64,000 nt of DNA. Source: Aquabacterium sp. OR-4 (GTDB lineage Bacteria; Pseudomonadota; Gammaproteobacteria; Burkholderiales; Burkholderiaceae_C). Below the pieces are notes generated by a model. The model saw only the letters and a program-made list of their open reading frames with translations, ran no database searches and was not told where the DNA came from. Made by a program: the position numbers and the translations under genes. Below are positions 1 to 64,000 of this stretch, one piece after another (position 1 is the first letter of the stretch; every line of letters starts with the position of its first letter). The stretch is from the NCBI RefSeq assembly GCF_025290835.2, contig NZ_JAOCQD020000001.1, positions 2,604,001 through 2,668,000 on the forward strand. Direction: 5' to 3'.

Positions 1-675
1 GTCTTTGCGCCCAGCCTGTGGCTGGCGCTGCCGGCCATCGCGCTGCTGGGCATGGCCTGGATCTCCACCGCCAACACGCTCAGCGTGGCCGCGCAGATGG
101 CGCTGCCCGACTGGGTGCGCGCACGCGGCATGTCGACCTACCAGATGGCGCTGATGGGTGGCTCGGCGGCCGGCTCGCTGCTGTGGGGCCAGGTGGCCTC
201 GATGAGCAGCGTGCAGACCGCGGTGGTGGTGGCCGCCGTGGCCGGGCCGCTGTTTCTGCTGGCCACGCGGCGCTGGAGCGTGGACGGCGCGGGCGACGCC
301 GACCATTCGCCGGTGGCCGTGCCGGCCACGGCCGAGGCGCCGATGATCCCGATCGAGCCCGACGAAGGCCCGGTGATGGTGACCGTGGAGTACTTTGTCG
401 ACCCGGCCCGCGCCGAGGCCTTTGCCCAGGTGATGCAGGCCACGCGCGCCGCGCGCCGGCGCCAGGGCGTGCTGAGCTGGGGCCTGTTCCGCGACACGGC
501 CATGCCCGGGCGCTACCTCGAGTACTTTGTCGACGAGAGCTGGACCGAGCACCTGCGCCGGCAGGAGCGGTTCACCGAGGCCGACCGCGAGCTGCGCGAG
601 CAGCGCCTGGCGTTCCACCTCGGCGCCGAGGCCCCGCGCGTGCAGCGCTACCTGGCCGATCGATCGATGCGTTGA
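1..675 (+). CDS. MFS transporter, C-terminal part (5' end outside window)
   Basis: The reading frame is open from base 1 and ends at TGA 673-675, so only the C-terminal 224 residues are visible. The first ~90 residues are the last membrane segments of a major facilitator permease of the EntS-like MFS_3 group, with the conserved loop A-R-G-M-S-T-Y-Q-M. After a Pro/Ala-rich linker comes a soluble domain of ~100 residues (from about base 370) of the dimeric ferredoxin-like kind, also seen at the end of other MFS_3 proteins. The protein should sit in the inner membrane and export a small molecule. The substrate cannot be told from the sequence. The gamma-glutamyltransferase-like gene follows after 25 bp and may be co-transcribed. 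Confidence 0.85.
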   Translation, partial: VFAPSLWLALPAIALLGMAWISTANTLSVAAQMALPDWVRARGMSTYQMALMGGSAAGSLLWGQVASMSSVQTAVVVAAVAGPLFLLATRRWSVDGAGDADHSPVAVPATAEAPMIPIEPDEGPVMVTVEYFVDPARAEAFAQVMQATRAARRRQGVLSWGLFRDTAMPGRYLEYFVDESWTEHLRRQERFTEADRELREQRLAFHLGAEAPRVQRYLADRSMR

Positions 676-700
676 GCGCAAGCCCTGACCGGAGCCCCCC

Positions 701-2407
701 ATGACCCACGCCTTCGACTTTCAGAACCCCTACCGCTCGACCCGCCTGCCGGTGTTTGCGCGCAACGTGGTGGCCACCTCGCATCCGCTGGCTGCGCAGG
801 CCGGGCTGCGCATCCTGGCCCAGGGTGGCAATGCGGTGGATGCCGCGGTGGCCACCGCCGCGGTGATGACCCTGGTCGAGCCCTGCAGCAACGGCCTGGG
901 CTCGGATGCCTTCTGCATCCTGTGGGATCCCGCCAGCCAGCGCCTGCAGGGCCTCAATGCCTCGGGCCGCGCGCCGGCAGCCTGGACGCCCGGGTACTTT
1001 CACCGCAAGTACGGCGATGGCGCCCATACGCCGCCGGTGCGCGGCTGGGACGCCGTCACCGTGCCCGGTGCCGTGGCCTCGTGGGTGGCCCTGAGCGAGC
1101 GCTACGGCAAGCTGCCCTTTGCCGACCTGATGGCCCCGGCCATCGAGGTAGCCGAGCGCGGCTATGCCGTGCCGGTGGTGGTGCAGGAGAAATGGGCCGC
1201 CGCGGCCCAGGTGCAGGCCCTGGCCTCGCAGCCGGGCTTTGCCGAGACCTTTCTGCCGCGCGGCCGCGCGCCGGCGGTGGGCGAGCTGTTCCGCTTTGCC
1301 GGCGCGGCGCGGGCCCTCAAGGCCATTGCCGCCACCCGCGGCGCCGCCTTCTACGGTGGCGAGATTGCCGAGAGCCTGGCGCGCCAGGCCGCCGCCCAGG
1401 GCGGCGCCATGACCGTGGCCGACCTGGCCGCGTACCGCCCGGAATGGGTCGAGCCGATCGGCCAGGACTACCGTGGCCACCGCCTGCACGAGATCCCGCC
1501 CAACGGCCAGGGCATCGCGGCGCTGATCGCGCTCGGCATCCTGCGGCACTTTGACGTGGCCGCGCTGGGCGCCGACAGCGTGGCCGCCCAGCACCTGCAG
1601 ATCGAGGCCATGAAGCTGGCCTTTGCCGATGTCTACCGCTACGTGGCCGAACCCGCCAGCATGGACGTCAGCGCCGCGCAGATGCTCGATGCCGACTACC
1701 TGGCCGGGCGTGCAAGGCTGATCGACCCCAAACGCGCGCAAGACTTCGGCGCTGGCAACCCGGTCAAGGGCGGCACCATCTACCTCACCGCGGCCGACGA
1801 GAGCGGCATGATGGTCAGCTTCATCCAGAGCAACTACATGGGCTTCGGCTCGGGCGTGGTGGTGCCCGAGTACGGCATCAGCCTGCAGAACCGCGGCCAT
1901 GCCTTCGGTCTGCAGGCCGGGCCCAACCAGGTGGCACCGGGCAAACGGCCCTTCCACACCATCATCCCGGCCTTCCTTACGAAACAATGCCCCCAGGCGA
2001 CGCTTGACGCGTCACCGCCCCCCGTGGGGGTGTCACCGAGTGGCAAAGCCACATCGGCGACGATGCTTCAACCGGTGATGAGCTACGGCGTGATGGGCGC
2101 CAACATGCAGCCGCAGGGCCACATGCAGACCCTGGTGCGCATGCTCGACTTTGCGCAAAACCCGCAGGCCGCCTGCGACGCGCCACGCTGGCGCTTCAAC
2201 GCCGGGCTGTCGATCAATGTCGAGTCGGCCATGGCACCGGCCGTGGTGCAGGGCCTGCGCGACCTGGGCCACCAGACCGAGGTGCTGAGCGACAGCTACC
2301 AGGACTTCGGCGCCGGCCAGTTCATCTGGCGCCTGGGCGATCCGGCGGCCGAAGGCTATGTGGCGGCCAGCGATCCGCGGCGCGACGGCCTGGCGGCGGG
2401 CTGGTAG
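701..2407 (+). CDS. Gamma-glutamyltransferase family protein with an internal repeat-derived insertion
   Basis: This is a 568-residue Ntn-hydrolase of the gamma-glutamyltransferase family. Such proteins self-cleave before a catalytic Thr and act on gamma-glutamyl or related amide substrates. The N-terminal G-G-N-A-V-D-A-A and E-P-C-S-N-G-L-G-S-D motifs are clear. The likely nucleophile is Thr359 in G-G-T-I-Y-L-T. No Sec or Tat signal is evident, so the protein may be cytoplasmic, like the YwrD-type members. Residues ~429-456 (bases 1985-2068) split the conserved block between F-L-T-K and Q-P-V-M-S. They are encoded by hairpin-rich DNA that looks like an intergenic repeat, and the frame is kept across them. 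The insertion lies in the small-subunit part and may impair folding or be tolerated on a surface loop. The true substrate is unknown. Confidence 0.85.
   Translation: MTHAFDFQNPYRSTRLPVFARNVVATSHPLAAQAGLRILAQGGNAVDAAVATAAVMTLVEPCSNGLGSDAFCILWDPASQRLQGLNASGRAPAAWTPGYFHRKYGDGAHTPPVRGWDAVTVPGAVASWVALSERYGKLPFADLMAPAIEVAERGYAVPVVVQEKWAAAAQVQALASQPGFAETFLPRGRAPAVGELFRFAGAARALKAIAATRGAAFYGGEIAESLARQAAAQGGAMTVADLAAYRPEWVEPIGQDYRGHRLHEIPPNGQGIAALIALGILRHFDVAALGADSVAAQHLQIEAMKLAFADVYRYVAEPASMDVSAAQMLDADYLAGRARLIDPKRAQDFGAGNPVKGGTIYLTAADESGMMVSFIQSNYMGFGSGVVVPEYGISLQNRGHAFGLQAGPNQVAPGKRPFHTIIPAFLTKQCPQATLDASPPPVGVSPSGKATSATMLQPVMSYGVMGANMQPQGHMQTLVRMLDFAQNPQAACDAPRWRFNAGLSINVESAMAPAVVQGLRDLGHQTEVLSDSYQDFGAGQFIWRLGDPAAEGYVAASDPRRDGLAAGW
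1985..2068 (+). repeat. In-frame hairpin-rich insertion inside the gamma-glutamyltransferase gene
   Basis: These 84 bp (28 codons) separate two halves of a motif that is normally continuous. The DNA contains three self-complementary stretches: TGACGCGTCA, CCCCC-CGT-GGGGG and GTGGC-AAA-GCCAC. This resembles the GC-rich intergenic repeats elsewhere in the window rather than coding sequence. Because the length is a multiple of three, the reading frame survives. The exact ends are an estimate from where family similarity stops. Confidence 0.6.
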
Positions 2408-2427
2408 CCGCGCTGATTCACACCTCG

Positions 2428-3048
2428 TCAGGCCACGCCGTTGAGTCCGTGCAGCCGGCAGGCCGGCCGCTGCGCCAGCCGCGCCAGCCAGGCGGCCACG
2501 GCCGGCAGGCCGGGCCGGCCGGCCAGCGGCGTGTGGTGCCAGCGGTTGGCCGACAGGCCCAGCACCACGTCGGCCAGCGTGAAGGCCTCGCCGCAGACAT
2601 GCGTCCGGCCATCGCCCAGGTGGGCATCCAGCAATGCCATCAGCCGGTGCCACTGCGCAGTACTGGCCGCCACCTCATCGGCCGGCACCGGCCGGCCGCG
2701 CACCAGGGCCACGAAGGCCGCGCGCCAGGCCGGGTTCAGCTCGGCGATCTGCCAGTCCATCCACTGCTCGACCTTTGCACGCTCACCGGCGGCGTTGGGA
2801 AGCAGATCCACGCGGCCATGCTGCGCCGCGAGGTAGCGGCAGATTGTGTTCGACTCCCACAGCACCTGCGTGCCGTCCACGATCACCGGCACCATGGCGT
2901 TGGGGTTCAGCGCCAGAAAGCCCGGCGCGGTGGGCGCGCGCGTGTCGCCGCCCCAGTCTTCGCGCTCGATCGGCAGGCCGATCTCGGCGCAGGTCCACAG
3001 CACCTTGCGCACATTGATCGAGGCCGGCTGGCCCAGCACGCGCAGCAC
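2428..3048 (-). CDS. Glutathione S-transferase
   Basis: This GST has an N-terminal thioredoxin-fold domain (V-L-R-V-L-G...S-I-N-V-R-K-V) and the cis-Pro/glutathione-binding region N-A-M-V-P-V-I...L-W-E-S-N-T-I. A helical C-terminal domain with the hydrophobic staple F-T-L-A-D-V-V-L follows. It should conjugate or reduce electrophiles with glutathione in the cytoplasm. The GTG at 3048 gives 206 residues, the usual length. The frame stays open up to an ATG at 3171 inside the upstream SDR gene, but that extension is low-complexity and crosses an intergenic hairpin, so I prefer 3048. It lies 97 bp downstream of the SDR on the same strand. The physiological substrate is unknown. Confidence 0.85.
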   Translation of the reverse strand: MLRVLGQPASINVRKVLWTCAEIGLPIEREDWGGDTRAPTAPGFLALNPNAMVPVIVDGTQVLWESNTICRYLAAQHGRVDLLPNAAGERAKVEQWMDWQIAELNPAWRAAFVALVRGRPVPADEVAASTAQWHRLMALLDAHLGDGRTHVCGEAFTLADVVLGLSANRWHHTPLAGRPGLPAVAAWLARLAQRPACRLHGLNGVA

Positions 3049-3064
3049 CGCAGGGCCTGAGGCA

Positions 3065-3086
3065 GGCGGCCGGCTCTCCGGCCGCC
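3065..3086 (-). other. Intercistronic hairpin between SDR and GST genes
   Basis: The sequence GGCGGCCGG-CTCT-CCGGCCGCC forms a perfect 9-bp stem with a 4-nt loop. No U tract follows on either strand, so it is more likely an mRNA-processing or stability structure, or part of a dispersed repeat, than a canonical terminator. Confidence 0.5.
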
Positions 3087-3145
3087 CGACGTCGCCTGGC
3101 TCGCCGCCCGGCGGTGGGTGAAGCTGGCCCACGGCGCCGGGCGCC

Positions 3146-3934
3146 TCAGTAGGTGCCGGGGTAGGCGCCACCGTCGAGCAGCAGGTTCTGCCCGGTCAGG
3201 TAGCCGGCCTGCGCGCTGCAGATGAAGGCGCAGAAGGCGCCAAACTCGTCGGCCGTGCCAAAGCGCCCGGCCGGAATGCCGCGCGCACGCCGCGCCGCGA
3301 TCTCGGCCACCGCCACGCCTTCCTTGCTGGCCGCGCCGCGCAGGGTGGTCTGCAGGCGGTCGGTGTCGAAGGCCCCCGGCAACAGGTTGTTGAGCGTGAC
3401 ATTGGCACCGGCCAGCCGCGGCTGGCGCGCCAGCCCGGCGATGAAGCCGGTGAGCCCGCTGCGGGCGCCGTTGGACAGGCCGAGAAAGTCGATCGGCGCC
3501 TTCACCGCACCCGAGGTGATGTTGACCACGCGGCCGAAACCGCGCGCGGCCATGCCGTCCACGCAGGCCTTGATCAGCTCGATGGGCGTCAGCATGTTGG
3601 CATCCAGCGCCTTGATCCAGGCCTCGCGGTCCCAGTCGCGAAAGTCGCCCGGCGGCGGTCCACCGGCGTTGTTGATCAGGATGTCGACCTGCGGGCAGGC
3701 CGCCAGCGCGGCGGCGCGGCCCTCGGCCGTGGTGATGTCGCCGGCCACCGCCTGCACCGTGATGCCGGCGTGCAGCGCCCGCAGCTCGGCCGCGGTGGCC
3801 TGCAGGGCATCGGCCCCGCGGGCGGTGACCACCAGGTTCACGCCCTCGCGCGCCAGCGCCTGCGCGCAGCCCTTGCCCAGCCCCTTGCTGGCGGCGCACA
3901 CCAGCGCCCACTTGCCCTGCAAACCCAGATCCAT
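3146..3934 (-). CDS. SDR family oxidoreductase with a non-canonical active site
   Basis: This is a 262-residue Rossmann protein of the short-chain dehydrogenase/reductase family. The start at 3934 follows a TCTGGAG ribosome site, and the sequence begins M-D-L-G-L-Q-G-K-W. The nucleotide-binding glycine loop is A-A-S-K-G-L-G-K-G and the N-N-A-G motif is present near residue 88. The catalytic set is odd. Ser141 is in place, but the usual Tyr and Lys of Y-x-x-x-K are Ser154 and Arg158 (L-S-N-G-A-R-S-G-L). Related SDRs with this L-S-N-G-A-R block exist, so it is probably a subfamily trait. The reaction may not be classical hydride transfer to a carbonyl. It is followed by the GST gene on the same strand. 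Confidence 0.85.
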   Translation of the reverse strand: MDLGLQGKWALVCAASKGLGKGCAQALAREGVNLVVTARGADALQATAAELRALHAGITVQAVAGDITTAEGRAAALAACPQVDILINNAGGPPPGDFRDWDREAWIKALDANMLTPIELIKACVDGMAARGFGRVVNITSGAVKAPIDFLGLSNGARSGLTGFIAGLARQPRLAGANVTLNNLLPGAFDTDRLQTTLRGAASKEGVAVAEIAARRARGIPAGRFGTADEFGAFCAFICSAQAGYLTGQNLLLDGGAYPGTY

Positions 3935-4048
3935 GTCGTGCTCCAGAGAACGCTCTTCATTGTCCAGGGTACCCAGCGGCACCCACATCACCATCGGCCA
4001 CCGCCACCCGGCAGGCGCCGCTGGCGCATCGGGGTGTGGGGGGGGGAA

Positions 4049-4990
4049 TTACTTTATCCGCGCCAGCCAGGTCACGCTGCCCAGCACGCACAGGGTGCCG
4101 GCCACCAGCCAGCCGGTGAGCGGCTCGCCCAGCAGCACCACGCCCATCAGGATGGTGGAGACCGGCCCCACCATGCCCAGCTGCGAGGCGCGCGACGAGC
4201 CGATGCGCTCGATGGCCATCATCACCATCAGCACCGGCGCCACGGTGCACAGCGTGCCGTTGAGCAGCGACAGCCACCACACCGGTGCCGGCACCGCCGC
4301 CAGCGTGGCCAGCGGCCGCAGCGCCACGAACTGCAGCAGGCACAGCACGCAGGCCACCGCGCTGGCCCAGCCGGCCAGGCGCAGCGCGCCGATGCGGCGC
4401 ACCCACTCGCCGCTGTAAATCATGTACAGCGCGTAGCTCAGCGTGCTGGCCAGCACCAGCGCCGCGCCCAGCGCGGCCCGCGGGCCCTCGAAGTGCAGCT
4501 CGCGGCCAAACACCAGCAGCAGGCCCACATAGGCCAGCGCCATGGCCAGCCATTGCGCGCGCGTGGCACGCCGGCCGAACAGCCACTGCGACAGCAGCAC
4601 CACCACGGTGGGCGTGATGTAGAGGATCAGGCGCTCGAGACTGGCACTGATGTACTGCAGGCCCAGAAAATCGAGCGTGCTGCTGAGGTAGTAGCCGGCA
4701 AAGCCCAGCGCGGCGACGGCAGCCAGCTCGTGCCGGCCCAGCGCGGCGCGGCCGCGCCCGCCCCACCAGGCCAGCAGCACGAAAAACGGCAGCGCCACCA
4801 GCATGCGCAGCATCACCAGGGTCAGCGCGTCCAGCGGCACACCGCTGTCCAGCAGGCTGTGGCGGTAACCCAGTTTCACGATGATGGCCTTGCCCGAGAA
4901 GGCCATCGCGCCCGCGATGGCCAGCAGCGGCCCGAGCCACGGCCGCGGCGCGCTGGCGGCAGCGGGCGCGGCAGGTGTGGCAGACGGCAT
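4049..4990 (-). CDS. EamA/DMT family permease
   Basis: This 313-residue integral membrane protein is made of two EamA repeats, about ten hydrophobic segments in all. It belongs to the drug/metabolite transporter superfamily, whose members move amino acids, nucleosides or other metabolites across the inner membrane. The first helix reads L-L-A-I-A-G-A-M-A-F-S-G-K-A, typical of the group. The ATG at 4990 is chosen because the membrane domain begins shortly after it. The frame remains open far upstream, but that part has the composition of antisense sequence to the next gene. It is divergent from the hybrid kinase at 5116, with 125 bp between. The substrate cannot be inferred. Confidence 0.85.
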   Translation of the reverse strand: MPSATPAAPAAASAPRPWLGPLLAIAGAMAFSGKAIIVKLGYRHSLLDSGVPLDALTLVMLRMLVALPFFVLLAWWGGRGRAALGRHELAAVAALGFAGYYLSSTLDFLGLQYISASLERLILYITPTVVVLLSQWLFGRRATRAQWLAMALAYVGLLLVFGRELHFEGPRAALGAALVLASTLSYALYMIYSGEWVRRIGALRLAGWASAVACVLCLLQFVALRPLATLAAVPAPVWWLSLLNGTLCTVAPVLMVMMAIERIGSSRASQLGMVGPVSTILMGVVLLGEPLTGWLVAGTLCVLGSVTWLARIK

Positions 4991-5115
4991 GCGGGCATTG
5001 TAGGAAGCCGCTGTGGGCGCCCCCGCGGCCAGCTGCAAGCGCCCGCGCACGCCTGGCAAGGCGTGAAACACCGGCCCGTGCGCGCCAGGCGCGTGGGCGA
5101 TACTCGCCGCGCACC

Positions 5116-8100
5116 ATGAACACAGCCGCTGTACCTGCCCCCTCGCCCCTTGGCCGCGCCGCGCTGCGCGCAGTGTGTCTGGCCCTGCTGTGTGCGGCGC
5201 TGCAGGCCCTGTTGCCGCGCTACACGCTGGGCGCCACCGCACTGGCCCCGCTGAACCTGGTGCTCGGCGTGATGGTGGCCGCCGGCCTGTCGCGCGGGCG
5301 CTGGACGGTGCCGGCCGCGCTGCTGGGCGCGATGGCCGGCGACGCGCTGGCCGGCACGGCCGTGGTGCCGCTGCTGGGCCATGCCGCGCTGCTGGCCGTG
5401 CAGACCCTGCTGATGGGCTGGCTGATGCGCCATGCCGACGACGCCCAGCTGCTGCAGCTGGACGATGGCGCGCGCCTGCGCCGCTTTGCGCTGCATGCCG
5501 CGGCGGCCGCTGCCACGCTGGGCGCGGCCGGTGCCATGGCCACGGCCGCCTGGGCCGACAGCCAGGGCCTGTTCTCGCGCCAGGTGCTGGCCGCGGCCGC
5601 CGGCCGCTGGGTGGCCGACTGGGCGGCCATCGTGATCGTGGCGCCGGTGCTGCTGTGCTGGCTGGCGCGGCAGCAGGAGGCCTGGCGCCTGCGCCGCCGC
5701 CCGGTGGCCTGGCCGCTGCTGCTGCTGATGGCGGTGATGCTGCCCGGCATCGACCAGGTGGCGCGCCGCGACGAGCTGCGCCTGCAGGTGCGCTTTGACC
5801 GCGACACCCATGCGCGCCAGCAGCGGCTGCAGCAGCTGGCCAATGACCCGCTGGCGGCGCTGCTGGCACTGCGCGGCATGCTCGCGGTGGGCGGCGAGGG
5901 CCTGGGCGGCCAGGCCTTCGACCCCTGGGCCGGCCTGTGGATGCAGCGCAACCCCGGCCTGCTGGCCGCCGGCTGGCTGGAGCTGGGCAGCGACGGCGCG
6001 GCACCGGCGCTGCGCCACCTGTACGCCAGCGCCGCCGGCAGCGACCAGGCCTTGCGCAACGCCCCGGCCCTGGCCGACGCGGCCCGCCAGGCGCTGGCCG
6101 ACCAGGGCGCCCATGCCCAGCCGGTGGCCCCCGGTGCCCAGACCATGCTGCTGACCCAGGCGCTGCCGGCCGACGGCAACGCACCGCGCCGCGTGATGGT
6201 GGCCCTGCTCGACCTGCAGCGCCAGCTCGAGCCGGCCCTGCCCGACGCCGACGACCCCAACCTGCGCCTGTGCGTGTACGACGGCCGCACCCAGGCCACC
6301 AGCGGCCTGCAGCGCCTAGCCGGCCCCGAGGCCTGCCAGAACCAGGCCACCGAGGGCGCCACGCGCACCCAGGCCACGCGCCTGACGCTGGCCGACCGCC
6401 GGCTCGACCTGCTGCTGATCGAGCCGCCCGGGGCCGACAACCGCCTGTTCACCGCCGCCTGGCTGCTGGCCCTGCCCACGCTCACCGGCATGGCCCTGCT
6501 GGCCGTGCTGCTGCTGGCGCTCACCGGCCGGCTGCGCCGCATCGAGGACCGGGTGCGCGAACGCACCGCCGCGCTGCACACCGAGATCGACGAGCGGCGC
6601 CAGGCCGAGCGCGTGGCCGCCGAGAGCGAGCAGCGCTTTCGCGCCATCTTCGACAGCGTGCCGATCGGCGTCACGCTGGTCGACAACGCTGGCACCCTGA
6701 CCATGGTCAACCCGGCCTTCTGCCGCATGATGGGCTGCGAGGCGGCGGCGCTGCTGGGCCGCCCGCTCGACGACATCCGCCTGCCCGATGTGCACGAGGA
6801 CGACGGCACCGCGGCGGCGCTGGGCGGCGGCGGTGCCACGCGCCAGCGCTACCTCACCACCGACGGCCGCATGCTGCAGGTGGCCGCCAGCCTGCGCACC
6901 CTGCACGACGCCAGCGGCGCACCGGTGGCCACGGTGGGTGCGCTGCAGGACCTGACCCAGGTGCTGCGCCTGCGCGAGGCCGAGCGCGAGCGCGACGAGG
7001 CGGCCATCGCCATCCGCACCAAGAGCGAGTTCCTGGCGCGGCTGAGCCACGAGCTGCGCGCGCCGCTCAACGCCATCCTCGGCTTTGCGCAGATGCTCGA
7101 CGACGCCGGCAGCGCCGAAGGCCCGGCCACCGGCGGCAGCCGCCAGCGTGGCCTGGCGCAGATCCGCCAGGCCGGCTGGCACCTGCTGGACATGATCAAC
7201 GACGTGCTCGACCTCTCGCGCATGGAAGCCGGCAGCCTGCGCCTGCACCTTGAGCCAGTGGCCCTGCCCGACCTGGCCCAGGAGGCCATGGCCATGGTCG
7301 AGCCCGCCGCGCTGGCCGCGGGCGTGACGCTGTCGCTGTCGCTGTCGCCGCAGGCCGAGTGGGTGCAGGCCGACCCGATGCGCCTGCGCCAGGTGCTGGT
7401 GAACCTGCTGTCCAACGCGGTCAAGTACAACCGCCGTGGCGGCACGGTCGAGCTGCGCACCCGGCCGGCCGGCGTGGGCGAGCTGCGCATCGAGGTCGAA
7501 GACAGCGGCCAGGGCATCCCCGAAGAGCGCCTGGGCGAGCTGTTCACGCCCTTCCACCGCCTGGGCCGCGAGCGCGGTGCCACGCCCGGCGCGCTGCACG
7601 ACCAGGGCACCGGCATCGGCCTGGTGATCTGCCGCAAGCTGCTCGAGCTGATGGCCGGCGATCTGGAGGTGAGCAGCCGCCTGGGCGAAGGCTCGGTGTT
7701 CGGCGTGCGCCTGCCGCGCGCCGCCGGCGACACCGCCCATGGCCGGCACAGCGAGGTGCTGTCGAGCCAGCTCACGCCGCTGGCCTCGCAGGTGGCGATC
7801 GGCGAGGTGCTCTACATCGAGGACGATGCGCGCGACACCGCCGAGGTGCAGCGCATCCTGGGCAGCCTGCCGGGCGTCAGCCTGCGCTGCGTGGCCACCG
7901 CCGCCGACGGCCTGGCCCGCGCCGCGCTGGCCGATCTGGTGCTGCTCGACCTCGACCTGCCCGACCGCCCCGGCATCGAGCTGCTGCGCACGCTGCGCGC
8001 CGACCCGCGCATGCGCGAGGTGCCGGTGATCGTGGTCTCGGCCGAAACCCGGCCGCAGCGCATCGACGACTGCATCGAGGCCGGTGCCGCCCAGTTCCTG

Positions 8101-8163
8101 GCCAAGCCGATCGACGCCGGCCTGCTGCTGCGGGCCGTGGAGGCCGCGCTCAAGGGCGCATGA
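5116..8163 (+). CDS. MASE1-type hybrid sensor histidine kinase/response regulator
   Basis: This 1015-residue membrane kinase has an N-terminal MASE1-like block of about eight helices (residues ~10-215). A periplasmic domain of ~220 residues follows, then a helix at ~445-472, a PAS domain (~505-620), HisKA with H645 in S-H-E-L-R-A-P-L-N and HATPase (N-L-L-S-N-A-V-K at ~760, D-S-G-Q-G-I-P). The C-terminal receiver has its acceptor at D945 (V-L-L-D-L-D-L-P). It sits just upstream of, and convergent with, the PQQ dehydrogenase gene. On the far side of that cluster is a NarL-type regulator. In pseudomonads, hybrid kinases and LuxR-type regulators control quinoprotein alcohol dehydrogenases, so a role here is plausible but inferred. 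The ligand is unknown. Confidence 0.9.
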   Translation: MNTAAVPAPSPLGRAALRAVCLALLCAALQALLPRYTLGATALAPLNLVLGVMVAAGLSRGRWTVPAALLGAMAGDALAGTAVVPLLGHAALLAVQTLLMGWLMRHADDAQLLQLDDGARLRRFALHAAAAAATLGAAGAMATAAWADSQGLFSRQVLAAAAGRWVADWAAIVIVAPVLLCWLARQQEAWRLRRRPVAWPLLLLMAVMLPGIDQVARRDELRLQVRFDRDTHARQQRLQQLANDPLAALLALRGMLAVGGEGLGGQAFDPWAGLWMQRNPGLLAAGWLELGSDGAAPALRHLYASAAGSDQALRNAPALADAARQALADQGAHAQPVAPGAQTMLLTQALPADGNAPRRVMVALLDLQRQLEPALPDADDPNLRLCVYDGRTQATSGLQRLAGPEACQNQATEGATRTQATRLTLADRRLDLLLIEPPGADNRLFTAAWLLALPTLTGMALLAVLLLALTGRLRRIEDRVRERTAALHTEIDERRQAERVAAESEQRFRAIFDSVPIGVTLVDNAGTLTMVNPAFCRMMGCEAAALLGRPLDDIRLPDVHEDDGTAAALGGGGATRQRYLTTDGRMLQVAASLRTLHDASGAPVATVGALQDLTQVLRLREAERERDEAAIAIRTKSEFLARLSHELRAPLNAILGFAQMLDDAGSAEGPATGGSRQRGLAQIRQAGWHLLDMINDVLDLSRMEAGSLRLHLEPVALPDLAQEAMAMVEPAALAAGVTLSLSLSPQAEWVQADPMRLRQVLVNLLSNAVKYNRRGGTVELRTRPAGVGELRIEVEDSGQGIPEERLGELFTPFHRLGRERGATPGALHDQGTGIGLVICRKLLELMAGDLEVSSRLGEGSVFGVRLPRAAGDTAHGRHSEVLSSQLTPLASQVAIGEVLYIEDDARDTAEVQRILGSLPGVSLRCVATAADGLARAALADLVLLDLDLPDRPGIELLRTLRADPRMREVPVIVVSAETRPQRIDDCIEAGAAQFLAKPIDAGLLLRAVEAALKGA

Positions 8164-8181
8164 GAAGGCGGCGCAGGGCGC

Positions 8182-8208
8182 AAAAAAAGGGGGCCTCGCG
8201 GCCCCCTT
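8182..8208 (-). terminator. Rho-independent terminator of the PQQ dehydrogenase gene
   Basis: The stem GGGGGCC-TCGC-GGCCCCC (8189-8206) is followed, on the minus strand, by seven consecutive U residues (the A run at 8182-8188). It lies 45 nt past the stop of the dehydrogenase. On the plus strand only a short T pair follows, so it acts chiefly for the minus strand. A second 10-bp hairpin, CAGCGGCCGG/CCGGCCGCTG at 8224-8248, lies between it and the stop codon. Confidence 0.85.
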
Positions 8209-8252
8209 CTGCATTGGGTTGTTCAGCGGCCGGTGTGGCCGGCCGCTGTCGC

Positions 8253-10004
8253 TCACTTGGCGAGCTTGAACACCCACATCGAGCCACCCTGCTCGAGGTA
8301 GTTGACCTTCTTGGCCACGTCGCCGCCCCACAGCGGCACCGCACCACCCCAGCCCGAAGCCACGGCGACGTACTGCTCGCCCTTGTCTTCCCAGGTGACC
8401 GGGGGAGCCACCACGCCGGAGCCGGTCTGGAACTTCCAGACGATCTTGCCGGTCTTGGCATCGGCGGCCTGCAGGAAGCCTTCCGGCGTGCCCCAGAACA
8501 CCAGGTTGCCGCCGGTGGTCAGCACACCACCCCACAGCGGCGCGTTGTTGGGGGCTTCCCAGACGATCTTGCCGGTCTTGGGATCGATGGCGCGCAGCGC
8601 GCCGATCGGACCGTCGTTCAGCGTCTTGATCGTGAAGCCGGCGCCCAGGTAGGCCGCGCCCTTCTTGTAGGTGATCGGCTCGTTCCAGATCTCCATGCCC
8701 CATTCGTTGGCCGGCACGTAGAACAGCTTGGTGTCGGGCGAGTAGGCCATCGGCATCTGGTTCTTGCCGCCCAGGAACGAAGGCGCCGAGAACACCGAGT
8801 TGCCCTTCTTGCCGTCAGCGCCGGCGGTGGGGTCGCCGGGGCGGTTTTCGGGCACGAAGTTCGGGCGGCCGGTCTTCAGGTCGATGCCGGTGGCCCAGGT
8901 GATCTTCTTGACGAACGGGAAGGCGTTGACCAGCTTGCCGGTCTTGGCATCGTTGACGTAGAAGAAGCCGTTGCGGTCGGCCTTGCCGCCCAGCACCTGG
9001 CCGCCGTCGTCATAGGTGACGAACTCGTTCACGCCGTCGAAGTCCCAGCCGTCGTTGGGCGTGTTCTGGTAGTGCCACACGATCTGGCCGGTCTTCACGT
9101 CGATGGCGACGGTGGAGCAGCTGTAGAGGTTGTCACCCTTGCGCAGGTGGCTGTTCCAGGGCGCCGGGTTGCCGGTGCCGAAGTAGGCCAGGCCGGTCTT
9201 GGGGTTGTAGGTGCCGCCCAGCCAGGTGGCCGCGCCGCCGGTCTTCCACAGGTCGCCCGGCCAGCTCTTGCCGGTGGTGCCCGAGACACCGTTGTCGGTG
9301 GCGTTGCCGTCCTTGTCGAACTTCTTGCCCATGTGGCCTTCGACCACCGGGCGCACCCAGACCAGCGCGCCGGTCTTGGGGTTGCGCGCCTCGACGCGGC
9401 CGATCACGCCGAACTCGCCACCCGACACGCCGGTGAGCAGCAGGCCGCCGGCGATCAGCGGCGCCGCGCTGGCCGAGTAGCCGGCGGCGTAGTCGTCGAT
9501 CTTTTCCTTCCACACGACATCGCCGGTGTCCTTGTTCAGCGCCACCAGCTGGGCATCCAGCGTGGCGAAGATCACCAGGTTGTCATAGATCGCGGCGCCG
9601 CGGTTGATCACGTCGCAGCAGGGCATGATGCCGTCGGGCAGGCGGTGCTCGTACTTCCAGAGCTTGGCGCCGGTCTTGGCGTCGAGCGCGAAGATGCGCG
9701 AGTACGAGGCCGTGACGTACATCTTGCCGTCGTGCACGATGGGCTGGGTTTCCTGGCCGCGCTGCTTTTCGCCACCGAACGAGAACGACCACACCGGCAC
9801 CAGCTTGCTGACGTTGCCGGTGTTGATCGACTTCAGCGGCGAGTAGCGCTGGCCTTGCGGGCCGATGCCCCAGCTCAGAACGTCACCGGTGGACTTGGCG
9901 TCGTTCTCGATCATCTGATCGGTCACGCCGGCGGCTTGCGCTGCCTGCGGGCCCATCGCGGCGCAGCCGGCCGCCACCAGAAAGCTCAACAATTTGATTC
10001 GCAT
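8253..10004 (-). CDS. PQQ-dependent alcohol dehydrogenase with lanthanide-type D-x-D motif
   Basis: This is a 583-residue periplasmic quinoprotein. A Sec signal (M-R-I-K-L-L-S...A-A-Q-A-A) precedes an eight-bladed propeller with repeated A-x-D-x-K-T-G-x-x-x-W blades. Features of the methanol/ethanol family are the vicinal cysteines C129-C130 and the metal ligands E197 (S-G-G-E-F-G-V) and N279 (G-T-G-N-P-A-P-W-N). D321 is the catalytic Asp. D323 two residues later (W-D-F-D-G) is the extra carboxylate that marks lanthanide-dependent XoxF/ExaF/PedH-type enzymes; calcium enzymes have Ala or Ser there. It should oxidise an alcohol or aldehyde and pass electrons to a c-type cytochrome. No cytochrome gene is adjacent. 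The start has GGAGGAG at -9. A sigma-54 promoter lies at 10075-10089 and a terminator at 8182-8208. Confidence 0.92.
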
Positions 10005-10026
10005 TTGAGGGTCTCCTCCAGAGGAA

Positions 10027-10074
10027 GGTGTGTCACACCGGGAACCAGACCCGATGCTTCGGGAAGATTTCCCG
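10027..10074 (-). promoter_or_regulatory. Palindromes in the leader/start region of the PQQ dehydrogenase gene
   Basis: CGGGAA-GAT-TTCCCG (10060-10074) abuts the -12 element of the sigma-54 promoter, and so covers the expected transcription start. GGTGTG-T-CACACC (10027-10039) lies in the untranslated leader close to the ribosome site. Either could be a protein-binding site or an RNA hairpin. No function is shown by the sequence alone. Confidence 0.4.
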
Positions 10075-10089
10075 GCAACTAGCGTGCCA
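10075..10089 (-). promoter_or_regulatory. Sigma-54 (RpoN) promoter -24/-12
   Basis: Read on the minus strand the site is TGGCACG-CTAG-TTGC, which matches the -24/-12 consensus (TGGCACG, four bases, TTGC) at every conserved position. Transcription would begin about 12 nt downstream, near 10063, leaving a leader of ~60 nt before the ATG at 10004. Such promoters need an enhancer-binding ATPase. None is encoded in this window. Confidence 0.8.
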
Positions 10090-10173
10090 CCTTTGGCCGG
10101 CGCCGAGACGGTGGTTTTTTCAGTGCTTACCCGAGGCTTGTTGCTCCAGGCTCGCACAGCCGGGGCCGCAAGG

Positions 10174-11319
10174 TCATGGCACACGCGGGCGCTGCAGCGC
10201 GGCCCGCTCGTAGCGCGGGTACAGGTGTGCCACGTTGCGGGTGTACTCGGCCGGCCAGGCGGCCCAGCGGCGGAAGGGCTCGGGCACCGGTCCGCGCAGC
10301 ACCTCGTTCATCTCCCAGCCGGCCTCGGCCCAACGTGTGAACTGAGCGTCAAGCCACTGCAGGTAGCTGCGGGTCTGCTGCAGGCCGTGGCCATCGGCAT
10401 GCACCGGCCCGTGGCTGGGCACCACGGTGCCCAGCTTCAGGCCGGCCAGCAGCTCCAGCGAGGCCAGCCAGGCCTTGGCATCGGCATGCGGCGTGGTGGG
10501 CATGCGGTCGGCAAACACCAGGCCGCCGACAAAGGCCACGCCCCGCGCGCGATCCACCAGCACCAGGTCGCTGTCGGTGTGGCCCTTGACCTCGCGCAAC
10601 TCGAATTCGCGCTGGCCGATGCGCAGCGGCCCGGGGCCGATGGTCTGCGTGGGCAGGCGCGCCTCGGTGCCCTTCATCCAGTCGCCGCACAGGCGGTAGA
10701 GGTTGTCCTCGTAGGCCCGGGCCTCGCGCGCCATGCCGGCGCGGGTGATGGCGGTGGCCAGGATCGGCACATCGGCAAAGGCCTGGTTGCCGAGAAAGTA
10801 GTCGGGGTGCAGGTTCAGGTGCAGCACCTGCAGCACCGGCTCGCGCGTCGTGCGCTCGATCAGCGCGCGCAGCTGCTCGCCATAGCGCCGGCTGGGGCCG
10901 GTGTTGATCACCAGCACGCCAGAGCCGGTGGCAATGAAGCCGGTGTTGATGATGTTGCAGCCATTGGCCGGGCTGAAGTCGTCGTTGGCGCCCTCCACCA
11001 CCCACACGCCCTCGGCCAGCGCACGCGCCTTCAGGCCGTAGTCCAGCCGCGCCACATTGGCCTGTGCGGTGGCGGCGGGCGGCGGCGCCGCGCTCATGAC
11101 CGGCGTGCCCGGGGCCTGCGCCACCAGCGGCGGCGTGGCCAGCACCGCCGCGGTGGCCAGCGCCAGCATGGCCGGGCGGGCGCAGGCACGCACCAGCCGG
11201 CCTGCGGCGCTGCGGGTGCCTGCGTGGGTGCTGGCTCGGCTGTTGTCGCGGCTGCTGTCGCCGCGATTGGCGGTGGTGTCTGTGCGGCGGCTTGCGCTGC
11301 TGCGTTCGGGCCTGTCCAT
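10174..11319 (-). CDS. MBL-fold quinoprotein relay system metallo-hydrolase
   Basis: This is a 381-residue metallo-beta-lactamase-fold protein with a long N-terminal region ending in an export-type hydrophobic stretch ([10 protein letters not shown]). It resembles the zinc hydrolases found beside PQQ dehydrogenases and SoxYZ-like carriers (quinoprotein relay system, SoxH-related). The zinc motif H-x-H-x-D-H is degenerate here, N-L-H-P-D-Y at residues 169-174. The later ligands in V-K-G-H-T-D-S-D and V-V-P-S-H-G-P-V are present. The ATG at 11319 overlaps the carrier gene's stop by one base (TGATG), indicating translational coupling. The preceding GTG at 11322 is an alternative. The reaction is unknown; it is thought to work with the carrier on a periplasmic intermediate. 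Confidence 0.82.
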
Positions 11320-12110
11320 CACTCCACCCGGCTGTCGATGCGGTTGCCGTTGTTGTCGACACCCACAATGCGCAGCGGTCCGGGCGGGCGCGCGCTGAAG
11401 TCGAAGCTGAACACCGGGTTCTCGCTTACCGGCTCGAAGGTGTGGATGCGCAGCAGCTCGCGCTCGCGGCCATCGCGCACGGTCAGGCGGCTGACGTAGA
11501 AGGCCGGGATGCCGTTGACCAGGCCGGTGTCCATGGGATGCATGATGCGCACGCGCAGCCGCGCCGCGCTGTCGCCCGGCCCCGGCGTGCTGGCGGCAAA
11601 CAGGCGCCCGCTGACCTGGCCCAGGGTCTGGCTCCAGCTGCCATCGGCGCGGGTGCCACCGGGCACGGTGCAGCCGCCGCCGGCCGAGTCAACCAGCACC
11701 CCGCCCACATGCCACACGCCGTCGGCCAGCAAGGCCGCGGCACGCACCGGCGAGGCCTGCTCCAGCTTGAAGCGAAAACCCACCACCGGCTGGGCCGCCA
11801 TGGGCTGCAGCTCGAGCACCTTGCGAATCGGGTTGCGATCGACCAGCACCACGATGCGCTGCACCCCGGGCAAGGCCGCGCTGACCGTGATCGGCACGTT
11901 CATCGGGTCTTCGGCAAAGGCCGGGCCGAGCACCTTGACCCGCTCGTCGAACACCACCCGGGCCTTGGCGCCAAGGAACTCTTTTTTCAGCTCGGGCCAC
12001 TGGTGGCTCTTGAACGGATCACCGTGAAACGGGTCGGCCGCGGCCACCGCCGCGCAGGCGAGCGCCGGCACCAGCATGGCGCTGCCCAGCAGCAGGTGTC
12101 GGCGGTGCAT
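11319..12110 (-). CDS. Quinoprotein dehydrogenase-associated SoxYZ-like carrier
   Basis: This 263-residue exported protein fuses a SoxY-like N-terminal half to a SoxZ-like C-terminal half. The signal region is M-H-R-R-H-L-L-L-G-S...A-C-A-A. The cysteine that in SoxY carries substrate covalently appears within a glycine-rich stretch, S-A-G-G-G-C-T-V-P. The SoxZ half has the typical I-M-H-P-M-D-T-G-L and P-L-R-I-V-G-V-D-N-N-G. The family is known from its repeated association with PQQ dehydrogenases rather than with sulfur oxidation. It is encoded between the TonB receptor and the metallo-hydrolase on the same strand, with a one-base overlap to the latter. The ATG at 12110 opens the signal peptide. 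The cargo is unknown. Confidence 0.85.
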   Translation of the reverse strand: MHRRHLLLGSAMLVPALACAAVAAADPFHGDPFKSHQWPELKKEFLGAKARVVFDERVKVLGPAFAEDPMNVPITVSAALPGVQRIVVLVDRNPIRKVLELQPMAAQPVVGFRFKLEQASPVRAAALLADGVWHVGGVLVDSAGGGCTVPGGTRADGSWSQTLGQVSGRLFAASTPGPGDSAARLRVRIMHPMDTGLVNGIPAFYVSRLTVRDGRERELLRIHTFEPVSENPVFSFDFSARPPGPLRIVGVDNNGNRIDSRVE

Positions 12111-12192
12111 GGCGCGGGTTCCGGACGGAGGGCGACTCACGGGTGGGCGACTCACGGGTGGGCGGTTCAGCGGCGCGCGCTGGGCGCCCGGT

Positions 12193-14301
12193 TCACCAGC
12201 GGTGCTGCCAGCGCGCCGACAACAACAGCGCGCGCGGCACACCGGGCTCGAAGAAGCGGCCATTGCCGTCGTTGACGATCACGCTGCCCACGTAGCGGCG
12301 GTCGAACAGGTTGTCGACGCGGGCCAGCAGCTCCAGCGCATCGGTGGGGCCCAGCGCCAGCGAGTGCGACCAGCGCAGGTGGGCCAGCGCATGGCCCGGG
12401 GCGTACACCGTGTTGGCGTCGTTGGCGGCCATGCGGCCCATGGCGCGCCACTCGAGCGCCAGCTCGCCCGGCAGCAGGCCGGGCCGCCAGGCCGCCTCGG
12501 CCCAGGCGCTGGCACCCACCGTGCCCGAGATGCGGTTGCCGGCCACCGCGCTGCCGATGCTGTGGCGGTACTCGGCCTCCAGCCAGCTGGCCGAGGCCTG
12601 CAGGCGCAGGCCGGGCATCACGCGCCAGGCGCCCGACAGCTCGGCGCCGTGGCGGCGCGTGGCGCCGACGTTCTGGAACACCGAGCGGCCGCCGGTGTTG
12701 CTGAGCACGCCGATCTCGTTGTCGGTGCTGGCCGAGAACAGCGCCAGCTCGGCCGACGCGGCCGCGCCGAGCCACTTGCTGCCCAGCTCGAACTGCCGGC
12801 TGGTCTGGCCGGCCAGCTGGCGGTTGAAGCCGCCGCCGGTCTGGGTGCTGGGCGCATAGGCCAGCTCGCCCAGCGTGGGCGACTCGAAGCCGCGCGCGGC
12901 GCTGGCATGCAGCGCCCAGCCCGGCATCAGCGTCCAGCGCAGGCCGGCCACCGGGTTGGTGTAGCGGTAGCGCAGCTCGCCGGAATCGTTGCCGTTGGCC
13001 AGGAACTCGTCGTCGGTGCGCATCGTCACCTCGCCGCTGCGCAGGCCGCCGGTAAAGGCCAGCGACGTGCCCAGCGGCCACAGCAGCTGGGCATAGGCCT
13101 CGCGGGAATCGGCGTGGTTGACCTCCTTGCGCCGCTGCTCGCCGACCACGCCCTTGGCGGTGGGCGCGGTGGCCGGGCCGGTGTAGTTGCGGTGGCCGCG
13201 GCGGTCGTCGCGCTGACCCTCGGCGGTGACGCCGGTGACCAGATCGCCGCCGCCCAGCTGCCACTCGAGCTTGGCATCCAGGCCCTGGTAGGTGCGGTCG
13301 AAGTCAACCACGCCGCCGCCGTGGGTGGCGCTGGTCTGCACCGAGGCCGGAATGGCCTGCCAGCCGGTGACGCCGCGCGAGCCGGCGTAAGCCGTGAGCG
13401 ACGAGGCGCGCAGCACGCCGCCCTCGGCAAACGCGTGGCGCCAGTTCACCCCCAGCTGGGTCTGGCGGATGGTCTTGCGGGTGTTGTACTCCAGCGCCTG
13501 GGGCGTGGTCGACCGCGCATCCAGCGCAAACTGGCCGGGCGACAGGCCCAGCGGGTCTTGCGCCCGCTGGTCGTGGTTGGAGACCAGCAGCACCACGCTG
13601 TCGCGCTCGCCGCGCCAGCCCAGGCGCACATTGGCCAGCTGGCGGTCGGCCGCGCTCTGCGGTCGAAAGCCATCCAGCTCGGCGCGCGTGATGCTGGCGC
13701 GCAGATCGAAGCCGCTGCCCAGCGGCGTGGCCAGGCCCAGGCGCAGCTGGTGCAGGCCGAAGCTGCCCAGGTCGACCCCGACCTCGCTTTGCGCCGCGCG
13801 CACCGGCGCGGAGAACACCGCCACCACACCACCCGAGCTGTTGCCGTACAGCACCGAGAACGGCCCGCGCAGCACCTCGATGCGCTCGGCGCCCGACAGG
13901 TCGAAGTGCGCCACCTGGCCCTGACCGTCGGGCATGGTGGCCGGAATGCCATCGGTGTAGAGCCGCAGGCCACGCACGCCGAAGGCGGCACGCGCGCCGA
14001 AGCCGCGCGAGCTCATCTGCAGATCCTGCGCGTAGTTGCTGCGGTTGTTGACCACCAGGCCCGGCACGCGCGCCAGCGCCTCCGACAAATTGATCATCGG
14101 CCCGGCATCGCGCAGCGCCGCGGCATCGACGGCCGTGATGGCATAGGGCGTGTCGAGCAGGCGCTGCACGCGCGGCGAGCCGGTGATCACCACCGTGTCG
14201 GCCACGGCATCGCCCGCGGCCTGGGCCAGCACGGCAGTGGGCAGCCCGGCCAGGCCACAGGCCAGCGCAACGGGGGCAAGACGGAATCGAAGAGAAATCA
14301 T
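12193..14301 (-). CDS. TonB-dependent outer membrane receptor
   Basis: This 702-residue outer membrane protein begins with a signal peptide (M-I-S-L-R-F-R-L...V-L-A-Q-A). The plug domain has a TonB-box-like D-T-V-V-I-T-G near its start and the motifs I-E-V-L-R-G-P-F-S-V-L-Y-G-N-S-S-G-G-V. A 22-strand barrel follows, ending in an aromatic residue (R-W-Q-H-R-W). It should import a scarce metal chelate or other large ligand using TonB energy. It is the first gene of the minus-strand set leading to the SoxYZ-like carrier, the metallo-hydrolase and the PQQ dehydrogenase. Because that dehydrogenase carries a lanthanide-type motif, import of a rare-earth chelate is an attractive but unproven role. 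I saw no cobalamin riboswitch upstream. Confidence 0.88.
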   Translation of the reverse strand: MISLRFRLAPVALACGLAGLPTAVLAQAAGDAVADTVVITGSPRVQRLLDTPYAITAVDAAALRDAGPMINLSEALARVPGLVVNNRSNYAQDLQMSSRGFGARAAFGVRGLRLYTDGIPATMPDGQGQVAHFDLSGAERIEVLRGPFSVLYGNSSGGVVAVFSAPVRAAQSEVGVDLGSFGLHQLRLGLATPLGSGFDLRASITRAELDGFRPQSAADRQLANVRLGWRGERDSVVLLVSNHDQRAQDPLGLSPGQFALDARSTTPQALEYNTRKTIRQTQLGVNWRHAFAEGGVLRASSLTAYAGSRGVTGWQAIPASVQTSATHGGGVVDFDRTYQGLDAKLEWQLGGGDLVTGVTAEGQRDDRRGHRNYTGPATAPTAKGVVGEQRRKEVNHADSREAYAQLLWPLGTSLAFTGGLRSGEVTMRTDDEFLANGNDSGELRYRYTNPVAGLRWTLMPGWALHASAARGFESPTLGELAYAPSTQTGGGFNRQLAGQTSRQFELGSKWLGAAASAELALFSASTDNEIGVLSNTGGRSVFQNVGATRRHGAELSGAWRVMPGLRLQASASWLEAEYRHSIGSAVAGNRISGTVGASAWAEAAWRPGLLPGELALEWRAMGRMAANDANTVYAPGHALAHLRWSHSLALGPTDALELLARVDNLFDRRYVGSVIVNDGNGRFFEPGVPRALLLSARWQHRW

Positions 14302-14644
14302 GGAACGCAGCAGGGAGCAGGTGAACACGCAAACGGCACTGCGCCACGCGGATACGTGGACGGCCAGGGCCGCACTGTCGCTGTGCCACGGTGGCGTCAC
14401 CAACCCGGCATTTACCCGGGCGCTGCTGCAAATCGGATCAACCCGGATGCGCATTTGGTATCGTGTCGCCAAGTGGCACGACAAGCCGCATGTCAGGGAT
14501 TGGAATCACGATGTATCGAATGCCGCTTTTCCGGCCGATGCCCCAGCTGCGGCCACGCCACAGTGCGGGGCGTGCAGCTGGCGAGCCCACAGGCCCGCCG
14601 ACCCGGTGCCCAGCCACGCGCCGCGCAGTGAACGGATCAGTGCC
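14302..14644. promoter_or_regulatory. Divergent intergenic region between TonB receptor and NarL-type regulator
   Basis: These 343 bp hold no supported gene. The region is less GC-biased than its flanks around 14420-14530 and contains the palindrome ATGCGCAT (14447-14454). It must carry promoters for the receptor (minus) and possibly the regulator (plus), but I could not fix a convincing -35/-10 pair. A sigma-54-like TGGCACG at 14474 lacks a correctly spaced -12 element. Confidence 0.4.
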
Positions 14645-15277
14645 ATGACCCGGATCTATCTTGTCGACGACCAGGCCATCTTGCGCGATGGCCTGCAGGC
14701 GCTGCTCGAATCGGCCGGCCATGAGGTCGTGGGCACGGCCAGCGAGCCAACCCAGGCTGTTGCAGAAGCACAACAGCGCCAGGCGCAGGTGATGCTGCTC
14801 GACCTGGGCCTGGGCGAGCGCTCGGGTTTCGAGGTGCTGCACGAGCTGCGGCGCCGCGACGCCACGGTGCGCGCCGTGGTGCTGACCATGTCGGAGCAGC
14901 CACGCCATGTGGCCGAGGCCGTGCGCCTGGGCGCCTCGGGCTATGTGCTCAAGGATGCCGGCGCCGCCGAGCTGCTGCAGGCCATCGACGCGGTGGCCGC
15001 CGGCCGCCGCTTCTTCGGCCCGCAGGTGGCCGACCTGGCCTTGCAGGCACTCACCGCCCCCACCACCGACGACGCGTTTGCCACGCTGTCACCACGCGAG
15101 CGCCAGATCATCACGATGGTGGTCAACGGCCTGTCCAGCGCCGCCATCGGCGTGCAGCTGCACCTCTCGCCCAAGACCGTGGACACCTACCGCAGCCGCA
15201 TCATGGCCAAGCTGGGCGTGCACGGCGTGACCGGCCTGGTACGCCTGGCGGTGCGCGAGGGGTTGGTGGAAAAGTAG
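14645..15277 (+). CDS. NarL/FixJ family response regulator
   Basis: This 210-residue two-component regulator has an N-terminal receiver with acidic D8-D9, phosphoacceptor D53 (V-M-L-L-D-L-G-L), Thr/Ser switch region L-T-M-S and Lys105-region L-K-D. A LuxR-type DNA-binding domain follows (L-S-P-R-E-R-Q-I-I...L-H-L-S-P-K-T-V-D-T-Y-R). The ATG at 14645 begins the receiver directly. It lies beside the TonB receptor and quinoprotein genes, and the hybrid kinase at 5116 lies on their other side. It may therefore control the cluster, as LuxR-type regulators (ErbR/ExaE/AgmR) do for quinoprotein dehydrogenases in pseudomonads. That link is by position only. Confidence 0.9.
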   Translation: MTRIYLVDDQAILRDGLQALLESAGHEVVGTASEPTQAVAEAQQRQAQVMLLDLGLGERSGFEVLHELRRRDATVRAVVLTMSEQPRHVAEAVRLGASGYVLKDAGAAELLQAIDAVAAGRRFFGPQVADLALQALTAPTTDDAFATLSPRERQIITMVVNGLSSAAIGVQLHLSPKTVDTYRSRIMAKLGVHGVTGLVRLAVREGLVEK

Positions 15278-15384
15278 CTGGGGCACCCGGCGCCGCGGGT
15301 ACGCGGCGCCACCCGCCGGGCGGGTGCGCGGGCCTGCTTGGGAGCGGCCCGGCGCTGGCCCGCGGATGGGGCACCCGGCGCCGC
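15278..15384. repeat. Dispersed covarying-hairpin repeat, copy A
   Basis: This element starts directly after the TAG of the NarL-type regulator and fills the gap to the convergent SenA-like gene. It contains the perfect 9-bp hairpin GGCGCCGCG-GGTA-CGCGGCGCC (15289-15310). A second near-palindrome, ACCCGCCGGGCGGGT, and the block GGGAGCGGCCCGGCGCT follow. The opening TGGGGCACCCGGCGCCGC recurs near 15367. Copies B (21220) and C (63430) share the layout. Confidence 0.8.
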
Positions 15385-15393
15385 ACGCTGCGC

Positions 15394-16632
15394 TCAGAGC
15401 GCGCAGCTGCGAAACCCGCAGAACAGCTCGTCGGCGGCGGCCGGCACAAAGCGGCGGGCGCGGGCGTGGCGCAGGCGCGGGCTGGCCAGCAGGGTGGCGC
15501 CGCGCAGCACGCGCTGGCCTGGCAGCACCTGCAGTGCGGCCGGTGCGCCGGGCCAGGCACGGGCGCTGCCGGCCGTCCACTCGAGCACCTCGCCCCACAC
15601 AAAGCCGCGCTGCGTGGCACGCGCTGCGGCCAGCTCCCATTCGGGCTCGGTGGGCAGGCGGCGGCCGGCCCAGCGACACCAGGCCTCGGCCTCGTGGGCG
15701 CTGACATGCAGCACCGGCTGTGCACCGGGCACGCGCTGCATGCGGCCCTGGCGGCGCGCCAGCACGCCACCGGTGACCTGCTCGACATAGCGCGGGGCGC
15801 GGCGGGTGGTGGCCTCCAGCCACTCCCAGCCCTCGTGGCCCCACCAGCGGCGCTGGTCGTAGCCGCCATCGTCGATGAACTCGGCATAGGCGGCCCAGCC
15901 CACCGGCTGGGCATCGATCTCGAACTCGGGCACGCTCAGCTCGTGCGCCCAGCACTCGTTGTCGGGCACGTAGCCACCGCGCGCCGAGCCCAGCTGCATG
16001 CGCTGGCCGGGCATGCCGATGGCGTCGCGCCGCGTGCGGGCCGGCAGCTCGGGCAGCCAGCCGGCCTGCTGCGGCCCGTTCAGGCGGTCAGGGCCCAGGT
16101 CGAGCGCCTGGGCCAGCACCGCCAGCGTCTCGCCCACCGCGTCTTCGTGCAACAAGGCCATGCGAAACACGTGCAGGGCGGCATCGTCCACGGGCCCGGG
16201 GCCGAGCTTGTCCAGCAGCTCGAGCGTGGCCTCCAGCGTGCTGCCCAGGTAGCGGCGCAGCGCCTCGGCGCCGGGCAGCGCGTCCTGCCAGCGCTCGGCG
16301 CGGGTCAGCGACTGGGGATCGAACCAGGCATCGGCACAGGGCTCGGTCGAAGCCAGGCGCAGGCCCGCCGGATCGGCCGCCGCACCGCGGCCGCGCTGCA
16401 CGTGGCGGGCGATCCAGTATTCCTGGTACCAGGCGGCATGGCCCACCCACCACAGCGGCGGGTCGAAGTCGTCGAAGGGCACCCGAAAGCTCAGGTCCTC
16501 GAAGGCCGCCAGCCAGCCCAGCGTGCGGCTGCGGGCGTCCATCAGCGCCAGCGACAGCAGGTCGGCGCCGGCCTGGCGCATGGCCTGGGCGTCGTGCACC
16601 GCCGGGTTGATCAGCGAGGTGCCGGTGGACAT
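15394..16632 (-). CDS. EgtB/SenA-like non-heme iron enzyme with a missing iron ligand
   Basis: This 412-residue protein has an N-terminal DinB-like domain and a C-terminal FGE-sulfatase domain (E-W-T...V-L-R-G...G-F-R-S-C-A-L). That is the layout of EgtB and of selenoneine synthase SenA, which join a sulfur or selenium donor to trimethyl-histidine using iron and oxygen. The start of the protein and the G-H-A-A-W-Y-Q-E-Y-W block (H65) fit the SenA branch best. The iron motif normally read as H-x-x-x-H-x-E is H162-E-D-A-V166-G-E168, so one His ligand is Val. The senB and senC partners are not seen nearby. The gene lies 57 bp downstream of dxs on the same strand. The SenA assignment is moderate and activity is doubtful. 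Confidence 0.7.
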   Translation of the reverse strand: MSTGTSLINPAVHDAQAMRQAGADLLSLALMDARSRTLGWLAAFEDLSFRVPFDDFDPPLWWVGHAAWYQEYWIARHVQRGRGAAADPAGLRLASTEPCADAWFDPQSLTRAERWQDALPGAEALRRYLGSTLEATLELLDKLGPGPVDDAALHVFRMALLHEDAVGETLAVLAQALDLGPDRLNGPQQAGWLPELPARTRRDAIGMPGQRMQLGSARGGYVPDNECWAHELSVPEFEIDAQPVGWAAYAEFIDDGGYDQRRWWGHEGWEWLEATTRRAPRYVEQVTGGVLARRQGRMQRVPGAQPVLHVSAHEAEAWCRWAGRRLPTEPEWELAAARATQRGFVWGEVLEWTAGSARAWPGAPAALQVLPGQRVLRGATLLASPRLRHARARRFVPAAADELFCGFRSCAL

Positions 16633-16689
16633 GGTGGGCGCCGGGCCTTCGCTGCGGGGGTGCTGACGATGGCCCGGTGCACCGGCCGG

Positions 16690-18618
16690 TCAGTCGTTGA
16701 CCGCCGGCCGCGCCACCAGCGACAAGGCCGGCCCGAAGCGCTTGCGCACCGCCGCCTCGATGCCCGCGGCATCCAGCCCGCACAGCGCCAGCAGCCGCGC
16801 CGGATCGCCATGCTCGATGAACTCGTCGGGCAGGCCCAGGTGCAGCAGCGGCACGCTGATGCCGGCGGCGGCCAGCGCCTCGCCCACGGCACTGCCGGCA
16901 CCACCGGCGATGCAGCCTTCCTCGATCGTCACCAGCGCGTCGTGGCTTCGTGCCAGGCTGCACAGCAGCTCGGTGTCGAGCGGCTTGGCAAAGCGCATGT
17001 TGGCCACGCTGGCATCCAGCGCCTCGGCCGCGGCCAGCGCCGGGTGCAGCAGCGTGCCGAAGGCCAGGATGGCGATGCGCCGTGCCGCCACGCCACCCGC
17101 CCCCTGCGGCAGGCTGCTGTTGCGGCGCATTTCGCCCCGGCCCCAGGGCAGTTCGGCCAGGCCGGGCTCGATGGCGCGACCGATGCCGGCGCCGCGCGGA
17201 TAGCGCACCGCGGTCGGGTGATCGCGCCGGTAGGCGGTGGTCAGCGCTTTGCGGCATTCGTCCTCGTCGGACGGGGTGAGCACGGCCATGTTCGGCACAC
17301 AGCGCAGGAAGGCGATGTCGTAGGCGCCGGCATGCGTGGCGCCGTCGGCGCCCACCAGGCCGGCGCGGTCGAGCGCCAACATCACCGGCAGGTTCTGCAG
17401 CGCCACATCGTGGATCAGCTGGTCGTAGCCGCGCTGCAGAAAGGTGGAGTAGATCGCCAGCACCGGCTTGAAGCCCTCGCAGGCCAGGCCGCCGGCAAAG
17501 GTGACGGCATGCTGCTCGGCAATGCCCACGTCGTGGTAGCGCTTGGGAAAGCGCTGCTCGAACTCGACCATGCCCGAGCCCTCACGCATGGCGGGCGTGA
17601 TGCCCACCAGGCGGGGGTCGGCCGCGGCCATGTCGCACAGCCACTGGCCGAACACCTGGGTGAAGGTGGTCTTGGGCGGCGCGCTGGGCTTGGTCAGGCC
17701 CACGCTGGGGTCGAACTTGCCCGGGCCGTGGTAGTTGATCGGGTCGGCTTCGGCCAGCTTGTAGCCGTAGCCCTTCTTGGTGACCACGTGCAGGAACTGC
17801 GGGCCGCGCTTGTCGCGCAGGTTCTCCAACGTGGGAATCAGCGCGTCGAGGTCATGGCCGTCGATCGGGCCCACATAGGTGAAGCCCAGCTCCTCGAAGA
17901 TGGTGCCGGGCACCACCATGCCCTTGGTGTGCTCCTCGAAGCGGCGCGCAAACTCGTACAGCGGCGTGTTCTTGAGCACGCTCTTGGCGCCCTCGCGCGC
18001 GGCGCTGTAGAAATTGCCGCTCATCAGGCGTGCCAGGTGCTTGTTCAGCGCACCCACCGGCGGGCTGATCGACATGTCGTTGTCGTTGAGCACCACCAGC
18101 ATGTCGGCCGGGCCCACGCCATGCGGCGATCCGCCGTGGTTCATGGCCTCGAAGGCCATGCCGCCGGTCAGCGCGCCATCGCCGATCACCGCCACCACAT
18201 GGCGGCGCTCGCCCTTCAGCTTGGCGGCGTGGGCCATGCCCAGCGCGGCCGAGATGCTGGTGCTGGAATGGCCGGTGCCGAAGGTGTCGTAGTCGCTCTC
18301 GGCGCGGCGCGGAAAGCCGCTGATGCCGCCCATCTGCTTGAGCGTGGCCATGGCCTCGCGCCGGCCGGTGAGGATCTTGTGCGGATAGGTCTGGTGGCCC
18401 ACGTCCCACACCAGGCGGTCGTGCGGCGTGTCGAACACATAGTGCAGCGCGATGGTGAGCTCCACCGTGCCGAGGTTGGACGACAGATGGCCGCCGGTCT
18501 TGGCCACGCTTTCGAGCAGATAGGCCCGCAGCTCCTGCGCCAGCGTGCGCAGCTGCGGCCGCGACAGGCGGCGCAGCTCGGCCGGGGTGGAAATGGTGTG
18601 CAGCAGCGAATAAGGCAT
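16690..18618 (-). CDS. dxs: 1-deoxy-D-xylulose-5-phosphate synthase
   Basis: This 642-residue thiamine-diphosphate enzyme condenses pyruvate and glyceraldehyde 3-phosphate, the first step of the MEP isoprenoid pathway. Clear family blocks are [13 protein letters not shown], the [15 protein letters not shown] loop, and the ThDP/Mg motif [15 protein letters not shown]. The transketolase-like [15 protein letters not shown] block and the C-terminal domain are also clear. Its length is normal for Dxs. The start at 18618 gives M-P-Y-S-L-L-H-T-I. It follows ispA after 25 bp on the same strand in the conserved xseB-ispA-dxs order, so prenyl-diphosphate supply is co-expressed. Confidence 0.97.
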
Positions 18619-18643
18619 GGGCGTGAACTCCAGAAGCCGCGGC

Positions 18644-19549
18644 TCAGCAGTCGCGGTCGACGACCATGTCGGCCAGCTGGCGCAGATCGCCGATCTCGGT
18701 GAGGCCGCTGCGCGACAGCGCATCCACGGCAGCCGCATGCAGTGCATGCGCCTGGCGGCGGGCCTCGTCGAGGCCCAGCACGGTGACATAGGTCGGCTTG
18801 TTGGCGTCGAGGTCCTTGCCGGCGGTCTTGCCCAGGGTCTCGGAAGCCTGGGTCACGTCGAGGATGTCGTCGACCACCTGGAAGGCCAGGCCCAGCGCCG
18901 CCCCGAAATCGGACAACGCCGCCCAGGCCGTGGCGTCGCAGGGGCCGGTGGCGGCCCCCATCAGCACGCTGGCCTGCAGCAGCGCGCCGGTCTTGCGGCG
19001 GTGCATGTTGCGCAGCGCCGCCTCGTCGAGTGGCTTGCCGGTGGCCGCCAGGTCGATGGCCTGGCCACCGGCCATGCCGGCGTGGCCCGCGGAACGCGCC
19101 AGCAGCGCCACCAGGCGGGCCTGCAGCGCCGGCGGCAGGCCGGGCTCGGCATCGGGCGTCAGCACCTCGAAGGCCAGGGCCTGCATGGCATCTCCGGCCA
19201 GCATGGCCGTGGCCTCGCCGAACTGCACATGCACGGTGGGCTTGCCGCGGCGCAGCACGTCGTTGTCCATGCAGGGCATGTCGTCGTGCACCAGCGAGTA
19301 GGCGTGGATCAGCTCCACCGCCACGGCGGCACGCATGGCGGCAGCGCAATGGCCTTGCACCGCCTCGGCGGCGGCGCAGACCAGCAGCGGGCGCAGGCGC
19401 TTGCCGCCGTCGAGCACGCCGTAGCGCATGGCCGCGCCCAGGCCCGCCGGCGCGTCGGCAGGCACCCAGGCGCCGAGCGCCTGCTCCACCTGCACCAGCT
19501 GCTCGCGCACCCAGGCCTCGAAGCGCTCGCCAGACAGCACGGCGCTCAC
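18644..19549 (-). CDS. ispA: (2E,6E)-farnesyl diphosphate synthase
   Basis: This 301-residue all-alpha prenyltransferase elongates DMAPP/GPP with IPP to farnesyl diphosphate. The two aspartate-rich motifs are visible: D-D-M-P-C-M-D (FARM) and D-D-I-L-D-V-T (SARM). So is the G-G-K-R-L-R-P-L substrate loop. I choose GTG 19549 because GAGGG stands exactly 7 nt upstream and the length equals that of known IspA proteins. An in-frame GTG at 19615 overlaps xseB, but its extra 22 residues would be translated from a dispersed repeat (19547-19610). The gene sits between xseB and dxs in the usual order. Confidence 0.93.
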
Positions 19550-19610
19550 TGCACCACCCTCTGCGCCGTGCGCTGCGGGATTCGCGCTGGGGAACGGCCC
19601 GGCGGGCTCA
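19547..19610 (-). repeat. Stop-to-start intercistronic repeat, copy 1
   Basis: Read on the minus strand, this 64-bp segment begins with the TGA of xseB and ends with the GTG of ispA. It matches 62947-63009 at about 58 of 64 aligned positions. The shared core includes CCGTTCCCCAGCGCGAATCC and a GAGGG placed seven bases before GTG. It therefore spans an entire intercistronic junction, including the ribosome site. Confidence 0.8.
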
Positions 19611-19841
19611 TGCACCGGTCCACTCGGTCAGCTGGCCGTCTTCCAGCACCTTGACCTGCGACTCCACCGCCTGCAGGCGCTCGCGGCACAGGGCCAGCAG
19701 CGCGCTGCCGCGCTGGTAGTGGCCCAGCAGGCCGTCCAGCGGCAGCTGCCCGCCTTCCATGGCCTGCACCAGGCGCTCGAGTTCGGCCAGCGCGTCTTCG
19801 TAACGGTCGGGCAGGTCAGGCGCGGATGCGGTGGCGGTCAT
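19608..19841 (-). CDS. xseB: Exodeoxyribonuclease VII small subunit
   Basis: This 77-residue helical protein has the family pattern [26 protein letters not shown] followed by [13 protein letters not shown]. It is the small subunit that, in several copies, activates XseA to degrade single-stranded DNA to short oligonucleotides. The ATG at 19841 yields the standard length. It is the first gene of the xseB-ispA-dxs operon, and its stop codon begins the repeat that leads into ispA. Confidence 0.95.
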
Positions 19842-19931
19842 GGGGGCGGCAGGTCTGGGCAATCCGCGATTTTAGTCGCGCCGCCGAGGGGCCCCGTCCA
19901 GCGGCCGGACAGGCCAATCCACCCGGCGGGC

Positions 19932-19937
19932 TACAAT
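19932..19937 (+). promoter_or_regulatory. Putative -10 element (TACAAT) of the Rieske oxygenase gene
   Basis: The hexamer TACAAT lies 118 bp before the ATG at 20056, in the divergent gap after xseB. It resembles a housekeeping sigma-70 -10 box. The -35 region is poor, so the call rests mainly on the -10 and on the structured leader that begins just downstream. Confidence 0.4.
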
Positions 19938-19943
19938 GCGGCC

Positions 19944-20055
19944 TCGACGGTCACCCGCGTTTCGCGAGGTGGCCGTTTTCATCATCGACAGTCCCATCCC
20001 GCGGGGCCACCGGGTGGGGGGTTTTTGACATCCTTTTTGGGAGATCCTGGGGATC
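19944..20055 (+). promoter_or_regulatory. Structured mRNA leader with three successive hairpins before the Rieske gene
   Basis: Hairpin 1 (19949-19974) pairs GGTCACC-CGCG with CGCG-A-GGTGGCC and is followed by GUUUU. Hairpin 2 pairs CCCATCC (19993-19999) with GGGTGGG (20012-20018) and is followed by a U5 run (20022-20026). Hairpin 3, GATCC-TGG-GGATC (20043-20055), touches the start codon. The first two look like intrinsic terminators placed inside the leader, which suggests attenuation. The ribosome site GGAG is at 20040-20043. Confidence 0.55.
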
Positions 20056-21219
20056 ATGTCGGACCTGAGCGCCAGTCTCGAAGCTCTTGCGCGCAACCAG
20101 CACCGTGTCGACGACCGGTCCGCGCGCTCGCAACTCTCCGTCACCACCTATTTCTCGGACGATCTGTTTCGTCGCGAGATGGAGCTGATCTACCAGCACG
20201 GCCCGCGCTACCTGGGGCATGAGCTGGCGGTGCCCGAGGTGGGTGATTTCTACGCCCTGCCGCAAGAAGGCGAAGGCCGTGCGCTGGTGCGCACGCCGCA
20301 GGGCGTGGAGCTGATCTCGAACGTCTGCCGGCACCGCCAGGCGGTGATGCTGCGCGGGCGGGGCAACACCCGGACCAATGGCGGCGGCGGCAACATCGTG
20401 TGCCCGCTGCACCGCTGGACCTACGATCTGCAGGGCCAGCTGCTGGGCGCACCGCTGTTCGACCACGACCCCTGCCTGAACCTCAACCGCTACCGCACGC
20501 GCAGCTGGAACGGCATGGTGTTCGAGGACAACGGCCGCGACATCGGCGCCGAGCTGGGCCAGGTGGGCCCGCGCGCCGACCTCGACTTCTCGGGCTATGT
20601 GCTCGACAAGGTGCACATCCACGAGTGCGACTACAACTGGAAGACCTTCATCGAGGTCTACCTCGAGGACTACCACGTCGGGCCCTTTCACCCGGGGCTG
20701 GGCCGCTTCGTCACCTGCGACGACCTGCGCTGGGAGTTCAGCCCGCACCACTCGGTGCAGACCGTGGGCATCAACGACTCGCTGCGCCAGGCCGGCTCGC
20801 CGGCCTACAAGCGCTGGCACGAGGCGGTGCTGGCGCTGGGCAACGGCGCGCCGCCCAAGCAGGGCGCGATCTGGCTGACCTACTACCCGAACATCATGGT
20901 CGAGTGGTATCCGCATGTGCTGGTGGTCTCGACGCTGTACCCCAAGGGGCCGCAGAAGACGCTGAACATGGTGGAGTTCTACTACCCCGAGGAGATCGCC
21001 GCCTTCGAGCGCGAGTTCATCGAGGCCGAGCAGAACGCCTACATGGAAACCTGCGTCGAGGACGACGAGATAGCGCTGCGCATGGACGCTGGCCGCCGTG
21101 CGCTGATGGAACGCGGCGACGATGAAGCCGGCCCGTACCAGAGCCCGATGGAAGACGGCATGCGCCACTTCCACGAGTGGTACCGGCGCGTGATGGGCAT
21201 CGGCCGCGCCCCCTGGTGA
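20056..21219 (+). CDS. Rieske-type aromatic ring-hydroxylating oxygenase, alpha subunit
   Basis: This 387-residue iron oxygenase has a Rieske 2Fe-2S site at C91-x-H93 and C116-x2-H119 (C-P-L-H-R-W). The C-terminal catalytic domain carries mononuclear iron ligands H207 and H212, with bridging D205 in E-D-Y-H-V-G-P-F-H-P-G-L. Such proteins use electrons from a separate reductase to insert oxygen into an aromatic or other substrate. No reductase or beta subunit is adjacent. It is transcribed alone, with a hairpin-rich leader, and convergent with the MarR gene of the aromatic cluster. The substrate is unknown. Proximity to aromatic acid catabolism is suggestive only. Confidence 0.88.
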   Translation: MSDLSASLEALARNQHRVDDRSARSQLSVTTYFSDDLFRREMELIYQHGPRYLGHELAVPEVGDFYALPQEGEGRALVRTPQGVELISNVCRHRQAVMLRGRGNTRTNGGGGNIVCPLHRWTYDLQGQLLGAPLFDHDPCLNLNRYRTRSWNGMVFEDNGRDIGAELGQVGPRADLDFSGYVLDKVHIHECDYNWKTFIEVYLEDYHVGPFHPGLGRFVTCDDLRWEFSPHHSVQTVGINDSLRQAGSPAYKRWHEAVLALGNGAPPKQGAIWLTYYPNIMVEWYPHVLVVSTLYPKGPQKTLNMVEFYYPEEIAAFEREFIEAEQNAYMETCVEDDEIALRMDAGRRALMERGDDEAGPYQSPMEDGMRHFHEWYRRVMGIGRAPW

Positions 21220-21335
21220 CCGGAGCCCCCGGCTTGCCGGGTACGGCAAGCCACCCCCGTGGCCCCGTGAGGGGCCGCTTCGCAGCCCTGGGGTAGCGCG
21301 GCCGCTTCGGAGCGGCCGGGCGCTGCCCGCGCTTC
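21220..21335. repeat. Dispersed covarying-hairpin repeat, copy B
   Basis: The element starts right after the TGA of the Rieske gene, between it and the convergent MarR gene. It contains the perfect hairpin GGCTTGCCG-GGTA-CGGCAAGCC (21231-21252). A second hairpin, GGCCCC-GTGA-GGGGCC, and the block GGAGCGGCCGGGCGCT follow. The stem differs from copies A and C at most positions, but pairing is perfect. Confidence 0.75.
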
Positions 21336-21375
21336 CCTTCGACGAGGTCGTTCCCTTCGATGGGGATCGCTACGT

Positions 21376-21828
21376 TCAGCGAGCTGCTACCTTTCGCAGG
21401 AGCTCGATCAGCATCAGCCGCTCGGCACGGGTGAGCCGGCTGTCGAGTTCGCGCTCCATCGGCACGGCAGCGGTGGCGCCGGCCTCGGCCACGCGCTGAC
21501 CTTCCGGCGTGAGCACCACGTTGTGGCTGCGGCGGTCGGCCTCGCTGCGCTCGCGGCGGATCAGCTCGCGCTGCTGCAGGCGGTCGAGCAGCAGCGTCAG
21601 GTTGGGCGCCGACAGCGCCAGTGCCTGGCCCAGGCGCTTGGGCGGCAGCGGCCCGTTGGCCAGCAGCAGCAGCAGCAGCGAGTACTCCACCTTGCGCAGG
21701 TTCAGCGGCTCGCCGACATGGCGGTAGAAGGTGTCCATGGTGGTCACCGTGGCGGTGGCCAGGTGAAAGCCCAGCACCTCCTCGAGTGCGCCCAGCGACA
21801 GCGCCTGGCCGGCGGTTCGCGTGGCCAT
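21376..21828 (-). CDS. MarR family transcriptional regulator
   Basis: This 150-residue winged-helix repressor has helices around L-A-T-A-T-V-T-T-M-D and the DNA-recognition region L-G-Q-A-L-A-L-S-A-P-N-L-T-L-L-L-D-R-L. The MarR wing R-R-E-R-S-E-A-D-R-R-S follows. It is the last gene of the minus-strand aromatic cluster, and its ATG overlaps the acyl-CoA dehydrogenase stop by one base (TGATG). MarR proteins in hydroxycinnamate clusters (CouR, FerC, PhdR) bind the CoA thioester and release DNA, so the same role is likely here. Its candidate operators are in the divergent region at 32724-32897, by inference. Confidence 0.9.
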   Translation of the reverse strand: MATRTAGQALSLGALEEVLGFHLATATVTTMDTFYRHVGEPLNLRKVEYSLLLLLLANGPLPPKRLGQALALSAPNLTLLLDRLQQRELIRRERSEADRRSHNVVLTPEGQRVAEAGATAAVPMERELDSRLTRAERLMLIELLRKVAAR

Positions 21829-23630
21829 CAGACGGCCACCCGCGCCAGGTGCGGCAGCACCGCGCCGCGCCGGCCCACACGCGCCCAGTGCACCTGGGCC
21901 TGCGGCAGCAGCCAGTCGATGCCGTGGCGGGCGGCGTCCAGCCAATCCTGCGCGCTGCGGCCGCCGGGGGCCGGCGCACGCGCCGGGTTGGCGCTGCAGC
22001 GGGCAATGCGCGCCCAGGCCCAGGCCAGCAAGGCATGGCCCACGCCGGCCAGCATGTCATCGGCCACGCGCAGCGGGTATTCGGCATCGCCATCGCGGCC
22101 GGTCAGCAGCGCGGCCAGGGCCTGGCGCCAGGCGTCGAGCTGCGCGTCCAGCGCCTCGGCAAAGGGCTGCAGCGCGGCATCGGTGCGGCACAACACGGCC
22201 TCGGCGGCCAGCTCGTCGATCAGGACGCCGGCGCGCTGGCCCCCGTCGTCGAGCAGCTTGCGCAGCACCAGGTCGATGGCCTGGATCTCGTTGGTGCCCT
22301 CGTAGATCATGGCGATGCGGCTGTCGCGCACCGTCTGCTCGATGCCGTACTCGGCCACGAAGCCATAGCCGCCCCAGGCCTGCAGGGCGTCGTCGGCGCC
22401 GCGGTGGCCCAGCTCGGTGAAGAAGGCCTTGGCCACCGGGGTGAGGATGGCCACCTGGCCAGCCGCTGCGGCGCGGCGCGTGGCATCGGGGTGCTGCGCG
22501 GCCTCGTCGAGCAGCATGGCGCAGCGCAGGGCCACCACGCGGGCGGCATCCGTGCGCGCGCGCAGGCCCAGCAGCAGGCGGCGCATGGCCGGGTGCCAGG
22601 CGATGGGGTCGCCGCCCTGCTCCGGGCTGGCGCCTGGCGGCTGCGACGGCGCGCGCATCTGCACCCGCCCGGCCGCATAGCGCCAGGCGTTCTGCGTGGC
22701 GGCCTCCAGGTGGCCCAGGCCCTGCATGGCCACATGCAGGCGGGCCGAGTTCATCATCCTGAACATGGCGGCCAGGCCGCGGTGCGGCTCGCCGATCAGC
22801 CAGCCCTCGGCCTGCTCAAAGCGCATCTGGCAGGTGGCGCTGCCATGGATGCCCATCTTGTGCTCGATGCCGTCGCAATGCACCGCGTTGCGCTGTCCGT
22901 CCGGCAGGATCTTCGGCACCAGCGCCAGCGACAGGCCCTTGCTGCCCGCGCCGGCACCGGGCAGGCGGCACAGCACCAGGTGCACGATGTTGTCGCTGAG
23001 GTCGTGCTCGCCGCCGCTGATGAAGACCTTGCTGCCGCTGATGCGCAGCGGCGCGCCGTTGGCGGCAGGCTGGCCAGCCACCAGCTCGGCGCGGGTGCGC
23101 ACCTGGCCCAGGTCGCTGCCGGCCTGCGGCTCGGTCAGGCACATGGTGGCCAGCCATTGGCCGCTCACCAGCGGCGCCAGGTAGCGCGCGCGCAGCTCGG
23201 GCACGGCGTCGTGGCGCACCACCTCGCAGGCGCCGTGCAGCAGGCCGGGGTACATGGTCCAGCCATGGTTGGCGGCCGCGATCATCTCGTTGAGCGGCAT
23301 GTTCAGGGCCGCGGGCAGGCCCTGACCGCCGTCCTCGGGCGCGGCGGCCAGCGCCGGCCAGCCGCCCTGCACATAGGCGGCCCAGGCCTCGCGAAAGCCC
23401 GGCGGCGTGACCACGCCCTGGGGCGACCAGCGGCAACCCACGCGGTCGCCGCCGGCATTCAAAGGCGCCAGCACCTGCGAGGCAAAGCGGCCGGCTTCGC
23501 TCAGCACCTGGGCGGCGGTGTCGGCATCCAGCTCGGCATGGGCGGGCAGCGTGGCCCACTGGGCCGGCGCATCGAGCACCTGCACCAGCACATGCAGCAT
23601 GTCGGCCACCGGGGCCTGGTAGGTCCACAT
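21828..23630 (-). CDS. Acyl-CoA dehydrogenase (long form)
   Basis: This 600-residue flavoenzyme has N-terminal, middle (C-L-T-E-P-Q-A-G-S-D-L-G) and C-terminal dehydrogenase domains plus a DmdC/FadE-like C-terminal extension. The catalytic base is the Glu in M-I-Y-E-G-T-N-E-I-Q-A. It should introduce an alpha-beta double bond into an acyl-CoA, passing electrons to ETF. Within this cluster a likely substrate is a dihydrocinnamoyl-type or other phenylpropanoyl-CoA feeding the crotonase step. It lies 150 bp after livF and overlaps marR. The start M-W-T-Y-Q-A-P at 23630 is typical of this family. Confidence 0.93.
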   Translation of the reverse strand: MWTYQAPVADMLHVLVQVLDAPAQWATLPAHAELDADTAAQVLSEAGRFASQVLAPLNAGGDRVGCRWSPQGVVTPPGFREAWAAYVQGGWPALAAAPEDGGQGLPAALNMPLNEMIAAANHGWTMYPGLLHGACEVVRHDAVPELRARYLAPLVSGQWLATMCLTEPQAGSDLGQVRTRAELVAGQPAANGAPLRISGSKVFISGGEHDLSDNIVHLVLCRLPGAGAGSKGLSLALVPKILPDGQRNAVHCDGIEHKMGIHGSATCQMRFEQAEGWLIGEPHRGLAAMFRMMNSARLHVAMQGLGHLEAATQNAWRYAAGRVQMRAPSQPPGASPEQGGDPIAWHPAMRRLLLGLRARTDAARVVALRCAMLLDEAAQHPDATRRAAAAGQVAILTPVAKAFFTELGHRGADDALQAWGGYGFVAEYGIEQTVRDSRIAMIYEGTNEIQAIDLVLRKLLDDGGQRAGVLIDELAAEAVLCRTDAALQPFAEALDAQLDAWRQALAALLTGRDGDAEYPLRVADDMLAGVGHALLAWAWARIARCSANPARAPAPGGRSAQDWLDAARHGIDWLLPQAQVHWARVGRRGAVLPHLARVAV

Positions 23631-23780
23631 CGTTCTCGCTCCCTATGGATTGACCGGCAAGCGCTGCGCGGCTGGCGTGGCAAGCAGGCTCAGCCTGGCT
23701 CGCGCCGCGCCGCCGTGCGCCTGTGCGGCCGGCAGCCGCGGCCCGGGATGTGTGCGCGCAGCAGGTTCATCGCTGCCTGG

Positions 23781-24509
23781 TCAGGCCTGCTTCTTGGCGG
23801 CGCCCAGGTAGGTCTCGACCACGCGCGGATCATGGGCCAGCGCGCTGGCGGGGCCTTCCAGCGCAAAGGCACCGGTCTCGAGCACATAGCCGTGGTCGGC
23901 CACCTCCAGCGCGGCGCGGGCGTTCTGCTCGACCAGCAGGATGGAGACGCCCTGCTCGCGCAGCGACGCGATGATGCGGAAGATCTCGCGCACGATCAAC
24001 GGCGCCAGGCCCAGGCTGGGTTCGTCCAGCATCAGCAGCTTGGGGCCCGACATCAGCGCGCGGCCCACGGCCAGCATCTGCCGCTCGCCGCCCGACAGCG
24101 TGCCGGCCAGCTGGGCACGGCGCTCCTTCAGGCGCGGAAAGGTGGTGTACACGCGCTCCAGCGCGTCCTTCCAGTCGCGGCGCTGCTTCATCGCGCGCCA
24201 GGCGCCGAGCACCAGGTTGTCCTCGACCGGCATGGTGCCGAACAGCTCGCGTTTCTCGGGCACCAGGGCCATGCCCAGCATCACGCGCTCTTCGAGCGTG
24301 ACGTCGGCCAGGTCGGTGCCGTCGAACACGATCTGGCCGCGCGCCGGCAACACTGCCATCAGCGCGTTCAGCGTGGTGCTCTTGCCGGCGCCGTTGGGGC
24401 CGATGATGGTGATGACCTGGCCCTTGGCCAGCCCGAAGTTCAGGCCCGACAGCACCTCGGCGCGGCCGTAGCCGGCGTGGAGGTCTCGCACTTCCAACAA
24501 GGCTGCCAT
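23781..24509 (-). CDS. livF: Branched-chain-type ABC transporter ATPase LivF
   Basis: This 242-residue ABC ATPase has Walker A G-P-N-G-A-G-K-S-T, signature L-S-G-G-E-R-Q and Walker B L-L-M-L-D-E-P-S-L-G-L. It belongs to the LivF class of the hydrophobic amino acid uptake (HAAT) family. It pairs with the LivG domain fused to LivM just upstream; the two genes are 2 bp apart. In this operon the transporter most likely imports an aromatic acid rather than leucine, because it is embedded in phenylpropanoid catabolism genes. Similar Liv-type systems are known for aromatic acids. The specific ligand is inferred. Confidence 0.93.
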   Translation of the reverse strand: MAALLEVRDLHAGYGRAEVLSGLNFGLAKGQVITIIGPNGAGKSTTLNALMAVLPARGQIVFDGTDLADVTLEERVMLGMALVPEKRELFGTMPVEDNLVLGAWRAMKQRRDWKDALERVYTTFPRLKERRAQLAGTLSGGERQMLAVGRALMSGPKLLMLDEPSLGLAPLIVREIFRIIASLREQGVSILLVEQNARAALEVADHGYVLETGAFALEGPASALAHDPRVVETYLGAAKKQA

Positions 24510-24511
24510 GT

Positions 24512-26281
24512 CTAGTGTTCCGTTCCAAGGTAGGCGGCGCGCACCACCGGGCTGGCCTGCACCTCGTCGGGCGTGCCTTCGATCAGCTTGGTGCCGAACT
24601 CCATGACCACGATGCGGTCGACCAGGCCCATCACGAAGTCCATGTCGTGCTCGACCAGCAGGATGCTCATGCCCTCGCGCTTGAGCTGGCGCAGCACGTC
24701 GGCCAGGGCCTGCTTCTCCTTGTGGCGCAGGCCGGCGGCAGGCTCGTCCAGCAGCAGCAGGGCCGGGTCGGTGCACAGCGCGCGGGCAATCTCCATCAGG
24801 CGCTGCGGGCCCAGCGCCAGGTTGCCCGCCAGTTCGTGCATCTGGCCGTCCATGCCGATGCGCCTGAGCTGCGCCTCGGCCTCGGCAAACAGGCGCCGCT
24901 CTTCGGCGCGATCCAGCCGCAGCATGGCGCGCAGCGGCCCGGCCGAGCTGCGCAGGTAGCCGCCCAGCGCCACGTTCTCGAGCACGGTCATCTCGGGAAT
25001 CATCTTGACGTGCTGGAAGGTGCGCGACATGCCGCGCCGCGCGATCTCGCGCGAGGCCAGGCCGCCCACCGCCTCGCCGCGAAAGCGCACCGCGCCGCGG
25101 GTGAGCGGCAGCACGCCGGTGACCAGGTTGAAGGTGGTGCTCTTGCCGGCGCCGTTGGGGCCGATCAGGCCCATGATGTCGCCGGCGCGGATCTCGAAGC
25201 TGACGTCGTTGACGGCCACCAGGCCACCGAACTCCTTGCGCACCGCCTCCACCTGCAGCAGGGCCTCGCCGCGCTGCGGCTTGCTGCGCGCCGGCAGGGC
25301 CGGAGCGCCCTCCCAGTCGCGCACGCGGCGCGGCGCCGGCAGCCAGCGCGAGACAAAGGGCCACAGGCCGTCGGGCGCGTACTTCAGCACCGCCACCAGC
25401 ACCAGGCCGAAGACGATGATCTCGAAGTTGCCCGAGGCGCCGATCAGCTTGGGCAGCAGCACCTGCAGCTGGTCTTCGACGATCTTCACCACGCCGGCGC
25501 CCAGGAAGGCGCCCCAGACATGGCCCACGCCGCCCAGCACCGCCATGAACAGGTACTCGATGCCCTTGTGGATGCCGAAGGGCGACGGATTGACCGTGCG
25601 CTGGAAGTGCGCAAACAGCCAGCCCGAGACGGCCGCCAGCACCGCGGCGATGACGAAGATCACCACCTTGTAGTGGAAGGTCGAGATGCCCATGGCCTCG
25701 GCCATGGTGGTGCCGCTCTTGAGCGCGCGGATGGCGCGCCCGGGCCGGCTGTCCAGCAGGTGGGTGACGGCCAGCGCCGCGGCCAGGGCCACGGCCCAGA
25801 TCAGCACGCAGATGCCGCGGCCCGAGCCCAGGCTGAAGCCCGCCACCTCGAGCGCCGGCACGCCCAGCAGGCCGTCGTACTTGCCCAGGAACTCCATGTT
25901 GGCCATGGTGTAGTTCAGCGCCAGGCCCCAGGCGATGGTGGCCAGCGGCAGGTAGTGGCCCGACATGCGCAGCGTGATGGCGCCCAGCACCAGCGCCACC
26001 AGCACGCTCAGGCCCACGCCCACGAACAGCGTGAGCCAGGGCGAGACGCCCATCTTCACGCTGAGAAAGGCCGCGGTGTAGGCGCCCACGCCGACAAAGG
26101 CCGCCTGGCCGAAGGAGGTGAGCCCGGCCACGCCGGTGAGCAGCACCAGGCCCAGCGAGACGATGGCGTACAGGCCGATGTAGTTGAGCTGGGTGATCCA
26201 GAACTCGGGCACCGGCAGGGCCGGCAGCGCCAGCATCAGCAGCGCAAAGGCGGGAAAGGCAAAACGTTGCATGGCGGCCAT
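24512..26281 (-). CDS. Fused LivM permease-LivG ATPase
   Basis: This 589-residue fusion has LivM-like membrane helices in residues 1-320 (motif G-I-Y-A-I-V-S-L-like L-Y-A-I-V-S-L-G-L). An Ala/Pro/Arg linker and a complete LivG ATPase from about residue 345 follow (G-P-N-G-A-G-K-S-T, signature variant L-A-L-G-P-Q-R, Walker B L-L-L-L-D-E-P-A-A-G-L). In most HAAT operons these are two genes. The start at 26281 has AGGAG seven bases upstream; an in-frame ATG at 26299 overlaps livH. It forms the inner-membrane channel with LivH and powers uptake with LivF. It lies 1 bp after livH. Confidence 0.92.
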   Translation of the reverse strand: MAAMQRFAFPAFALLMLALPALPVPEFWITQLNYIGLYAIVSLGLVLLTGVAGLTSFGQAAFVGVGAYTAAFLSVKMGVSPWLTLFVGVGLSVLVALVLGAITLRMSGHYLPLATIAWGLALNYTMANMEFLGKYDGLLGVPALEVAGFSLGSGRGICVLIWAVALAAALAVTHLLDSRPGRAIRALKSGTTMAEAMGISTFHYKVVIFVIAAVLAAVSGWLFAHFQRTVNPSPFGIHKGIEYLFMAVLGGVGHVWGAFLGAGVVKIVEDQLQVLLPKLIGASGNFEIIVFGLVLVAVLKYAPDGLWPFVSRWLPAPRRVRDWEGAPALPARSKPQRGEALLQVEAVRKEFGGLVAVNDVSFEIRAGDIMGLIGPNGAGKSTTFNLVTGVLPLTRGAVRFRGEAVGGLASREIARRGMSRTFQHVKMIPEMTVLENVALGGYLRSSAGPLRAMLRLDRAEERRLFAEAEAQLRRIGMDGQMHELAGNLALGPQRLMEIARALCTDPALLLLDEPAAGLRHKEKQALADVLRQLKREGMSILLVEHDMDFVMGLVDRIVVMEFGTKLIEGTPDEVQASPVVRAAYLGTEH

Positions 26282-26282
26282 C

Positions 26283-27320
26283 TCAATGCTCCTCGGCATG
26301 CGGGTCGCGCAGGCTGCGCCACAGCAGCACCGGCACGATGGCGCCGAACACGATCACCTCCTTGAAGGCGCTGGCCCAGAACGAGCCGAAACTTTCGAGC
26401 AGGCCCACGCCGATCGCCCCCAGCAGGGCCATCGGGTAGCTGGCCAGGCCGCCGAACACCGCGGCCACGAAGCCCTTCAGGCCGATCAGGAAGCCCGAGT
26501 CGTAGAACACCGTGGTGGTGGGCCCGATCAGCAGGCCCGACAGCGCGCCGATGAAGGCCGCCAGCGTGAAGGTGAGCTGGCCCGCCGATTCACTGCTGAT
26601 GCCCATCAGCCGTGCGCCCAGGCGGTTCACCGCGGTGGCACGCAGGGCCTTGCCGTAGAGGCTGCGCTCGAAGAACAGCCACAGCGCGACGATCAGCGCC
26701 ACCGAGGCCAGCATGATGATCAGGGTTTGGCCGCTGAAGGTGAGCGGGCCGAGGTTGAAGCGCTCGTCCCAGAAGCTCGGGTTGCGAAAGCCCTCGGCGC
26801 CGAAGAACAGCAGGCCCAGGCCGGTGAGCGCGAAGTGCACGCCCACCGAGACGATCAGCAGCACCAGCACCGAGGCATCGGCCAGCGACTGGTAGGCCAC
26901 CCGGTACAGCAGCGTGCCAAAGGGCGTGACCAGGGCCAGCGTGAGTGCCGCCTGGGCCAGCAGCGGCCACTTCTGCGGCGCCGCCCAGGCCACGAACAGC
27001 GCAATGGCCACCGGGTAGGCGGTGAGCCCCAGCACCCGGCGGGCAATGCGTGCCGGCCGCTGGTGATGCTGCAGGCCCTCGATCACCTCGGCCACCGCGG
27101 CGCAGCCCGCCAGCACCAGCAGGAACCACACCGTGCCGGGCACCTGCCCCTGCTGCAGCAGCGCCAGCGTGAGCGCGCCAAAGGCCACGTACTCGCCCTG
27201 CGGGATGAAGATCACCCGCGTGACGGCGAACACCAGCACCGTGGCCAGCGCCAGCAGCGCATACACCGCGCCGTTGGTGACGCCATCCAGCGCCAGGATG
27301 CTTGCGATCGAGAAGTCCAT
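26283..27320 (-). CDS. livH: Branched-chain-type ABC transporter permease LivH
   Basis: This 345-residue membrane protein of the LivH class has the N-terminal [14 protein letters not shown] and the conserved [15 protein letters not shown] cytoplasmic loop contacting the ATPase. The C-terminal helices around F-V-A-A-V-F-G-G-L also fit. It forms the channel with the LivM half of the fused protein encoded immediately downstream. It is separated from the binding-protein gene by 290 bp that contain a perfect TetR-like palindrome and several hairpins, so it may have its own promoter or be subject to partial termination. Confidence 0.92.
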
Positions 27321-27368
27321 GCGAAATCCAGTGCCGGAGCGCTGCAAGCGGTTTGCCGCAGTTCACCA

Positions 27369-27382
27369 ACCGACCAGTCGGT
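27369..27382. promoter_or_regulatory. Inverted repeat ACCGAC-CA-GTCGGT, TetR-like operator candidate
   Basis: The 6-bp arms are perfectly complementary with a 2-bp spacer, 49 bp before the livH start. Palindromes of this ACCGAC-type are typical operators of TetR-family repressors of acyl-CoA and lipid metabolism. No TetR gene is present in the window. Confidence 0.45.
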
Positions 27383-27610
27383 CGATGATAAGAAGCCAGC
27401 GGCGGCGGAGGGATGTCAAAAAGCCTAGGGAGAACCCTGCTCGGTTCAGGCAGGTCACTGCCCCAACCCAGCGGCCGCCGCGGAACCGGCTCCGCCGGGC
27501 CGCTGGCGGCCCTTGCAGGCCGCGCCGGGTCTTGCGACCCGGCCGCTCGCCAGGCGAAGCCGGTCCACTGGACCGTCTTCGTCCGGGCTCGCCCCCCTGG
27601 GGGTCAAAGA
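27383..27610. repeat. Hairpin-rich intercistronic region between livK and livH
   Basis: No gene is supported here. Perfect hairpins include CCGGGTC-TTGC-GACCCGG (27525-27542) and CGGTCC-ACT-GGACCG (27561-27575), with CCCCCCTGGGGG close to the livK stop. They lie just downstream of the binding-protein gene. Structures at this position commonly stabilise the binding-protein mRNA relative to the distal permease genes. Confidence 0.5.
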
Positions 27611-28747
27611 TCAGTTCGCCAAGACCCAGTCGGCGTTCTTCACTTGGAGCATCACGCCGGTTTCCATCGTGTAGCCCCAGTGGTTGTCGGCCGTCCAGTT
27701 CAGGATGCCGTGGGCCAGCACGGTGCGGCCCATGGTCTCGAAGGCCTCCTTCAGCGCGGCGCGGAACTCCGGCGTGCCCGGCTTGGCCTTCTTGAGGGCC
27801 ATCGGCACGGCCTTCTCGAGGATGATCTGGGCGTCGTAGGCGTGGCCGGCAAACTGGTTGGCGGTGTTGGCGCCGTAGGCCTTCTCGTACTGGGTCAGGA
27901 AGGCCTTGGACACGGCCTTGCTGGGATGGTTGTCGGGCAGGATGTCGCCCACCGTGGCCGGGCCCGAGACGACGAAGGCGCCCTCCACGTCCTTGCCGCC
28001 CACGCGCATCAGGTCCATCGAGGCGGCGGCATGGGTCTGGTAGATCCGGCCCTTGAAGCCGCGCTCCACCACCGCCTTGTGCGGCATGGCCGCGCCCGAG
28101 CCCGAGGCCACGATCAGCATCGCGTCGGGGTTGGCGGCGCCCAGCTTGAGCGCCTGGGCGGTGACCGAGGTGTCGGTGCGCGCAAACCGCTCGGTGGCCA
28201 CGATCTTGATGCCGGCCTTGTCGGCCTCGGCGGTGGCGGCCTTCAGCCACAGCTCGCCATAGGCGTCGGTGTAGCCCAGAAAGCCCACCGTCTTGATGCC
28301 CAGCTTCTTCATGTGGCCGAACATGGCGTGGGCCATCACGTCGTTGCTCTGCGGCAGGCGGAACACCCAGCCGTCCTGGCCCGGCGGCAGGCCCACCGGC
28401 GAGGCGGCCATCTGCACCGTCTTGGCCTCGCCGGCCACCGGCGCCATCGCCGCGGCCACCGCGGTGATGCACGAGCCGATGATCAGGTCGACCTTGTCCT
28501 CGCTGACGAAGCGGCGCGCATTGGTGGCGCCCTTGCCGGGATCGGTGGCGTCGTCCAGGATGATCAGGTTGACCTTCTCGCCGGCAATCGTCTTGGGAAA
28601 CAGCTTGAACTGGTTCTGCATCGGGATGCCCAGGCCGGAGCCCGGCCCGGTGAGCGCCAGGCTCACGCCGATGTTGATGTCGGCCAGGGCCGGCGCGGCG
28701 GCCAGCAGCATGGCGGCAGTGGCCAGCAGGGTCTTGATCGGCTTCAT
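27611..28747 (-). CDS. ABC transporter substrate-binding protein (LivK class)
   Basis: This 378-residue periplasmic binding protein of the type-1 (Leu/Ile/Val) fold has a Sec signal, M-K-P-I-K-T-L-L-A-T-A-A-M-L...A-L-A. The first strand is I-N-I-G-V-S-L-A-L-T-G-P-G-S, with the typical G-S-C-I-T-A-V-A-A-A-M-A-P segment later. It captures the ligand for LivHMGF. It is the first transporter gene after the CoA-ligase, dehydrogenase and thioesterase genes. Its ligand is therefore probably an aromatic carboxylate such as a hydroxycinnamate; this is inferred from context, not from residues. Confidence 0.9.
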   Translation of the reverse strand: MKPIKTLLATAAMLLAAAPALADINIGVSLALTGPGSGLGIPMQNQFKLFPKTIAGEKVNLIILDDATDPGKGATNARRFVSEDKVDLIIGSCITAVAAAMAPVAGEAKTVQMAASPVGLPPGQDGWVFRLPQSNDVMAHAMFGHMKKLGIKTVGFLGYTDAYGELWLKAATAEADKAGIKIVATERFARTDTSVTAQALKLGAANPDAMLIVASGSGAAMPHKAVVERGFKGRIYQTHAAASMDLMRVGGKDVEGAFVVSGPATVGDILPDNHPSKAVSKAFLTQYEKAYGANTANQFAGHAYDAQIILEKAVPMALKKAKPGTPEFRAALKEAFETMGRTVLAHGILNWTADNHWGYTMETGVMLQVKNADWVLAN

Positions 28748-28810
28748 CGCTTGTCTCCTCGGAGCTCGGTCAGGGGTGGGGGAAAAATTCGTGCGGCCCG
28801 CTCGCGCGGA

Positions 28811-29224
28811 TCACAGGCACAGGGCCTGGATGTCTTCGGGGATCGGGATCGACCGGATACGGCCGTCGGCATCGCGCACGCAGAACGCGCGCGTCTCGGT
28901 GCCCTCGCACAGCAGCTCGTCGCCACGGCGCACCAGGTGGCGATGGCGGAAGGTCTTGCGCCCCCACTCCTCCACGCTGGTGTGGATCTCGATGGTTTCG
29001 CCATAGGTGGCGGGCTTCATGAAGCGGGTGTGGATCTCGAGCAGCGGTGTGCCGATGATGCCGCGGGTCTTGACCAGCTCACGCCAGGGCGGCACGCCGC
29101 AGGCCATGAAGAAGGCCAGCGAGGCGGTGTCCATCCACTTCGAGAAGTTGGGGAAGAACACGATGCCGGCCGGGTCGCAGTCGCCGAAGCAGACCTCGAC
29201 GCGATGAACATGCAGCTTGCTCAT
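28811..29224 (-). CDS. 4-hydroxybenzoyl-CoA-type thioesterase
   Basis: This 137-residue hotdog-fold protein has the 4HBT active-site motif F-G-D-C-D-P-A-G-I-V-F-F-P-N-F, in which D17 is the catalytic Asp. It should hydrolyse an acyl-CoA, perhaps releasing an aromatic acid or relieving CoA trapping when the pathway stalls. Its ATG overlaps the stop of the upstream SDR by four bases (ATGA), so the two are translationally coupled. The gap to livK is 63 bp. Confidence 0.9.
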   Translation of the reverse strand: MSKLHVHRVEVCFGDCDPAGIVFFPNFSKWMDTASLAFFMACGVPPWRELVKTRGIIGTPLLEIHTRFMKPATYGETIEIHTSVEEWGRKTFRHRHLVRRGDELLCEGTETRAFCVRDADGRIRSIPIPEDIQALCL

Positions 29225-29994
29225 CGCGCCGCCATGCGCAGAGAGCCATCGAGGCGGATGACCTCGCCGTTCAGGTGCACATTGCTCACGATGTGTGCGG
29301 CCAGCGCCGCAAACTCATCGGGTCGGCCCAGGCGCTTGGGGAACGGGATGCTGGCCGCCAGCGACTGCTGCACCGCCTCGGGCAGTTCCTGCATCAGCGG
29401 CGTGGCAAACAGGCCCGGCGCGATGGTGCAGCAGCGGATGCCGAACTGCGCCAGGTCGCGCGCCATCGGCAGCGTCATGCCCACCACGCCGCCCTTGCTG
29501 GCCGAGTAGGCCTGCTGGCCCACCTGGCCGTCAAACGCCGCCACCGAGGCGGTGTTGACCACCACGCCACGCTCGCCGTCGGCCAGCGGCTCGGCCTGGG
29601 CGATGCGCGCCGCGGCCAGGCGCGTGACGTTGTAGGTGCCGATCAGGTTGACGCGCACCACGCGCTCGAAGTCTTCCAGCGGCGCCGGCGAGCCGTCGCG
29701 CTGCACGATGCGCTTGGCGCTGCCGATGCCGGCGATGTTCATGACGATGCGCGCCACGCCGTGCGCGGCCTGCGCGGCATCGAGCGCGGCCGTCACCGAC
29801 TCGGCGCTGGTGATGTCGCAGCGCAGGCCCAGGGCGGCATCGGCGCCGATCTCGGCCGCCACGCGCTGCGCGCCGGCCTCGTTGATGTCGAGTACCGCCA
29901 CCTTGGCGCCCAGGCGCGCCAGCTCGCGGGCCACCGCCTCGCCCAGGCCCGAGCCACCACCGGTGACGAGGGCCGCTTGTCCGTGGATGTTCAT
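29221..29994 (-). CDS. 3-hydroxyacyl-CoA dehydrogenase, SDR type
   Basis: This 257-residue SDR has T-G-G-G-S-G-L-G, cofactor Asp in V-A-V-L-D-I-N, and a complete catalytic set in N-T-A-S-V-A-A-F...Y-S-A-S-K-G-G. It resembles the type-2 3-hydroxyacyl-CoA dehydrogenases (HSD17B10-like). In this operon it is placed to oxidise the 3-hydroxy-3-arylpropanoyl-CoA made by the crotonase to the beta-keto thioester. The gene follows the CoA ligase by 18 bp and overlaps the thioesterase start. Confidence 0.92.
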   Translation of the reverse strand: MNIHGQAALVTGGGSGLGEAVARELARLGAKVAVLDINEAGAQRVAAEIGADAALGLRCDITSAESVTAALDAAQAAHGVARIVMNIAGIGSAKRIVQRDGSPAPLEDFERVVRVNLIGTYNVTRLAAARIAQAEPLADGERGVVVNTASVAAFDGQVGQQAYSASKGGVVGMTLPMARDLAQFGIRCCTIAPGLFATPLMQELPEAVQQSLAASIPFPKRLGRPDEFAALAAHIVSNVHLNGEVIRLDGSLRMAAR

Positions 29995-30012
29995 CGCGTC
30001 AGGCTTTCCGGT

Positions 30013-31893
30013 TTACTTGGTCGGCAGGATCAGGAAGGGATCGCTCTCGCGCCCTTCGTACAGCGCCTCGACCAGCGCCGCGCGCGCGGCCAGCACCGCG
30101 CGCTGGTTGATCGAGTTCTTGTCTGTGACCTCGCCCTTGTCGATCTGCGGCGGCTCGGCCAGCACATGCAGGCGCGCCGGGCGGTTGGCGCTGCCGGTGC
30201 CGCCGGCCCACAGCTGATCGGCCAGCTGCTGGAAGAAGGCCCGCACCACCGGCAGGTGCAGCAGCTCGGGCAGGGGCACTGCGTCGCCCACGCCGGCCAG
30301 CCGGCGCACCTCGTCGGGCCGCGGAAACAGCAGCAGGCCGATCTCGTCGCGGTTGAGCCCGGTCACCACCACGTCCTGCACGCAGGGGTGGCCGGCGGCA
30401 ATCACCTTGGCGCGCAGCGGGCCCACGCTGACGAAGGTGCCGGTGCTGAGCTTGAAGTCTTCGGCCGTGCGGCCGTCAAACACCAGGCCGCGCGTGGGAT
30501 GCGCCGGATCGACGAACCTCACCGCGTCTCCGGTCTTGTAGAAGCCTTCGTCGTCGAAGGCCTCGCGGGTTTGCTCGGGCGCGCGCCAGTAGCCCGGCAT
30601 CACGTTGGGGCCGCGAAAGCGGATCTCGGTCTTGGCGAACGGATCACCCGAGGTGTCGGGCACCAGCTTCACCTCCACGCCCGGCACCGGCAGGCCGATC
30701 CAGCCCGACTTGACATCGGTGCCCACGGCAAAGGTGCAGCTGGGCGCGGTCTCGGTCATGCCCAAGCCGGTGATGATGCGGATGCGCTCGCCCACCTCGG
30801 CCTCGGCCTGGGTGTCGAGCTTGTCCCACACCGCCTGGCTGAGGCCCGCACCAGCAAACATGAAGGCCTTGACCCGCGCAAACAGGCTGCGGCGCAGCAC
30901 CGGGTCGGTGTCCATCGCGCTGGCGATGTCCTCGAAGCCCTTGGGCACGTTGAAGTACACGGTGGGCGAGATCTCGCGCAGGTTGCGCAGGGTCTCGGCC
31001 ATGCCCTTGGGCGTGGGCTTGCCGTCGTCGATGTACAGCGTGCCACCGTTGTAGACCACGATGCCCACGTTGTGGTTGCCGCCGAAGGTGTGGTTCCAGG
31101 GCAGCCAGTCCACCAGCACCGGCGGTTCCTTGGCCAGGAAGTTCAGGCACTGGTGGATCATCTGCTGGTTGGCGCAGATCATCCGGTGGGTGTTGATCAC
31201 GCCCTTGGGTGCCTTGGTGGAGCCTGAGGTGAACAGGAACTTGGCGATGGTGTCGGGGCCCACCTGGGCATGGGCGTTGGCAGCGGCCTCGCCCGGCACG
31301 GTGGCCAGCAGCTGATCCACGCTGAGCACCTGGCGGCCGGCGATCGTGCCCTCGGTCAGCACCACCGGCACGCTCGGGTCGAACACCGCCTCGATGGCCT
31401 TGGCATAGGCCGCCGACGAGGCAAACACCATGCCCGGCGTCACCGTGCTGGCGATGTGGCGCAGCTTGCCGTGGTCGGTGCTGATCAGCGAATAGGCCGA
31501 CGAGATCGGCACATAGGGCACGCCCACCCACATGGCGCCAAAGGCCAGCGTGAGGTGCTCGATGTCGTTGTCGCTCAAGATGGCCAGCGGCCGCTCGGCC
31601 GACAGGCCATGCTCGATCAGCGCCTGGCCCACGGCCTGGATGCGCTGCAGAAACTGGCCGTAGCTCACGCGGCGCCAGTCGCCGTGGTGCGGCGCGCGGG
31701 CGTCGCGCCTGGCCACCAGCGTGCGCTCGGGCACCTCGGCGGCCCACTGCTCCAGCGGATCGGTCAGGCGATCCGGGAACCAGCGCAGCGCCTCGGTGGA
31801 ACGCAGGATCTGCGTGCCATCGGCACGGGTCTCGATCGTGGCGTCGACGCAGCCTGCGACATCGGCGCTGCGGTAGCGGTGCGGCCCGCTCAC
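30013..31893 (-). CDS. Feruloyl-CoA synthase-like aryl-CoA ligase
   Basis: This 626-residue ANL-family enzyme has P-loop F-T-S-G-S-T-K-A-P-K-G-V, the block P-W-N-H-T-F-G-G-N-H-N and the A5 region L-G-M-T-E-T-A-P. The adenylate motif Y-K-T-G-D-A and a C-terminal Lys region (K-G-E-V-T-D-K) complete it. Length and motifs match feruloyl-CoA synthases. It should activate ferulate, p-coumarate or a related aryl acid with ATP and CoA in the cytoplasm. The start is GTG 31893, overlapping the crotonase stop by four bases (GTGA). It is the committed step for the whole cluster. The exact aryl substrate cannot be read from the sequence. Confidence 0.9.
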   Translation of the reverse strand: MSGPHRYRSADVAGCVDATIETRADGTQILRSTEALRWFPDRLTDPLEQWAAEVPERTLVARRDARAPHHGDWRRVSYGQFLQRIQAVGQALIEHGLSAERPLAILSDNDIEHLTLAFGAMWVGVPYVPISSAYSLISTDHGKLRHIASTVTPGMVFASSAAYAKAIEAVFDPSVPVVLTEGTIAGRQVLSVDQLLATVPGEAAANAHAQVGPDTIAKFLFTSGSTKAPKGVINTHRMICANQQMIHQCLNFLAKEPPVLVDWLPWNHTFGGNHNVGIVVYNGGTLYIDDGKPTPKGMAETLRNLREISPTVYFNVPKGFEDIASAMDTDPVLRRSLFARVKAFMFAGAGLSQAVWDKLDTQAEAEVGERIRIITGLGMTETAPSCTFAVGTDVKSGWIGLPVPGVEVKLVPDTSGDPFAKTEIRFRGPNVMPGYWRAPEQTREAFDDEGFYKTGDAVRFVDPAHPTRGLVFDGRTAEDFKLSTGTFVSVGPLRAKVIAAGHPCVQDVVVTGLNRDEIGLLLFPRPDEVRRLAGVGDAVPLPELLHLPVVRAFFQQLADQLWAGGTGSANRPARLHVLAEPPQIDKGEVTDKNSINQRAVLAARAALVEALYEGRESDPFLILPTK

Positions 31894-32723
31894 AAGCCGC
31901 CCTCCTTGAGCACCTTGCCGGCCTTGCCTTCGAGAAAGGCGCGCAGCCGGGTCTGGGCCTCGGGCGTGTTGCTGGCGCAGGCGGCCATCAGCGATTCGGC
32001 AAACAGGCCCTCGCCGGGGTTCATCTCGGCAATGCGCGGCAGGGCGTGCATCACGGCAAAGGCACTCATCGGCGCATTGCCGGCGATCTTGCGTGCCAGC
32101 GCGATGCCCTTGGCCAGGCCCTCGCCATCGGCCACGCGGTAGTTCACCACGCCGTAGCGCTCGCCTTCATCCGCATCGAACACGCGGCCGGTGAGCATCA
32201 TGTCGGTCATGCGGGCCGTGCCCATCAGGCGCGGCACGCGCACCGAGCCGCCACCGCCCACGAAGATGCCGCGCTGGCCCTCGGGCAGGCCGAAGTAGGC
32301 CGAGTCTTCGGCCACCCGCAGGTGGCAGGCCGCCGCCAGCTCGAGCCCGCCGCCCACCACCGCGCCGTGCAGCACGGCGATCACCGGCACCTTGCCGAAC
32401 TGCACCGCGTCGAAGCAGGCATGCCAGCCGCGCGAGTGCAGGATGGCGGCCTGGATGTCGCGCTCGACCAGCTCCGACAAATCCAGCCCGGCGCAAAAGT
32501 GCTCGCCCGCGCCGCTCAGCACCACGGCACGCGTGCCTTCGGGCAGGTTGACGAAGGCCGTGTGCAGCTGGGCGATCAGGCCGTCGCTGATGGCGTTGCG
32601 CTTGGCCGGGCGGTTCAGCCGCAGGTGCAGCACCGCACCCGATTGCGAGACTTCCAGCAGGTCCAGCGTGGCCAGCAGGCCGGTGGCGGGCGCGAAAGCG
32701 GCCTGGGTGGCGTTGTCAGACAT
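31890..32723 (-). CDS. Crotonase/enoyl-CoA hydratase family protein
   Basis: This 277-residue crotonase-fold protein has the oxyanion-hole motifs A-G-L-D-L-S and G-A-V-V-G-G-G-L-E-L-A-A-A. Both catalytic glutamates of hydratases are in place, in G-L-E-L-A and L-P-E-G-Q-R-G-I. It is the first gene of the minus-strand operon and overlaps the CoA ligase gene. It does not resemble the short feruloyl-CoA hydratase-lyases, so hydration to a 3-hydroxyacyl-CoA without retro-aldol cleavage is the better guess. That fits the downstream 3-hydroxyacyl-CoA dehydrogenase. The family is broad, so the exact reaction stays inferred. Confidence 0.9.
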   Translation of the reverse strand: MSDNATQAAFAPATGLLATLDLLEVSQSGAVLHLRLNRPAKRNAISDGLIAQLHTAFVNLPEGTRAVVLSGAGEHFCAGLDLSELVERDIQAAILHSRGWHACFDAVQFGKVPVIAVLHGAVVGGGLELAAACHLRVAEDSAYFGLPEGQRGIFVGGGGSVRVPRLMGTARMTDMMLTGRVFDADEGERYGVVNYRVADGEGLAKGIALARKIAGNAPMSAFAVMHALPRIAEMNPGEGLFAESLMAACASNTPEAQTRLRAFLEGKAGKVLKEGGL

Positions 32724-32897
32724 GCGGGCAGGCCTCTCGGTGAAGCGGATCGGGACTCTGGAACGACCGCAAAGATAGTTCAGTCTCTGAAATTAATGAT
32801 CAGGGGAAACCCTGGAGAATTTCGTGTTGCACCGCCACAGAATTGCCGACGATGCCAGCGCTGCCTGGTTTCATTCCTGAACCATCGAGGACCTGCC
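32724..32897. promoter_or_regulatory. Divergent promoter region of the aromatic cluster with operator-like palindromes
   Basis: The 174-bp gap between the crotonase (minus) and amidohydrolase (plus) genes is locally AT-rich at 32771-32800. It contains TTCAG-TCT-CTGAA (32779-32791), a plausible MarR-type operator. CAGGG-GAAA-CCCTG (32801-32814) follows, a hairpin capped by a GNRA tetraloop if transcribed. It is the only divergent control region of the cluster. Confidence 0.5.
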
Positions 32898-33761
32898 ATG
32901 AAGGCCGACGAGCTGATCGCCATCGACATCCACACGCATGCCGAGGTGTCGTGCTGGAACCCGTTCGACAACTACGGCGAGGAGTACGACCGCGCCGCCG
33001 ACAAGTACTTCGGCAGCAACCGCCGGCCCACCATCGACGAGACGGTGGCCTACTACCGCGAGCGCAAGATCGGCCTGGTGATGTTCACGGTCGATTCCGA
33101 AGCCCAGCTCGGCCGTCGCCGCATCCCCAATGAAGAGATCTGCGAGGCCGCGCAGAAGAACAGCGACATGATGATCGCCTTCGCCAGCATCGACCCCCAC
33201 AAGGGCAAGATGGGCGCCCGCGAGGCGCGGCGCCTGGTGGAAGAGCACGGTGTCAAGGGCTTCAAGTTCCATCCCACGGTGCAGGGTTTTCTGCCCTACG
33301 ACCGGATGGCCTGGCCGATCTACGAGGTGATTGCCGAGCACAAGCTGCCGGCCATCTTTCACTCGGGTCACAGCGGCATCGGCTCGGGCATGCGCTGTGG
33401 TGGCGGCCTGCGCCTGCAAAACAGCAACCCCATGCTGCTGGAAGACGTGGCCATCGACTTTCCCGACATCGAGATCGTCATCGCCCACCCCAGCTGGCCT
33501 TGGCAAGATGAGGCGCTGTCGCTCGCCCTGCACAAGCCCAATGTGTGGATCGACCTGAGCGGCTGGAGCCCCAAGTACTTTCCGCCCCAACTCGTGCAGT
33601 ACGCGAACACGCTGCTGAAGGACCGCATGCTCTTCGGCAGCGACTACCCGCTGATCACGCCCGAGCGCTGGATGAAAGACTTCGACGAGGCCGGCTTCAA
33701 GGACAAGGTGAAGCCGCTGATCCTGAAAGAAAACGCGAAGCGGCTGTTGAAGCTGGGTTGA
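32898..33761 (+). CDS. Amidohydrolase-superfamily protein, candidate aryl beta-ketoacyl-CoA hydrolase
   Basis: This 287-residue TIM-barrel hydrolase of the amidohydrolase-2 group has metal motif D-I-H-T-H-A-E (H12, H14), the mid-barrel F-H-S-G-H-S-G and I-A-H-P-S-W-P, and the C-terminal G-S-D-Y-P. Proteins of this type occur in the CouO/PhdC-like step of p-hydroxycinnamate catabolism. There they hydrolyse 4-hydroxyphenyl-beta-ketoacyl-CoA to the aromatic acid and acetyl-CoA. Its divergent placement beside CoA ligase, crotonase and dehydrogenase genes supports the same role here. The ATG at 32898 begins directly before the metal motif. The role is inferred from family and context. Confidence 0.82.
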   Translation: MKADELIAIDIHTHAEVSCWNPFDNYGEEYDRAADKYFGSNRRPTIDETVAYYRERKIGLVMFTVDSEAQLGRRRIPNEEICEAAQKNSDMMIAFASIDPHKGKMGAREARRLVEEHGVKGFKFHPTVQGFLPYDRMAWPIYEVIAEHKLPAIFHSGHSGIGSGMRCGGGLRLQNSNPMLLEDVAIDFPDIEIVIAHPSWPWQDEALSLALHKPNVWIDLSGWSPKYFPPQLVQYANTLLKDRMLFGSDYPLITPERWMKDFDEAGFKDKVKPLILKENAKRLLKLG

Positions 33762-33967
33762 TCGTGTTCGCGGCCCGGCCGCTTGTGGGCGTGGGCCGGC
33801 CGCTTGTGTGCCTGGACCGAGCCAGCGATCGGTCCGGGTGGCGGGTGCAGCGGGCCCGATCGCCCCACCACCGTGGCATGCCGCCATGCCGTGCCGGGCC
33901 ACTGGATCGCGCTGCGGCCACCGATTCGCGTGTGTCACCGATTCGTGCCCTGCCACCACCGTGCCGG
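33762..33967. other. Non-coding region after the amidohydrolase gene
   Basis: About 200 bp without a supported gene. It holds direct repeats of CGGCCGCTTGTG (around 33777 and 33796), the inverted pair GGACCGA/TCGGTCC and two copies of CACCGATTCG. It borders the inverted-repeat element at 33968. Confidence 0.5.
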
Positions 33968-34208
33968 CCAGGCCGTGCCCGGATGCTTGGCGTTGCGAAT
34001 CTGCGCCGGCGAGGCGCGCAGCGGGTGTGGCCGCGGGCGTGAGCCCGCATCCAAGCTCTGACTCGCATCGCTTGTCTGAGCGCAGTGAGCGGCAGCGAAC
34101 GCAGCGAGTTGCGATGCGTGGCCACGCCTGCGAGCACCGCAGCGCAGTCGGCCGCCGCGCGGCCGACCGGCGCAGTTGAGCAGCGCCAGGCACCCGGGCA
34201 CGGCCTGG
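33968..34208. repeat. MITE-like element with 42-bp terminal inverted repeats
   Basis: The left arm (33968-34009) and the right arm (34167-34208) are inverted repeats agreeing at 36 of 42 positions. Both begin at the outer end with CCAGGCCGTGCCCGG and run inward to CTGCGCCGG. The ~157 bp between are non-coding and carry internal palindromic pieces, including CGCATCGC/GCGATGCG. Size, terminal symmetry and lack of a gene suit a MITE or a degenerate mobile remnant. No clear target duplication was seen. Confidence 0.6.
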
Positions 34209-34248
34209 CTTGCGCCAACCCCGGCAAGCCCCAACCCCGGCCACACCG

Positions 34249-34290
34249 CAACCTCAGCAACCTCAGCAACCTCAGCAAGCAAGCAAGCAA
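34249..34290. repeat. Short tandem repeats CAACCTCAG x3 and CAAG x3
   Basis: Three perfect copies of the 9-mer CAACCTCAG (34249-34275) run directly into a CAAG tetranucleotide tract just before the end of the LytR-type regulator gene. They are slippage-prone and non-coding. Confidence 0.8.
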
Positions 34291-34306
34291 ACAAGCCAAG
34301 CTGCCC

Positions 34307-35185
34307 CTACCGCAACGCCTCCCGCACCGCCGCCACCTGCCGCCGCGACACCGCCAGCGTCTGGCCGTCGGACAGGCGCACCACCCAGTTCTCGCCGCCC
34401 TCGACATCGGCAGACGGTGCCGAATCGGCCGCCCGCTCCAGCGCCCGCACCGCTGCCCGCGCCACGATGGCATTGCGGTGCACGCGCAAGAAGCCCGGCC
34501 CCAGCCGCGGCTCCAGCTCGGCCAGTGACTCGTCCAGCATCCAGCGGCCCTGGGTCGAGCTGGTCAGCTTGACGTACTTCAGCTCGGCCTTCAGCGACAA
34601 GACCTCGGCCAGCGGGATGCGCTGCACACGGCCGCGGTGGCTGAAGCTCAGCACCTCGGCATCGGCCGGCTGGGCCGCCAGCCCGGGCTCGCCGGTGGCG
34701 GTGGCGGTGGCGGTGGCCAGGCTTGGCACAGGCGCCTCGGGCAAGGCCGCCAGGGCCGTCGCCGGCGGCAGCCGCCGCGCCGCCCGCAGCAATGCAGCCT
34801 GCAGCCGGTCGCGCCGCACCGGCTTGGTCAGGTAGTCGGTGGCGTCCAGATCGAAGGCGGCCAGCGCATGTTCGGCATGCGCGGTCACAAACACCACCTG
34901 CGGCGGCTGGCCCAGCGCGCGCAGCGCGGCGGCCGTGCGCAGGCCGTCGCGGCCGGGCAGCGCAATGTCCAGCAGCACCAGATCGCAGGGCGTGTCGGCC
35001 AGGCGCGCCAGCGCCGCATCGGCATCACCGGCCTCGCCCACCACCTCGCAACGCGGCAAGGGCTGGGTGCCGGGCGGGCCTGGATCGGCCGCAGCGGCCT
35101 CGGCACTCAGCTGCCTGAGCAGGGTCATCAGGCGCATGCGGGCCAGCGGCTCGTCGTCCACGATCAGCACCCGCAGCGCGGCCAT
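34307..35185 (-). CDS. LytTR-family response regulator
   Basis: This 292-residue regulator has a receiver domain (L-I-V-D-D-E, acceptor Asp in V-L-L-D-I-A-L-P-G) and a C-terminal LytTR DNA-binding domain (V-L-S-L-K-A-E-L-K-Y-V-K-L...F-L-R-V-H-R-N-A-I-V). A Thr-Ala linker between them is encoded by a GGTGGC hexanucleotide repeat near 34700. I take ATG 35185; an in-frame GTG at 35206 overlaps the kinase stop and is possible. The gene follows its cognate LytS/AlgZ-like kinase, in the arrangement seen beside argH in many betaproteobacteria (AlgZ/AlgR-like). Target genes are unknown. Confidence 0.88.
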   Translation of the reverse strand: MAALRVLIVDDEPLARMRLMTLLRQLSAEAAAADPGPPGTQPLPRCEVVGEAGDADAALARLADTPCDLVLLDIALPGRDGLRTAAALRALGQPPQVVFVTAHAEHALAAFDLDATDYLTKPVRRDRLQAALLRAARRLPPATALAALPEAPVPSLATATATATGEPGLAAQPADAEVLSFSHRGRVQRIPLAEVLSLKAELKYVKLTSSTQGRWMLDESLAELEPRLGPGFLRVHRNAIVARAAVRALERAADSAPSADVEGGENWVVRLSDGQTLAVSRRQVAAVREALR

Positions 35186-35202
35186 GGCCAGCGGCGCCGG
35201 GC

Positions 35203-36363
35203 TCACAGCGGCACCGCGATGCGGGCATGCCAGCGCCCGTCTTCGATCTTGGTGTCCAGCGTGGCGGCCAGGTCGTGCATCAGGTGCAGGCGCTCGCGCA
35301 CATTGGCCAGCGCCATGCCGGCGCCGGCCTCGCCGGTGCCCTCGGCCTCGTCGGGCAGGGTGTTGATCACCACCACCTCGGCCATGCCGCGGTGCACGCG
35401 CGTGCGCACCAGCACCTTGCCGCCCCGCGCCGCCGGCTCCACGCCATGGCGCACCGCGTTTTCCACCAGCGGCTGCAGCACCAGCGGCGGCAGGCGGGCA
35501 AAGGCGGCGTCGGGGTCGAGGTCCCAGCGCAGATCCAGTCGCTCGGCAAAGCGCAGCTTCTCGATGGCCAGGTAGCGCTGCGCCAGGTCGATCTCATCGT
35601 CCAGCGTCACCGCGGTGCCGGTTTCGGCCAGTGCGGCGCGAAACAGCGCCGACAGGTCTTCCAGCACCACCTCGGCGCGCGCCGGGTCCACCTGCACCAG
35701 GGCCAGCGCGGTGTTCAGCGCGTTGAACAGAAAGTGCGGCCGGATGCGCGACTGCAGCTCCGACAGCCGCGCCCGCGCATCGGCCGGGCGCGCCAGCGCC
35801 AGGCGCAGCCGCAGCCAGGCCCACAGCACGCCAGCCAGCGCCGCACCGGCCAGCGCCGTCACGGTGGCGGCCCAGGCGCCGGGCTCGGCCACGCCCAGCG
35901 CCAGCGCCAGGGCCCAGCCGGCCAGGGCCGCCAGGGCGCCCAGCAGCCACACCGCGGCGCTGGCCACGGCCGCGCGCAAGCGCATCAGGCGCGGCTGCAG
36001 CCGGCACACCGCGGCCAGCCACAGCAGGCTGGCCAGCAGGGCCGCACAGGCCGGGCCGCTGGCCCGCAGCAGCGCGTCGCGCCAACCCGTGGCCAGCGGC
36101 AGGCTGGCCAGCGCCACCACGCCCTGCACGAACAGCAGCACACGCAGGCTGGTGGCCGGCTGGCACAGCGCAAAGGCCGGGCCGCGCGGCGCGGGCGCAG
36201 CGCCATCGCGCTCGGGATCGAAGCTGCTGATCACGCCCTGCTGCTGCGCAGCCTCCAGCGGATGGGCCGAGTCGGGCCACAGGCTGTCGGGGCGCGTGTT
36301 CAGGTCGCCGGCCTCTGGGGCGGCGGCGGGGCGGGTGGGTTCGGTGGCGGGCGGGCGCGGCAT
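35203..36363 (-). CDS. LytS/AlgZ-like sensor histidine kinase
   Basis: This 386-residue kinase has about four to six membrane helices in the N-terminal half. A His_kinase domain follows ([13 protein letters not shown], with the phosphorylated His), and a HATPase domain ([22 protein letters not shown]). There is no large periplasmic domain, so the signal is probably sensed in the membrane. The start at 36363 is preceded by an open frame that has antisense-like composition. It pairs with the LytTR regulator immediately downstream and is divergent from argH. Confidence 0.88.
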
Positions 36364-36532
36364 CGGGCAGACGTCAGAGCCGCCGGATAATACGGTCCAG
36401 CGCGCCCCAGGCCCCTGCGTCACATCCGGCGCTGCCGGCCCGGGCGCGCAGCGGCACGCGGCCACCTGCGGCGCGCCCGCCTGCTGCCCTTTTGCTGCCC
36501 ACTGCCTGCGCCCGCCCGGCGCCTCCCATCCC

Positions 36533-37930
<1,398 letters not shown>

Positions 37931-37941
37931 GGCCCGCCGCG

Positions 37942-37973
37942 GGCAGGCGCCGGCGCGCCGGCGCAGGCCTGCC
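37942..37973. terminator. Large palindromic hairpin between convergent argH and murB
   Basis: GCGCCGGCGCGCCGGCGC (37947-37964) is an 18-bp perfect palindrome, extended by GGCAGG/CCTGCC on its flanks. It lies in the 48-bp convergent gap. There is no U tract, so termination would be structure-assisted or Rho-dependent. It could also simply separate the two transcripts. Confidence 0.5.
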
Positions 37974-37978
37974 GAGGC

Positions 37979-39031
37979 TCAGAGGATCACCGGCTCCGGC
38001 TCCAGCCGGATGCCGAAGCGGCCGTACACGCTCTCCTGGATGGCGCGCGCCAGCGTCACCACCTCGGCGCCGGTGGCGCCGCCGCGGTTCACCAGCACCA
38101 GGGCCTGGCGTTCGTAGACGCCGGCACGGCCGATCGACTTGCCCTTCCAGCCGCAGGCATCGATCAGCCAGCCCGCGGCCAGCTTGAAGCGGCCGTCGGG
38201 CAGCACGTAATGCACCACGTGCGGATCGCGCGCGATGATGTCGTGGCACTGCTCGGCGCTGACCACCGGGTTCTTGAAGAAGCTGCCGGCATTGCCGATC
38301 AGCGCCGGATCGGGCAGCTTGGCGCGGCGGATGGCGCAGACCCAGTCGAACACGGTGCGGGCATCGGGCGCATGGTTGCCGGTCTCGTGCATGCGGCGCT
38401 CAAGGTCGAGGTAGCCCAGCACCGGCTGCCAGGGCCGCGGCAGGCGCAGGCGCACCCGCGTGATCACGCTCTTGCCGGCCAGACCGCCTTGCGCGGCGTC
38501 GCGCTTGAACAGGCTGTCGCGGTAGGCAAAGCGGCAGGCCGCATGGTCGAGCGTGACGGTGCGGCCGGTGATCAGGTCCACCGCGTCCAGGCTGTGGAAA
38601 CGCTCGGCCAGCTCGAGCCCGTAGGCGCCGATGTTCTGCACCGGCGCGGCACCCACGGTGCCCGGAATCAGCGCCATGTTCTCCAGGCCGGGCCAGCCCT
38701 GGTCAAGCGTCCAGGCCACCGCGTCGTGCCAGCGCTCGCCGGCGCCGAACTCGACGATCCAGGCCTCGTCGGTCTCGGCCACCAGGCGCCGACCGGTCAC
38801 CGCCACATGCAGCACCACGGCCTGCGGGTCGCGGGTCAGGACGATGTTGCTGCCGCCGCCCAGCACCAGCTTGGGCGCACGGCCCCACTCGGGGTGCTCG
38901 AGCATGCGGCGCACGTCGGCGTCGCTGCGGATGTGCACCAGCGTGCGGGCCACGGCCGGCAGGCCGAAGGTGTTGTAGTCGCGCAGGCTGGCCGCCTGAT
39001 CGACCGACAGCGTGGACGGAACCGAAGACAT
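37979..39031 (-). CDS. murB: UDP-N-acetylmuramate dehydrogenase
   Basis: This 350-residue FAD enzyme reduces UDP-GlcNAc-enolpyruvate to UDP-MurNAc in peptidoglycan synthesis. The FAD-binding motif [10 protein letters not shown] and [21 protein letters not shown] are characteristic. So is Y-R-D-S-L-F-K for a type I (E. coli-like) Mur[11 protein letters not shown] carries the catalytic Ser. ATG 39031 begins the mature sequence M-S-S-V-P-S-T-L; the open frame upstream is not conserved in composition. Confidence 0.97.
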
Positions 39032-39224
39032 TGCGGCATTTTCGCCCAAGCGCCCGCCCCGCCGGGTGGCACACTCGCGGCAGCCCGTGCCGCCCGCCTT
39101 GTTGCACGCCCCGTGTGGCTGCGCCGCCGCCGCCGGCTTGCGCACACCGGCGCTGTCCGCCTGTGGCCCGGCCGGCCTGCGGCCCAGCCGCCACCCACCC
39201 GATCGCCGATCCGCCCGCCACGCC

Positions 39225-39878
39225 ATGAGCCGTCTGCCTGCCGATTGCCCCACCCGCGCCGCATGCCGCCCACCGGCCGCCACGCCACGGCGCCGCCAGG
39301 CCTTGCTGGCCCTGGCCGCGCTGCTGGGTGCAGCGGCCGGGCCCTTGCCGACGCAAGCGCAGGCAAACGCACAGGCACAGGCACAGGCACAGGCTCAGCC
39401 ACCAACGCCGGGGCGGGCGCCCGGGCCGGGCAAGGCCGCGCTGCTCAAGCCGCCGCAGGGCAAGGTGCTGCTGTCGGTCAGCGGTGCCATCGGCATCACC
39501 AATGCACCGGGCCGGGCCGATTTCGACCTGGCCATGCTCGACGCGCTGCCGCAGCATGGCTTCACCACCGCCACGCCGTGGTTCAAGCAGCCGCGGCGTT
39601 TTTCGGGGCCGCTGCTGCGCGATGTGCTGGCCGCCGCCGGCGCGCAGGGCAAGACCCTCAAGGCCGTGGCGCTGAACAACTACAAGGCCGAGATTCCGGC
39701 CGCCGACGCGCAGGCCTTCAAGATGCTGATGGCCACCCGGCTCGACGACAAGCCGATGTCGCTGCGCGAGAAGGGGCCGCTGTTCATCATCTACCCCTTC
39801 GACGACAACGCCGATCTGCGCCAGGAGCGCTACTACAGCCGCTCGGCCTGGCAGCTGCGTGCGCTCGAGGTGAAGTGA
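39225..39878 (+). CDS. Exported molybdopterin-binding-fold protein lacking the cofactor cysteine
   Basis: This 217-residue protein has a twin-arginine-like or Sec export region ([14 protein letters not shown]). A Gln-Ala tract from a CAGGCA repeat and a domain resembling the sulfite-oxidase molybdopterin fold follow ([33 protein letters not shown]). No cysteine is present after the signal region, so the Mo ligand is missing and catalysis is unlikely. Its stop overlaps the GTG of the following hybrid kinase by four bases. It may act as a periplasmic sensor partner. That idea is inferred from coupling. Confidence 0.8.
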
Positions 39879-42295
39879 GCGGCCCGGCTGGCGGCCGCAC
39901 ACGCCGATCGCCCCCCTGGCTGCTGGTCATCGGCCTGGGCCTGGTGCTGGCCTTTGCCGGCATCGCCTTCGTGCAGTACCGCCAGGTGATGCTGCTGTCC
40001 AGCCAGGTGCGCTACGAGGGCGACAACCTGGTCTGGAGCTTCTTCCAGCTTGAAAGCGAGTACCTGCTGCTGCGCGACCACCTGCGCGACAGCCGGCGCT
40101 ACCCCGAGCGCGACAACAGCGAGGCGCTGCGCTTTCGCTACGAGCTGTTCGCCAGCCGCCTGCCGCTGGTCGACCCCGAGCGCACCCGCGCCATCGTCGA
40201 GATCGGCGCCGAGCACGAGCGCACCATCGCCGCCTTGCGGGCCTTTGTCACGCGGCACGATCCGCTGCTGTCGGAGCAGGCCCGCAGCCGGCTCGAGCCG
40301 GCGCAGGTGCGCGCCATCCTGGCCGAGTTCGACCCGCTGTACGACCCGATCCACGATCTCACGCTGCTGGCCAACCAGATCGTGGCCGCGCAGATCGCCC
40401 GCCGCAACGACGCGGTGCGCGCGCAAAGCCGCGTGGCCATCGGGCTGACGCTGTTCCAGAGCCTGCTGACCCTGGCCTTTGCGATGCTCACGGCGCGCCA
40501 GTCGGCCGCGCTGCGCCGCCGCCGCAGCGAGCTCGAGCAGCTGGCCGAGCGCCTGCAGCAGGCGCGGCTGGAGGCCGAGAGCGCCAGCCAGGCCAAGAGC
40601 GCCTTCCTGGCCAACATGAGCCACGAGCTGCGCACCCCGTTCAACGGCATGCTGGGCATGCTGGCGGTGCTGGAGCGCAGCCCGCTCAGCCCCGAGCAGG
40701 CCGAGCAGCTGCGCACCGCGCGCGAATCGGCCACCCACCTGCTGGAGCTGCTGAACGACATCCTCGACATCTCCAAGCTCGAATCCGGCCGGCTCGACGT
40801 GCACCCCGAGCCCCTGGCGCTGGCCCGCCTGCTGGAAGAAGTGCGCGTGCCGATGGCCGCCGCCGCCGATGCCCGCGGCCTGCGGCTGAGCGTGGCCGTG
40901 GCCGACGACGTGCCCGCCGCTGTGCTGGCCGACGGCAAGCGGCTCAAGCAGATCCTGTTCAACCTGCTGGCCAATGCGGTGAAGTTCACCGACCAGGGCC
41001 AGGTCTCGCTGCAGGTGCGCTGCGATGCCGGCGCGCCCCCTGCGCCAGGCCTGCAGGCGCTGAGCTTTGCGGTCAGCGACACCGGCGTGGGCATCGACGA
41101 CGCGCTGAAGGCGCGGCTGTTCCAGCGCTTTGGCCAGGGCGATACCGGCACCGCGCGGCGCTACGGCGGCACCGGCCTGGGGCTGGAGATCTCGCGCAAC
41201 CTGGCGCGGCGCATGGGGGGCGACATCGCCGTGCGCAGCCAGCCCGGCGAAGGCTCGACCTTCACGCTGCAGCTGGCCCTGCCACCTTGCCCGCCCCCGG
41301 TGGCCGAGGCGCCCGCCAGCGCCGGCGCCGCCGCGCTGCAGGCGGCCCCCCACACCGGCCGGCTGCGCCTACTGGTGGCCGACGATCACCCGGTCAACCG
41401 CCGCGTGATGGCGCTGCTGCTCGAACGCATGGGCCACGAGGTGCTGCTGGCCGCCGACGGCGTGCAGGCGCTGGCCAGCGTGCAGAGCGAGCAGCCAGAC
41501 CTGGTGTTCATGGACCTGCACATGCCGGTGCGTGACGGCCTGGAAACCACCCGCGCGCTGCGCCTGCTGCCGCCGCCGGCCGGCCAGGTGCCGGTGGTGG
41601 CGCTCACCGCCGATGCCTTTGCCGAGACCCGCGAGCTGGCGCTGGCCGCCGGCATGGACCACTTCCTGTCCAAGCCGGTGCGGCCCGAGGACATCGAGGC
41701 GCTGCTGGCCCAGCGTTTCGGCCTGCCCCCTGCCCGCCCGGACGACACCCCGTCTTGCGGGGCTTCGGCGCCGCCAGCCAGGGTGGATACTGGGCCTGGC
41801 GCCGAGGCCCCGGCCCTGGCGCCGCCCCCCGCCGCAGAACCGATTGCCGCCGCCGTGTGCCCTGCCGCCCCATCCCCTGACGCACCGTCACCTGCCAGCG
41901 CCGCGCCGCCCAGCCCGGCACGGCGCCGCTTTCGCGCTGCCGACGTGGCGGCGCACCTCGACATGGCCATCATCGGCGAGGTCTGCGTGGGCGTCTCGCT
42001 GGCCGGCTACCGCAGCGTGCTCGGCGGCTTTTTCGCCGACGAATCGGGCAGCCAGGCGGCACTGCTGGCCGCGCTCGACGCCGGCCAGGCCGATCGCCTG
42101 CGTGCGCCGGCCCATGCCATCAAGGGCAGCGCCGCCAGCCTGGGCCTGCGCGCGCTGCACGACACCGTGCGCGAGGCCGAGCAGCAGGGCGCCGGCTGGA
42201 GCGCCGAGCGCTGCACCACCACCGCGGCCGCGCTGCGCGAGCAGCTGCTGGTGGCCCGCGGCCTGCTGGCGCGCATGGGCTTCATCGAGGGCTGA
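39875..42295 (+). CDS. Hybrid sensor histidine kinase with receiver and Hpt domains
   Basis: This 806-residue kinase has one membrane helix at ~12-32, a periplasmic four-helix-type sensor region to ~185, a second helix and a short coiled coil. HisKA has H250 in S-H-E-L-R-T-P-F-N. HATPase ([16 protein letters not shown]) and a receiver with D547 (V-F-M-D-L-H-M-P) follow. A Pro/Ala linker precedes a C-terminal Hpt domain with H747 ([12 protein letters not shown]). It thus contains a full phosphorelay except the output regulator. GTG 39875 is fixed by the four-base overlap with the preceding exported protein. No output regulator is adjacent. Confidence 0.9.
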
Positions 42296-42394
42296 GCGCC
42301 GCCTCCGCTCATCGTGGGGGCCAGCGGCGCCCGGCAGCCTGGGCCCGTGGCAGAATTTTCAGGCTCTGCCACCGTCTGCCTGCCCCACGCCACC

Positions 42395-42895
42395 ATGCCC
42401 AGCTTCGACACCGTTTTGGAACCCAACCTCGTCGAGCTGCGCAATGCCGTCGACCAGAGCAACAAGGAGATCGGCACGCGCTTCGACTTCAAGGGCTCGT
42501 CGGCGCGCATCGAGAGCACCGAGCAGGGCCAGGAGCGCACGCTCGAGCTGCATGCCGACAGCGATTTCCAGATCGCCCAGGTGCGCGACGTGCTGCTGGC
42601 CAAGCTCACCAAGCGCGCGGTGGATGTGCGCTTTCTCGACCTGAGCGCCAAGATCGAGAAGATGGGCGGCGACAAGGTGCGCCAGGTGCTCAAGGTGCGC
42701 CAGGGCATCGACAGCGACACCGCCAAGAAGATCCAGGGCCTGATCAAGCAGAGCAAGCTCAAGCTGCAGGCAGCGATCCAGGGCGACACGGTGCGGGTCA
42801 CCGGCGCCAAGCGCGACGACCTGCAGGCCGCCATGGCCCTGCTGCGCAAGGACGTCACCGACTTCCCGCTGGCCTTCAACAACTTCAGGGAATGA
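42395..42895 (+). CDS. YajQ family cyclic di-GMP-binding protein
   Basis: This 166-residue protein with two ferredoxin-like domains matches the YajQ/UPF0234 family. Conserved blocks are [19 protein letters not shown], and the C-terminal [18 protein letters not shown]. Family members bind nucleotides or tRNA, and some bind cyclic di-GMP and alter transcription factor activity. Sequence alone does not show which applies here. The ATG at 42395 gives the expected start. The next gene overlaps by four bases. Confidence 0.95.
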
Positions 42896-43617
42896 CCCCC
42901 CTGCGAAGCGCCGGCGGCGCCTGCCCTCCAGGGGGGCAGCGCCCCTGGCCCGGCACAGCCCGGTTCTTGGCGCTGGCCGGGCTGGGCCTGGCGCTGTGCA
43001 TGGGGCCGGCACGGCCGGCCGCCGCGCAGAGCGTCTCGCTGGCCGGCAGCATGGGCACCGGCCGCGCGCTGCTGATGATCGACGGCCAGCCGCAGACACT
43101 GGCCGTGGGCGCCTCGGCGCGCGGCGTCACGCTCAAGCGCCTGGGCGACGGCGAGGCCGAGGTCGAGGTGGCCGGCCAGCGCCGCCTGCTGCGCCTGGGT
43201 GCGGCACCGGCGCAGGTGGGCGGCGGCAGCGGCGACTCGGCGCTCAGCGGCACCGTCATCGTGCTGCCGGCCGGCCAGGGCGGGCACTTCGTCACCCAGG
43301 GCCTGATCAACGGCCGCTCGGTGCAGTTTGTGGTCGACACCGGTGCCACCTATGTGGCGCTGAGCCAGTCCGAGGCCAACCGCATCGGGCTCGACTGGAA
43401 AAACGGCACCCGCAGCCTCACGCAAACGGCCAACGGCACGGTGCCGGTGCACCAGATCATGATCAGCTCGGTGAAGATCGGCGGCGTCGAGGTGGCCAAT
43501 GTGCGCGCCACCGTGGTGCCGGCCGAGATGCCGGTGGTGCTGCTGGGCAACAGCTTCCTCGACCGCTTTGCGATGCGCCGCGACGGCGACATCATGCGTC
43601 TGGAGAAGAAGCCCTGA
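42892..43617 (+). CDS. Retropepsin-like aspartic protease, exported or membrane-anchored
   Basis: This protein of up to 241 residues has a hydrophobic export segment ([12 protein letters not shown]...A-A-A-Q). Its C-terminal clan AA protease domain has the catalytic motif [13 protein letters not shown] and [12 protein letters not shown]. The family (TIGR02281 type) occurs widely in proteobacteria, and its substrate is not established. The ATG at 42892 overlaps the YajQ stop (ATGA). The first ~22 codons are formed by a GC-rich intergenic-type repeat, so initiation further in, for example at the TTG before A-L-A-G-L-G, is possible. Confidence 0.82.
42896..42952. repeat. Intergenic-type GC repeat forming the N-terminus of the protease gene
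   Basis: The stretch begins CCCCCCTGCGAAGCGCCGGC and continues through CCTCCAGGGGGGCAGCGCCC. It resembles the repeat units that lie between genes in Burkholderiales and contains self-complementary GGCGCCGGCGGCGCC-like parts. Here it is translated if the upstream ATG is used. Confidence 0.5.
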
Positions 43618-43681
43618 TCGCCCGCCTGGCGCCCCGATTGCGGGGGTTGGGCCAGCCGATGCGGCCGCTAAGCTCGGCGCC

Positions 43682-46162
43682 GTGAATCCGCAAGAGACAC
43701 GGTCCCCAAGCTCGGCGCGCAGCGCCGATGCGCGGCAGTTTCCGGGTGCCACGCTGGCGCCGCAGGCGGCCCAGGGCGCCGATGCCTTGCCGATCTGGCT
43801 GCACAGCAGCGCGGCGCTGGTGGGCACGCTGCTGCTGATGCTGCTGGCCCTGGCGGTGGGTGCCGGCTTCCTGGCCGTGGAGCGCCATGCGCTGCACGAG
43901 GCCGCGGCCGACCAGAGCGAGCTGTTCGCCCGGGTGCTCGAAGACCAGGCCAACCGGACCTTCACCACCATCGACCTGTCGCTGGCCAGCACCGCCGACA
44001 ACCTGGTCGCCCACCCCGAAGCCCTGGACAGTGCGGCGCTGGGCACGGTGCTGCAGCGCACGCTGCAAGGCCAGCCCTACCTGCGCAGCCTGAGCCTGGT
44101 GGATGCCGCCGGCCGCGTGCTGGCCAGCTCGAACGCCGAAAACGTCGACCGCGTGATCGCGCGGTCGCGCCTGCTGCCGGGCAACCAGCGCGCCGGGCTG
44201 GGCGCGCTGCTGCCGGCCCGCGACCTGTCCGATCTGGCCGACCCGGCGGGCGGCAGCGCCGCGGCACCGGCCGCGCTGTCACGGGCCGCCATGCTGCCGC
44301 TGGTGCGCCCGCTGCACGGCGCCGCGGCGGGCACACCGGTGCCGCCCGCGCTGGCCGGCGCCTGGCTGGTGGCGGTGGTGCACGCCGACTACTTTGCCAA
44401 CCAGTACCAGCTGATGGTGGGCGACATGCCGCTGCGCGCCGCCTTGCTGGGCTACGACCGCCGGCTGATCGCCGCCAGCGAGGATGTGCACCTGGCGCCC
44501 GGCGAGCCGGTGCGCGCCAACGTCATCTTCGAGCGCTTCCTGCCCGAGCACGAGAAGGGCCGCTTCGAGGGCGCGGGGGTCGACGGTGCACCGGTGCTGG
44601 CCACCTTCCGCTCGGCGCGCCGCCATGCGCTGGTGCTGCTGGCCGAGGTGCCGCAGGCCGCGGTGGACGCGCAGATGGCGCGCGCCCTGCGCACCACCGG
44701 CCTGGCCACGCTGGGCGTGCTGCTGCTGATCGCGGTGCTGGGCCTGCTGGCCTGGCGCAGCCTGCGCGGCCATGCCCAGGTGCGCGCGCGCCTGGCCCGC
44801 GCGCACGACCGCATGGCCGCCCAGCATGCCTTCACCGAGCGTCTGTTCGAGCTGTGCCCGGTGCCGATGGTGGTCAAGGACGGCGAGGGCCGCTTCGTGC
44901 AGGTCAACAAGGCCTTCACCGAGCTCACCGGCCTGCCGCCCGAGCGGGTCATCGGCCGCACCATGCGCCGCCTGTATCCGGCCCACCTGGCCGCCCCGGT
45001 GGATGCGCAGGAGCGGCTGGCACTGGCGCAGCGCCAGCCGGCGAGCTTCGAGCAGCCGCTGCTCGACGCCGACGGCCTGCCGCGCGACGTGCTGATGCGG
45101 GTGACGCCCTACACCGGCGAGGACGGCCGCGTGGCCGGCCTGATCGGCTGCTTCACCGATGTGAGCGAGTTCCGCGAGGCCGAGGTGCGCACCCAGCAGG
45201 CGCGACTGGCGGCCGAGCGCGCCAACAGCGCCAAGAGCGAGTTCCTGGCCAACATCAGCCACGAGCTGCGCACGCCGCTGCAAAGCATCATGGGCTACTC
45301 CGAGCTGGGGCTGGCGCGCACCGCCGGCGACCGCCGGCTGCAGACCATGTTCACCGACATCCACGCCGCCGGCACGCGCATGCTGGCGCTGGTGAACAAC
45401 CTGCTCGACCTGTCGCGGCTGGAGTCCACCGTGGGCCACATCCGGCTGCAGCCGGTGGATCTGGCGCCCGGCCTGCTGGCCGTGCGCGACGAGCTGCAGC
45501 CGCTGGCCGCGCGCCGCGGCATCCACCTGGTGCCGCCGGCCGATCCGCAGCCGCTGTGGACGCTGGCCGATCCGGTGCGGCTGCAGCAGGTGCTGCGCAA
45601 CCTGCTGGCCAACGCCCTGCGCTTTGCACCCGATGCCAGCGACGTGCGCATCGACTGGCGCACCACGGCCGAGGGCCGCCACCTGATCAGCGTGCGCGAC
45701 TGCGGCCCGGGCATCCCCGACGACGAGCTCGACTCGATCTTCGGGGCCTTCGTGCAGTCGTCGCGCACCAAGGACGGCGCCGGTGGCACCGGCCTGGGCC
45801 TGGCCATCTGCCGCAAGATCGTGCAGGCCCACCGCGGTCGCATCCGCGCCAGCAATGCGCCGGGCGGTGGCGCCTTGTTCGAGATCCGCCTGCCGGCCAT
45901 CGACATCCCGCGCGGCAGCCTGGCCACCGGCAGCGACGACGCGGTGGACGAAGCGGCGGACGAAACGACCGGCACCGCGGGCATGGCCCGGCCCGCGGCC
46001 CAGCAACCAGCCCCGCAACCAGCCCCGCAACCAGCCCAGCCAACGGCCCATGCAGCGCCTGTTGCGGCGGCAGCACCGGCCGCCGATGCGCCCGATCTGC
46101 CCTGGCCCCGCACCGACAGCGCAGACGACGCGGCCTGGCGCCGGCCGTCCACCACGCCCTGA
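43682..46162 (+). CDS. PAS-containing sensor histidine kinase (orphan)
   Basis: This 826-residue kinase has two membrane helices (~40-65 and ~335-355) bracketing a PDC/dCache-like periplasmic domain ([15 protein letters not shown]). A PAS domain ([16 protein letters not shown]), HisKA with H527 in S-H-E-L-R-T-P-L-Q, and HATPase ([16 protein letters not shown]) follow. The last ~90 residues are a Pro/Gln/Ala-rich tail. Part of it (Q-P-A-P-Q-P-A-P-Q) comes from tandem CAACCAGCCCCG repeats near 46011. No receiver or regulator is adjacent. The GTG at 43682 is the first start that includes the whole membrane region. Confidence 0.87.
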
Positions 46163-46170
46163 GCGCCGCC

Positions 46171-46188
46171 GCCGGCCCGACGGCCGGC
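46171..46188. terminator. Hairpin between convergent kinase and OsmC genes
   Basis: GCCGGCC-CGAC-GGCCGGC forms a 7-bp GC-only stem within the 54-bp convergent gap. It lacks a U tract, so its role in termination is tentative. Confidence 0.45.
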
Positions 46189-46216
46189 GCGCGCCCCAGC
46201 ATCGGGTGCAGCCGGT

Positions 46217-46708
46217 TCAGCCGGGCTGACCGGGCGGCTGCCCCTCGAACACCGGCTCGCAGCGCAGCTCGGTGCGCACCGAGTGGGCGATGAAGCAGGC
46301 CTCGTGCGCGGCATGGTGCAGGCGCTGCACCTCGGCCACATCGGGCTGGCGCTCGCCGGCCCAGCGCACGGCCGGGCGCAAGGTGACCTCGGTCATGGCC
46401 TGGCGGCCCTGGGCATCGCGCGCCAGCACGCCTTCGGCCTGGTCGCGGTAGTCGTCCACCACCCAGCCGGCGCGGCAGGCCAGATCCAGAAACCACAGCA
46501 TGTGGCAGCTCGACAGCGAGGCCACGAAAGCTTCCTCGGGGTCCACCGCGGCGGCCTGCGACATCGGCAGCGGCACCACCTGCGGCGACGACGAGGCCGG
46601 CACCTCCACACCACCGTCGAACAGCCAGCGGTGGGCGCGGCTGTAGCGCCGGTCGGCAAAGGCGTCGTCGTGGCGCTGCCAGGCGATGGTGGCGGTGTAG
46701 CGTGACAT
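46217..46708 (-). CDS. OsmC family peroxiredoxin-like protein
   Basis: This 163-residue OsmC/Ohr-type protein has its two redox cysteines in S-S-C-H-M-L-W-F-L and H-E-A-C-F-I-A-H-S-V-R-T-E. It probably reduces organic hydroperoxides with thiol or lipoyl partners in the cytoplasm. The N-terminal M-S-R-Y-T-A-T-I-A-W and the central P-E-E-A-F-V-A-S-L match the OsmC branch that is not strictly Ohr. It appears monocistronic, convergent with the orphan kinase gene. Confidence 0.9.
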   Translation of the reverse strand: MSRYTATIAWQRHDDAFADRRYSRAHRWLFDGGVEVPASSSPQVVPLPMSQAAAVDPEEAFVASLSSCHMLWFLDLACRAGWVVDDYRDQAEGVLARDAQGRQAMTEVTLRPAVRWAGERQPDVAEVQRLHHAAHEACFIAHSVRTELRCEPVFEGQPPGQPG

Positions 46709-46793
46709 GGTGGGTCTGGGTCTGCTGACGGGGCCGCCAGCCTAACCCAGCCGGCGGCCGGCCCGGCGCGCGCGCCGGGCGGCTGCCGTCACG

Positions 46794-47804
46794 TCAATAC
46801 AGCGTGAAGCTGGCCCAGTAGGCCACCGCGGCCACGAAGGCCGAGGCCGGGATGGTGAGCACCCAGGCCCAGACGATGTTGCCGGCCACGCCCCAGCGCA
46901 CCGCCGAGGCGTTGCGCACCGAGCCCACGCCGACGATGGCGCCGGTGATGGTGTGGGTGGTGCTCACCGGAATGCCCAGCGCGGTGGCCAGAAACAGCGT
47001 GATCGCGCCACCGGTCTCGGCACAGAAGCCGCCCACCGGCCGCAGCTTGGTGATGCGCTGGCCCATGGTCTTGACGATGCGCCAGCCGCCAAACAGCGTG
47101 CCCATGCCGATGGCCAGATAGCAGCTCCAGATCACCCAGCCGGGCGGCGCCTGGTCACCCGCGCCGATGTAGCCGGAGGCCACCAGCAGCATCCAGATGA
47201 TGCCGATGGTCTTTTGCGCATCGTTGCCGCCATGGCCCAGCGAGTACAGGCCGGCCGACACCAGCTGCAGCCGGCGGAACCAGCGGTCGACCTTGAGCGG
47301 CGTGGTGCGGCGGCAGATCCAGGCCACCAGCACCATCATCAGCGAGCCCAGGATGAAGCCCAGCGCCGGCGACACGAAGATGAAGGCCACGGTCTTGAGG
47401 ATGCCGGCACCGATCAGCTGGCCGGCGCCGGCCTTGGCGATCACCGCGCCGCAGATGCCGCCGATCAGCGCATGCGAGCTCGACGAGGGGATGCCGTAGA
47501 ACCAGGTGATGACGTTCCAGGTGATCGCGCCCACCAGCGCGCCGAAGACCACCTGGTGGTCGATGATGCCCGGCTCGGCAATGCCCTTGCCCACGGTGGC
47601 CGCCACCTTGAGCTGGAACACCGTGATCGCGATGACGTTGAAGAAGGCCGCAAACAACACCGCCTGCTGCGGCTTGAGCACGCCGGTGGAAACCACGGTG
47701 GCGATCGAGTTCGCCGCGTCGTGGAAGCCGTTCATGAAGTCGAAGACCAGGGCCAGGGCCACCAGCATGGCCACGGTCCAGAAACCGATCTGCAGCGCGT
47801 CCAT
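46794..47804 (-). CDS. Low-affinity inorganic phosphate transporter, PiT family
   Basis: This 336-residue membrane permease has the duplicated PiT motifs: F-D-F-M-N-G-F-H-D-A-A-N-S-I-A-T-V in the first half and G-H-G-G-N-D-A-Q-K-T-I-G in the second. It moves phosphate, often as a metal-phosphate complex, with protons or sodium. The gene follows the DUF47 gene by 11 bp on the same strand. That is a widespread pairing in which the DUF47 protein modulates Pit activity. Confidence 0.95.
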   Translation of the reverse strand: MDALQIGFWTVAMLVALALVFDFMNGFHDAANSIATVVSTGVLKPQQAVLFAAFFNVIAITVFQLKVAATVGKGIAEPGIIDHQVVFGALVGAITWNVITWFYGIPSSSSHALIGGICGAVIAKAGAGQLIGAGILKTVAFIFVSPALGFILGSLMMVLVAWICRRTTPLKVDRWFRRLQLVSAGLYSLGHGGNDAQKTIGIIWMLLVASGYIGAGDQAPPGWVIWSCYLAIGMGTLFGGWRIVKTMGQRITKLRPVGGFCAETGGAITLFLATALGIPVSTTHTITGAIVGVGSVRNASAVRWGVAGNIVWAWVLTIPASAFVAAVAYWASFTLY

Positions 47805-47815
47805 CGCGGCGGCGA

Positions 47816-48463
47816 TCAGGAGTTCTCGAGGACGATGCCCTCGATGATGTTGGCCACGTCCTCGCAGCGGTCGGAGATCGACTCGAGGTGCTCGTACACC
47901 GCCTTCAGCTTGATCAGCTCGCGCACGTCGATGTTGTCGCGAAACAGCTTGCTCATCGCCGAGCGCATCACGCGGTCGGCATCGCTTTCGAGGCGATCGA
48001 TCTCCTCGCAGGTCTTCAGCGCGGCTTCGGCCACCGCCGCCTGGTTGAGCTTGGGCAGCAGGGTCACCGCGTGCTGCACGCGCTCGCAGCAGCGGGCGCT
48101 GATCTCGGCCAGGCGCACCACGTCTTCGTTCATGCGCTGCAGGTCGTACAGCGCCATCACCTCGGCCGAGTCCTGCAGCAGGTCGAGGATGTCGTCCATG
48201 GCATTGATCAGGCCGTGGATCTGCTCGCGGTCGAGCGGCGTGATGAAGGTCTTGTGCAGCAGCCGGTTGACATCGGCGGTGATGCGGTCGGCCTGCTTCT
48301 CGGCGTGGTCGACCTCGTTGGCGTATTTCTCGCGCAGCACCGGGTCGGCATAGTGCGTCACCAGCTGCCCGAACGAACGCGCGCCTTCGGCAATGTGTTG
48401 CCCATGCTCGTTGAACATGGCGAAAAAGTTGCCTTCGCGCGGCAGCAGCTTGCCGAACAGCAT
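47816..48463 (-). CDS. DUF47 family PhoU-like regulator of PiT transport
   Basis: This 215-residue helical-bundle protein of the DUF47/TIGR00153 family (PhoU-like) has blocks L-P-R-E-G-N-F-F-A-M-F-N and D-R-E-Q-I-H-G-L-I-N-A-M-D-D-I-L-D. The C-terminal L-E-S-I-S-D-R-C-E-D-V-A-N is also typical. The acidic residues in these blocks usually bind metal ions. It is co-transcribed with, and just upstream of, the PiT permease gene and probably gates it. ATG 48463 starts the conserved M-L-F-G-K-L-L-P. The upstream gap of 139 bp contains a TACAAT box in the right orientation. Confidence 0.93.
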   Translation of the reverse strand: MLFGKLLPREGNFFAMFNEHGQHIAEGARSFGQLVTHYADPVLREKYANEVDHAEKQADRITADVNRLLHKTFITPLDREQIHGLINAMDDILDLLQDSAEVMALYDLQRMNEDVVRLAEISARCCERVQHAVTLLPKLNQAAVAEAALKTCEEIDRLESDADRVMRSAMSKLFRDNIDVRELIKLKAVYEHLESISDRCEDVANIIEGIVLENS

Positions 48464-48551
48464 GGGTGGGCTCCGAGGGTGGGGGTGGCGGCGGACGCGG
48501 TCAACGACCCGTCGGTGCGTCACCGAATTGTCATCATCCTGTTGTTTTTTT

Positions 48552-48557
48552 ATTGTA
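48552..48557 (-). promoter_or_regulatory. Putative -10 box (TACAAT) of the DUF47-PiT operon
   Basis: On the minus strand TACAAT is followed by an A-rich stretch and lies ~90 bp before the DUF47 start. No good -35 was seen. It is the only AT-rich promoter-like segment in the gap. Confidence 0.4.
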
Positions 48558-48602
48558 GGCCTGCCGCGTGCCGTCCAGTGCCCTGCCTTGCCACCCTGGG
48601 GC

Positions 48603-49187
48603 TTACACCCGCAAGCCGATGGCGCCATCGGCCGGCAGGCGCTCGATGCGCTGCGCGGCCACGGCCGGCAGATGATCGGCCAGCGCGCCCAGGCCGGGCA
48701 CGCACAGCGCCGGCCGCAGCTCCAGCAAGGGCCGCAGCACAAAGGCGCGCAGGTGCAGGCGCGGATGCGGCAGCCACAGCGCCGGGCTGCTGCGCTGCAG
48801 CGGGCCGTGCAGCAGCAAGTCGAGGTCGAGCGTGCGCGGCGCGTTCAGGTAGGGCCGCGCACGGCCGTGCTGGTGCTCGATGGCATGCAGCGCGGCCAGC
48901 AGCGCCTCGGGTGGCGGCACGCCATCCAGCCAGGCCACGGCGTTGTAGAAGTCGGGGCCGTCGGCATCGACCGGCGCGCTGCGGTACAGCGCCGAGCAGG
49001 CACGCACGCGGCAGCCAGGCAGCGCGGCCAGGGCGTCCAGCGCCGCCTGCAGCGTGGCCGGCGCGTCGCCCAGGTTGGCCCCCAGGCCCACCAGGGCTTC
49101 ACCGGTCGCCAGCGAGCTGGCGGCCCGTTCGCTGGTTGGCGGCGCCAGCGAGCTGGCGGCCGCGTGATCAGGCGGCGTCGCCACCAC
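48603..49187 (-). CDS. folK: 2-amino-4-hydroxy-6-hydroxymethyldihydropteridine diphosphokinase
   Basis: FolK transfers pyrophosphate from ATP to hydroxymethyl-dihydropterin in folate synthesis. The domain runs from L-V-G-L-G-A-N-L-G-D to the end. It contains Y-R-S-A-P-V-D, D-F-Y-N-A-V, and the metal/ATP motif P-R-T-L-D-L-D-L-L-L with L-P-H-P-R-L-H-L-R-A-F. The start is uncertain. GTG 49187 or 49184 overlaps the end of pcnB and adds ~30 residues containing a translated 19-bp direct repeat. GTG 49091 would cut into the first strand. The stop is certain. It is the last gene of the hda-HAD-pcnB-folK series. Confidence 0.9.
   Translation of the reverse strand: MVATPPDHAAASSLAPPTSERAASSLATGEALVGLGANLGDAPATLQAALDALAALPGCRVRACSALYRSAPVDADGPDFYNAVAWLDGVPPPEALLAALHAIEHQHGRARPYLNAPRTLDLDLLLHGPLQRSSPALWLPHPRLHLRAFVLRPLLELRPALCVPGLGALADHLPAVAAQRIERLPADGAIGLRV
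49107..49161. repeat. 19-bp direct repeat at the pcnB/folK junction
   Basis: CGCCAGCGAGCTGGCGGCC occurs at 49107-49125 and 49143-49161. Each copy is itself partly palindromic (CGCCAGC...GCTGGCG). The repeats lie in the region that decides the folK start. Confidence 0.75.
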
Positions 49188-50877
49188 CGGCTGGGGCTGC
49201 ACCCTGCCCGCCACCGGCCGGCTTGCGGCGGCGGCGGCGGCGCTTGCGGGCCGGCGCGCTGCCACCCTCGGCGGCCTCGCCGGCCGGGCCGTCATCGGGC
49301 TCGCTGGCGTCGTCGTCGCCCGCGGCGTCGGCGGCTGTGTCGATGGCGGTGGCGGTATCGGCATCAGCGGGCGCGGCGCCCGGCGCGGCCACGGGCGCCG
49401 GCTTGGCGGCAGCCTTGGGCACACGGCGCTGCGCGGGGCGCTGGGCCTCGCGCAGCGCGCTCAGCAGGGCTTCGCGGTCATCGTCGCTGCCCAGCGAGAA
49501 GTCTTCCCACCAGTCGGCCAGCTCGGCCGGCGCCTCGCCCACATCGGCGCGCAGGCGCAGAAAGTCGAAGCCGGCGCGAAAGCGCGGCTGCTCGATCATG
49601 GTGTAGGCGGTGTTGGGCTGCCGGCGCTCCAGGCGCGGCTGCATCATCCAGATCTCGCGCATGTCGGCACCCAGCTTGCCGCGGCCCGAGACATCGCCGA
49701 TGCGGGCATCGAACACCCCGTCCACCGCGCCCTGCAGCGCCGGCACGGTGTGCTCGCCGGCCTCGCGGCGCTCGGTCCAGCCGTCCAGCACGTCGTGCCA
49801 CAGCAGGCAGGCCAGCAGGAAGCTGGGCGCCACCGCCTTGCCTTCGCCCACGCGGCGGTCGGTATCCGACAAGGCCATGCGCACGAAGGCCATGCGCCGC
49901 TCGGCCGCGTCGCTGCCGCGGCGGGCGTCGAACACCGCCTCCAGCACCGGGAACACGCCGCGGTGCAGGCCGTGCTTTTGCAGCACCTCCAGGCTGGCCA
50001 GCGCGTGGCCGGTCTGCAGCAGCTTGATCATCTCGTCGAACATGCGCGAGATCGGCACATCGGCCAGCTGCGGCACGATGGCCGGGATGGGCGCGGCCGT
50101 CTCGGCATCGAGCTCGAAGCCCAGCTTGGCCTCGAAGCGGATGGCCCGCAGGATGCGCACCGGGTCTTCGCGGTAGCGCGTGGCCGGGTCGCCGATCAGG
50201 CGCAGGCGCTTGGCCTTCACGTCGGCCAGGCCGCCGTGGTAGTCAACCACGATCTGGGTCTCGGGGTCGTAGTACATGGCGTTGACCGTGAAGTCGCGGC
50301 GCGCGGCGTCCTCGATCTGCGGGCCCCAGACGTTGTCGCGCAGCACGCGGCCGCTGGCGTCCACCGCATGCGCCTGGCCGGCCAGCTCGGCCTTGCTGGT
50401 CTTCTCGTTGCCGCCCACCTGGGTGGCATCGCTGGCGTCGAGGTAGGCGCGGAAGGTCGAGACCTCGATCACCTCGTGGTCGCGGCCACGGCCATGCACC
50501 ACGTGCACGATGCGGAAACGCCGGCCGATGATGAAGGCGCGGCGGAACTGCGCCTTGACCTGCTCGGGCGTGGCATCGGTGGCCACGTCGAAGTCCTTGG
50601 GCGCGCGGCCCACCAGCAGGTCGCGTACCGCGCCGCCCACGATGTAGGCCTGGTAGCCGGCCTGCTGCAGCGTGCGCACCACCTTGATGGCGCGCTCGTC
50701 CACCAGCTGGCGGTCGATGCCGTGCTCGGAGACCGGCACCTCCACGCGCTTTCCCAGCGGGATCTTGGGTCGCGCCGGAGCGCCTGCCGGTGCCGCGGCG
50801 CCGGGTGTGACGGCCGCGGCCGCTTGGGCCGTGGCATCGCCCTGGCCGAGCAGGCGCTGGATCAGCTTCTTGATCAT
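49168..50877 (-). CDS. pcnB: Poly(A) polymerase I
   Basis: This 569-residue nucleotidyltransferase adds 3' poly(A) tails that promote RNA decay. The catalytic motif is G-G-A-V-R-D-L-L-V-G...D-F-D-V-A-T-D. The R-R-D-F-T-V-N-A-M-Y-Y and R-F-R-I-V-H-V-V blocks are typical of bacterial PAPs, as opposed to CCA enzymes. The C-terminal ~80 residues are low-complexity, Asp/Ala/Pro-rich, and end in a run of arginines, as in other PcnB proteins that bind RNA through a basic tail. Its ATG overlaps the HAD gene stop (ATGA). Confidence 0.95.
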   Translation of the reverse strand: MIKKLIQRLLGQGDATAQAAAAVTPGAAAPAGAPARPKIPLGKRVEVPVSEHGIDRQLVDERAIKVVRTLQQAGYQAYIVGGAVRDLLVGRAPKDFDVATDATPEQVKAQFRRAFIIGRRFRIVHVVHGRGRDHEVIEVSTFRAYLDASDATQVGGNEKTSKAELAGQAHAVDASGRVLRDNVWGPQIEDAARRDFTVNAMYYDPETQIVVDYHGGLADVKAKRLRLIGDPATRYREDPVRILRAIRFEAKLGFELDAETAAPIPAIVPQLADVPISRMFDEMIKLLQTGHALASLEVLQKHGLHRGVFPVLEAVFDARRGSDAAERRMAFVRMALSDTDRRVGEGKAVAPSFLLACLLWHDVLDGWTERREAGEHTVPALQGAVDGVFDARIGDVSGRGKLGADMREIWMMQPRLERRQPNTAYTMIEQPRFRAGFDFLRLRADVGEAPAELADWWEDFSLGSDDDREALLSALREAQRPAQRRVPKAAAKPAPVAAPGAAPADADTATAIDTAADAAGDDDASEPDDGPAGEAAEGGSAPARKRRRRRRKPAGGGQGAAPAGGGDAA

Positions 50878-51545
50878 TGGTCGAACAACCTCAGGATGCG
50901 CCAGCCACGTTCACGCGCGATGGTCTCGAGCGCCGGGCCGGGGTTGGTGGCCACCGGCTCGCTCACCCGTTCGAGCAGCGGCAGGTCGTTGGTGGAATCA
51001 CTGTAGAAAACGGTGCGCGCAAAGTCGCCGAAGGCATGGCCGCGCGCAGCCAGCCAGTCGTCGACGCGCGCGATCTTGCCTTCGCGGAACGAGGGCACGC
51101 CGGCAATGCGCCCGGTGGCATGGCCCGCGGCGTCGCGCTCGAGCGCCACCGCGATCAGCTCTGGCACGCCGAAGGCCGTGGCCACCGGCCGCGTAACGAA
51201 CTCGTTGGTGGCGGTGACGATGGCCACCAGGTCGCCGGCCTGCTGGTGCGCACGCACCAGTTCGAGCGCCTGCGGCTGGATCATCGGCGCCATCACCTCG
51301 GCCATGAAACGCTCGCGCGCGGCCTGCTGCTCGGCCAGCGGCCGCGCACGCCAGGCATGGGTGGCGAACTCGACATACGCGTCGATGTCCAGACAACCGG
51401 CCAGGTACTGCTGGTAGAAGGCGTCGTTGCGACGGGCGTGCTCGGCGGCATCGACCCAGCCGAGCGCGATCATGAAGGCGCCGAAGGCGTGGTCGGAGTC
51501 GCCGGGGATCAGCGTGCCGTCCAGGTCGAACAGGGCCAGGTTCAT
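50874..51545 (-). CDS. HAD-IB family phosphatase (SerB-like)
   Basis: This 223-residue HAD hydrolase has motif I D-L-D-G-T-L-I-P-G-D, motif II V-T-A-T-N-E-F, a Lys in R-E-G-K and motif IV Y-S-D-S-T-N-D-L-P. The subclass IB cap is like phosphoserine phosphatase. The substrate is unknown; related proteins act on small phosphomonoesters. It overlaps hda upstream and pcnB downstream by four bases each. The three genes are thus translationally coupled, an order conserved in Burkholderiales. Confidence 0.93.
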   Translation of the reverse strand: MNLALFDLDGTLIPGDSDHAFGAFMIALGWVDAAEHARRNDAFYQQYLAGCLDIDAYVEFATHAWRARPLAEQQAARERFMAEVMAPMIQPQALELVRAHQQAGDLVAIVTATNEFVTRPVATAFGVPELIAVALERDAAGHATGRIAGVPSFREGKIARVDDWLAARGHAFGDFARTVFYSDSTNDLPLLERVSEPVATNPGPALETIARERGWRILRLFDQ

Positions 51546-52246
51546 CGGGCCGCCTCCGCCGGGCCGGCCAGCGTGCTGTCTTCGGCCAGCATCTTCTTGA
51601 GCAGCGGCACGGTGATGGCGCGGTGCTCGGCCAGCGCAAATTCATCCAGCCGATCGAGCATGGCCATCAGGTGCCCCAGGTTGCGGGTGAAACGGGTGAG
51701 CAGGTAGTCCATCACGTCGTCAGAGAGAAAGATGCCGCGGCGGTCGGCCTCGCGGCGCAGCGCGCTGCGGGTCTCGGCCTCGCCCAGCGGCTGCAGCGCG
51801 AAGATGTGGCCCCAGCCCAGACGGGTGCGCAGGTCGTCGCGCAGCGGCAGGTCGACCGGCGGCTGGCGGCCGGCGGCCAGCCACTGCACGCCATGCGTGC
51901 CGGCGTCGATGAACAGCGCAAAGGCCGCCTGCTGGCGTGCGGCATCCAACTGCTCGCAACGATCCACCACCACCAGCGACCAGGCCTCGTCAAAGCCCCA
52001 GGGCAGCGCGTCGGCGGCGTCGAACCAGCCCACACGCTCGCCGCTGGCCTGGCGCTCGGCGGCCAGCGCGCGCAGCAGGCGCGTCTTGCCACTGCCGGTT
52101 TCGCCCCACAGGTACACCGGCGCGGCGGCCACGCCATCCAGGCCCAGGCCGCGCAGGTGCTGCACCGCGGCGGCGTTGGCGCCCACCAGCACGGTGTCGA
52201 AGCGCTCGGCCGGTGGCGGCGCAATGGGCAGCGGCATCTGCTTCAT
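51542..52246 (-). CDS. hda: DnaA regulatory inactivator Hda
   Basis: This 234-residue AAA+ protein is related to DnaA domain III. It has Walker A G-E-T-G-S-G-K-T, a Walker B region L-V-V-V-D-R-C-E and the sensor/arginine region G-W-G-H-I-F-A-L-Q-P-L. Hda with the beta clamp stimulates ATP hydrolysis on DnaA after initiation. The N-terminal M-K-Q-M-P-L-P-I contains the clamp-binding peptide (Q-M-P-L-P). The start at 52246 is therefore well supported. Confidence 0.94.
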   Translation of the reverse strand: MKQMPLPIAPPPAERFDTVLVGANAAAVQHLRGLGLDGVAAAPVYLWGETGSGKTRLLRALAAERQASGERVGWFDAADALPWGFDEAWSLVVVDRCEQLDAARQQAAFALFIDAGTHGVQWLAAGRQPPVDLPLRDDLRTRLGWGHIFALQPLGEAETRSALRREADRRGIFLSDDVMDYLLTRFTRNLGHLMAMLDRLDEFALAEHRAITVPLLKKMLAEDSTLAGPAEAAR

Positions 52247-52256
52247 GACGGGCGGC

Positions 52257-53318
52257 TCATCCGCGGTAGATCTCGCTGGCCACATAGGCCGCCCGAAGCC
52301 GCCGCGCCGCCACCACCGCCACCGCACTGGCCGGCAAGGCCACCAGCACGCCGACAAAACCGAACAGCTGGCCGAAGGCCATCAGCGCGAAGATCACCGC
52401 CAGCGGCGACAGGCCGATGCGCTCGCCCACCAGGCGCGGCGTGAGCACGAAGCTTTCGAGCACCTGGCCGGTGCCGTAGATCAGCGCCACCCAGCCGAGT
52501 GCGGCCAGCGTGCCGAACTGCAGCAGCGCGGCCAGCACCGCCAGCGCCAGGCCCAGGCCGAAGCCGATGTAGGGCACAAACACTGCCAGCCCGGTGAACA
52601 CGCCCACCGGCAGCGCCAGGTCGAAGCGCGCCAACGCCAGGGCCGCGGCATAGAACAGCGCCAGCGCCACCATCACCAGCACCTGGCCGCGCAGGTACTG
52701 GCCCAGCACCGCGTCGCACTCGTCCAGAAAGGCGATCACCGGCGCACGCAGGCGCGGCGGCACCAGCGCCTGCAGCCGCGCCACCAGGGCCGACCAATCG
52801 GACAACAGGTAGAACAGCACCACCGGCACCAGCACCGCATTGCCCACCAGCGACAGCATCACGCTGCCACCCAGGCGCGCCGAGCTGAGCGCGGCGGCCA
52901 GCCAGTCGTCGCCCTTGTCGTCGAGCAGTTGCACCAGCCAGGCCTTCAGGCTGGCCAGATCCAGGTTGACCTGGATGCCGAACTGCGCCAGCCAGGGCGC
53001 CAGCGTGTGGTCGAGCCGGTCGAGCAGCGGCGGGATCTGCGCCTTCAGCGCCGGCACTTCCTTGATCAGCACCGGCACCAGCAGCAGCAGCAGCGACAGC
53101 GCCGCCAGCAGCGCCAGCACCTCGACCAGCAGCACCGCCAGCACCCGCGGCAGCCCGCGGCGCGCCAGGCGCTCGACCATCGGGTGCAGCACATAGGCCA
53201 GCACCGCGGCCACCAGAAAGGGCGTCAGCACCGGTGCCAGCAACCACAACAGCAAGGCCGCCGCCAGCGCAAGGGCAGTCCAGGTGAGCGTTTGTCGTTG
53301 TGTGGGGCTGAGGGTCAT
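52257..53318 (-). CDS. AI-2E family (PerM-like) membrane transporter
   Basis: This 353-residue membrane protein of the AI-2E/UPF0118 family has two N-terminal helices (A-L-A-A-A-L-L-L-W-L-L-A-P-V-L). A central soluble segment and C-terminal helices with P-Y-I-G-F-G-L-G-L and T-P-R-L-V-G-E-R-I-G-L-S-P follow. Members include autoinducer-2 exporters and Na+/H+ antiporters. The substrate is undetermined. The ATG at 53318 gives M-T-L-S-P-T-Q-R-Q. It lies 10 bp upstream of hda, as is common in betaproteobacteria. Confidence 0.9.
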   Translation of the reverse strand: MTLSPTQRQTLTWTALALAAALLLWLLAPVLTPFLVAAVLAYVLHPMVERLARRGLPRVLAVLLVEVLALLAALSLLLLLVPVLIKEVPALKAQIPPLLDRLDHTLAPWLAQFGIQVNLDLASLKAWLVQLLDDKGDDWLAAALSSARLGGSVMLSLVGNAVLVPVVLFYLLSDWSALVARLQALVPPRLRAPVIAFLDECDAVLGQYLRGQVLVMVALALFYAAALALARFDLALPVGVFTGLAVFVPYIGFGLGLALAVLAALLQFGTLAALGWVALIYGTGQVLESFVLTPRLVGERIGLSPLAVIFALMAFGQLFGFVGVLVALPASAVAVVAARRLRAAYVASEIYRG

Positions 53319-53473
53319 CGGCGGGCGCGAGCGCACTGCGCGGCGGGCCGACGCGATCGATCGGCCGGGATTGCCGGGCCCGGTGGGCCTGGCGCAAACA
53401 TGCACGCGCAGCCCGCGCAAGCCCGTGGGGGCCGCGCGGAATCGGCGATTGTAGGCGGCGCGGCGGCGCGCCT

Positions 53474-54340
53474 TCAGTGCAGGCGCGGCGCGCCGTTGCG
53501 GCGCAGCTCGGCCAGACGCTCACGCAGCGCGGCGGCGTCGTCGGCACCCGGCGCCCCGGCCAGGTAGGCCTCGAGATCGGCCACCGCCTCGCCATGGCGG
53601 CCCAGCTCGGCCCACACCAGGCCGCGGTCACGGCGCTCTTCGGCGGCGGCCGGCAGCAGCAGCACCAGGCGCTGCTGCACGGCCAGCAGGCGCAGCCAGT
53701 CTTCGGCGCTGCGGTGGATCTCTTTGAGGTTGCGCAACAGCCGGGCCAGCACGTCGCGGCCCGGCGCCGCCTGCAGAAACAGGCCCAGCGGCGCCTCGAA
53801 GTCGCCCTCCAGCCCCTGGCGGCGGCGGTAGGGCTGCAGCCGCTCGTCGAGCTCTTCGCGCGACAGCGAGCGGCCGTTGAACGGATCGAGCAGCACCTCG
53901 CCCTGCGGCAGCCGCAGCTTGACCAGGAAATGCCCTGGAAACGACACGCCATGCGCCGACAGGCCGAGCTGGCCGGCCAGCTCGATGTAGACCAGCGCCA
54001 GCGTGATCGGGATGCCGCGCCGGCTGGCCAGCACCGCATGCACGTAGCTGTTGTGGCGGTCGTAGTAGTCGTTGATGTTGCCGGCAAAGCCCAGCTCGTC
54101 GAAGAAGTAGCGGTTGAGCGCGCGCACCCGGGTGAGCGCCGAGGCATCCACCGGCAGCCGCGCCTTCAGGCGTCCGGCCAGGCGGTCGAGGTCGCCCAGC
54201 ACGGCCTGCACGTCCAGGCCCGGCACGTCGTCCTGGGCCACGCAGATCGCCGCCTCGAGCAGCGCAAAGCCCTCGTCTTCGGCCACCAGGTTGGCGAAGT
54301 ACTCGAGTGCGCCGGGCGGATGCAGCGGCAGGTGTCGCAT
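53474..54340 (-). CDS. SirB1/transglutaminase-like family protein
   Basis: This 288-residue protein matches the SirB1 N-terminal transglutaminase-like domain (L-N-R-Y-F-F-D-E-L-G-F, S-Y-V-H-A-V-L-A-S-R-R-G-I-P-I-T-L-A-L-V-Y). Helical repeats of the TPR kind follow. A Ser replaces the Cys of true transglutaminases in the N-S-Y-V-H position. The function is not established; family members lie near peptide-release or cell-envelope genes. It follows murJ after 11 bp on the same strand. Confidence 0.88.
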   Translation of the reverse strand: MRHLPLHPPGALEYFANLVAEDEGFALLEAAICVAQDDVPGLDVQAVLGDLDRLAGRLKARLPVDASALTRVRALNRYFFDELGFAGNINDYYDRHNSYVHAVLASRRGIPITLALVYIELAGQLGLSAHGVSFPGHFLVKLRLPQGEVLLDPFNGRSLSREELDERLQPYRRRQGLEGDFEAPLGLFLQAAPGRDVLARLLRNLKEIHRSAEDWLRLLAVQQRLVLLLPAAAEERRDRGLVWAELGRHGEAVADLEAYLAGAPGADDAAALRERLAELRRNGAPRLH

Positions 54341-54351
54341 GGAAGGCCAGT

Positions 54352-55920
54352 CTAGGACTTGCGCAGGAAGCTGCGCAGGCGGATGCCCGTCAGATGCAGT
54401 ACGCCGAAGTAGATCACGGCCGCCGAGGCCAGCGCCGCGGCCATCGCGGCCGCGCGCAGGGCCTCGTTGCTGCCCAGCGCCAGCCAGTCGATGTGCCGGG
54501 CCAGCAGCCACATCCAGACCGCCATCACCGCACTGCCCAGCACCACCCGCAGCGCCAGCATGGCCCAGCCGGCGGCCGGCACATAGCTGCCGCGCCGCCT
54601 CAGGCCCAGCAGCAGCAGCCCGGCATTGGCATTGGCGGCCAGGCCGATTGACAACGCCAGCGCCGCCACGCCCATGCCGGCCCCCCAGATGAACACCGCG
54701 TTGAACACCTGCGTGAGCACCAGCGCCACGATCGCCACACGCATCGGCGTGGCCATGTCCTGCTGCGCAAAGTAGGCCCCCGCCGCCACCTTCACGCCCA
54801 CCAGGCCGATCACGCCGGCGCCGTAGCCCATCACCGCCAGCGTGGTGGTGTGCACGGCCTGCGCGTCGAAGGCGCCGCGGTGGAACAGCACCGCCACCAT
54901 CGGCTGCGCAAACAGCAGCAGCGCCACCGCGCAAGGCAGCGCCAGCAGCAGCACCAGGCGCAGCCCCCAGTCGAGCAGCGACGAATACGCGGCGCTGTCG
55001 CCCTGGGCCTTGGCCGTCGACAGCTGCGGCGTCAGCACCACGCCAAGCGCCACCCCCAGCAAGGCGGTGGGCAGCTCCATCAGCCGGTCGGCATACACCA
55101 GCGACGAGACCGCCCCCACCCCCAGGTACGAGGCGATCTGCGAATTGATCATCAGGCTCAGCTGCGCCACCGACACGCCCAGCAGCGCCGGCGCCATCTT
55201 GGCCAGGATGCGGCGCACGCCCGGGTGATGCCAGGCGCGGCGCAGGCGGCCGAGCGTGAGACCCAGCCGCGGCAGCATGCCGATGCGCGCCAGCGCCGGC
55301 ACCTGCAGCGCCAGCTGCAGCACGCCGCCGAGCATCACGCCGACGGCCAGCGCATACACCGGCTCGATGCCGCGCGCACGCAGCAGCGGCACACCCAGCA
55401 GCGCTGCGGCAATCACCGAGACGTTCAGCAGCACCGGCGTGAAGGCCGGCACCGCGAAGCGCTTCCAGGTGTTGAGCACGCCCGAGGCCAGCGCCACCAT
55501 CGACATGCAGCCGATGTACGGAAACATCCAGCGCGTCATCGCGGTGGCGGTGGCCTCGGTATCGGGCGTGAACCCCGAGGCCAGCAGCCACACCAGCAGC
55601 GGCGCGGCGGCAATGCCGGCCAGGCAGGTGAGCACCAGCGCCCAGGCCAGCACGGTGGCCACGGCATCAACGAGGTCGCGCGTGGCCTCGTCGCCATCGG
55701 TGGCGCGGGTGGCGGCCAGCAGCGGCACGAAGGCCTGCGAGAAGGCGCCCTCGGCAAACAGCCGGCGCAGCAGGTTGGGGATGCGAAAGGCGATCTGGAA
55801 CGCATCCATCATCGCCGAGGTGCCGAACAGCGCGGCGCCGATCTGCTCGCGCACCAGCCCGGTGATGCGCGACAGCAGCGTGAGCGCCGAGACGGAGAAG
55901 ACAGCCTTGTAAAGATTCAT
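54352..55920 (-). CDS. murJ: Lipid II flippase MurJ
   Basis: This 522-residue MOP-superfamily membrane protein has about 14 helices. The MurJ N-terminal pattern [13 protein letters not shown] is clear, along with [20 protein letters not shown] and the cavity-lining arginines in these motifs. It flips undecaprenyl-linked peptidoglycan precursor to the periplasm. The start is ATG 55920 (M-N-L-Y-K-A-V); a codon at 55935 is less likely. It is divergent from rpsT, the classical mviN/rpsT neighbourhood. Confidence 0.95.
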
Positions 55921-56040
55921 GCGGCAGCGCCGCACGGCGTCGGACGCAACAAGAGGCCCACAGCTCGGGGCGAAGGGGCGCGATTATAGGAATCGGGCGA
56001 TGACAGACCGCCGGCCATGGCCAGGCGCTCACCATCATGC

Positions 56041-56046
56041 TATACT
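56041..56046 (+). promoter_or_regulatory. Putative -10 box (TATACT) of rpsT
   Basis: TATACT lies 35 bp before the ATG of rpsT in a locally AT-richer stretch (ATCATGCTATACTCATGG). It is a good sigma-70 -10 match. The -35 is weak, as is usual for ribosomal promoters in GC-rich bacteria. Confidence 0.5.
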
Positions 56047-56080
56047 CATGGTCTTTGCCCCATCCGGAGCCAGCACCGCT

Positions 56081-56395
56081 ATGGCCACCTCCTCCAAAGC
56101 CAAGAAGAAAACCGTCCGTCTGGCATCCGGCCGCAAGCGCGCCCGCCAAGACGTCAAGCTGAACGCCGCGAATACCTCGCTGCGCTCGCATTTCCGCACC
56201 GTCATCAAGAACGTGCAGAAGGCCCTCGACAAGGCCGCTGCAGGTGGCGACAAGGCCGTTCCGGCCGAGTTGTTCAAGAAGGCACAGCCGGTGATCGACT
56301 CGATCGCCGACAAGGGCCTCTTCCACAAGAACAAGGCAGCTCGCCACAAGAGCCGCCTGGCCGCCAAGATCAAGGCACTGGCAACCGCCGCCTGA
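56081..56395 (+). CDS. rpsT: 30S ribosomal protein S20
   Basis: This 104-residue Lys/Ala-rich protein, [13 protein letters not shown], has the S20 pattern of basic helices and the block [11 protein letters not shown]. The C-terminal [13 protein letters not shown] is also typical. It binds 16S rRNA in the body of the small subunit. It is somewhat longer than E. coli S20 (87), which is usual in betaproteobacteria. It is followed by tandem terminator hairpins into which the IS630 element has inserted. Confidence 0.97.
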
Positions 56396-56421
56396 TCAAA
56401 TTCCGGATGGTGCAAGCACAA

Positions 56422-56482
56422 GGCCCGCGCAAGCGGGCCTTTGTGTTTCTGGGGCCCGCGCAAGCAGACCTTTGTGTTTCTA
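56422..56482 (+). terminator. Tandem rpsT terminator repeats, copies 1 and 2
   Basis: Copy 1 pairs GGCCCGC-GCAA-GCGGGCC (56422-56439) and is followed by TTTGTGTTTC, an intrinsic terminator with a GNRA loop. Copy 2 starts 31 bp later and is identical except for two bases that break the stem (GCAGACC instead of GCGGGCC). The IS element interrupts the array at the TA 56481-56482. Confidence 0.75.
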
Positions 56483-57660
56483 GTGCAGTGCGCCGCTCTG
56501 TTCTGTACTTATTCCGGTGCGGTGACCAGGGCGGCCTTGGCCCGGGTCACCTTGGCCAGGATGTCGGTCGCGCGGGCCGTCCAGATGAACGGCTTGGGAT
56601 CGATGTTGTGATGGGCCACGTACAGGTCGATGGCCAGCTCCAGTTCGGCAACGCTGGCGAAGCTGTCACGCCGGATGCGCTTGTCGGTGATGTCGCGGAA
56701 GAAGCGTTCGACCATGTTCAGCCACGAAGCGCTGGTCGGCGTGAAGTGCATGACGAACCGCGGATGACGCGCCAGCCATTTCTGCACCTCGGGGTGGCTG
56801 TGGGTGGCGTAGTTGTCCACGATCAGGTGAAGGCCCAGGTGCTTGGGCGTGCGGCGGTCGATCAGCCGCAAGAACTTCAGCCACTCGGTATGCCGGTGGC
56901 GCGGCTGGCACATCGAGATCACCTTGCCGTCCACCGTGTTGAGCGCGGCAAACAGCGTGGTCGTGCCGTGGCGCTTGTAGTCGTGGGTCACGGTGCCGGC
57001 ACGCCCGCGCTTCATCGGCAGACCCGGCTGTGTACGGTTGAGCGCCTGGATCTGGCTCTTCTCGTCGCAGCTGAGCACCAGGGCGTGCTCGGGCGGGTTC
57101 ATGTACAGGCCGACGACGTCGAGCAACTTGTCCTCGAACCGTGGATCACGCGAGAGCTTGAACGTGCGGCTCAGGTGCGGCTTCAGGCCGTTGCTCTGCC
57201 AAACCCGACGCACGGTGGTGGCTCCCACACCCAGGTGCGCGGCCAAGGTGCGGGTGCTCCAGTGCGTGGCGTCGACCGGCTTGTCGTGCAGCGTGGCCTG
57301 CACGATGCGCGACTCCATCTCAGCGGTGATCGTGGCCGGACGGCCGCTGCGTGGGGCGTCCTTGCGCAGCGCGTCGATGCCACCGCTGAGGAAGCGCTCG
57401 CGCCACATGGCGACCTGGCGCCGATCCAGTCCTGCATCGACAGCGATGTCCTTGTTCTGCCGGCCCTCGGCGGCCAGCAGCACGACCAGCGCACGCTGCT
57501 GCAACCGGGCCTCCACCGTTCGGCGCTTGGCCAGCACACGGAGCTCGCGCTCGGTGTCTGCGTCCAGTTCAATCGTCTTGGCAACCCGCACTGTTCCAGC
57601 CTCCTGGAACGTCTGAGTATGCCGGCGCAAATAAGTTCTATAAATTCACGCGCACTACAC
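56483..57660 (-). mobile_element. IS630-family insertion sequence
   Basis: The 1178-bp element is flanked by TA at 56481-56482 and 57661-57662, as expected for IS630 family transposition. The outer ends are inverted repeats, GTGCAGTGCGC on the left and GTGTAGTGCGC on the right. Partial similarity continues to a shared ACTTATT about 25 bp in. It encodes one transposase. It sits in the tandem terminator array between rpsT and the DUF3579 gene, where it disrupts no gene. Confidence 0.9.
56509..57591 (-). CDS. IS630 family transposase
   Basis: This 360-residue transposase has an N-terminal helix-turn-helix region (N-K-D-I-A-V-D-A-G-L-D-R-R-Q-V-A-M-W) and a DDE catalytic domain. The acidic triad reads D176 (L-S-C-D-E-K-S), D259 (L-I-V-D-N-Y-A-T-H) and E295 (W-L-N-M-V-E-R-F-F), with the last two ~35 residues apart as in IS630. 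GTG 57591 is chosen because AGGAGG stands eight bases upstream; a TTG at 57630 is less likely. The frame is intact, so the element may be active. Confidence 0.92.
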   Translation of the reverse strand: MRVAKTIELDADTERELRVLAKRRTVEARLQQRALVVLLAAEGRQNKDIAVDAGLDRRQVAMWRERFLSGGIDALRKDAPRSGRPATITAEMESRIVQATLHDKPVDATHWSTRTLAAHLGVGATTVRRVWQSNGLKPHLSRTFKLSRDPRFEDKLLDVVGLYMNPPEHALVLSCDEKSQIQALNRTQPGLPMKRGRAGTVTHDYKRHGTTTLFAALNTVDGKVISMCQPRHRHTEWLKFLRLIDRRTPKHLGLHLIVDNYATHSHPEVQKWLARHPRFVMHFTPTSASWLNMVERFFRDITDKRIRRDSFASVAELELAIDLYVAHHNIDPKPFIWTARATDILAKVTRAKAALVTAPE

Positions 57661-57663
57661 TAG

Positions 57664-57717
57664 GGCCCGCGCAAGCAGACCTTTGTGTTTCTGGGGCCCG
57701 CTTGCGCGGGCCTCGGT
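57664..57717. terminator. Tandem terminator repeats, copies 3 and 4
   Basis: Copy 3 (from 57664) is identical to the stem-broken copy 2 on the other side of the IS. Copy 4 starts exactly 31 bp later, has the loop reversed (GGCCCGC-TTGC-GCGGGCC, 57695-57712) and so presents the GCAA loop on the minus strand. It probably terminates the minus-strand DUF3579 transcript. Confidence 0.65.
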
Positions 57718-57739
57718 GTTGGCAGGGCGACCGCCCGGC

Positions 57740-58093
57740 TCAGCCGTTCGCGGTCTTCTTGACCGGCATGGCCACGCTGGCCAGCGGCGGGTCGGGCAGC
57801 AGGCAGGCCTCGGCCACCTGCAGGTCGTTGTCGCGGGCAAAGCTCATCACGAACTCCCAGGCCATCGGCTCGACGTCGCGCAGTGCCTCGTTGACGATCA
57901 CGCACTTCACGCCCTCGATGACACGCGGCACGCACAGCGGCGAGTAGCCGATGTGGGCACCGATGCCCGAGCCCTTGGGCCGGAACGACGACAGTGCACC
58001 GGCCAGGCGCTCGGCCCAGTCGCTCGGCCGAAACTGGCGGCCGTTGCTGGTGATGCCCTGGATGAAGAACTCGCGGGGTTTGGCTGCGGTCAT
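57740..58093 (-). CDS. DUF3579 domain-containing protein
   Basis: This 117-residue protein of the DUF3579 family is almost restricted to betaproteobacteria. The conserved blocks are F-F-I-Q-G-I-T-S-N-G-R-Q-F-R-P-S-D-W-A-E-R-L and the C-terminal M-A-W-E-F-V-M-S-F-A-R-D-N-D-L. No function is known. ATG 58093 is used because family similarity starts there; the frame is open further upstream. It is divergent from argD-argF, a conserved neighbourhood, so a link to arginine metabolism has been suspected but is not shown. Confidence 0.88.
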   Translation of the reverse strand: MTAAKPREFFIQGITSNGRQFRPSDWAERLAGALSSFRPKGSGIGAHIGYSPLCVPRVIEGVKCVIVNEALRDVEPMAWEFVMSFARDNDLQVAEACLLPDPPLASVAMPVKKTANG

Positions 58094-58282
58094 GCGGGCG
58101 GTGATGTCGATGGCGGGCTCGGGTGGAGCGTTCGGCAGCCTCTCGCCGGGATGGGCGGAGCCAGCAGCCACAGGGAAAGCCTGGATTGTGCCGCGGATGT
58201 GACACCTGTGCTGCAGCGCAGCAGGCATGGCCGACCGCGGCGGCGGACCATCTTCGGTCATCGGCCGTTCAGGCCCGACCTT

Positions 58283-58335
58283 TAGAATCAGTGCGTCATG
58301 CCGGCACGATGTGAGCGACGCATCCGCCGGCTTTT
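58283..58335 (+). promoter_or_regulatory. argD promoter-like box and leader hairpin
   Basis: TAGAAT (58283-58288) could be a -10 element. Just downstream GCCGGC (58300-58305) can pair with GCCGGC (58326-58331) and is followed by TTTTCGTTT, a weak terminator-like hairpin with a 20-nt loop. TGCGTC (58292-58297) and GACGCA (58317-58322) can form an alternative, mutually exclusive stem. An attenuation role is speculative. Confidence 0.35.
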
Positions 58336-58377
58336 CGTTTCATTCCCCCGACATTGCCGATTTCCCGGAGCGCTGCC

Positions 58378-59571
58378 ATGACGTCCCATGTGATGAACAC
58401 CTACGGCCGACTGCCTTTTGCGCTGTCGCACGGCCGAGGCTGCCGCGTGTGGGACACCGACGGCCGCGAGTACCTCGATGCGCTGGGCGGCATCGCCGTC
58501 AACACCCTCGGCCACGCCCACCCCCGGCTGGTGCCCGCGCTGCAGGAGCAGGTGGGCAAGCTGATCCACTGCAGCAACTACTACGCCGCGCCGCTGCAGG
58601 AGGAACTGGCCGCCGAGCTGTGCCGGCTGTCGGGCCTGGACGCGGTGTTCTTCTGCTCCACCGGGCTCGAGGCCAACGAGGGCGCGCTGAAGATCGCGCG
58701 CAAGTTCGGCCACGACAAGGGCATTTCGCGCCCCGAGGTCATCGTCTACGACAAGGCCTTCCACGGCCGCTCGATCGCCACGCTCAGCGCCACCGGCAAC
58801 CCCAAGGTGCAGGCCGGCTTCGAGCCGCTGGTTGAAGGCTTCGTGCGCCTGCCGCTGAACGACCTGGACGCGGTGCGCGCCGCCGTTCAGGGCAATCCCA
58901 ACATCGTTGCCATCTTCCTCGAGACCATCCAGGGTGAAGGCGGCATCAACCCCACCCGCGTGGAAGTGCTGCAGGGCCTGCGCCAGCTGTGCGACCAGCA
59001 CGACCTGTTGCTGATGCTCGATGAAGTGCAGTGCGGCATCGGCCGCACCGGCCAGTGGTTCGCCCACCAGTGGGCCGGCATCCGCCCCGACGTGATGCCG
59101 CTGGCCAAGGGCCTGGGCTCGGGCGTGCCCATCGGGGCCATCGTGGCCGGCCCGCGCGCGGCCAAGGTGCTGCAGCCGGGCAACCACGGCACCACCTTCG
59201 GCGGCAACCCGCTGGCCATGCGCGCCGGCATCGAGACGCTGAAGATCATGCAGGAGGACGGCCTGCTGGAACACGCCGCGGCGATGGGCGAGCGCCTGCG
59301 CAGCGGCCTGGCCGCCGCGCTGGACGCCGAGTTCGCCCAGGGCAAGGTCAGGCAGATGCGCGGCCAGGGCCTGATGCTGGGCCTGGAGCTCGACCGCCCC
59401 TGCGGCGTGCTGCTGACCCAGGCCGCCGAGGCCGGCCTGCTGATCAGCGTCACCGCCGACAGCGTGGTGCGCCTGCTGCCGCCGCTGATCATCAGCGCGG
59501 CCGAGGTCGACGAGATCATCGCCAAGCTCGTGCCGCTGGTGCGGGCCTTTCTCAGCCAGCCGGCGGCCTGA
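58378..59571 (+). CDS. argD: Acetylornithine/succinyldiaminopimelate aminotransferase
   Basis: This 397-residue class-III PLP aminotransferase has F-C-S-T-G-L-E-A-N-E-G-A-L-K (phosphate and substrate loop), D-E-V-Q-C-G-I-G-R-T-G and the PLP lysine in P-L-A-K-G-L-G-S-G-V-P. It converts N-acetylglutamate semialdehyde to acetylornithine, and can serve lysine synthesis. ATG 58378 has GGAG at the proper distance; an in-frame codon at 58354 is weaker. It is followed by argF after 7 bp, so the two form an arginine operon. Confidence 0.94.
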   Translation: MTSHVMNTYGRLPFALSHGRGCRVWDTDGREYLDALGGIAVNTLGHAHPRLVPALQEQVGKLIHCSNYYAAPLQEELAAELCRLSGLDAVFFCSTGLEANEGALKIARKFGHDKGISRPEVIVYDKAFHGRSIATLSATGNPKVQAGFEPLVEGFVRLPLNDLDAVRAAVQGNPNIVAIFLETIQGEGGINPTRVEVLQGLRQLCDQHDLLLMLDEVQCGIGRTGQWFAHQWAGIRPDVMPLAKGLGSGVPIGAIVAGPRAAKVLQPGNHGTTFGGNPLAMRAGIETLKIMQEDGLLEHAAAMGERLRSGLAAALDAEFAQGKVRQMRGQGLMLGLELDRPCGVLLTQAAEAGLLISVTADSVVRLLPPLIISAAEVDEIIAKLVPLVRAFLSQPAA

Positions 59572-59578
59572 ACGCGGC

Positions 59579-60511
59579 ATGAAACCCGGTACCAGCCTGA
59601 TGAAGCACTACCTGCAATTTAAGGACCTGCGGGCCGAGGAGTACGCCTACCTCTTCGACCGCGCCGCCATCATCAAGAAGCGCTTCAAGAACTACGAGCG
59701 CTACACGCCGCTGAACGACCGCACGCTGGCGATGATCTTCGAGAAGGCCAGCACGCGCACGCGGGTGAGCTTCGAGGCCGGCATGTACCAGCTGGGCGGC
59801 TCGGTGGTGCACCTGACCACCGGCGACAGCCAGCTCGGCCGCAGCGAGCCGATCCAGGACACCGCACGCGTGATCAGCCGCATGGTCGACCTGGTGATGA
59901 TCCGCACCTTCGAGCAGACCCGCATCCGCGAATTTGCCGCGGCCTCGCGCGTGCCGGTGATCAACGGCCTGACCAACGAGTACCACCCCTGCCAGATCCT
60001 GGCCGACATCTTCACCTTCATCGAGCACCGCGGCAGCATCGCCGGCAAGGTGGTGGCCTGGGTGGGCGACGGCAACAACATGGCCAACACCTGGCTGCAG
60101 GCGGCCGAGATCCTGGGCTTCACGCTGCATGTCAGCACGCCCTCGGGCTACGAGGTCGACCCGGCCGTGGCCGGCATCTCCAGCAGCAGCTGCTACAAGC
60201 TGTTCGACAACCCGCTCGAGGCCTGCCGCGGCGCCCACCTGGTGACCACCGATGTGTGGACCAGCATGGGTTACGAGGCCGAGAACGAGGCCCGCCTCAA
60301 GGCCTTTGCCGACTGGTGCGTCGACGCCGAGATGATGGCCGTGGCCCAGGCCGACGCGCTGTTCATGCACTGCCTGCCGGCACACCGCGGCGAGGAGGTC
60401 ACGGCCGATGTCATCGACGGTGCGCAAAGCGTGGTCTGGGACGAGGCCGAGAACCGCATGCATGTGCAGAAGGCGCTGATGGAGTTTTTGCTGCTGGGCC
60501 GCATCGGCTAG
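59579..60511 (+). CDS. argF: Ornithine carbamoyltransferase
   Basis: This 310-residue transcarbamylase has the carbamoyl-phosphate motif E-K-A-S-T-R-T-R-V-S-F, H-P-C-Q in Y-H-P-C-Q-I-L-A-D and the ornithine loop H-C-L-P-A-H-R-G-E-E-V. It makes citrulline from ornithine and carbamoyl phosphate. Family similarity begins at M-K-H-Y-L-Q-F, which is the second in-frame ATG (59600), so the true start could be 59579 or 59600. It lies directly after argD. Confidence 0.96.
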   Translation: MKPGTSLMKHYLQFKDLRAEEYAYLFDRAAIIKKRFKNYERYTPLNDRTLAMIFEKASTRTRVSFEAGMYQLGGSVVHLTTGDSQLGRSEPIQDTARVISRMVDLVMIRTFEQTRIREFAAASRVPVINGLTNEYHPCQILADIFTFIEHRGSIAGKVVAWVGDGNNMANTWLQAAEILGFTLHVSTPSGYEVDPAVAGISSSSCYKLFDNPLEACRGAHLVTTDVWTSMGYEAENEARLKAFADWCVDAEMMAVAQADALFMHCLPAHRGEEVTADVIDGAQSVVWDEAENRMHVQKALMEFLLLGRIG

Positions 60512-60592
60512 GGCCGGATCGCACGGCACCAAGGGATCGCTGACATGGGCCCAGCTGGCCGTGCAGTCTGGCCACCGGGAGACAACGAGACG

Positions 60593-61339
60593 ATGAAGAC
60601 CGCCCTGATCACCGATCTGCACGCCAACCGCGAGGCGGTGGAGGCCGTGCTGGAGCACGCGCGTTTCCAGGGCATCCAGCAATGGGTACTGCTGGGCGAC
60701 TTTGTCGGCTATGGCGCCGACCCCGGCTGGGTGGTCGACACGGTGCGCGCGCTGGTGCGCAACGAAGGCGCGGTGGCCGTGCAGGGCAACCACGACCTGG
60801 CGGTGGTGCGCGGCGTGTCGCCGGGCATGCGCGCCGATGCCGCGCACGTGATCGGCTGGACGCACCAGCGCCTGGACGCCGAGCAGATCGCGTTCCTGGC
60901 CGAGCTGCCGCTGGTGCAGACCCGGGGCGACCACCTGTACGTGCATGCCAACGCCTGGGCGCCGGCCGGCTGGGACTACATCGCGGGGCGCAGCGACGCG
61001 GTGCGCAGCATGCATGCCACCGAAAGCCGCTACACCTTTTGCGGCCACATGCACGAGCCCAAGCTGTTCCATGTGTCGGGCACCGGCAAGGCGGGTGATT
61101 TCACGCCCACGCCGGGCGTGCCGATCCCGGTGCCGCCGCACCGCCAGTGGCTGATCATTCCCGGCTCGGCGGGCCAGCCGCGTGACGGCAACCCCGCGGC
61201 CTGCTACGCGATCTTCGACGACGCGCAAGCCACCATCACCTACCACCGCGTACCGTACGACCACGAAACCGCCGGCGCCAAGATCCTGGCGGCCGAACTG
61301 CCGCAGCGCCTGGCCGTGCGGCTCGAGGAAGGCCAGTAG
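60593..61339 (+). CDS. Metallophosphoesterase (YfcE/MJ0936-like)
   Basis: This 248-residue calcineurin-like phosphoesterase has metal motifs I-T-D-L-H-A-N, L-L-G-D-F-V-G-Y-G, V-Q-G-N-H-D and F-C-G-H-M-H-E-P. It should hydrolyse a phosphomono- or diester in the cytoplasm; the substrate is unknown. ATG 60593 begins at the first metal motif and is preceded by GGGAGA. The next gene encodes a Ser/Thr kinase fused to a stress domain, 77 bp away on the same strand. The pairing hints at reversible phosphorylation, but the phosphatase class is not typically protein-specific. Confidence 0.88.
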   Translation: MKTALITDLHANREAVEAVLEHARFQGIQQWVLLGDFVGYGADPGWVVDTVRALVRNEGAVAVQGNHDLAVVRGVSPGMRADAAHVIGWTHQRLDAEQIAFLAELPLVQTRGDHLYVHANAWAPAGWDYIAGRSDAVRSMHATESRYTFCGHMHEPKLFHVSGTGKAGDFTPTPGVPIPVPPHRQWLIIPGSAGQPRDGNPAACYAIFDDAQATITYHRVPYDHETAGAKILAAELPQRLAVRLEEGQ

Positions 61340-61416
61340 CCCAGGCTGCAGCCGGCGGCCCGCGGCCGCCCGGGCGGCGCCGCGGCCAACGCGACATGGG
61401 GAACCCGAGGCACGCC

Positions 61417-62949
61417 ATGGACAGCAAGTTCGACAGCCCCTCGCTGGGCTACACCGGCGCGCGCGGCATGCCCGCGCCACTGCCGCTGGAGCCGGGCATG
61501 GTGATCGACCAGTTCCGGCTCGAGGAAAAGCTGCACGTGGGCGGCATGGCCCACCTGTGGAAGGTGCACGAGGTCAACCACCAGGGCGATTCGCGCCTGC
61601 AGCTGATCATGAAGGTGCCGCGCATCAAGGGCGGCGAAGACCCGGCCACCATCGTCGGCTTCGAGGTCGAGCAGATGATCATGCCGATGCTCTCGGGCCC
61701 GCACTGCCCGAAGTTCATCGCCAAGGGCGACTTCACACGCCTGCCCTACATCGTGATGGAGCGCATCGAGGGCGCCAGCCTGCGCGCGCGGCTCGACGAG
61801 GCGCCGCTGGCGCTGGACGAGGTGATCGAGATCGGCTCGCGTGTGGCCACCGCGCTGCACGACCTGCACCGCCAGCACCTGGTGCACCTGGACATCAAGC
61901 CCAGCAACATCATGTTCCGCCCCGACGGCACCGCGGTGCTGGTGGATTTCGGCCTGTCGCGCCACGACCACCTGCCCGACCTGCTGGACGAGGAGTTCAC
62001 GCTGCCGATGGGCACCGGGCCCTACATGTCGCCCGAGCAGGTGCAGTTCGTGCGCAACGACCCGCGCAGCGACCTGTTTGCGCTGGGCGTGATGCTGTAC
62101 CACTTCACCACCGGCGAGCGGCCCTTCGGCGCGCCCGATTCGGTGCGCGGCCTGCGCCGCCGCCTGTACCTGGAGCCGGTGCCGCCGCGCGCCATCCGCC
62201 CCGACTGCCCGCCCTGGCTGCAGGAGGTGATCCTGCACTGCCTGGAAGTGCGCGCCGAACGCCGCTACCAGACCGCCGCGCAGCTGGCGCTCGACCTGCA
62301 AAGCCCCAGCGAGGTGGCCCTGACCCGCCGCGCCGAGAAGATGGCGCGCAGCGGCACGCTGAAGACGCTCAAGCGCTGGTTCTTCGCGCTCGGGGCCGAG
62401 CCGGCACAACCGCCCGCCAAGGTGACCGACCAGATCGAGAAGAGCCCGATCATCATGGCCGCGGTGGACGTCGAGAACGCCGCCGGCCCGCTGCTGGAGC
62501 AGCTGCGCGAGACGGTGCGCCGCATCGTCGTCACCGAGCCGGGCGCGCGCCTGGCCTGCGTGAGCGTGATGAAGATCGCCCGCATCGGCATGGACGAGCT
62601 GGTCGACACCGAGGGCCGCAGCAAGCATGTCAAGCAGCTGGTGGGCCTGAAGCACTGGGCACGGCCGATCAGCAAGACGCTCAACCTCGAGGAAGGCCGG
62701 CTGACCTTCCATGTGCTGGAAGCGCCCGACGCGGCCACCGCGATCCTCGAGTTCGCGCAGCGCAACCAGGTCGATCACATCGTGATGGGCGCGCGGGCCT
62801 CGTCCACGCTGCGGCGGCTGCTGGGCAGCGTGTCGTCGCAGGTGGCGGCGCAAAGCGCGTGCAGCGTCACCGTGGTGCGGGTGCCGGTGGCTGCGGCCTC
62901 GCCGGCCCTGGCCGACCACCCGCCGCCCGGCGCCTCGCCCACGGCATGA
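61417..62949 (+). CDS. Serine/threonine protein kinase fused to a universal stress protein domain
   Basis: This 510-residue fusion has a eukaryotic-type kinase domain with Lys in L-I-M-K-V-P-R, catalytic loop H-L-D-I-K-P-S-N, V-D-F-G-L-S-R in place of DFG, and G-T-G-P-Y-M-S-P-E-Q. The C-terminal UspA-type domain begins near I-I-M-A-A-V-D-V and ends with the ATP-binding pattern M-G-A-R-A-S-S-T-L-R-R-L-L-G-S-V-S. There is no membrane helix, so it is cytosolic. ATG 61417 follows GAGG at good spacing; ATG 61396 is possible. Its stop codon opens the second copy of the stop-to-start repeat. Confidence 0.9.
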   Translation: MDSKFDSPSLGYTGARGMPAPLPLEPGMVIDQFRLEEKLHVGGMAHLWKVHEVNHQGDSRLQLIMKVPRIKGGEDPATIVGFEVEQMIMPMLSGPHCPKFIAKGDFTRLPYIVMERIEGASLRARLDEAPLALDEVIEIGSRVATALHDLHRQHLVHLDIKPSNIMFRPDGTAVLVDFGLSRHDHLPDLLDEEFTLPMGTGPYMSPEQVQFVRNDPRSDLFALGVMLYHFTTGERPFGAPDSVRGLRRRLYLEPVPPRAIRPDCPPWLQEVILHCLEVRAERRYQTAAQLALDLQSPSEVALTRRAEKMARSGTLKTLKRWFFALGAEPAQPPAKVTDQIEKSPIIMAAVDVENAAGPLLEQLRETVRRIVVTEPGARLACVSVMKIARIGMDELVDTEGRSKHVKQLVGLKHWARPISKTLNLEEGRLTFHVLEAPDAATAILEFAQRNQVDHIVMGARASSTLRRLLGSVSSQVAAQSACSVTVVRVPVAAASPALADHPPPGASPTA

Positions 62950-63037
62950 GCGCGCCGGGCCGTTCCCCAGCGCGAATCCCGCAGCGCAAGGCGCGAGGGT
63001 TGCTCAGTGCACGCGCCGGGTCATTCCCCAGCGCGAA
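62947..63037 (+). repeat. Stop-to-start intercistronic repeat, copy 2, plus partial third unit
   Basis: 62947-63009 matches the xseB/ispA junction (19547-19610, minus strand) from TGA to GTG with about five mismatches and one gap. It includes GAGGG seven bases before GTG 63007. A partial unit follows at 63013-63037 (GCGCCGGGTCATTCCCCAGC...), differing at two positions from the first. GTG 63007 is in frame with the YkgJ gene. Confidence 0.8.
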
Positions 63038-63093
63038 GATGGCCCAATGAGCCCACCACACCCGATCACCCCCGCCACCTGGCGCAAGCGGCC

Positions 63094-63429
63094 ATGACCG
63101 CGCTGAATCCCTGCATGCGCTGCGGTGCCTGCTGCGCCGGCATGCGCGTCGATTTTTCAAGCAGCGAGCTGCAAAGCCAGGGCGGCACCGTGCCCGATGG
63201 CCTGGCGGTGCCGGTGATCCACCAGCTCTCGCGGCTGCGCGGCACCGACCATGCACGCCCGCGCTGCGCCGCGCTCAGCGGCACCATCGGCCAGCAGGTG
63301 AGCTGCGGCATCCACGAGTGGCGGCCCTCGCCCTGCCGCGAATTCGGCCTGCGCGCGCCGTTCGGCATTGGCGACGAGGCCTGCGCTCGCGCCCGCGCCC
63401 GCCACGGGCTGCCGCCGCTGCCGATGTGA
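63094..63429 (+). CDS. YkgJ family cysteine cluster protein
   Basis: This 111-residue protein has the clustered cysteines of the YkgJ/UPF0153 family: C7-x2-C10-x2-C13-C14 near the start, and further cysteines in R-P-R-C, V-S-C-G-I-H and P-S-P-C-R-E-F. It probably binds zinc or an Fe-S cluster. The function is unknown. ATG 63094 fits the family start. An in-frame GTG at 63007 with a GAGGG supplied by the upstream repeat would add 29 poorly conserved residues. Confidence 0.88.
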   Translation: MTALNPCMRCGACCAGMRVDFSSSELQSQGGTVPDGLAVPVIHQLSRLRGTDHARPRCAALSGTIGQQVSCGIHEWRPSPCREFGLRAPFGIGDEACARARARHGLPPLPM

Positions 63430-63536
63430 GCTGGGGCACCCGGCCTCACGCGTACGTGAGGCCACCCGCCGGGCGGGTTGGCGGGCCGGCTTGGGAGCGG
63501 CCCGGCGCTCGGCCCGCTGGGGCACCCGGCCCGGCG
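63430..63536. repeat. Dispersed covarying-hairpin repeat, copy C
   Basis: The element begins directly after the TGA of the YkgJ gene and fills the gap to the convergent regulator gene. The hairpin is GGCCTCACG-CGTA-CGTGAGGCC (63442-63463), a perfect 9-bp stem. It shares with copy A the opening CTGGGGCACCCGG, the following ACCCGCCGGGCGGGT, the block TTGGGAGCGGCCCGGCGCT and the terminal recurrence of TGGGGCACCCGGC. Confidence 0.8.
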
Positions 63537-63540
63537 AGTT

Positions 63541-64000
63541 TCAGCCGGCTGGGGTGGCGCGCTGGATGATGCGGCTGACCGCCAGCACCGCCTGGGTGCG
63601 CGAGTTGACTTCCAGCGCGCGCAGCACCGCGGCCACATGGTCCTTGACCGTTTCGACCGAGAGGTTCAGCTCGCGCGCGATCAGCTTGTTGGGCAGGCCC
63701 TTGAGCAGCAGCGCCAGCACCTCGGTCTGGCGCGGCGTGAGGCCCAGGGCGTCCAGGCCATCGGGCCGCCGCGGCACCAGCCCCGAGGCCGCCAGCGCGG
63801 CCAGCGCGGTGGTGGGCGTGGCCGGCGCCACGGCGGCGGCGGCAGGCCCTGCCGTGGTGGTGGCGGTGGCGGCAACGGCTGCCACGGCGGTGTGGCCGGC
63901 GGCGCGCCGCGCAGCCTCGGCCGCATCGGCCGCCGCCAGCTGGGCACGCGCGGCGGTGATGGTGGTGTCGCCCAGGTCGCCACGGCCCTGCATGCGGGCG
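63541..64000 (-). CDS. NarL/FixJ-type response regulator, C-terminal part (continues beyond window)
   Basis: The frame is open to the right edge, so the N-terminal part is outside. What is visible is an unusually long Ala/Thr-rich linker (about 60 residues, A-V-A-A-T-A-T-T-T-A-G) followed by a LuxR-type helix-turn-helix. The latter reads L-T-P-R-Q-T-E-V-L-A-L-L...N-K-L-I-A-R-E-L-N-L-S-V-E-T-V-K-D-H-V. A receiver domain is expected upstream but is not seen. The linker comes partly from GGTGGC-type repeats. Its target genes are unknown. Confidence 0.85.
   Translation of the reverse strand, partial: ARMQGRGDLGDTTITAARAQLAAADAAEAARRAAGHTAVAAVAATATTTAGPAAAAVAPATPTTALAALAASGLVPRRPDGLDALGLTPRQTEVLALLLKGLPNKLIARELNLSVETVKDHVAAVLRALEVNSRTQAVLAVSRIIQRATPAG

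Follow-up and report, generated by a model that had tools for sequence, protein, structure and literature searches.

In the window, by which we mean the whole 64-kb stretch of Aquabacterium sp. OR-4 DNA that was analysed, our own gene calls recognised nine gaps between convergent genes, and three of these contain a copy of the hairpin-forming sequence studied here. The three, copies A, B, and C, and their neighbouring genes are listed in Table 1. The call for the gene converging on copy C reaches the end of the window, and the part of it searched against Pfam was 63541–63993.

Table 1 Coordinates of copies A, B, and C and of the adjoining genes in the window
Feature	Position	Strand	Remarks
LuxR-type response regulator	14645–15277	+	Stop codon adjoins copy A
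Copy A, full unit, stop-type, type I	15279–15366	+	R1 82.6 bits; begins 1 nt past TAG of upstream gene
Copy A, hairpin H1	15289–15310	+	GGCGCCGCG / loop GGTA / CGCGGCGCC
Copy A, palindrome H2	15311–15325	+	ACCCGCCGGGCGGGT; almost invariant among type I
Copy A, hairpin H3	15328–15363	+	Core GCTTGGGAGCGGCCCGGCGCT at 15336–15356, common to types I and II
Copy A, partial second unit	15367–15384	+	Direct repeat of first 18 nt of unit
FGE-sulfatase domain protein	15394–16632	-	Convergent neighbour of copy A
Rieske ring-hydroxylating oxygenase alpha subunit	20056–21219	+	Stop codon adjoins copy B
Copy B, diverged relative (locus L282)	21221–21334	+	Begins 1 nt past TGA
Copy B, H1	21231–21252	+	Perfect 9-bp stem GGCTTGCCG/CGGCAAGCC, loop GGTA
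Copy B, second hairpin	21259–21278	+	Unlike that of A and C
Copy B, end			H3-like, with GCTTCGGAGCGGCCGGGCGCT
MarR-family regulator	21376–21828	-	Convergent neighbour of copy B
Short ORF, no Pfam match, weak coding score	63142–63429	+	Stop codon adjoins copy C
Copy C, full unit	63432–63517	+	R1 99.6 bits; begins 2 nt past TGA
Copy C, hairpins H1, H2, H3	63442–63463, 63464–63478, 63481–63517	+	
Copy C, partial second unit	63518–63530	+	TGGGGCACCCGGC
LuxR-type (GerE) DNA-binding protein	63541–63999	-	Convergent neighbour of copy C

An initial annotation of this DNA had described A, B, and C as three copies of one repeat, each beginning directly behind a stop codon and each containing a perfect 9-bp stem with a GGTA or CGTA loop. 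The positions and stems were as described: all three copies begin 1–2 nt after a stop codon, and the perfect stem was read in each, with loop GGTA in copy A (GGCGCCGCG/CGCGGCGCC) and in copy B, and loop CGTA in copy C (GGCCTCACG/CGTGAGGCC). The motif TGGGGCACCCGGC is present at both ends of copies A and C, in agreement with the annotation that they open and close with the same motif. With 86% identity across 86 nt, copies A and C belong to one repeat. Copy B has the layout and order of parts common to A and C, and its sequence is only distantly similar; it scored 31.5 bits (E 0.0006) with covariance model R1 in the window and 35.9 bits in the genome search. An unrelated window site at 40628–40687 scored 29.4 bits, near the value for copy B, and this rules out copy B as a close copy of A or C. 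We conclude that copy B is a distant relative, and that the description of one repeat applies to A and C.

Copy number and structure of the unit

A BLAST search with copy A gave 74 matches in its own 6.63-Mb genome. Covariance model R1 was built from 37 units of an alignment (A1) of the best BLAST matches to copy A, and is thus biased to type I; its RNAalifold structure has a different H3 pairing from the long hairpin shown by model R2, which is the favoured one. The scan with R1 scored 150 candidates in the genome and yielded 122 matches at E ≤ 1, in keeping with the initial annotation, which had looked to a scan of the genome and its relatives for many further copies. The core pattern with up to three mismatches occurred 115 times, compared with 14 times for a reversed control; the 13-base terminal motif alone was not significant at two mismatches (11 found, 12.5 expected). 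When 116 of the R1 matches were tabulated, with the six weakest omitted, they fell into 84 clusters, 63 of single units and 21 tandem (12 of two units, 7 of three, and 2 of four). Tandem full units elsewhere in the genome have a period of about 86 bp. One three-unit array is located at contig positions 2677947–2678201, approximately 10 kb past the right end of the window. At locus L235 the last bases of the host gene (GAGGTGAATGG) recur just ahead of the second unit, so the tandem duplication carried some host flank with it.

From 5' to 3' the unit consists of H1, H2, and H3 and is about 86 bp long. Among 47 type I first units, the H1 stem was 9 bp in 39 and 8 bp in 7, with one parsed badly, and the loop was GGTA in 26. 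Type I H2 is ACCCGCC-G-GGCGGGT, and the H3 core, GCTTGGGAGCGGCCCGGCGCT, is almost constant. H1 positions 3 to 7 and 9 vary on both arms. In 28 distinct 9-bp stems, 91.3% of the cells at positions 3–9 were paired; when the right arms were reshuffled 2000 times, the mean was 76.4% and the maximum 82.7%. The covariation noted in the window copies, complete pairing despite differing arms, thus extends to further pairs in the genome. Because the shuffle statistic ignores kinship among copies, and because template-switch correction of quasi-palindromes could yield the same signal, we conclude that H1 pairing shows a conserved hairpin and not necessarily an RNA function. Covariation in H3 was read by eye and left uncounted, for example in L249 (GCTCAGTCG/CGACTGAGC). 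As RNA, copies A and C folded more stably than shuffled sequences on the + strand, with z values of −3.3 (A) and −3.9 (C), and the difference was less clear on the other strand, with −1.7 (A) and −2.1 (C); for copy B the two strands gave −1.8 and −1.7. Eight Roseateles/Pelomonas loci (L097, L104, L105, L106, L127, L157, L162, and L169) have, by eye, an extra stem-forming stretch between H2 and H3, and so the element looks modular. In alignment A3 the row for L335 is at wrong coordinates; this alignment entered no count.

Placement beside stop and start codons

All but the four weakest of the 84 clusters (80 in number) were examined with 5-kb flanks, and genes were called by our own script, which uses an in-frame hexamer model trained on these flanks and no standard caller. 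The 64 loci whose best unit scored at least 44 bits comprised 28 convergent, 16 co-directional sense, 13 co-directional antisense, 1 divergent, and 6 gene-overlapping sites, the last class including at least one probable miscall (L237, where TAG precedes the element). The claim that the repeat lies always between convergent genes is therefore correct for A, B, and C and was rejected for the genome, with only 28 of 64 strong loci convergent. Enrichment in that setting, which had been anticipated, was found without being the rule: 28 of 44 stop-type loci were convergent, compared with 146 of 587 gene 3' ends in flanks of the same genome, which partly overlap (p = 2e-7). In 41 of the 44 stop-type loci no more than 5 nt separated the left end of the element from the stop codon, and in the other three the distance was 7–8 nt; uniform placement in the free gap predicts 17.0, and none of 20000 simulations reached 41. 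All 52 stop-type copies called, including A, B, and C, are in sense orientation, and GTAG is present at some of the stop codons preceding a copy. We conclude that the constant feature is a left end at a gene boundary, rather than a convergent setting.

The second class of copies, start-type or type II, has an H1 and H2 unlike those of type I (GTCAGCCCCTCG...CGATCCCCCGAGGGGAT) and the same H3, and lies antisense between co-directional genes. In 13 of the 14 loci with an antisense left gene, the left end of the element lay within 5 nt of the called start (4.8 expected; none of 20000 simulations reached 13 of 14); among the 13 is one whose overlap with the called start is 26 nt even though CAT adjoins the element, and the fourteenth is the divergent locus L224, where a type II fragment is followed by a type I unit. 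In the source genome 15 copies abut CAT or CAC; AGGGG stands at exactly −10 relative to the start codon in 14 of them, and one (L251) has GAGAGG instead. Ten annotated start-type loci were all operon-like pairs of varied function, with gene names inferred from Pfam matches: two transketolase parts, argS-SPOR, branched-chain permease-ATPase (twice), PRA-PH-HIT, fliP-fliQ, NifZ-DUF3024, IGPD-GATase (hisB-hisH), FBPase-PRK, and two oligopeptide-type ATPases. Among 14 start-type leaders, chosen as copies with CCCCT near the end (which dropped L251), the Shine-Dalgarno sequence folded partly paired (unpaired probability 0.03–0.48). Its pairing partners varied from copy to copy, and thus no common switch is evident.

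The upstream stop codon of start-type loci was part of ATGA in 19 of 32 loci (14 from the source genome and 18 from other genera), compared with 28 of 273 element-free co-directional gaps of 13–200 nt in the source genome (p = 9e-10). The source genome alone gave 8 of 14 (p = 5e-5), measured against the same partly overlapping flanks. In loci of named genera, ATGA was found in 18 of 30 and GTGA in 7 of 30; among 4-nt gene overlaps in the source flanks, 45 of 69 were ATGA. Of the 32 copies, 22 are bordered by a direct repeat, 4 nt or longer, that ends at the element, a count made with no shuffled control, and the longest such repeat, 13 bp including the start codon, is at L381 (G095). Stop-type sites had no clear target-site duplication. 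Of the best 29 R2 loci of the family, 26 were readable and 23 lay between two antisense genes; 16 of the 23 have a called start within 6 nt. In a short form, the element occupies the entire gap of about 62 nt, and its H3 stem includes the upstream stop codon.

Distribution and empty orthologous sites

In the set of relatives, R1 at E ≤ 0.001 detected the element in 17 of 40 genomes including the source: 16 of 20 congeners and none of 19 genomes from other genera. In the family-wide sample, R1 at E ≤ 1e-4 detected it in 40 of 150 genomes including the source (38 of 141 genera) and the start-type model R2 in 46 of 150; many R1 matches outside the genus coincide with R2 matches. Among named genomes, at least 120 stretches contain the exact core. 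The 80 core loci listed were mostly from Rubrivivax, Piscinibacter, Roseateles/Pelomonas, Methylibium, Aquabacterium, Hydrogenophaga, Rhizobacter, and other Burkholderiales; a match in Sphingomonas, inside a called gene, may be due to chance. The 80 loci contain 87 core matches, of which 41 were 53–59 or 35–38 nt from the left gene edge (classes fixed after the loci had been viewed), 44 were at other distances, and 2 were without a left gene; the commonest value was 55 nt. Copy A had no match at E ≤ 1e-3 among plasmids and phages, and a type II query had one among plasmids, in Mitsuaria sp. 7.

Orthologous sites in congeners were then read by eye for presence of the element. At hisB-hisH it was in none of 18 readable congeners (19 congener loci). 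In G009 (locus L299) another hairpin (AGCCCCCACGCTC...CCCCCCGAGGGGGC...) is inserted at that start codon and is likewise bordered by ATG on each side, and similar sequences occur in L115 and L121. At fliP-fliQ, with five paralogous rows left out, the element was in 1 of 18 congener orthologs (G002) and not in the other 17. For argS-SPOR, the source genome has ATGA-element-ATGA; among 15 congeners with a readable junction, 13 have an ATGA overlap, 2 have TGATG, and none has the element, and two more partial loci fell short of the junction. Some operon copies therefore appear, from these sequences, to split overlapping stop and start codons and to leave both genes intact.

For stop-type sites, 22 of 23 rows were read in congener G004, representing 19 loci, some paralogous or of unclear orthology. 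An element was present behind the stop codon at one locus (L225, with a different stem), and there was a possible remnant at L229. Where the convergent gene was plainly the same, G004 was empty at L230 (copy A), L213, L233, and L234; in the last two the stop codons of the convergent genes directly adjoin. In place of the element, L214 in G004 carries a hairpin whose short tail is rich in T. Two sites in all were shared with a congener, L225 with G004 and fliP-fliQ with G002. Apart from these, the clearly orthologous sites that were read, copy A among them, are lineage-specific insertions; the empty congener sites argue for insertion and against an ancestral RNA. Such precise presence and absence at orthologous sites is the mark of a non-autonomous mobile repeat.

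Nature and possible role of the element

The element is probably a non-autonomous interspersed repeat of about 86 bp with three hairpins, which has spread by insertion in Burkholderiales with the same end facing a gene boundary. Direct evidence for this comes from the sequence family, the hairpin pairing, the placement, and the empty sites, the last being the reason for reading the copies as insertions. Movement would be carried out by a recombinase acting in trans; the finding of no transposase or autonomous version counts against this explanation. Stop-type copies would enter in sense orientation just behind a stop codon. Start-type copies would enter an overlapping ATGA stop/start and duplicate those bases, after which the element end with the Shine-Dalgarno sequence (AGGGG at −10) would abut the next start and the upstream stop would stay on the opposite side. 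The duplicated bases are mostly four and equal the stop/start itself, and for that reason selection for both genes could mimic a target-site duplication; six short-form copies (L095, L114, L126, L146, L150, and L166) have a GTG start yet ATGA opposite, which counts against ATGA duplication. We regard as doubtful the fuller proposal that a mobility system inserts the hairpin element specifically at operon ATGA sequences and beside stops, duplicating its target, carrying a ribosome-binding site, spreading without gene breakage, and rewiring translational coupling.

Structured RNAs or terminators that arose and were kept by selection at each site, without moving, and that resemble one another by convergence or gene conversion would account for the compensatory stem pairs, the enrichment between convergent genes, the few U-tract terminators in the same gaps, and the two sites common to a congener. 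This explanation is unlikely, because the sites read in congeners are cleanly empty, the core is almost identical at unrelated loci, and start-type copies sit in operons, where a terminator would harm. A riboswitch-like leader controlling the downstream gene is very improbable: start-type copies do abut the start codon and contain a partly paired Shine-Dalgarno sequence, but its partners vary, the downstream genes of the ten annotated loci are unrelated, many copies are stop-type, the congeners read are without the element at the same sites, and there is no Rfam match.

The remaining alternative is a REP element of the classical kind, moved by a RAYT (Y1/HUH) transposase. As described in PMC2817692 and PMC3733652, REPs are high-copy, palindromic, extragenic sequences that for the most part follow genes and lie in convergent or co-directional gaps; they are palindromes of 20–40 bp tagged with GTAG or CGTC, and those tagged with GTAG show a link to RAYT genes. 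GTAG termini often supply a TAG stop codon (PMC3733652). The element resembles REPs and BIMEs, as these sources portray them, in abundance, palindromy, and an extragenic setting behind genes; placement at stop codons and between convergent genes is likewise described for REPs (PMC3733652), and Y1_Tnp matches were found in 10 of 15 carrier genomes searched. However, its unit is not a single 20–40-bp palindrome but 86 bp with H1, H2, and H3, no constant GTAG or CGTC tag was seen by eye among aligned units, it has a subtype that abuts start codons with its own Shine-Dalgarno sequence, and 5 of the 15 carriers have no Y1_Tnp match. Around the 12 Y1_Tnp loci of the 10 genomes, approximately 1.5 kb on each side, there was no clear copy; the sole R1 match scored 21.3 bits (E 0.033), and R2 had none. 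An association with RAYT is thus ruled out at the tested loci, and we think a RAYT-mobilised REP improbable. Of the readings first offered for the repeat (bidirectional terminator, REP-like mobile unit, or RNA motif), the empty sites favour the mobile unit, without membership in the RAYT-linked REPs, and the terminator is only hinted at.

Two other kinds of repeat were compared by description. Pneumococcal BOX, according to the portion of PMC3049150 consulted, is a composite, tandemly variable unit with a predicted RNA fold, over-represented between convergent genes and thought to be mobilised in trans. The element shares the composite structure with tandem units, the predicted fold, and the excess in convergent gaps; BOX differs in its boxA-boxB-boxC structure with terminal inverted repeats, and that portion describes no fixed abutment to start codons. 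ERIC and Correia MITEs, in the excerpt of PMC10969869 consulted, are small, non-autonomous, and base-paired, as the element is, and can act on transcripts when transcribed; in the element no terminal inverted repeats were seen by eye, and it differs from these MITEs in an insertion edge fixed to the stop or start codon. We recognised no paper describing it among the open-licence papers searched. Because of the longer unit, the missing constant tag, and the absence of clear copies at the tested Y1_Tnp loci, we file it under neither REP nor BOX; we class it as a variant form of small interspersed repeat that works like them.

The element probably acts in RNA as a 3'-end hairpin or an intercistronic spacer. 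Stop-type copies would block the 3' end of the mRNA with a strong hairpin, for termination or protection, and between convergent genes the block would serve both genes; within operons, start-type copies would be spacers that replace tight translational coupling by independent initiation of the second gene. If the insertion reading is right, the element is mobile and widespread and inserts in a way that translation can accommodate: overlapping operon genes are separated, the upstream stop is kept, and the downstream gene receives a new ribosome-binding site. It would also account for many gene-end hairpins in these genera, its mobilising enzyme would be a concrete target to find, and empty and filled sites of one operon in sister species would make the effect of coupling on protein ratios testable.

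A terminator role is only hinted at by the scarcity of U-tract terminators, which were found in 1 of 27 convergent gaps with the element and 8 of 39 without it (gaps of at least 40 nt; p = 0.07, not significant), or in 8 of 52 element-free convergent gaps of any length. Three more core-holding gaps, one with a terminator, were set aside from the count. A G+C-rich hairpin followed by a U tract, the mark of intrinsic terminators, is not characteristic of the copies; the sole terminator-like site in 14000–22500 (15623–15606) is not at a copy. A known Rfam family is ruled out: the window gave no match at gathering cut-offs, and copy A and the start-type copy L263 gave none at E ≤ 1.

Two other repeated sequences were noted. 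The only Y1_Tnp match of the source genome (L031) has AAATGGGGTCAGAGTC and AAATGGGGACAGAGTT motifs alongside, which are unlike the repeat studied here. In the window, a GGCCCGCGCAAGC... hairpin followed by a T-rich stretch is found at 56422–56509 and 57664–57720, on both sides of the gene at 56509–57591; these copies are repeat family D7 and are duplicated terminator-like sequences.
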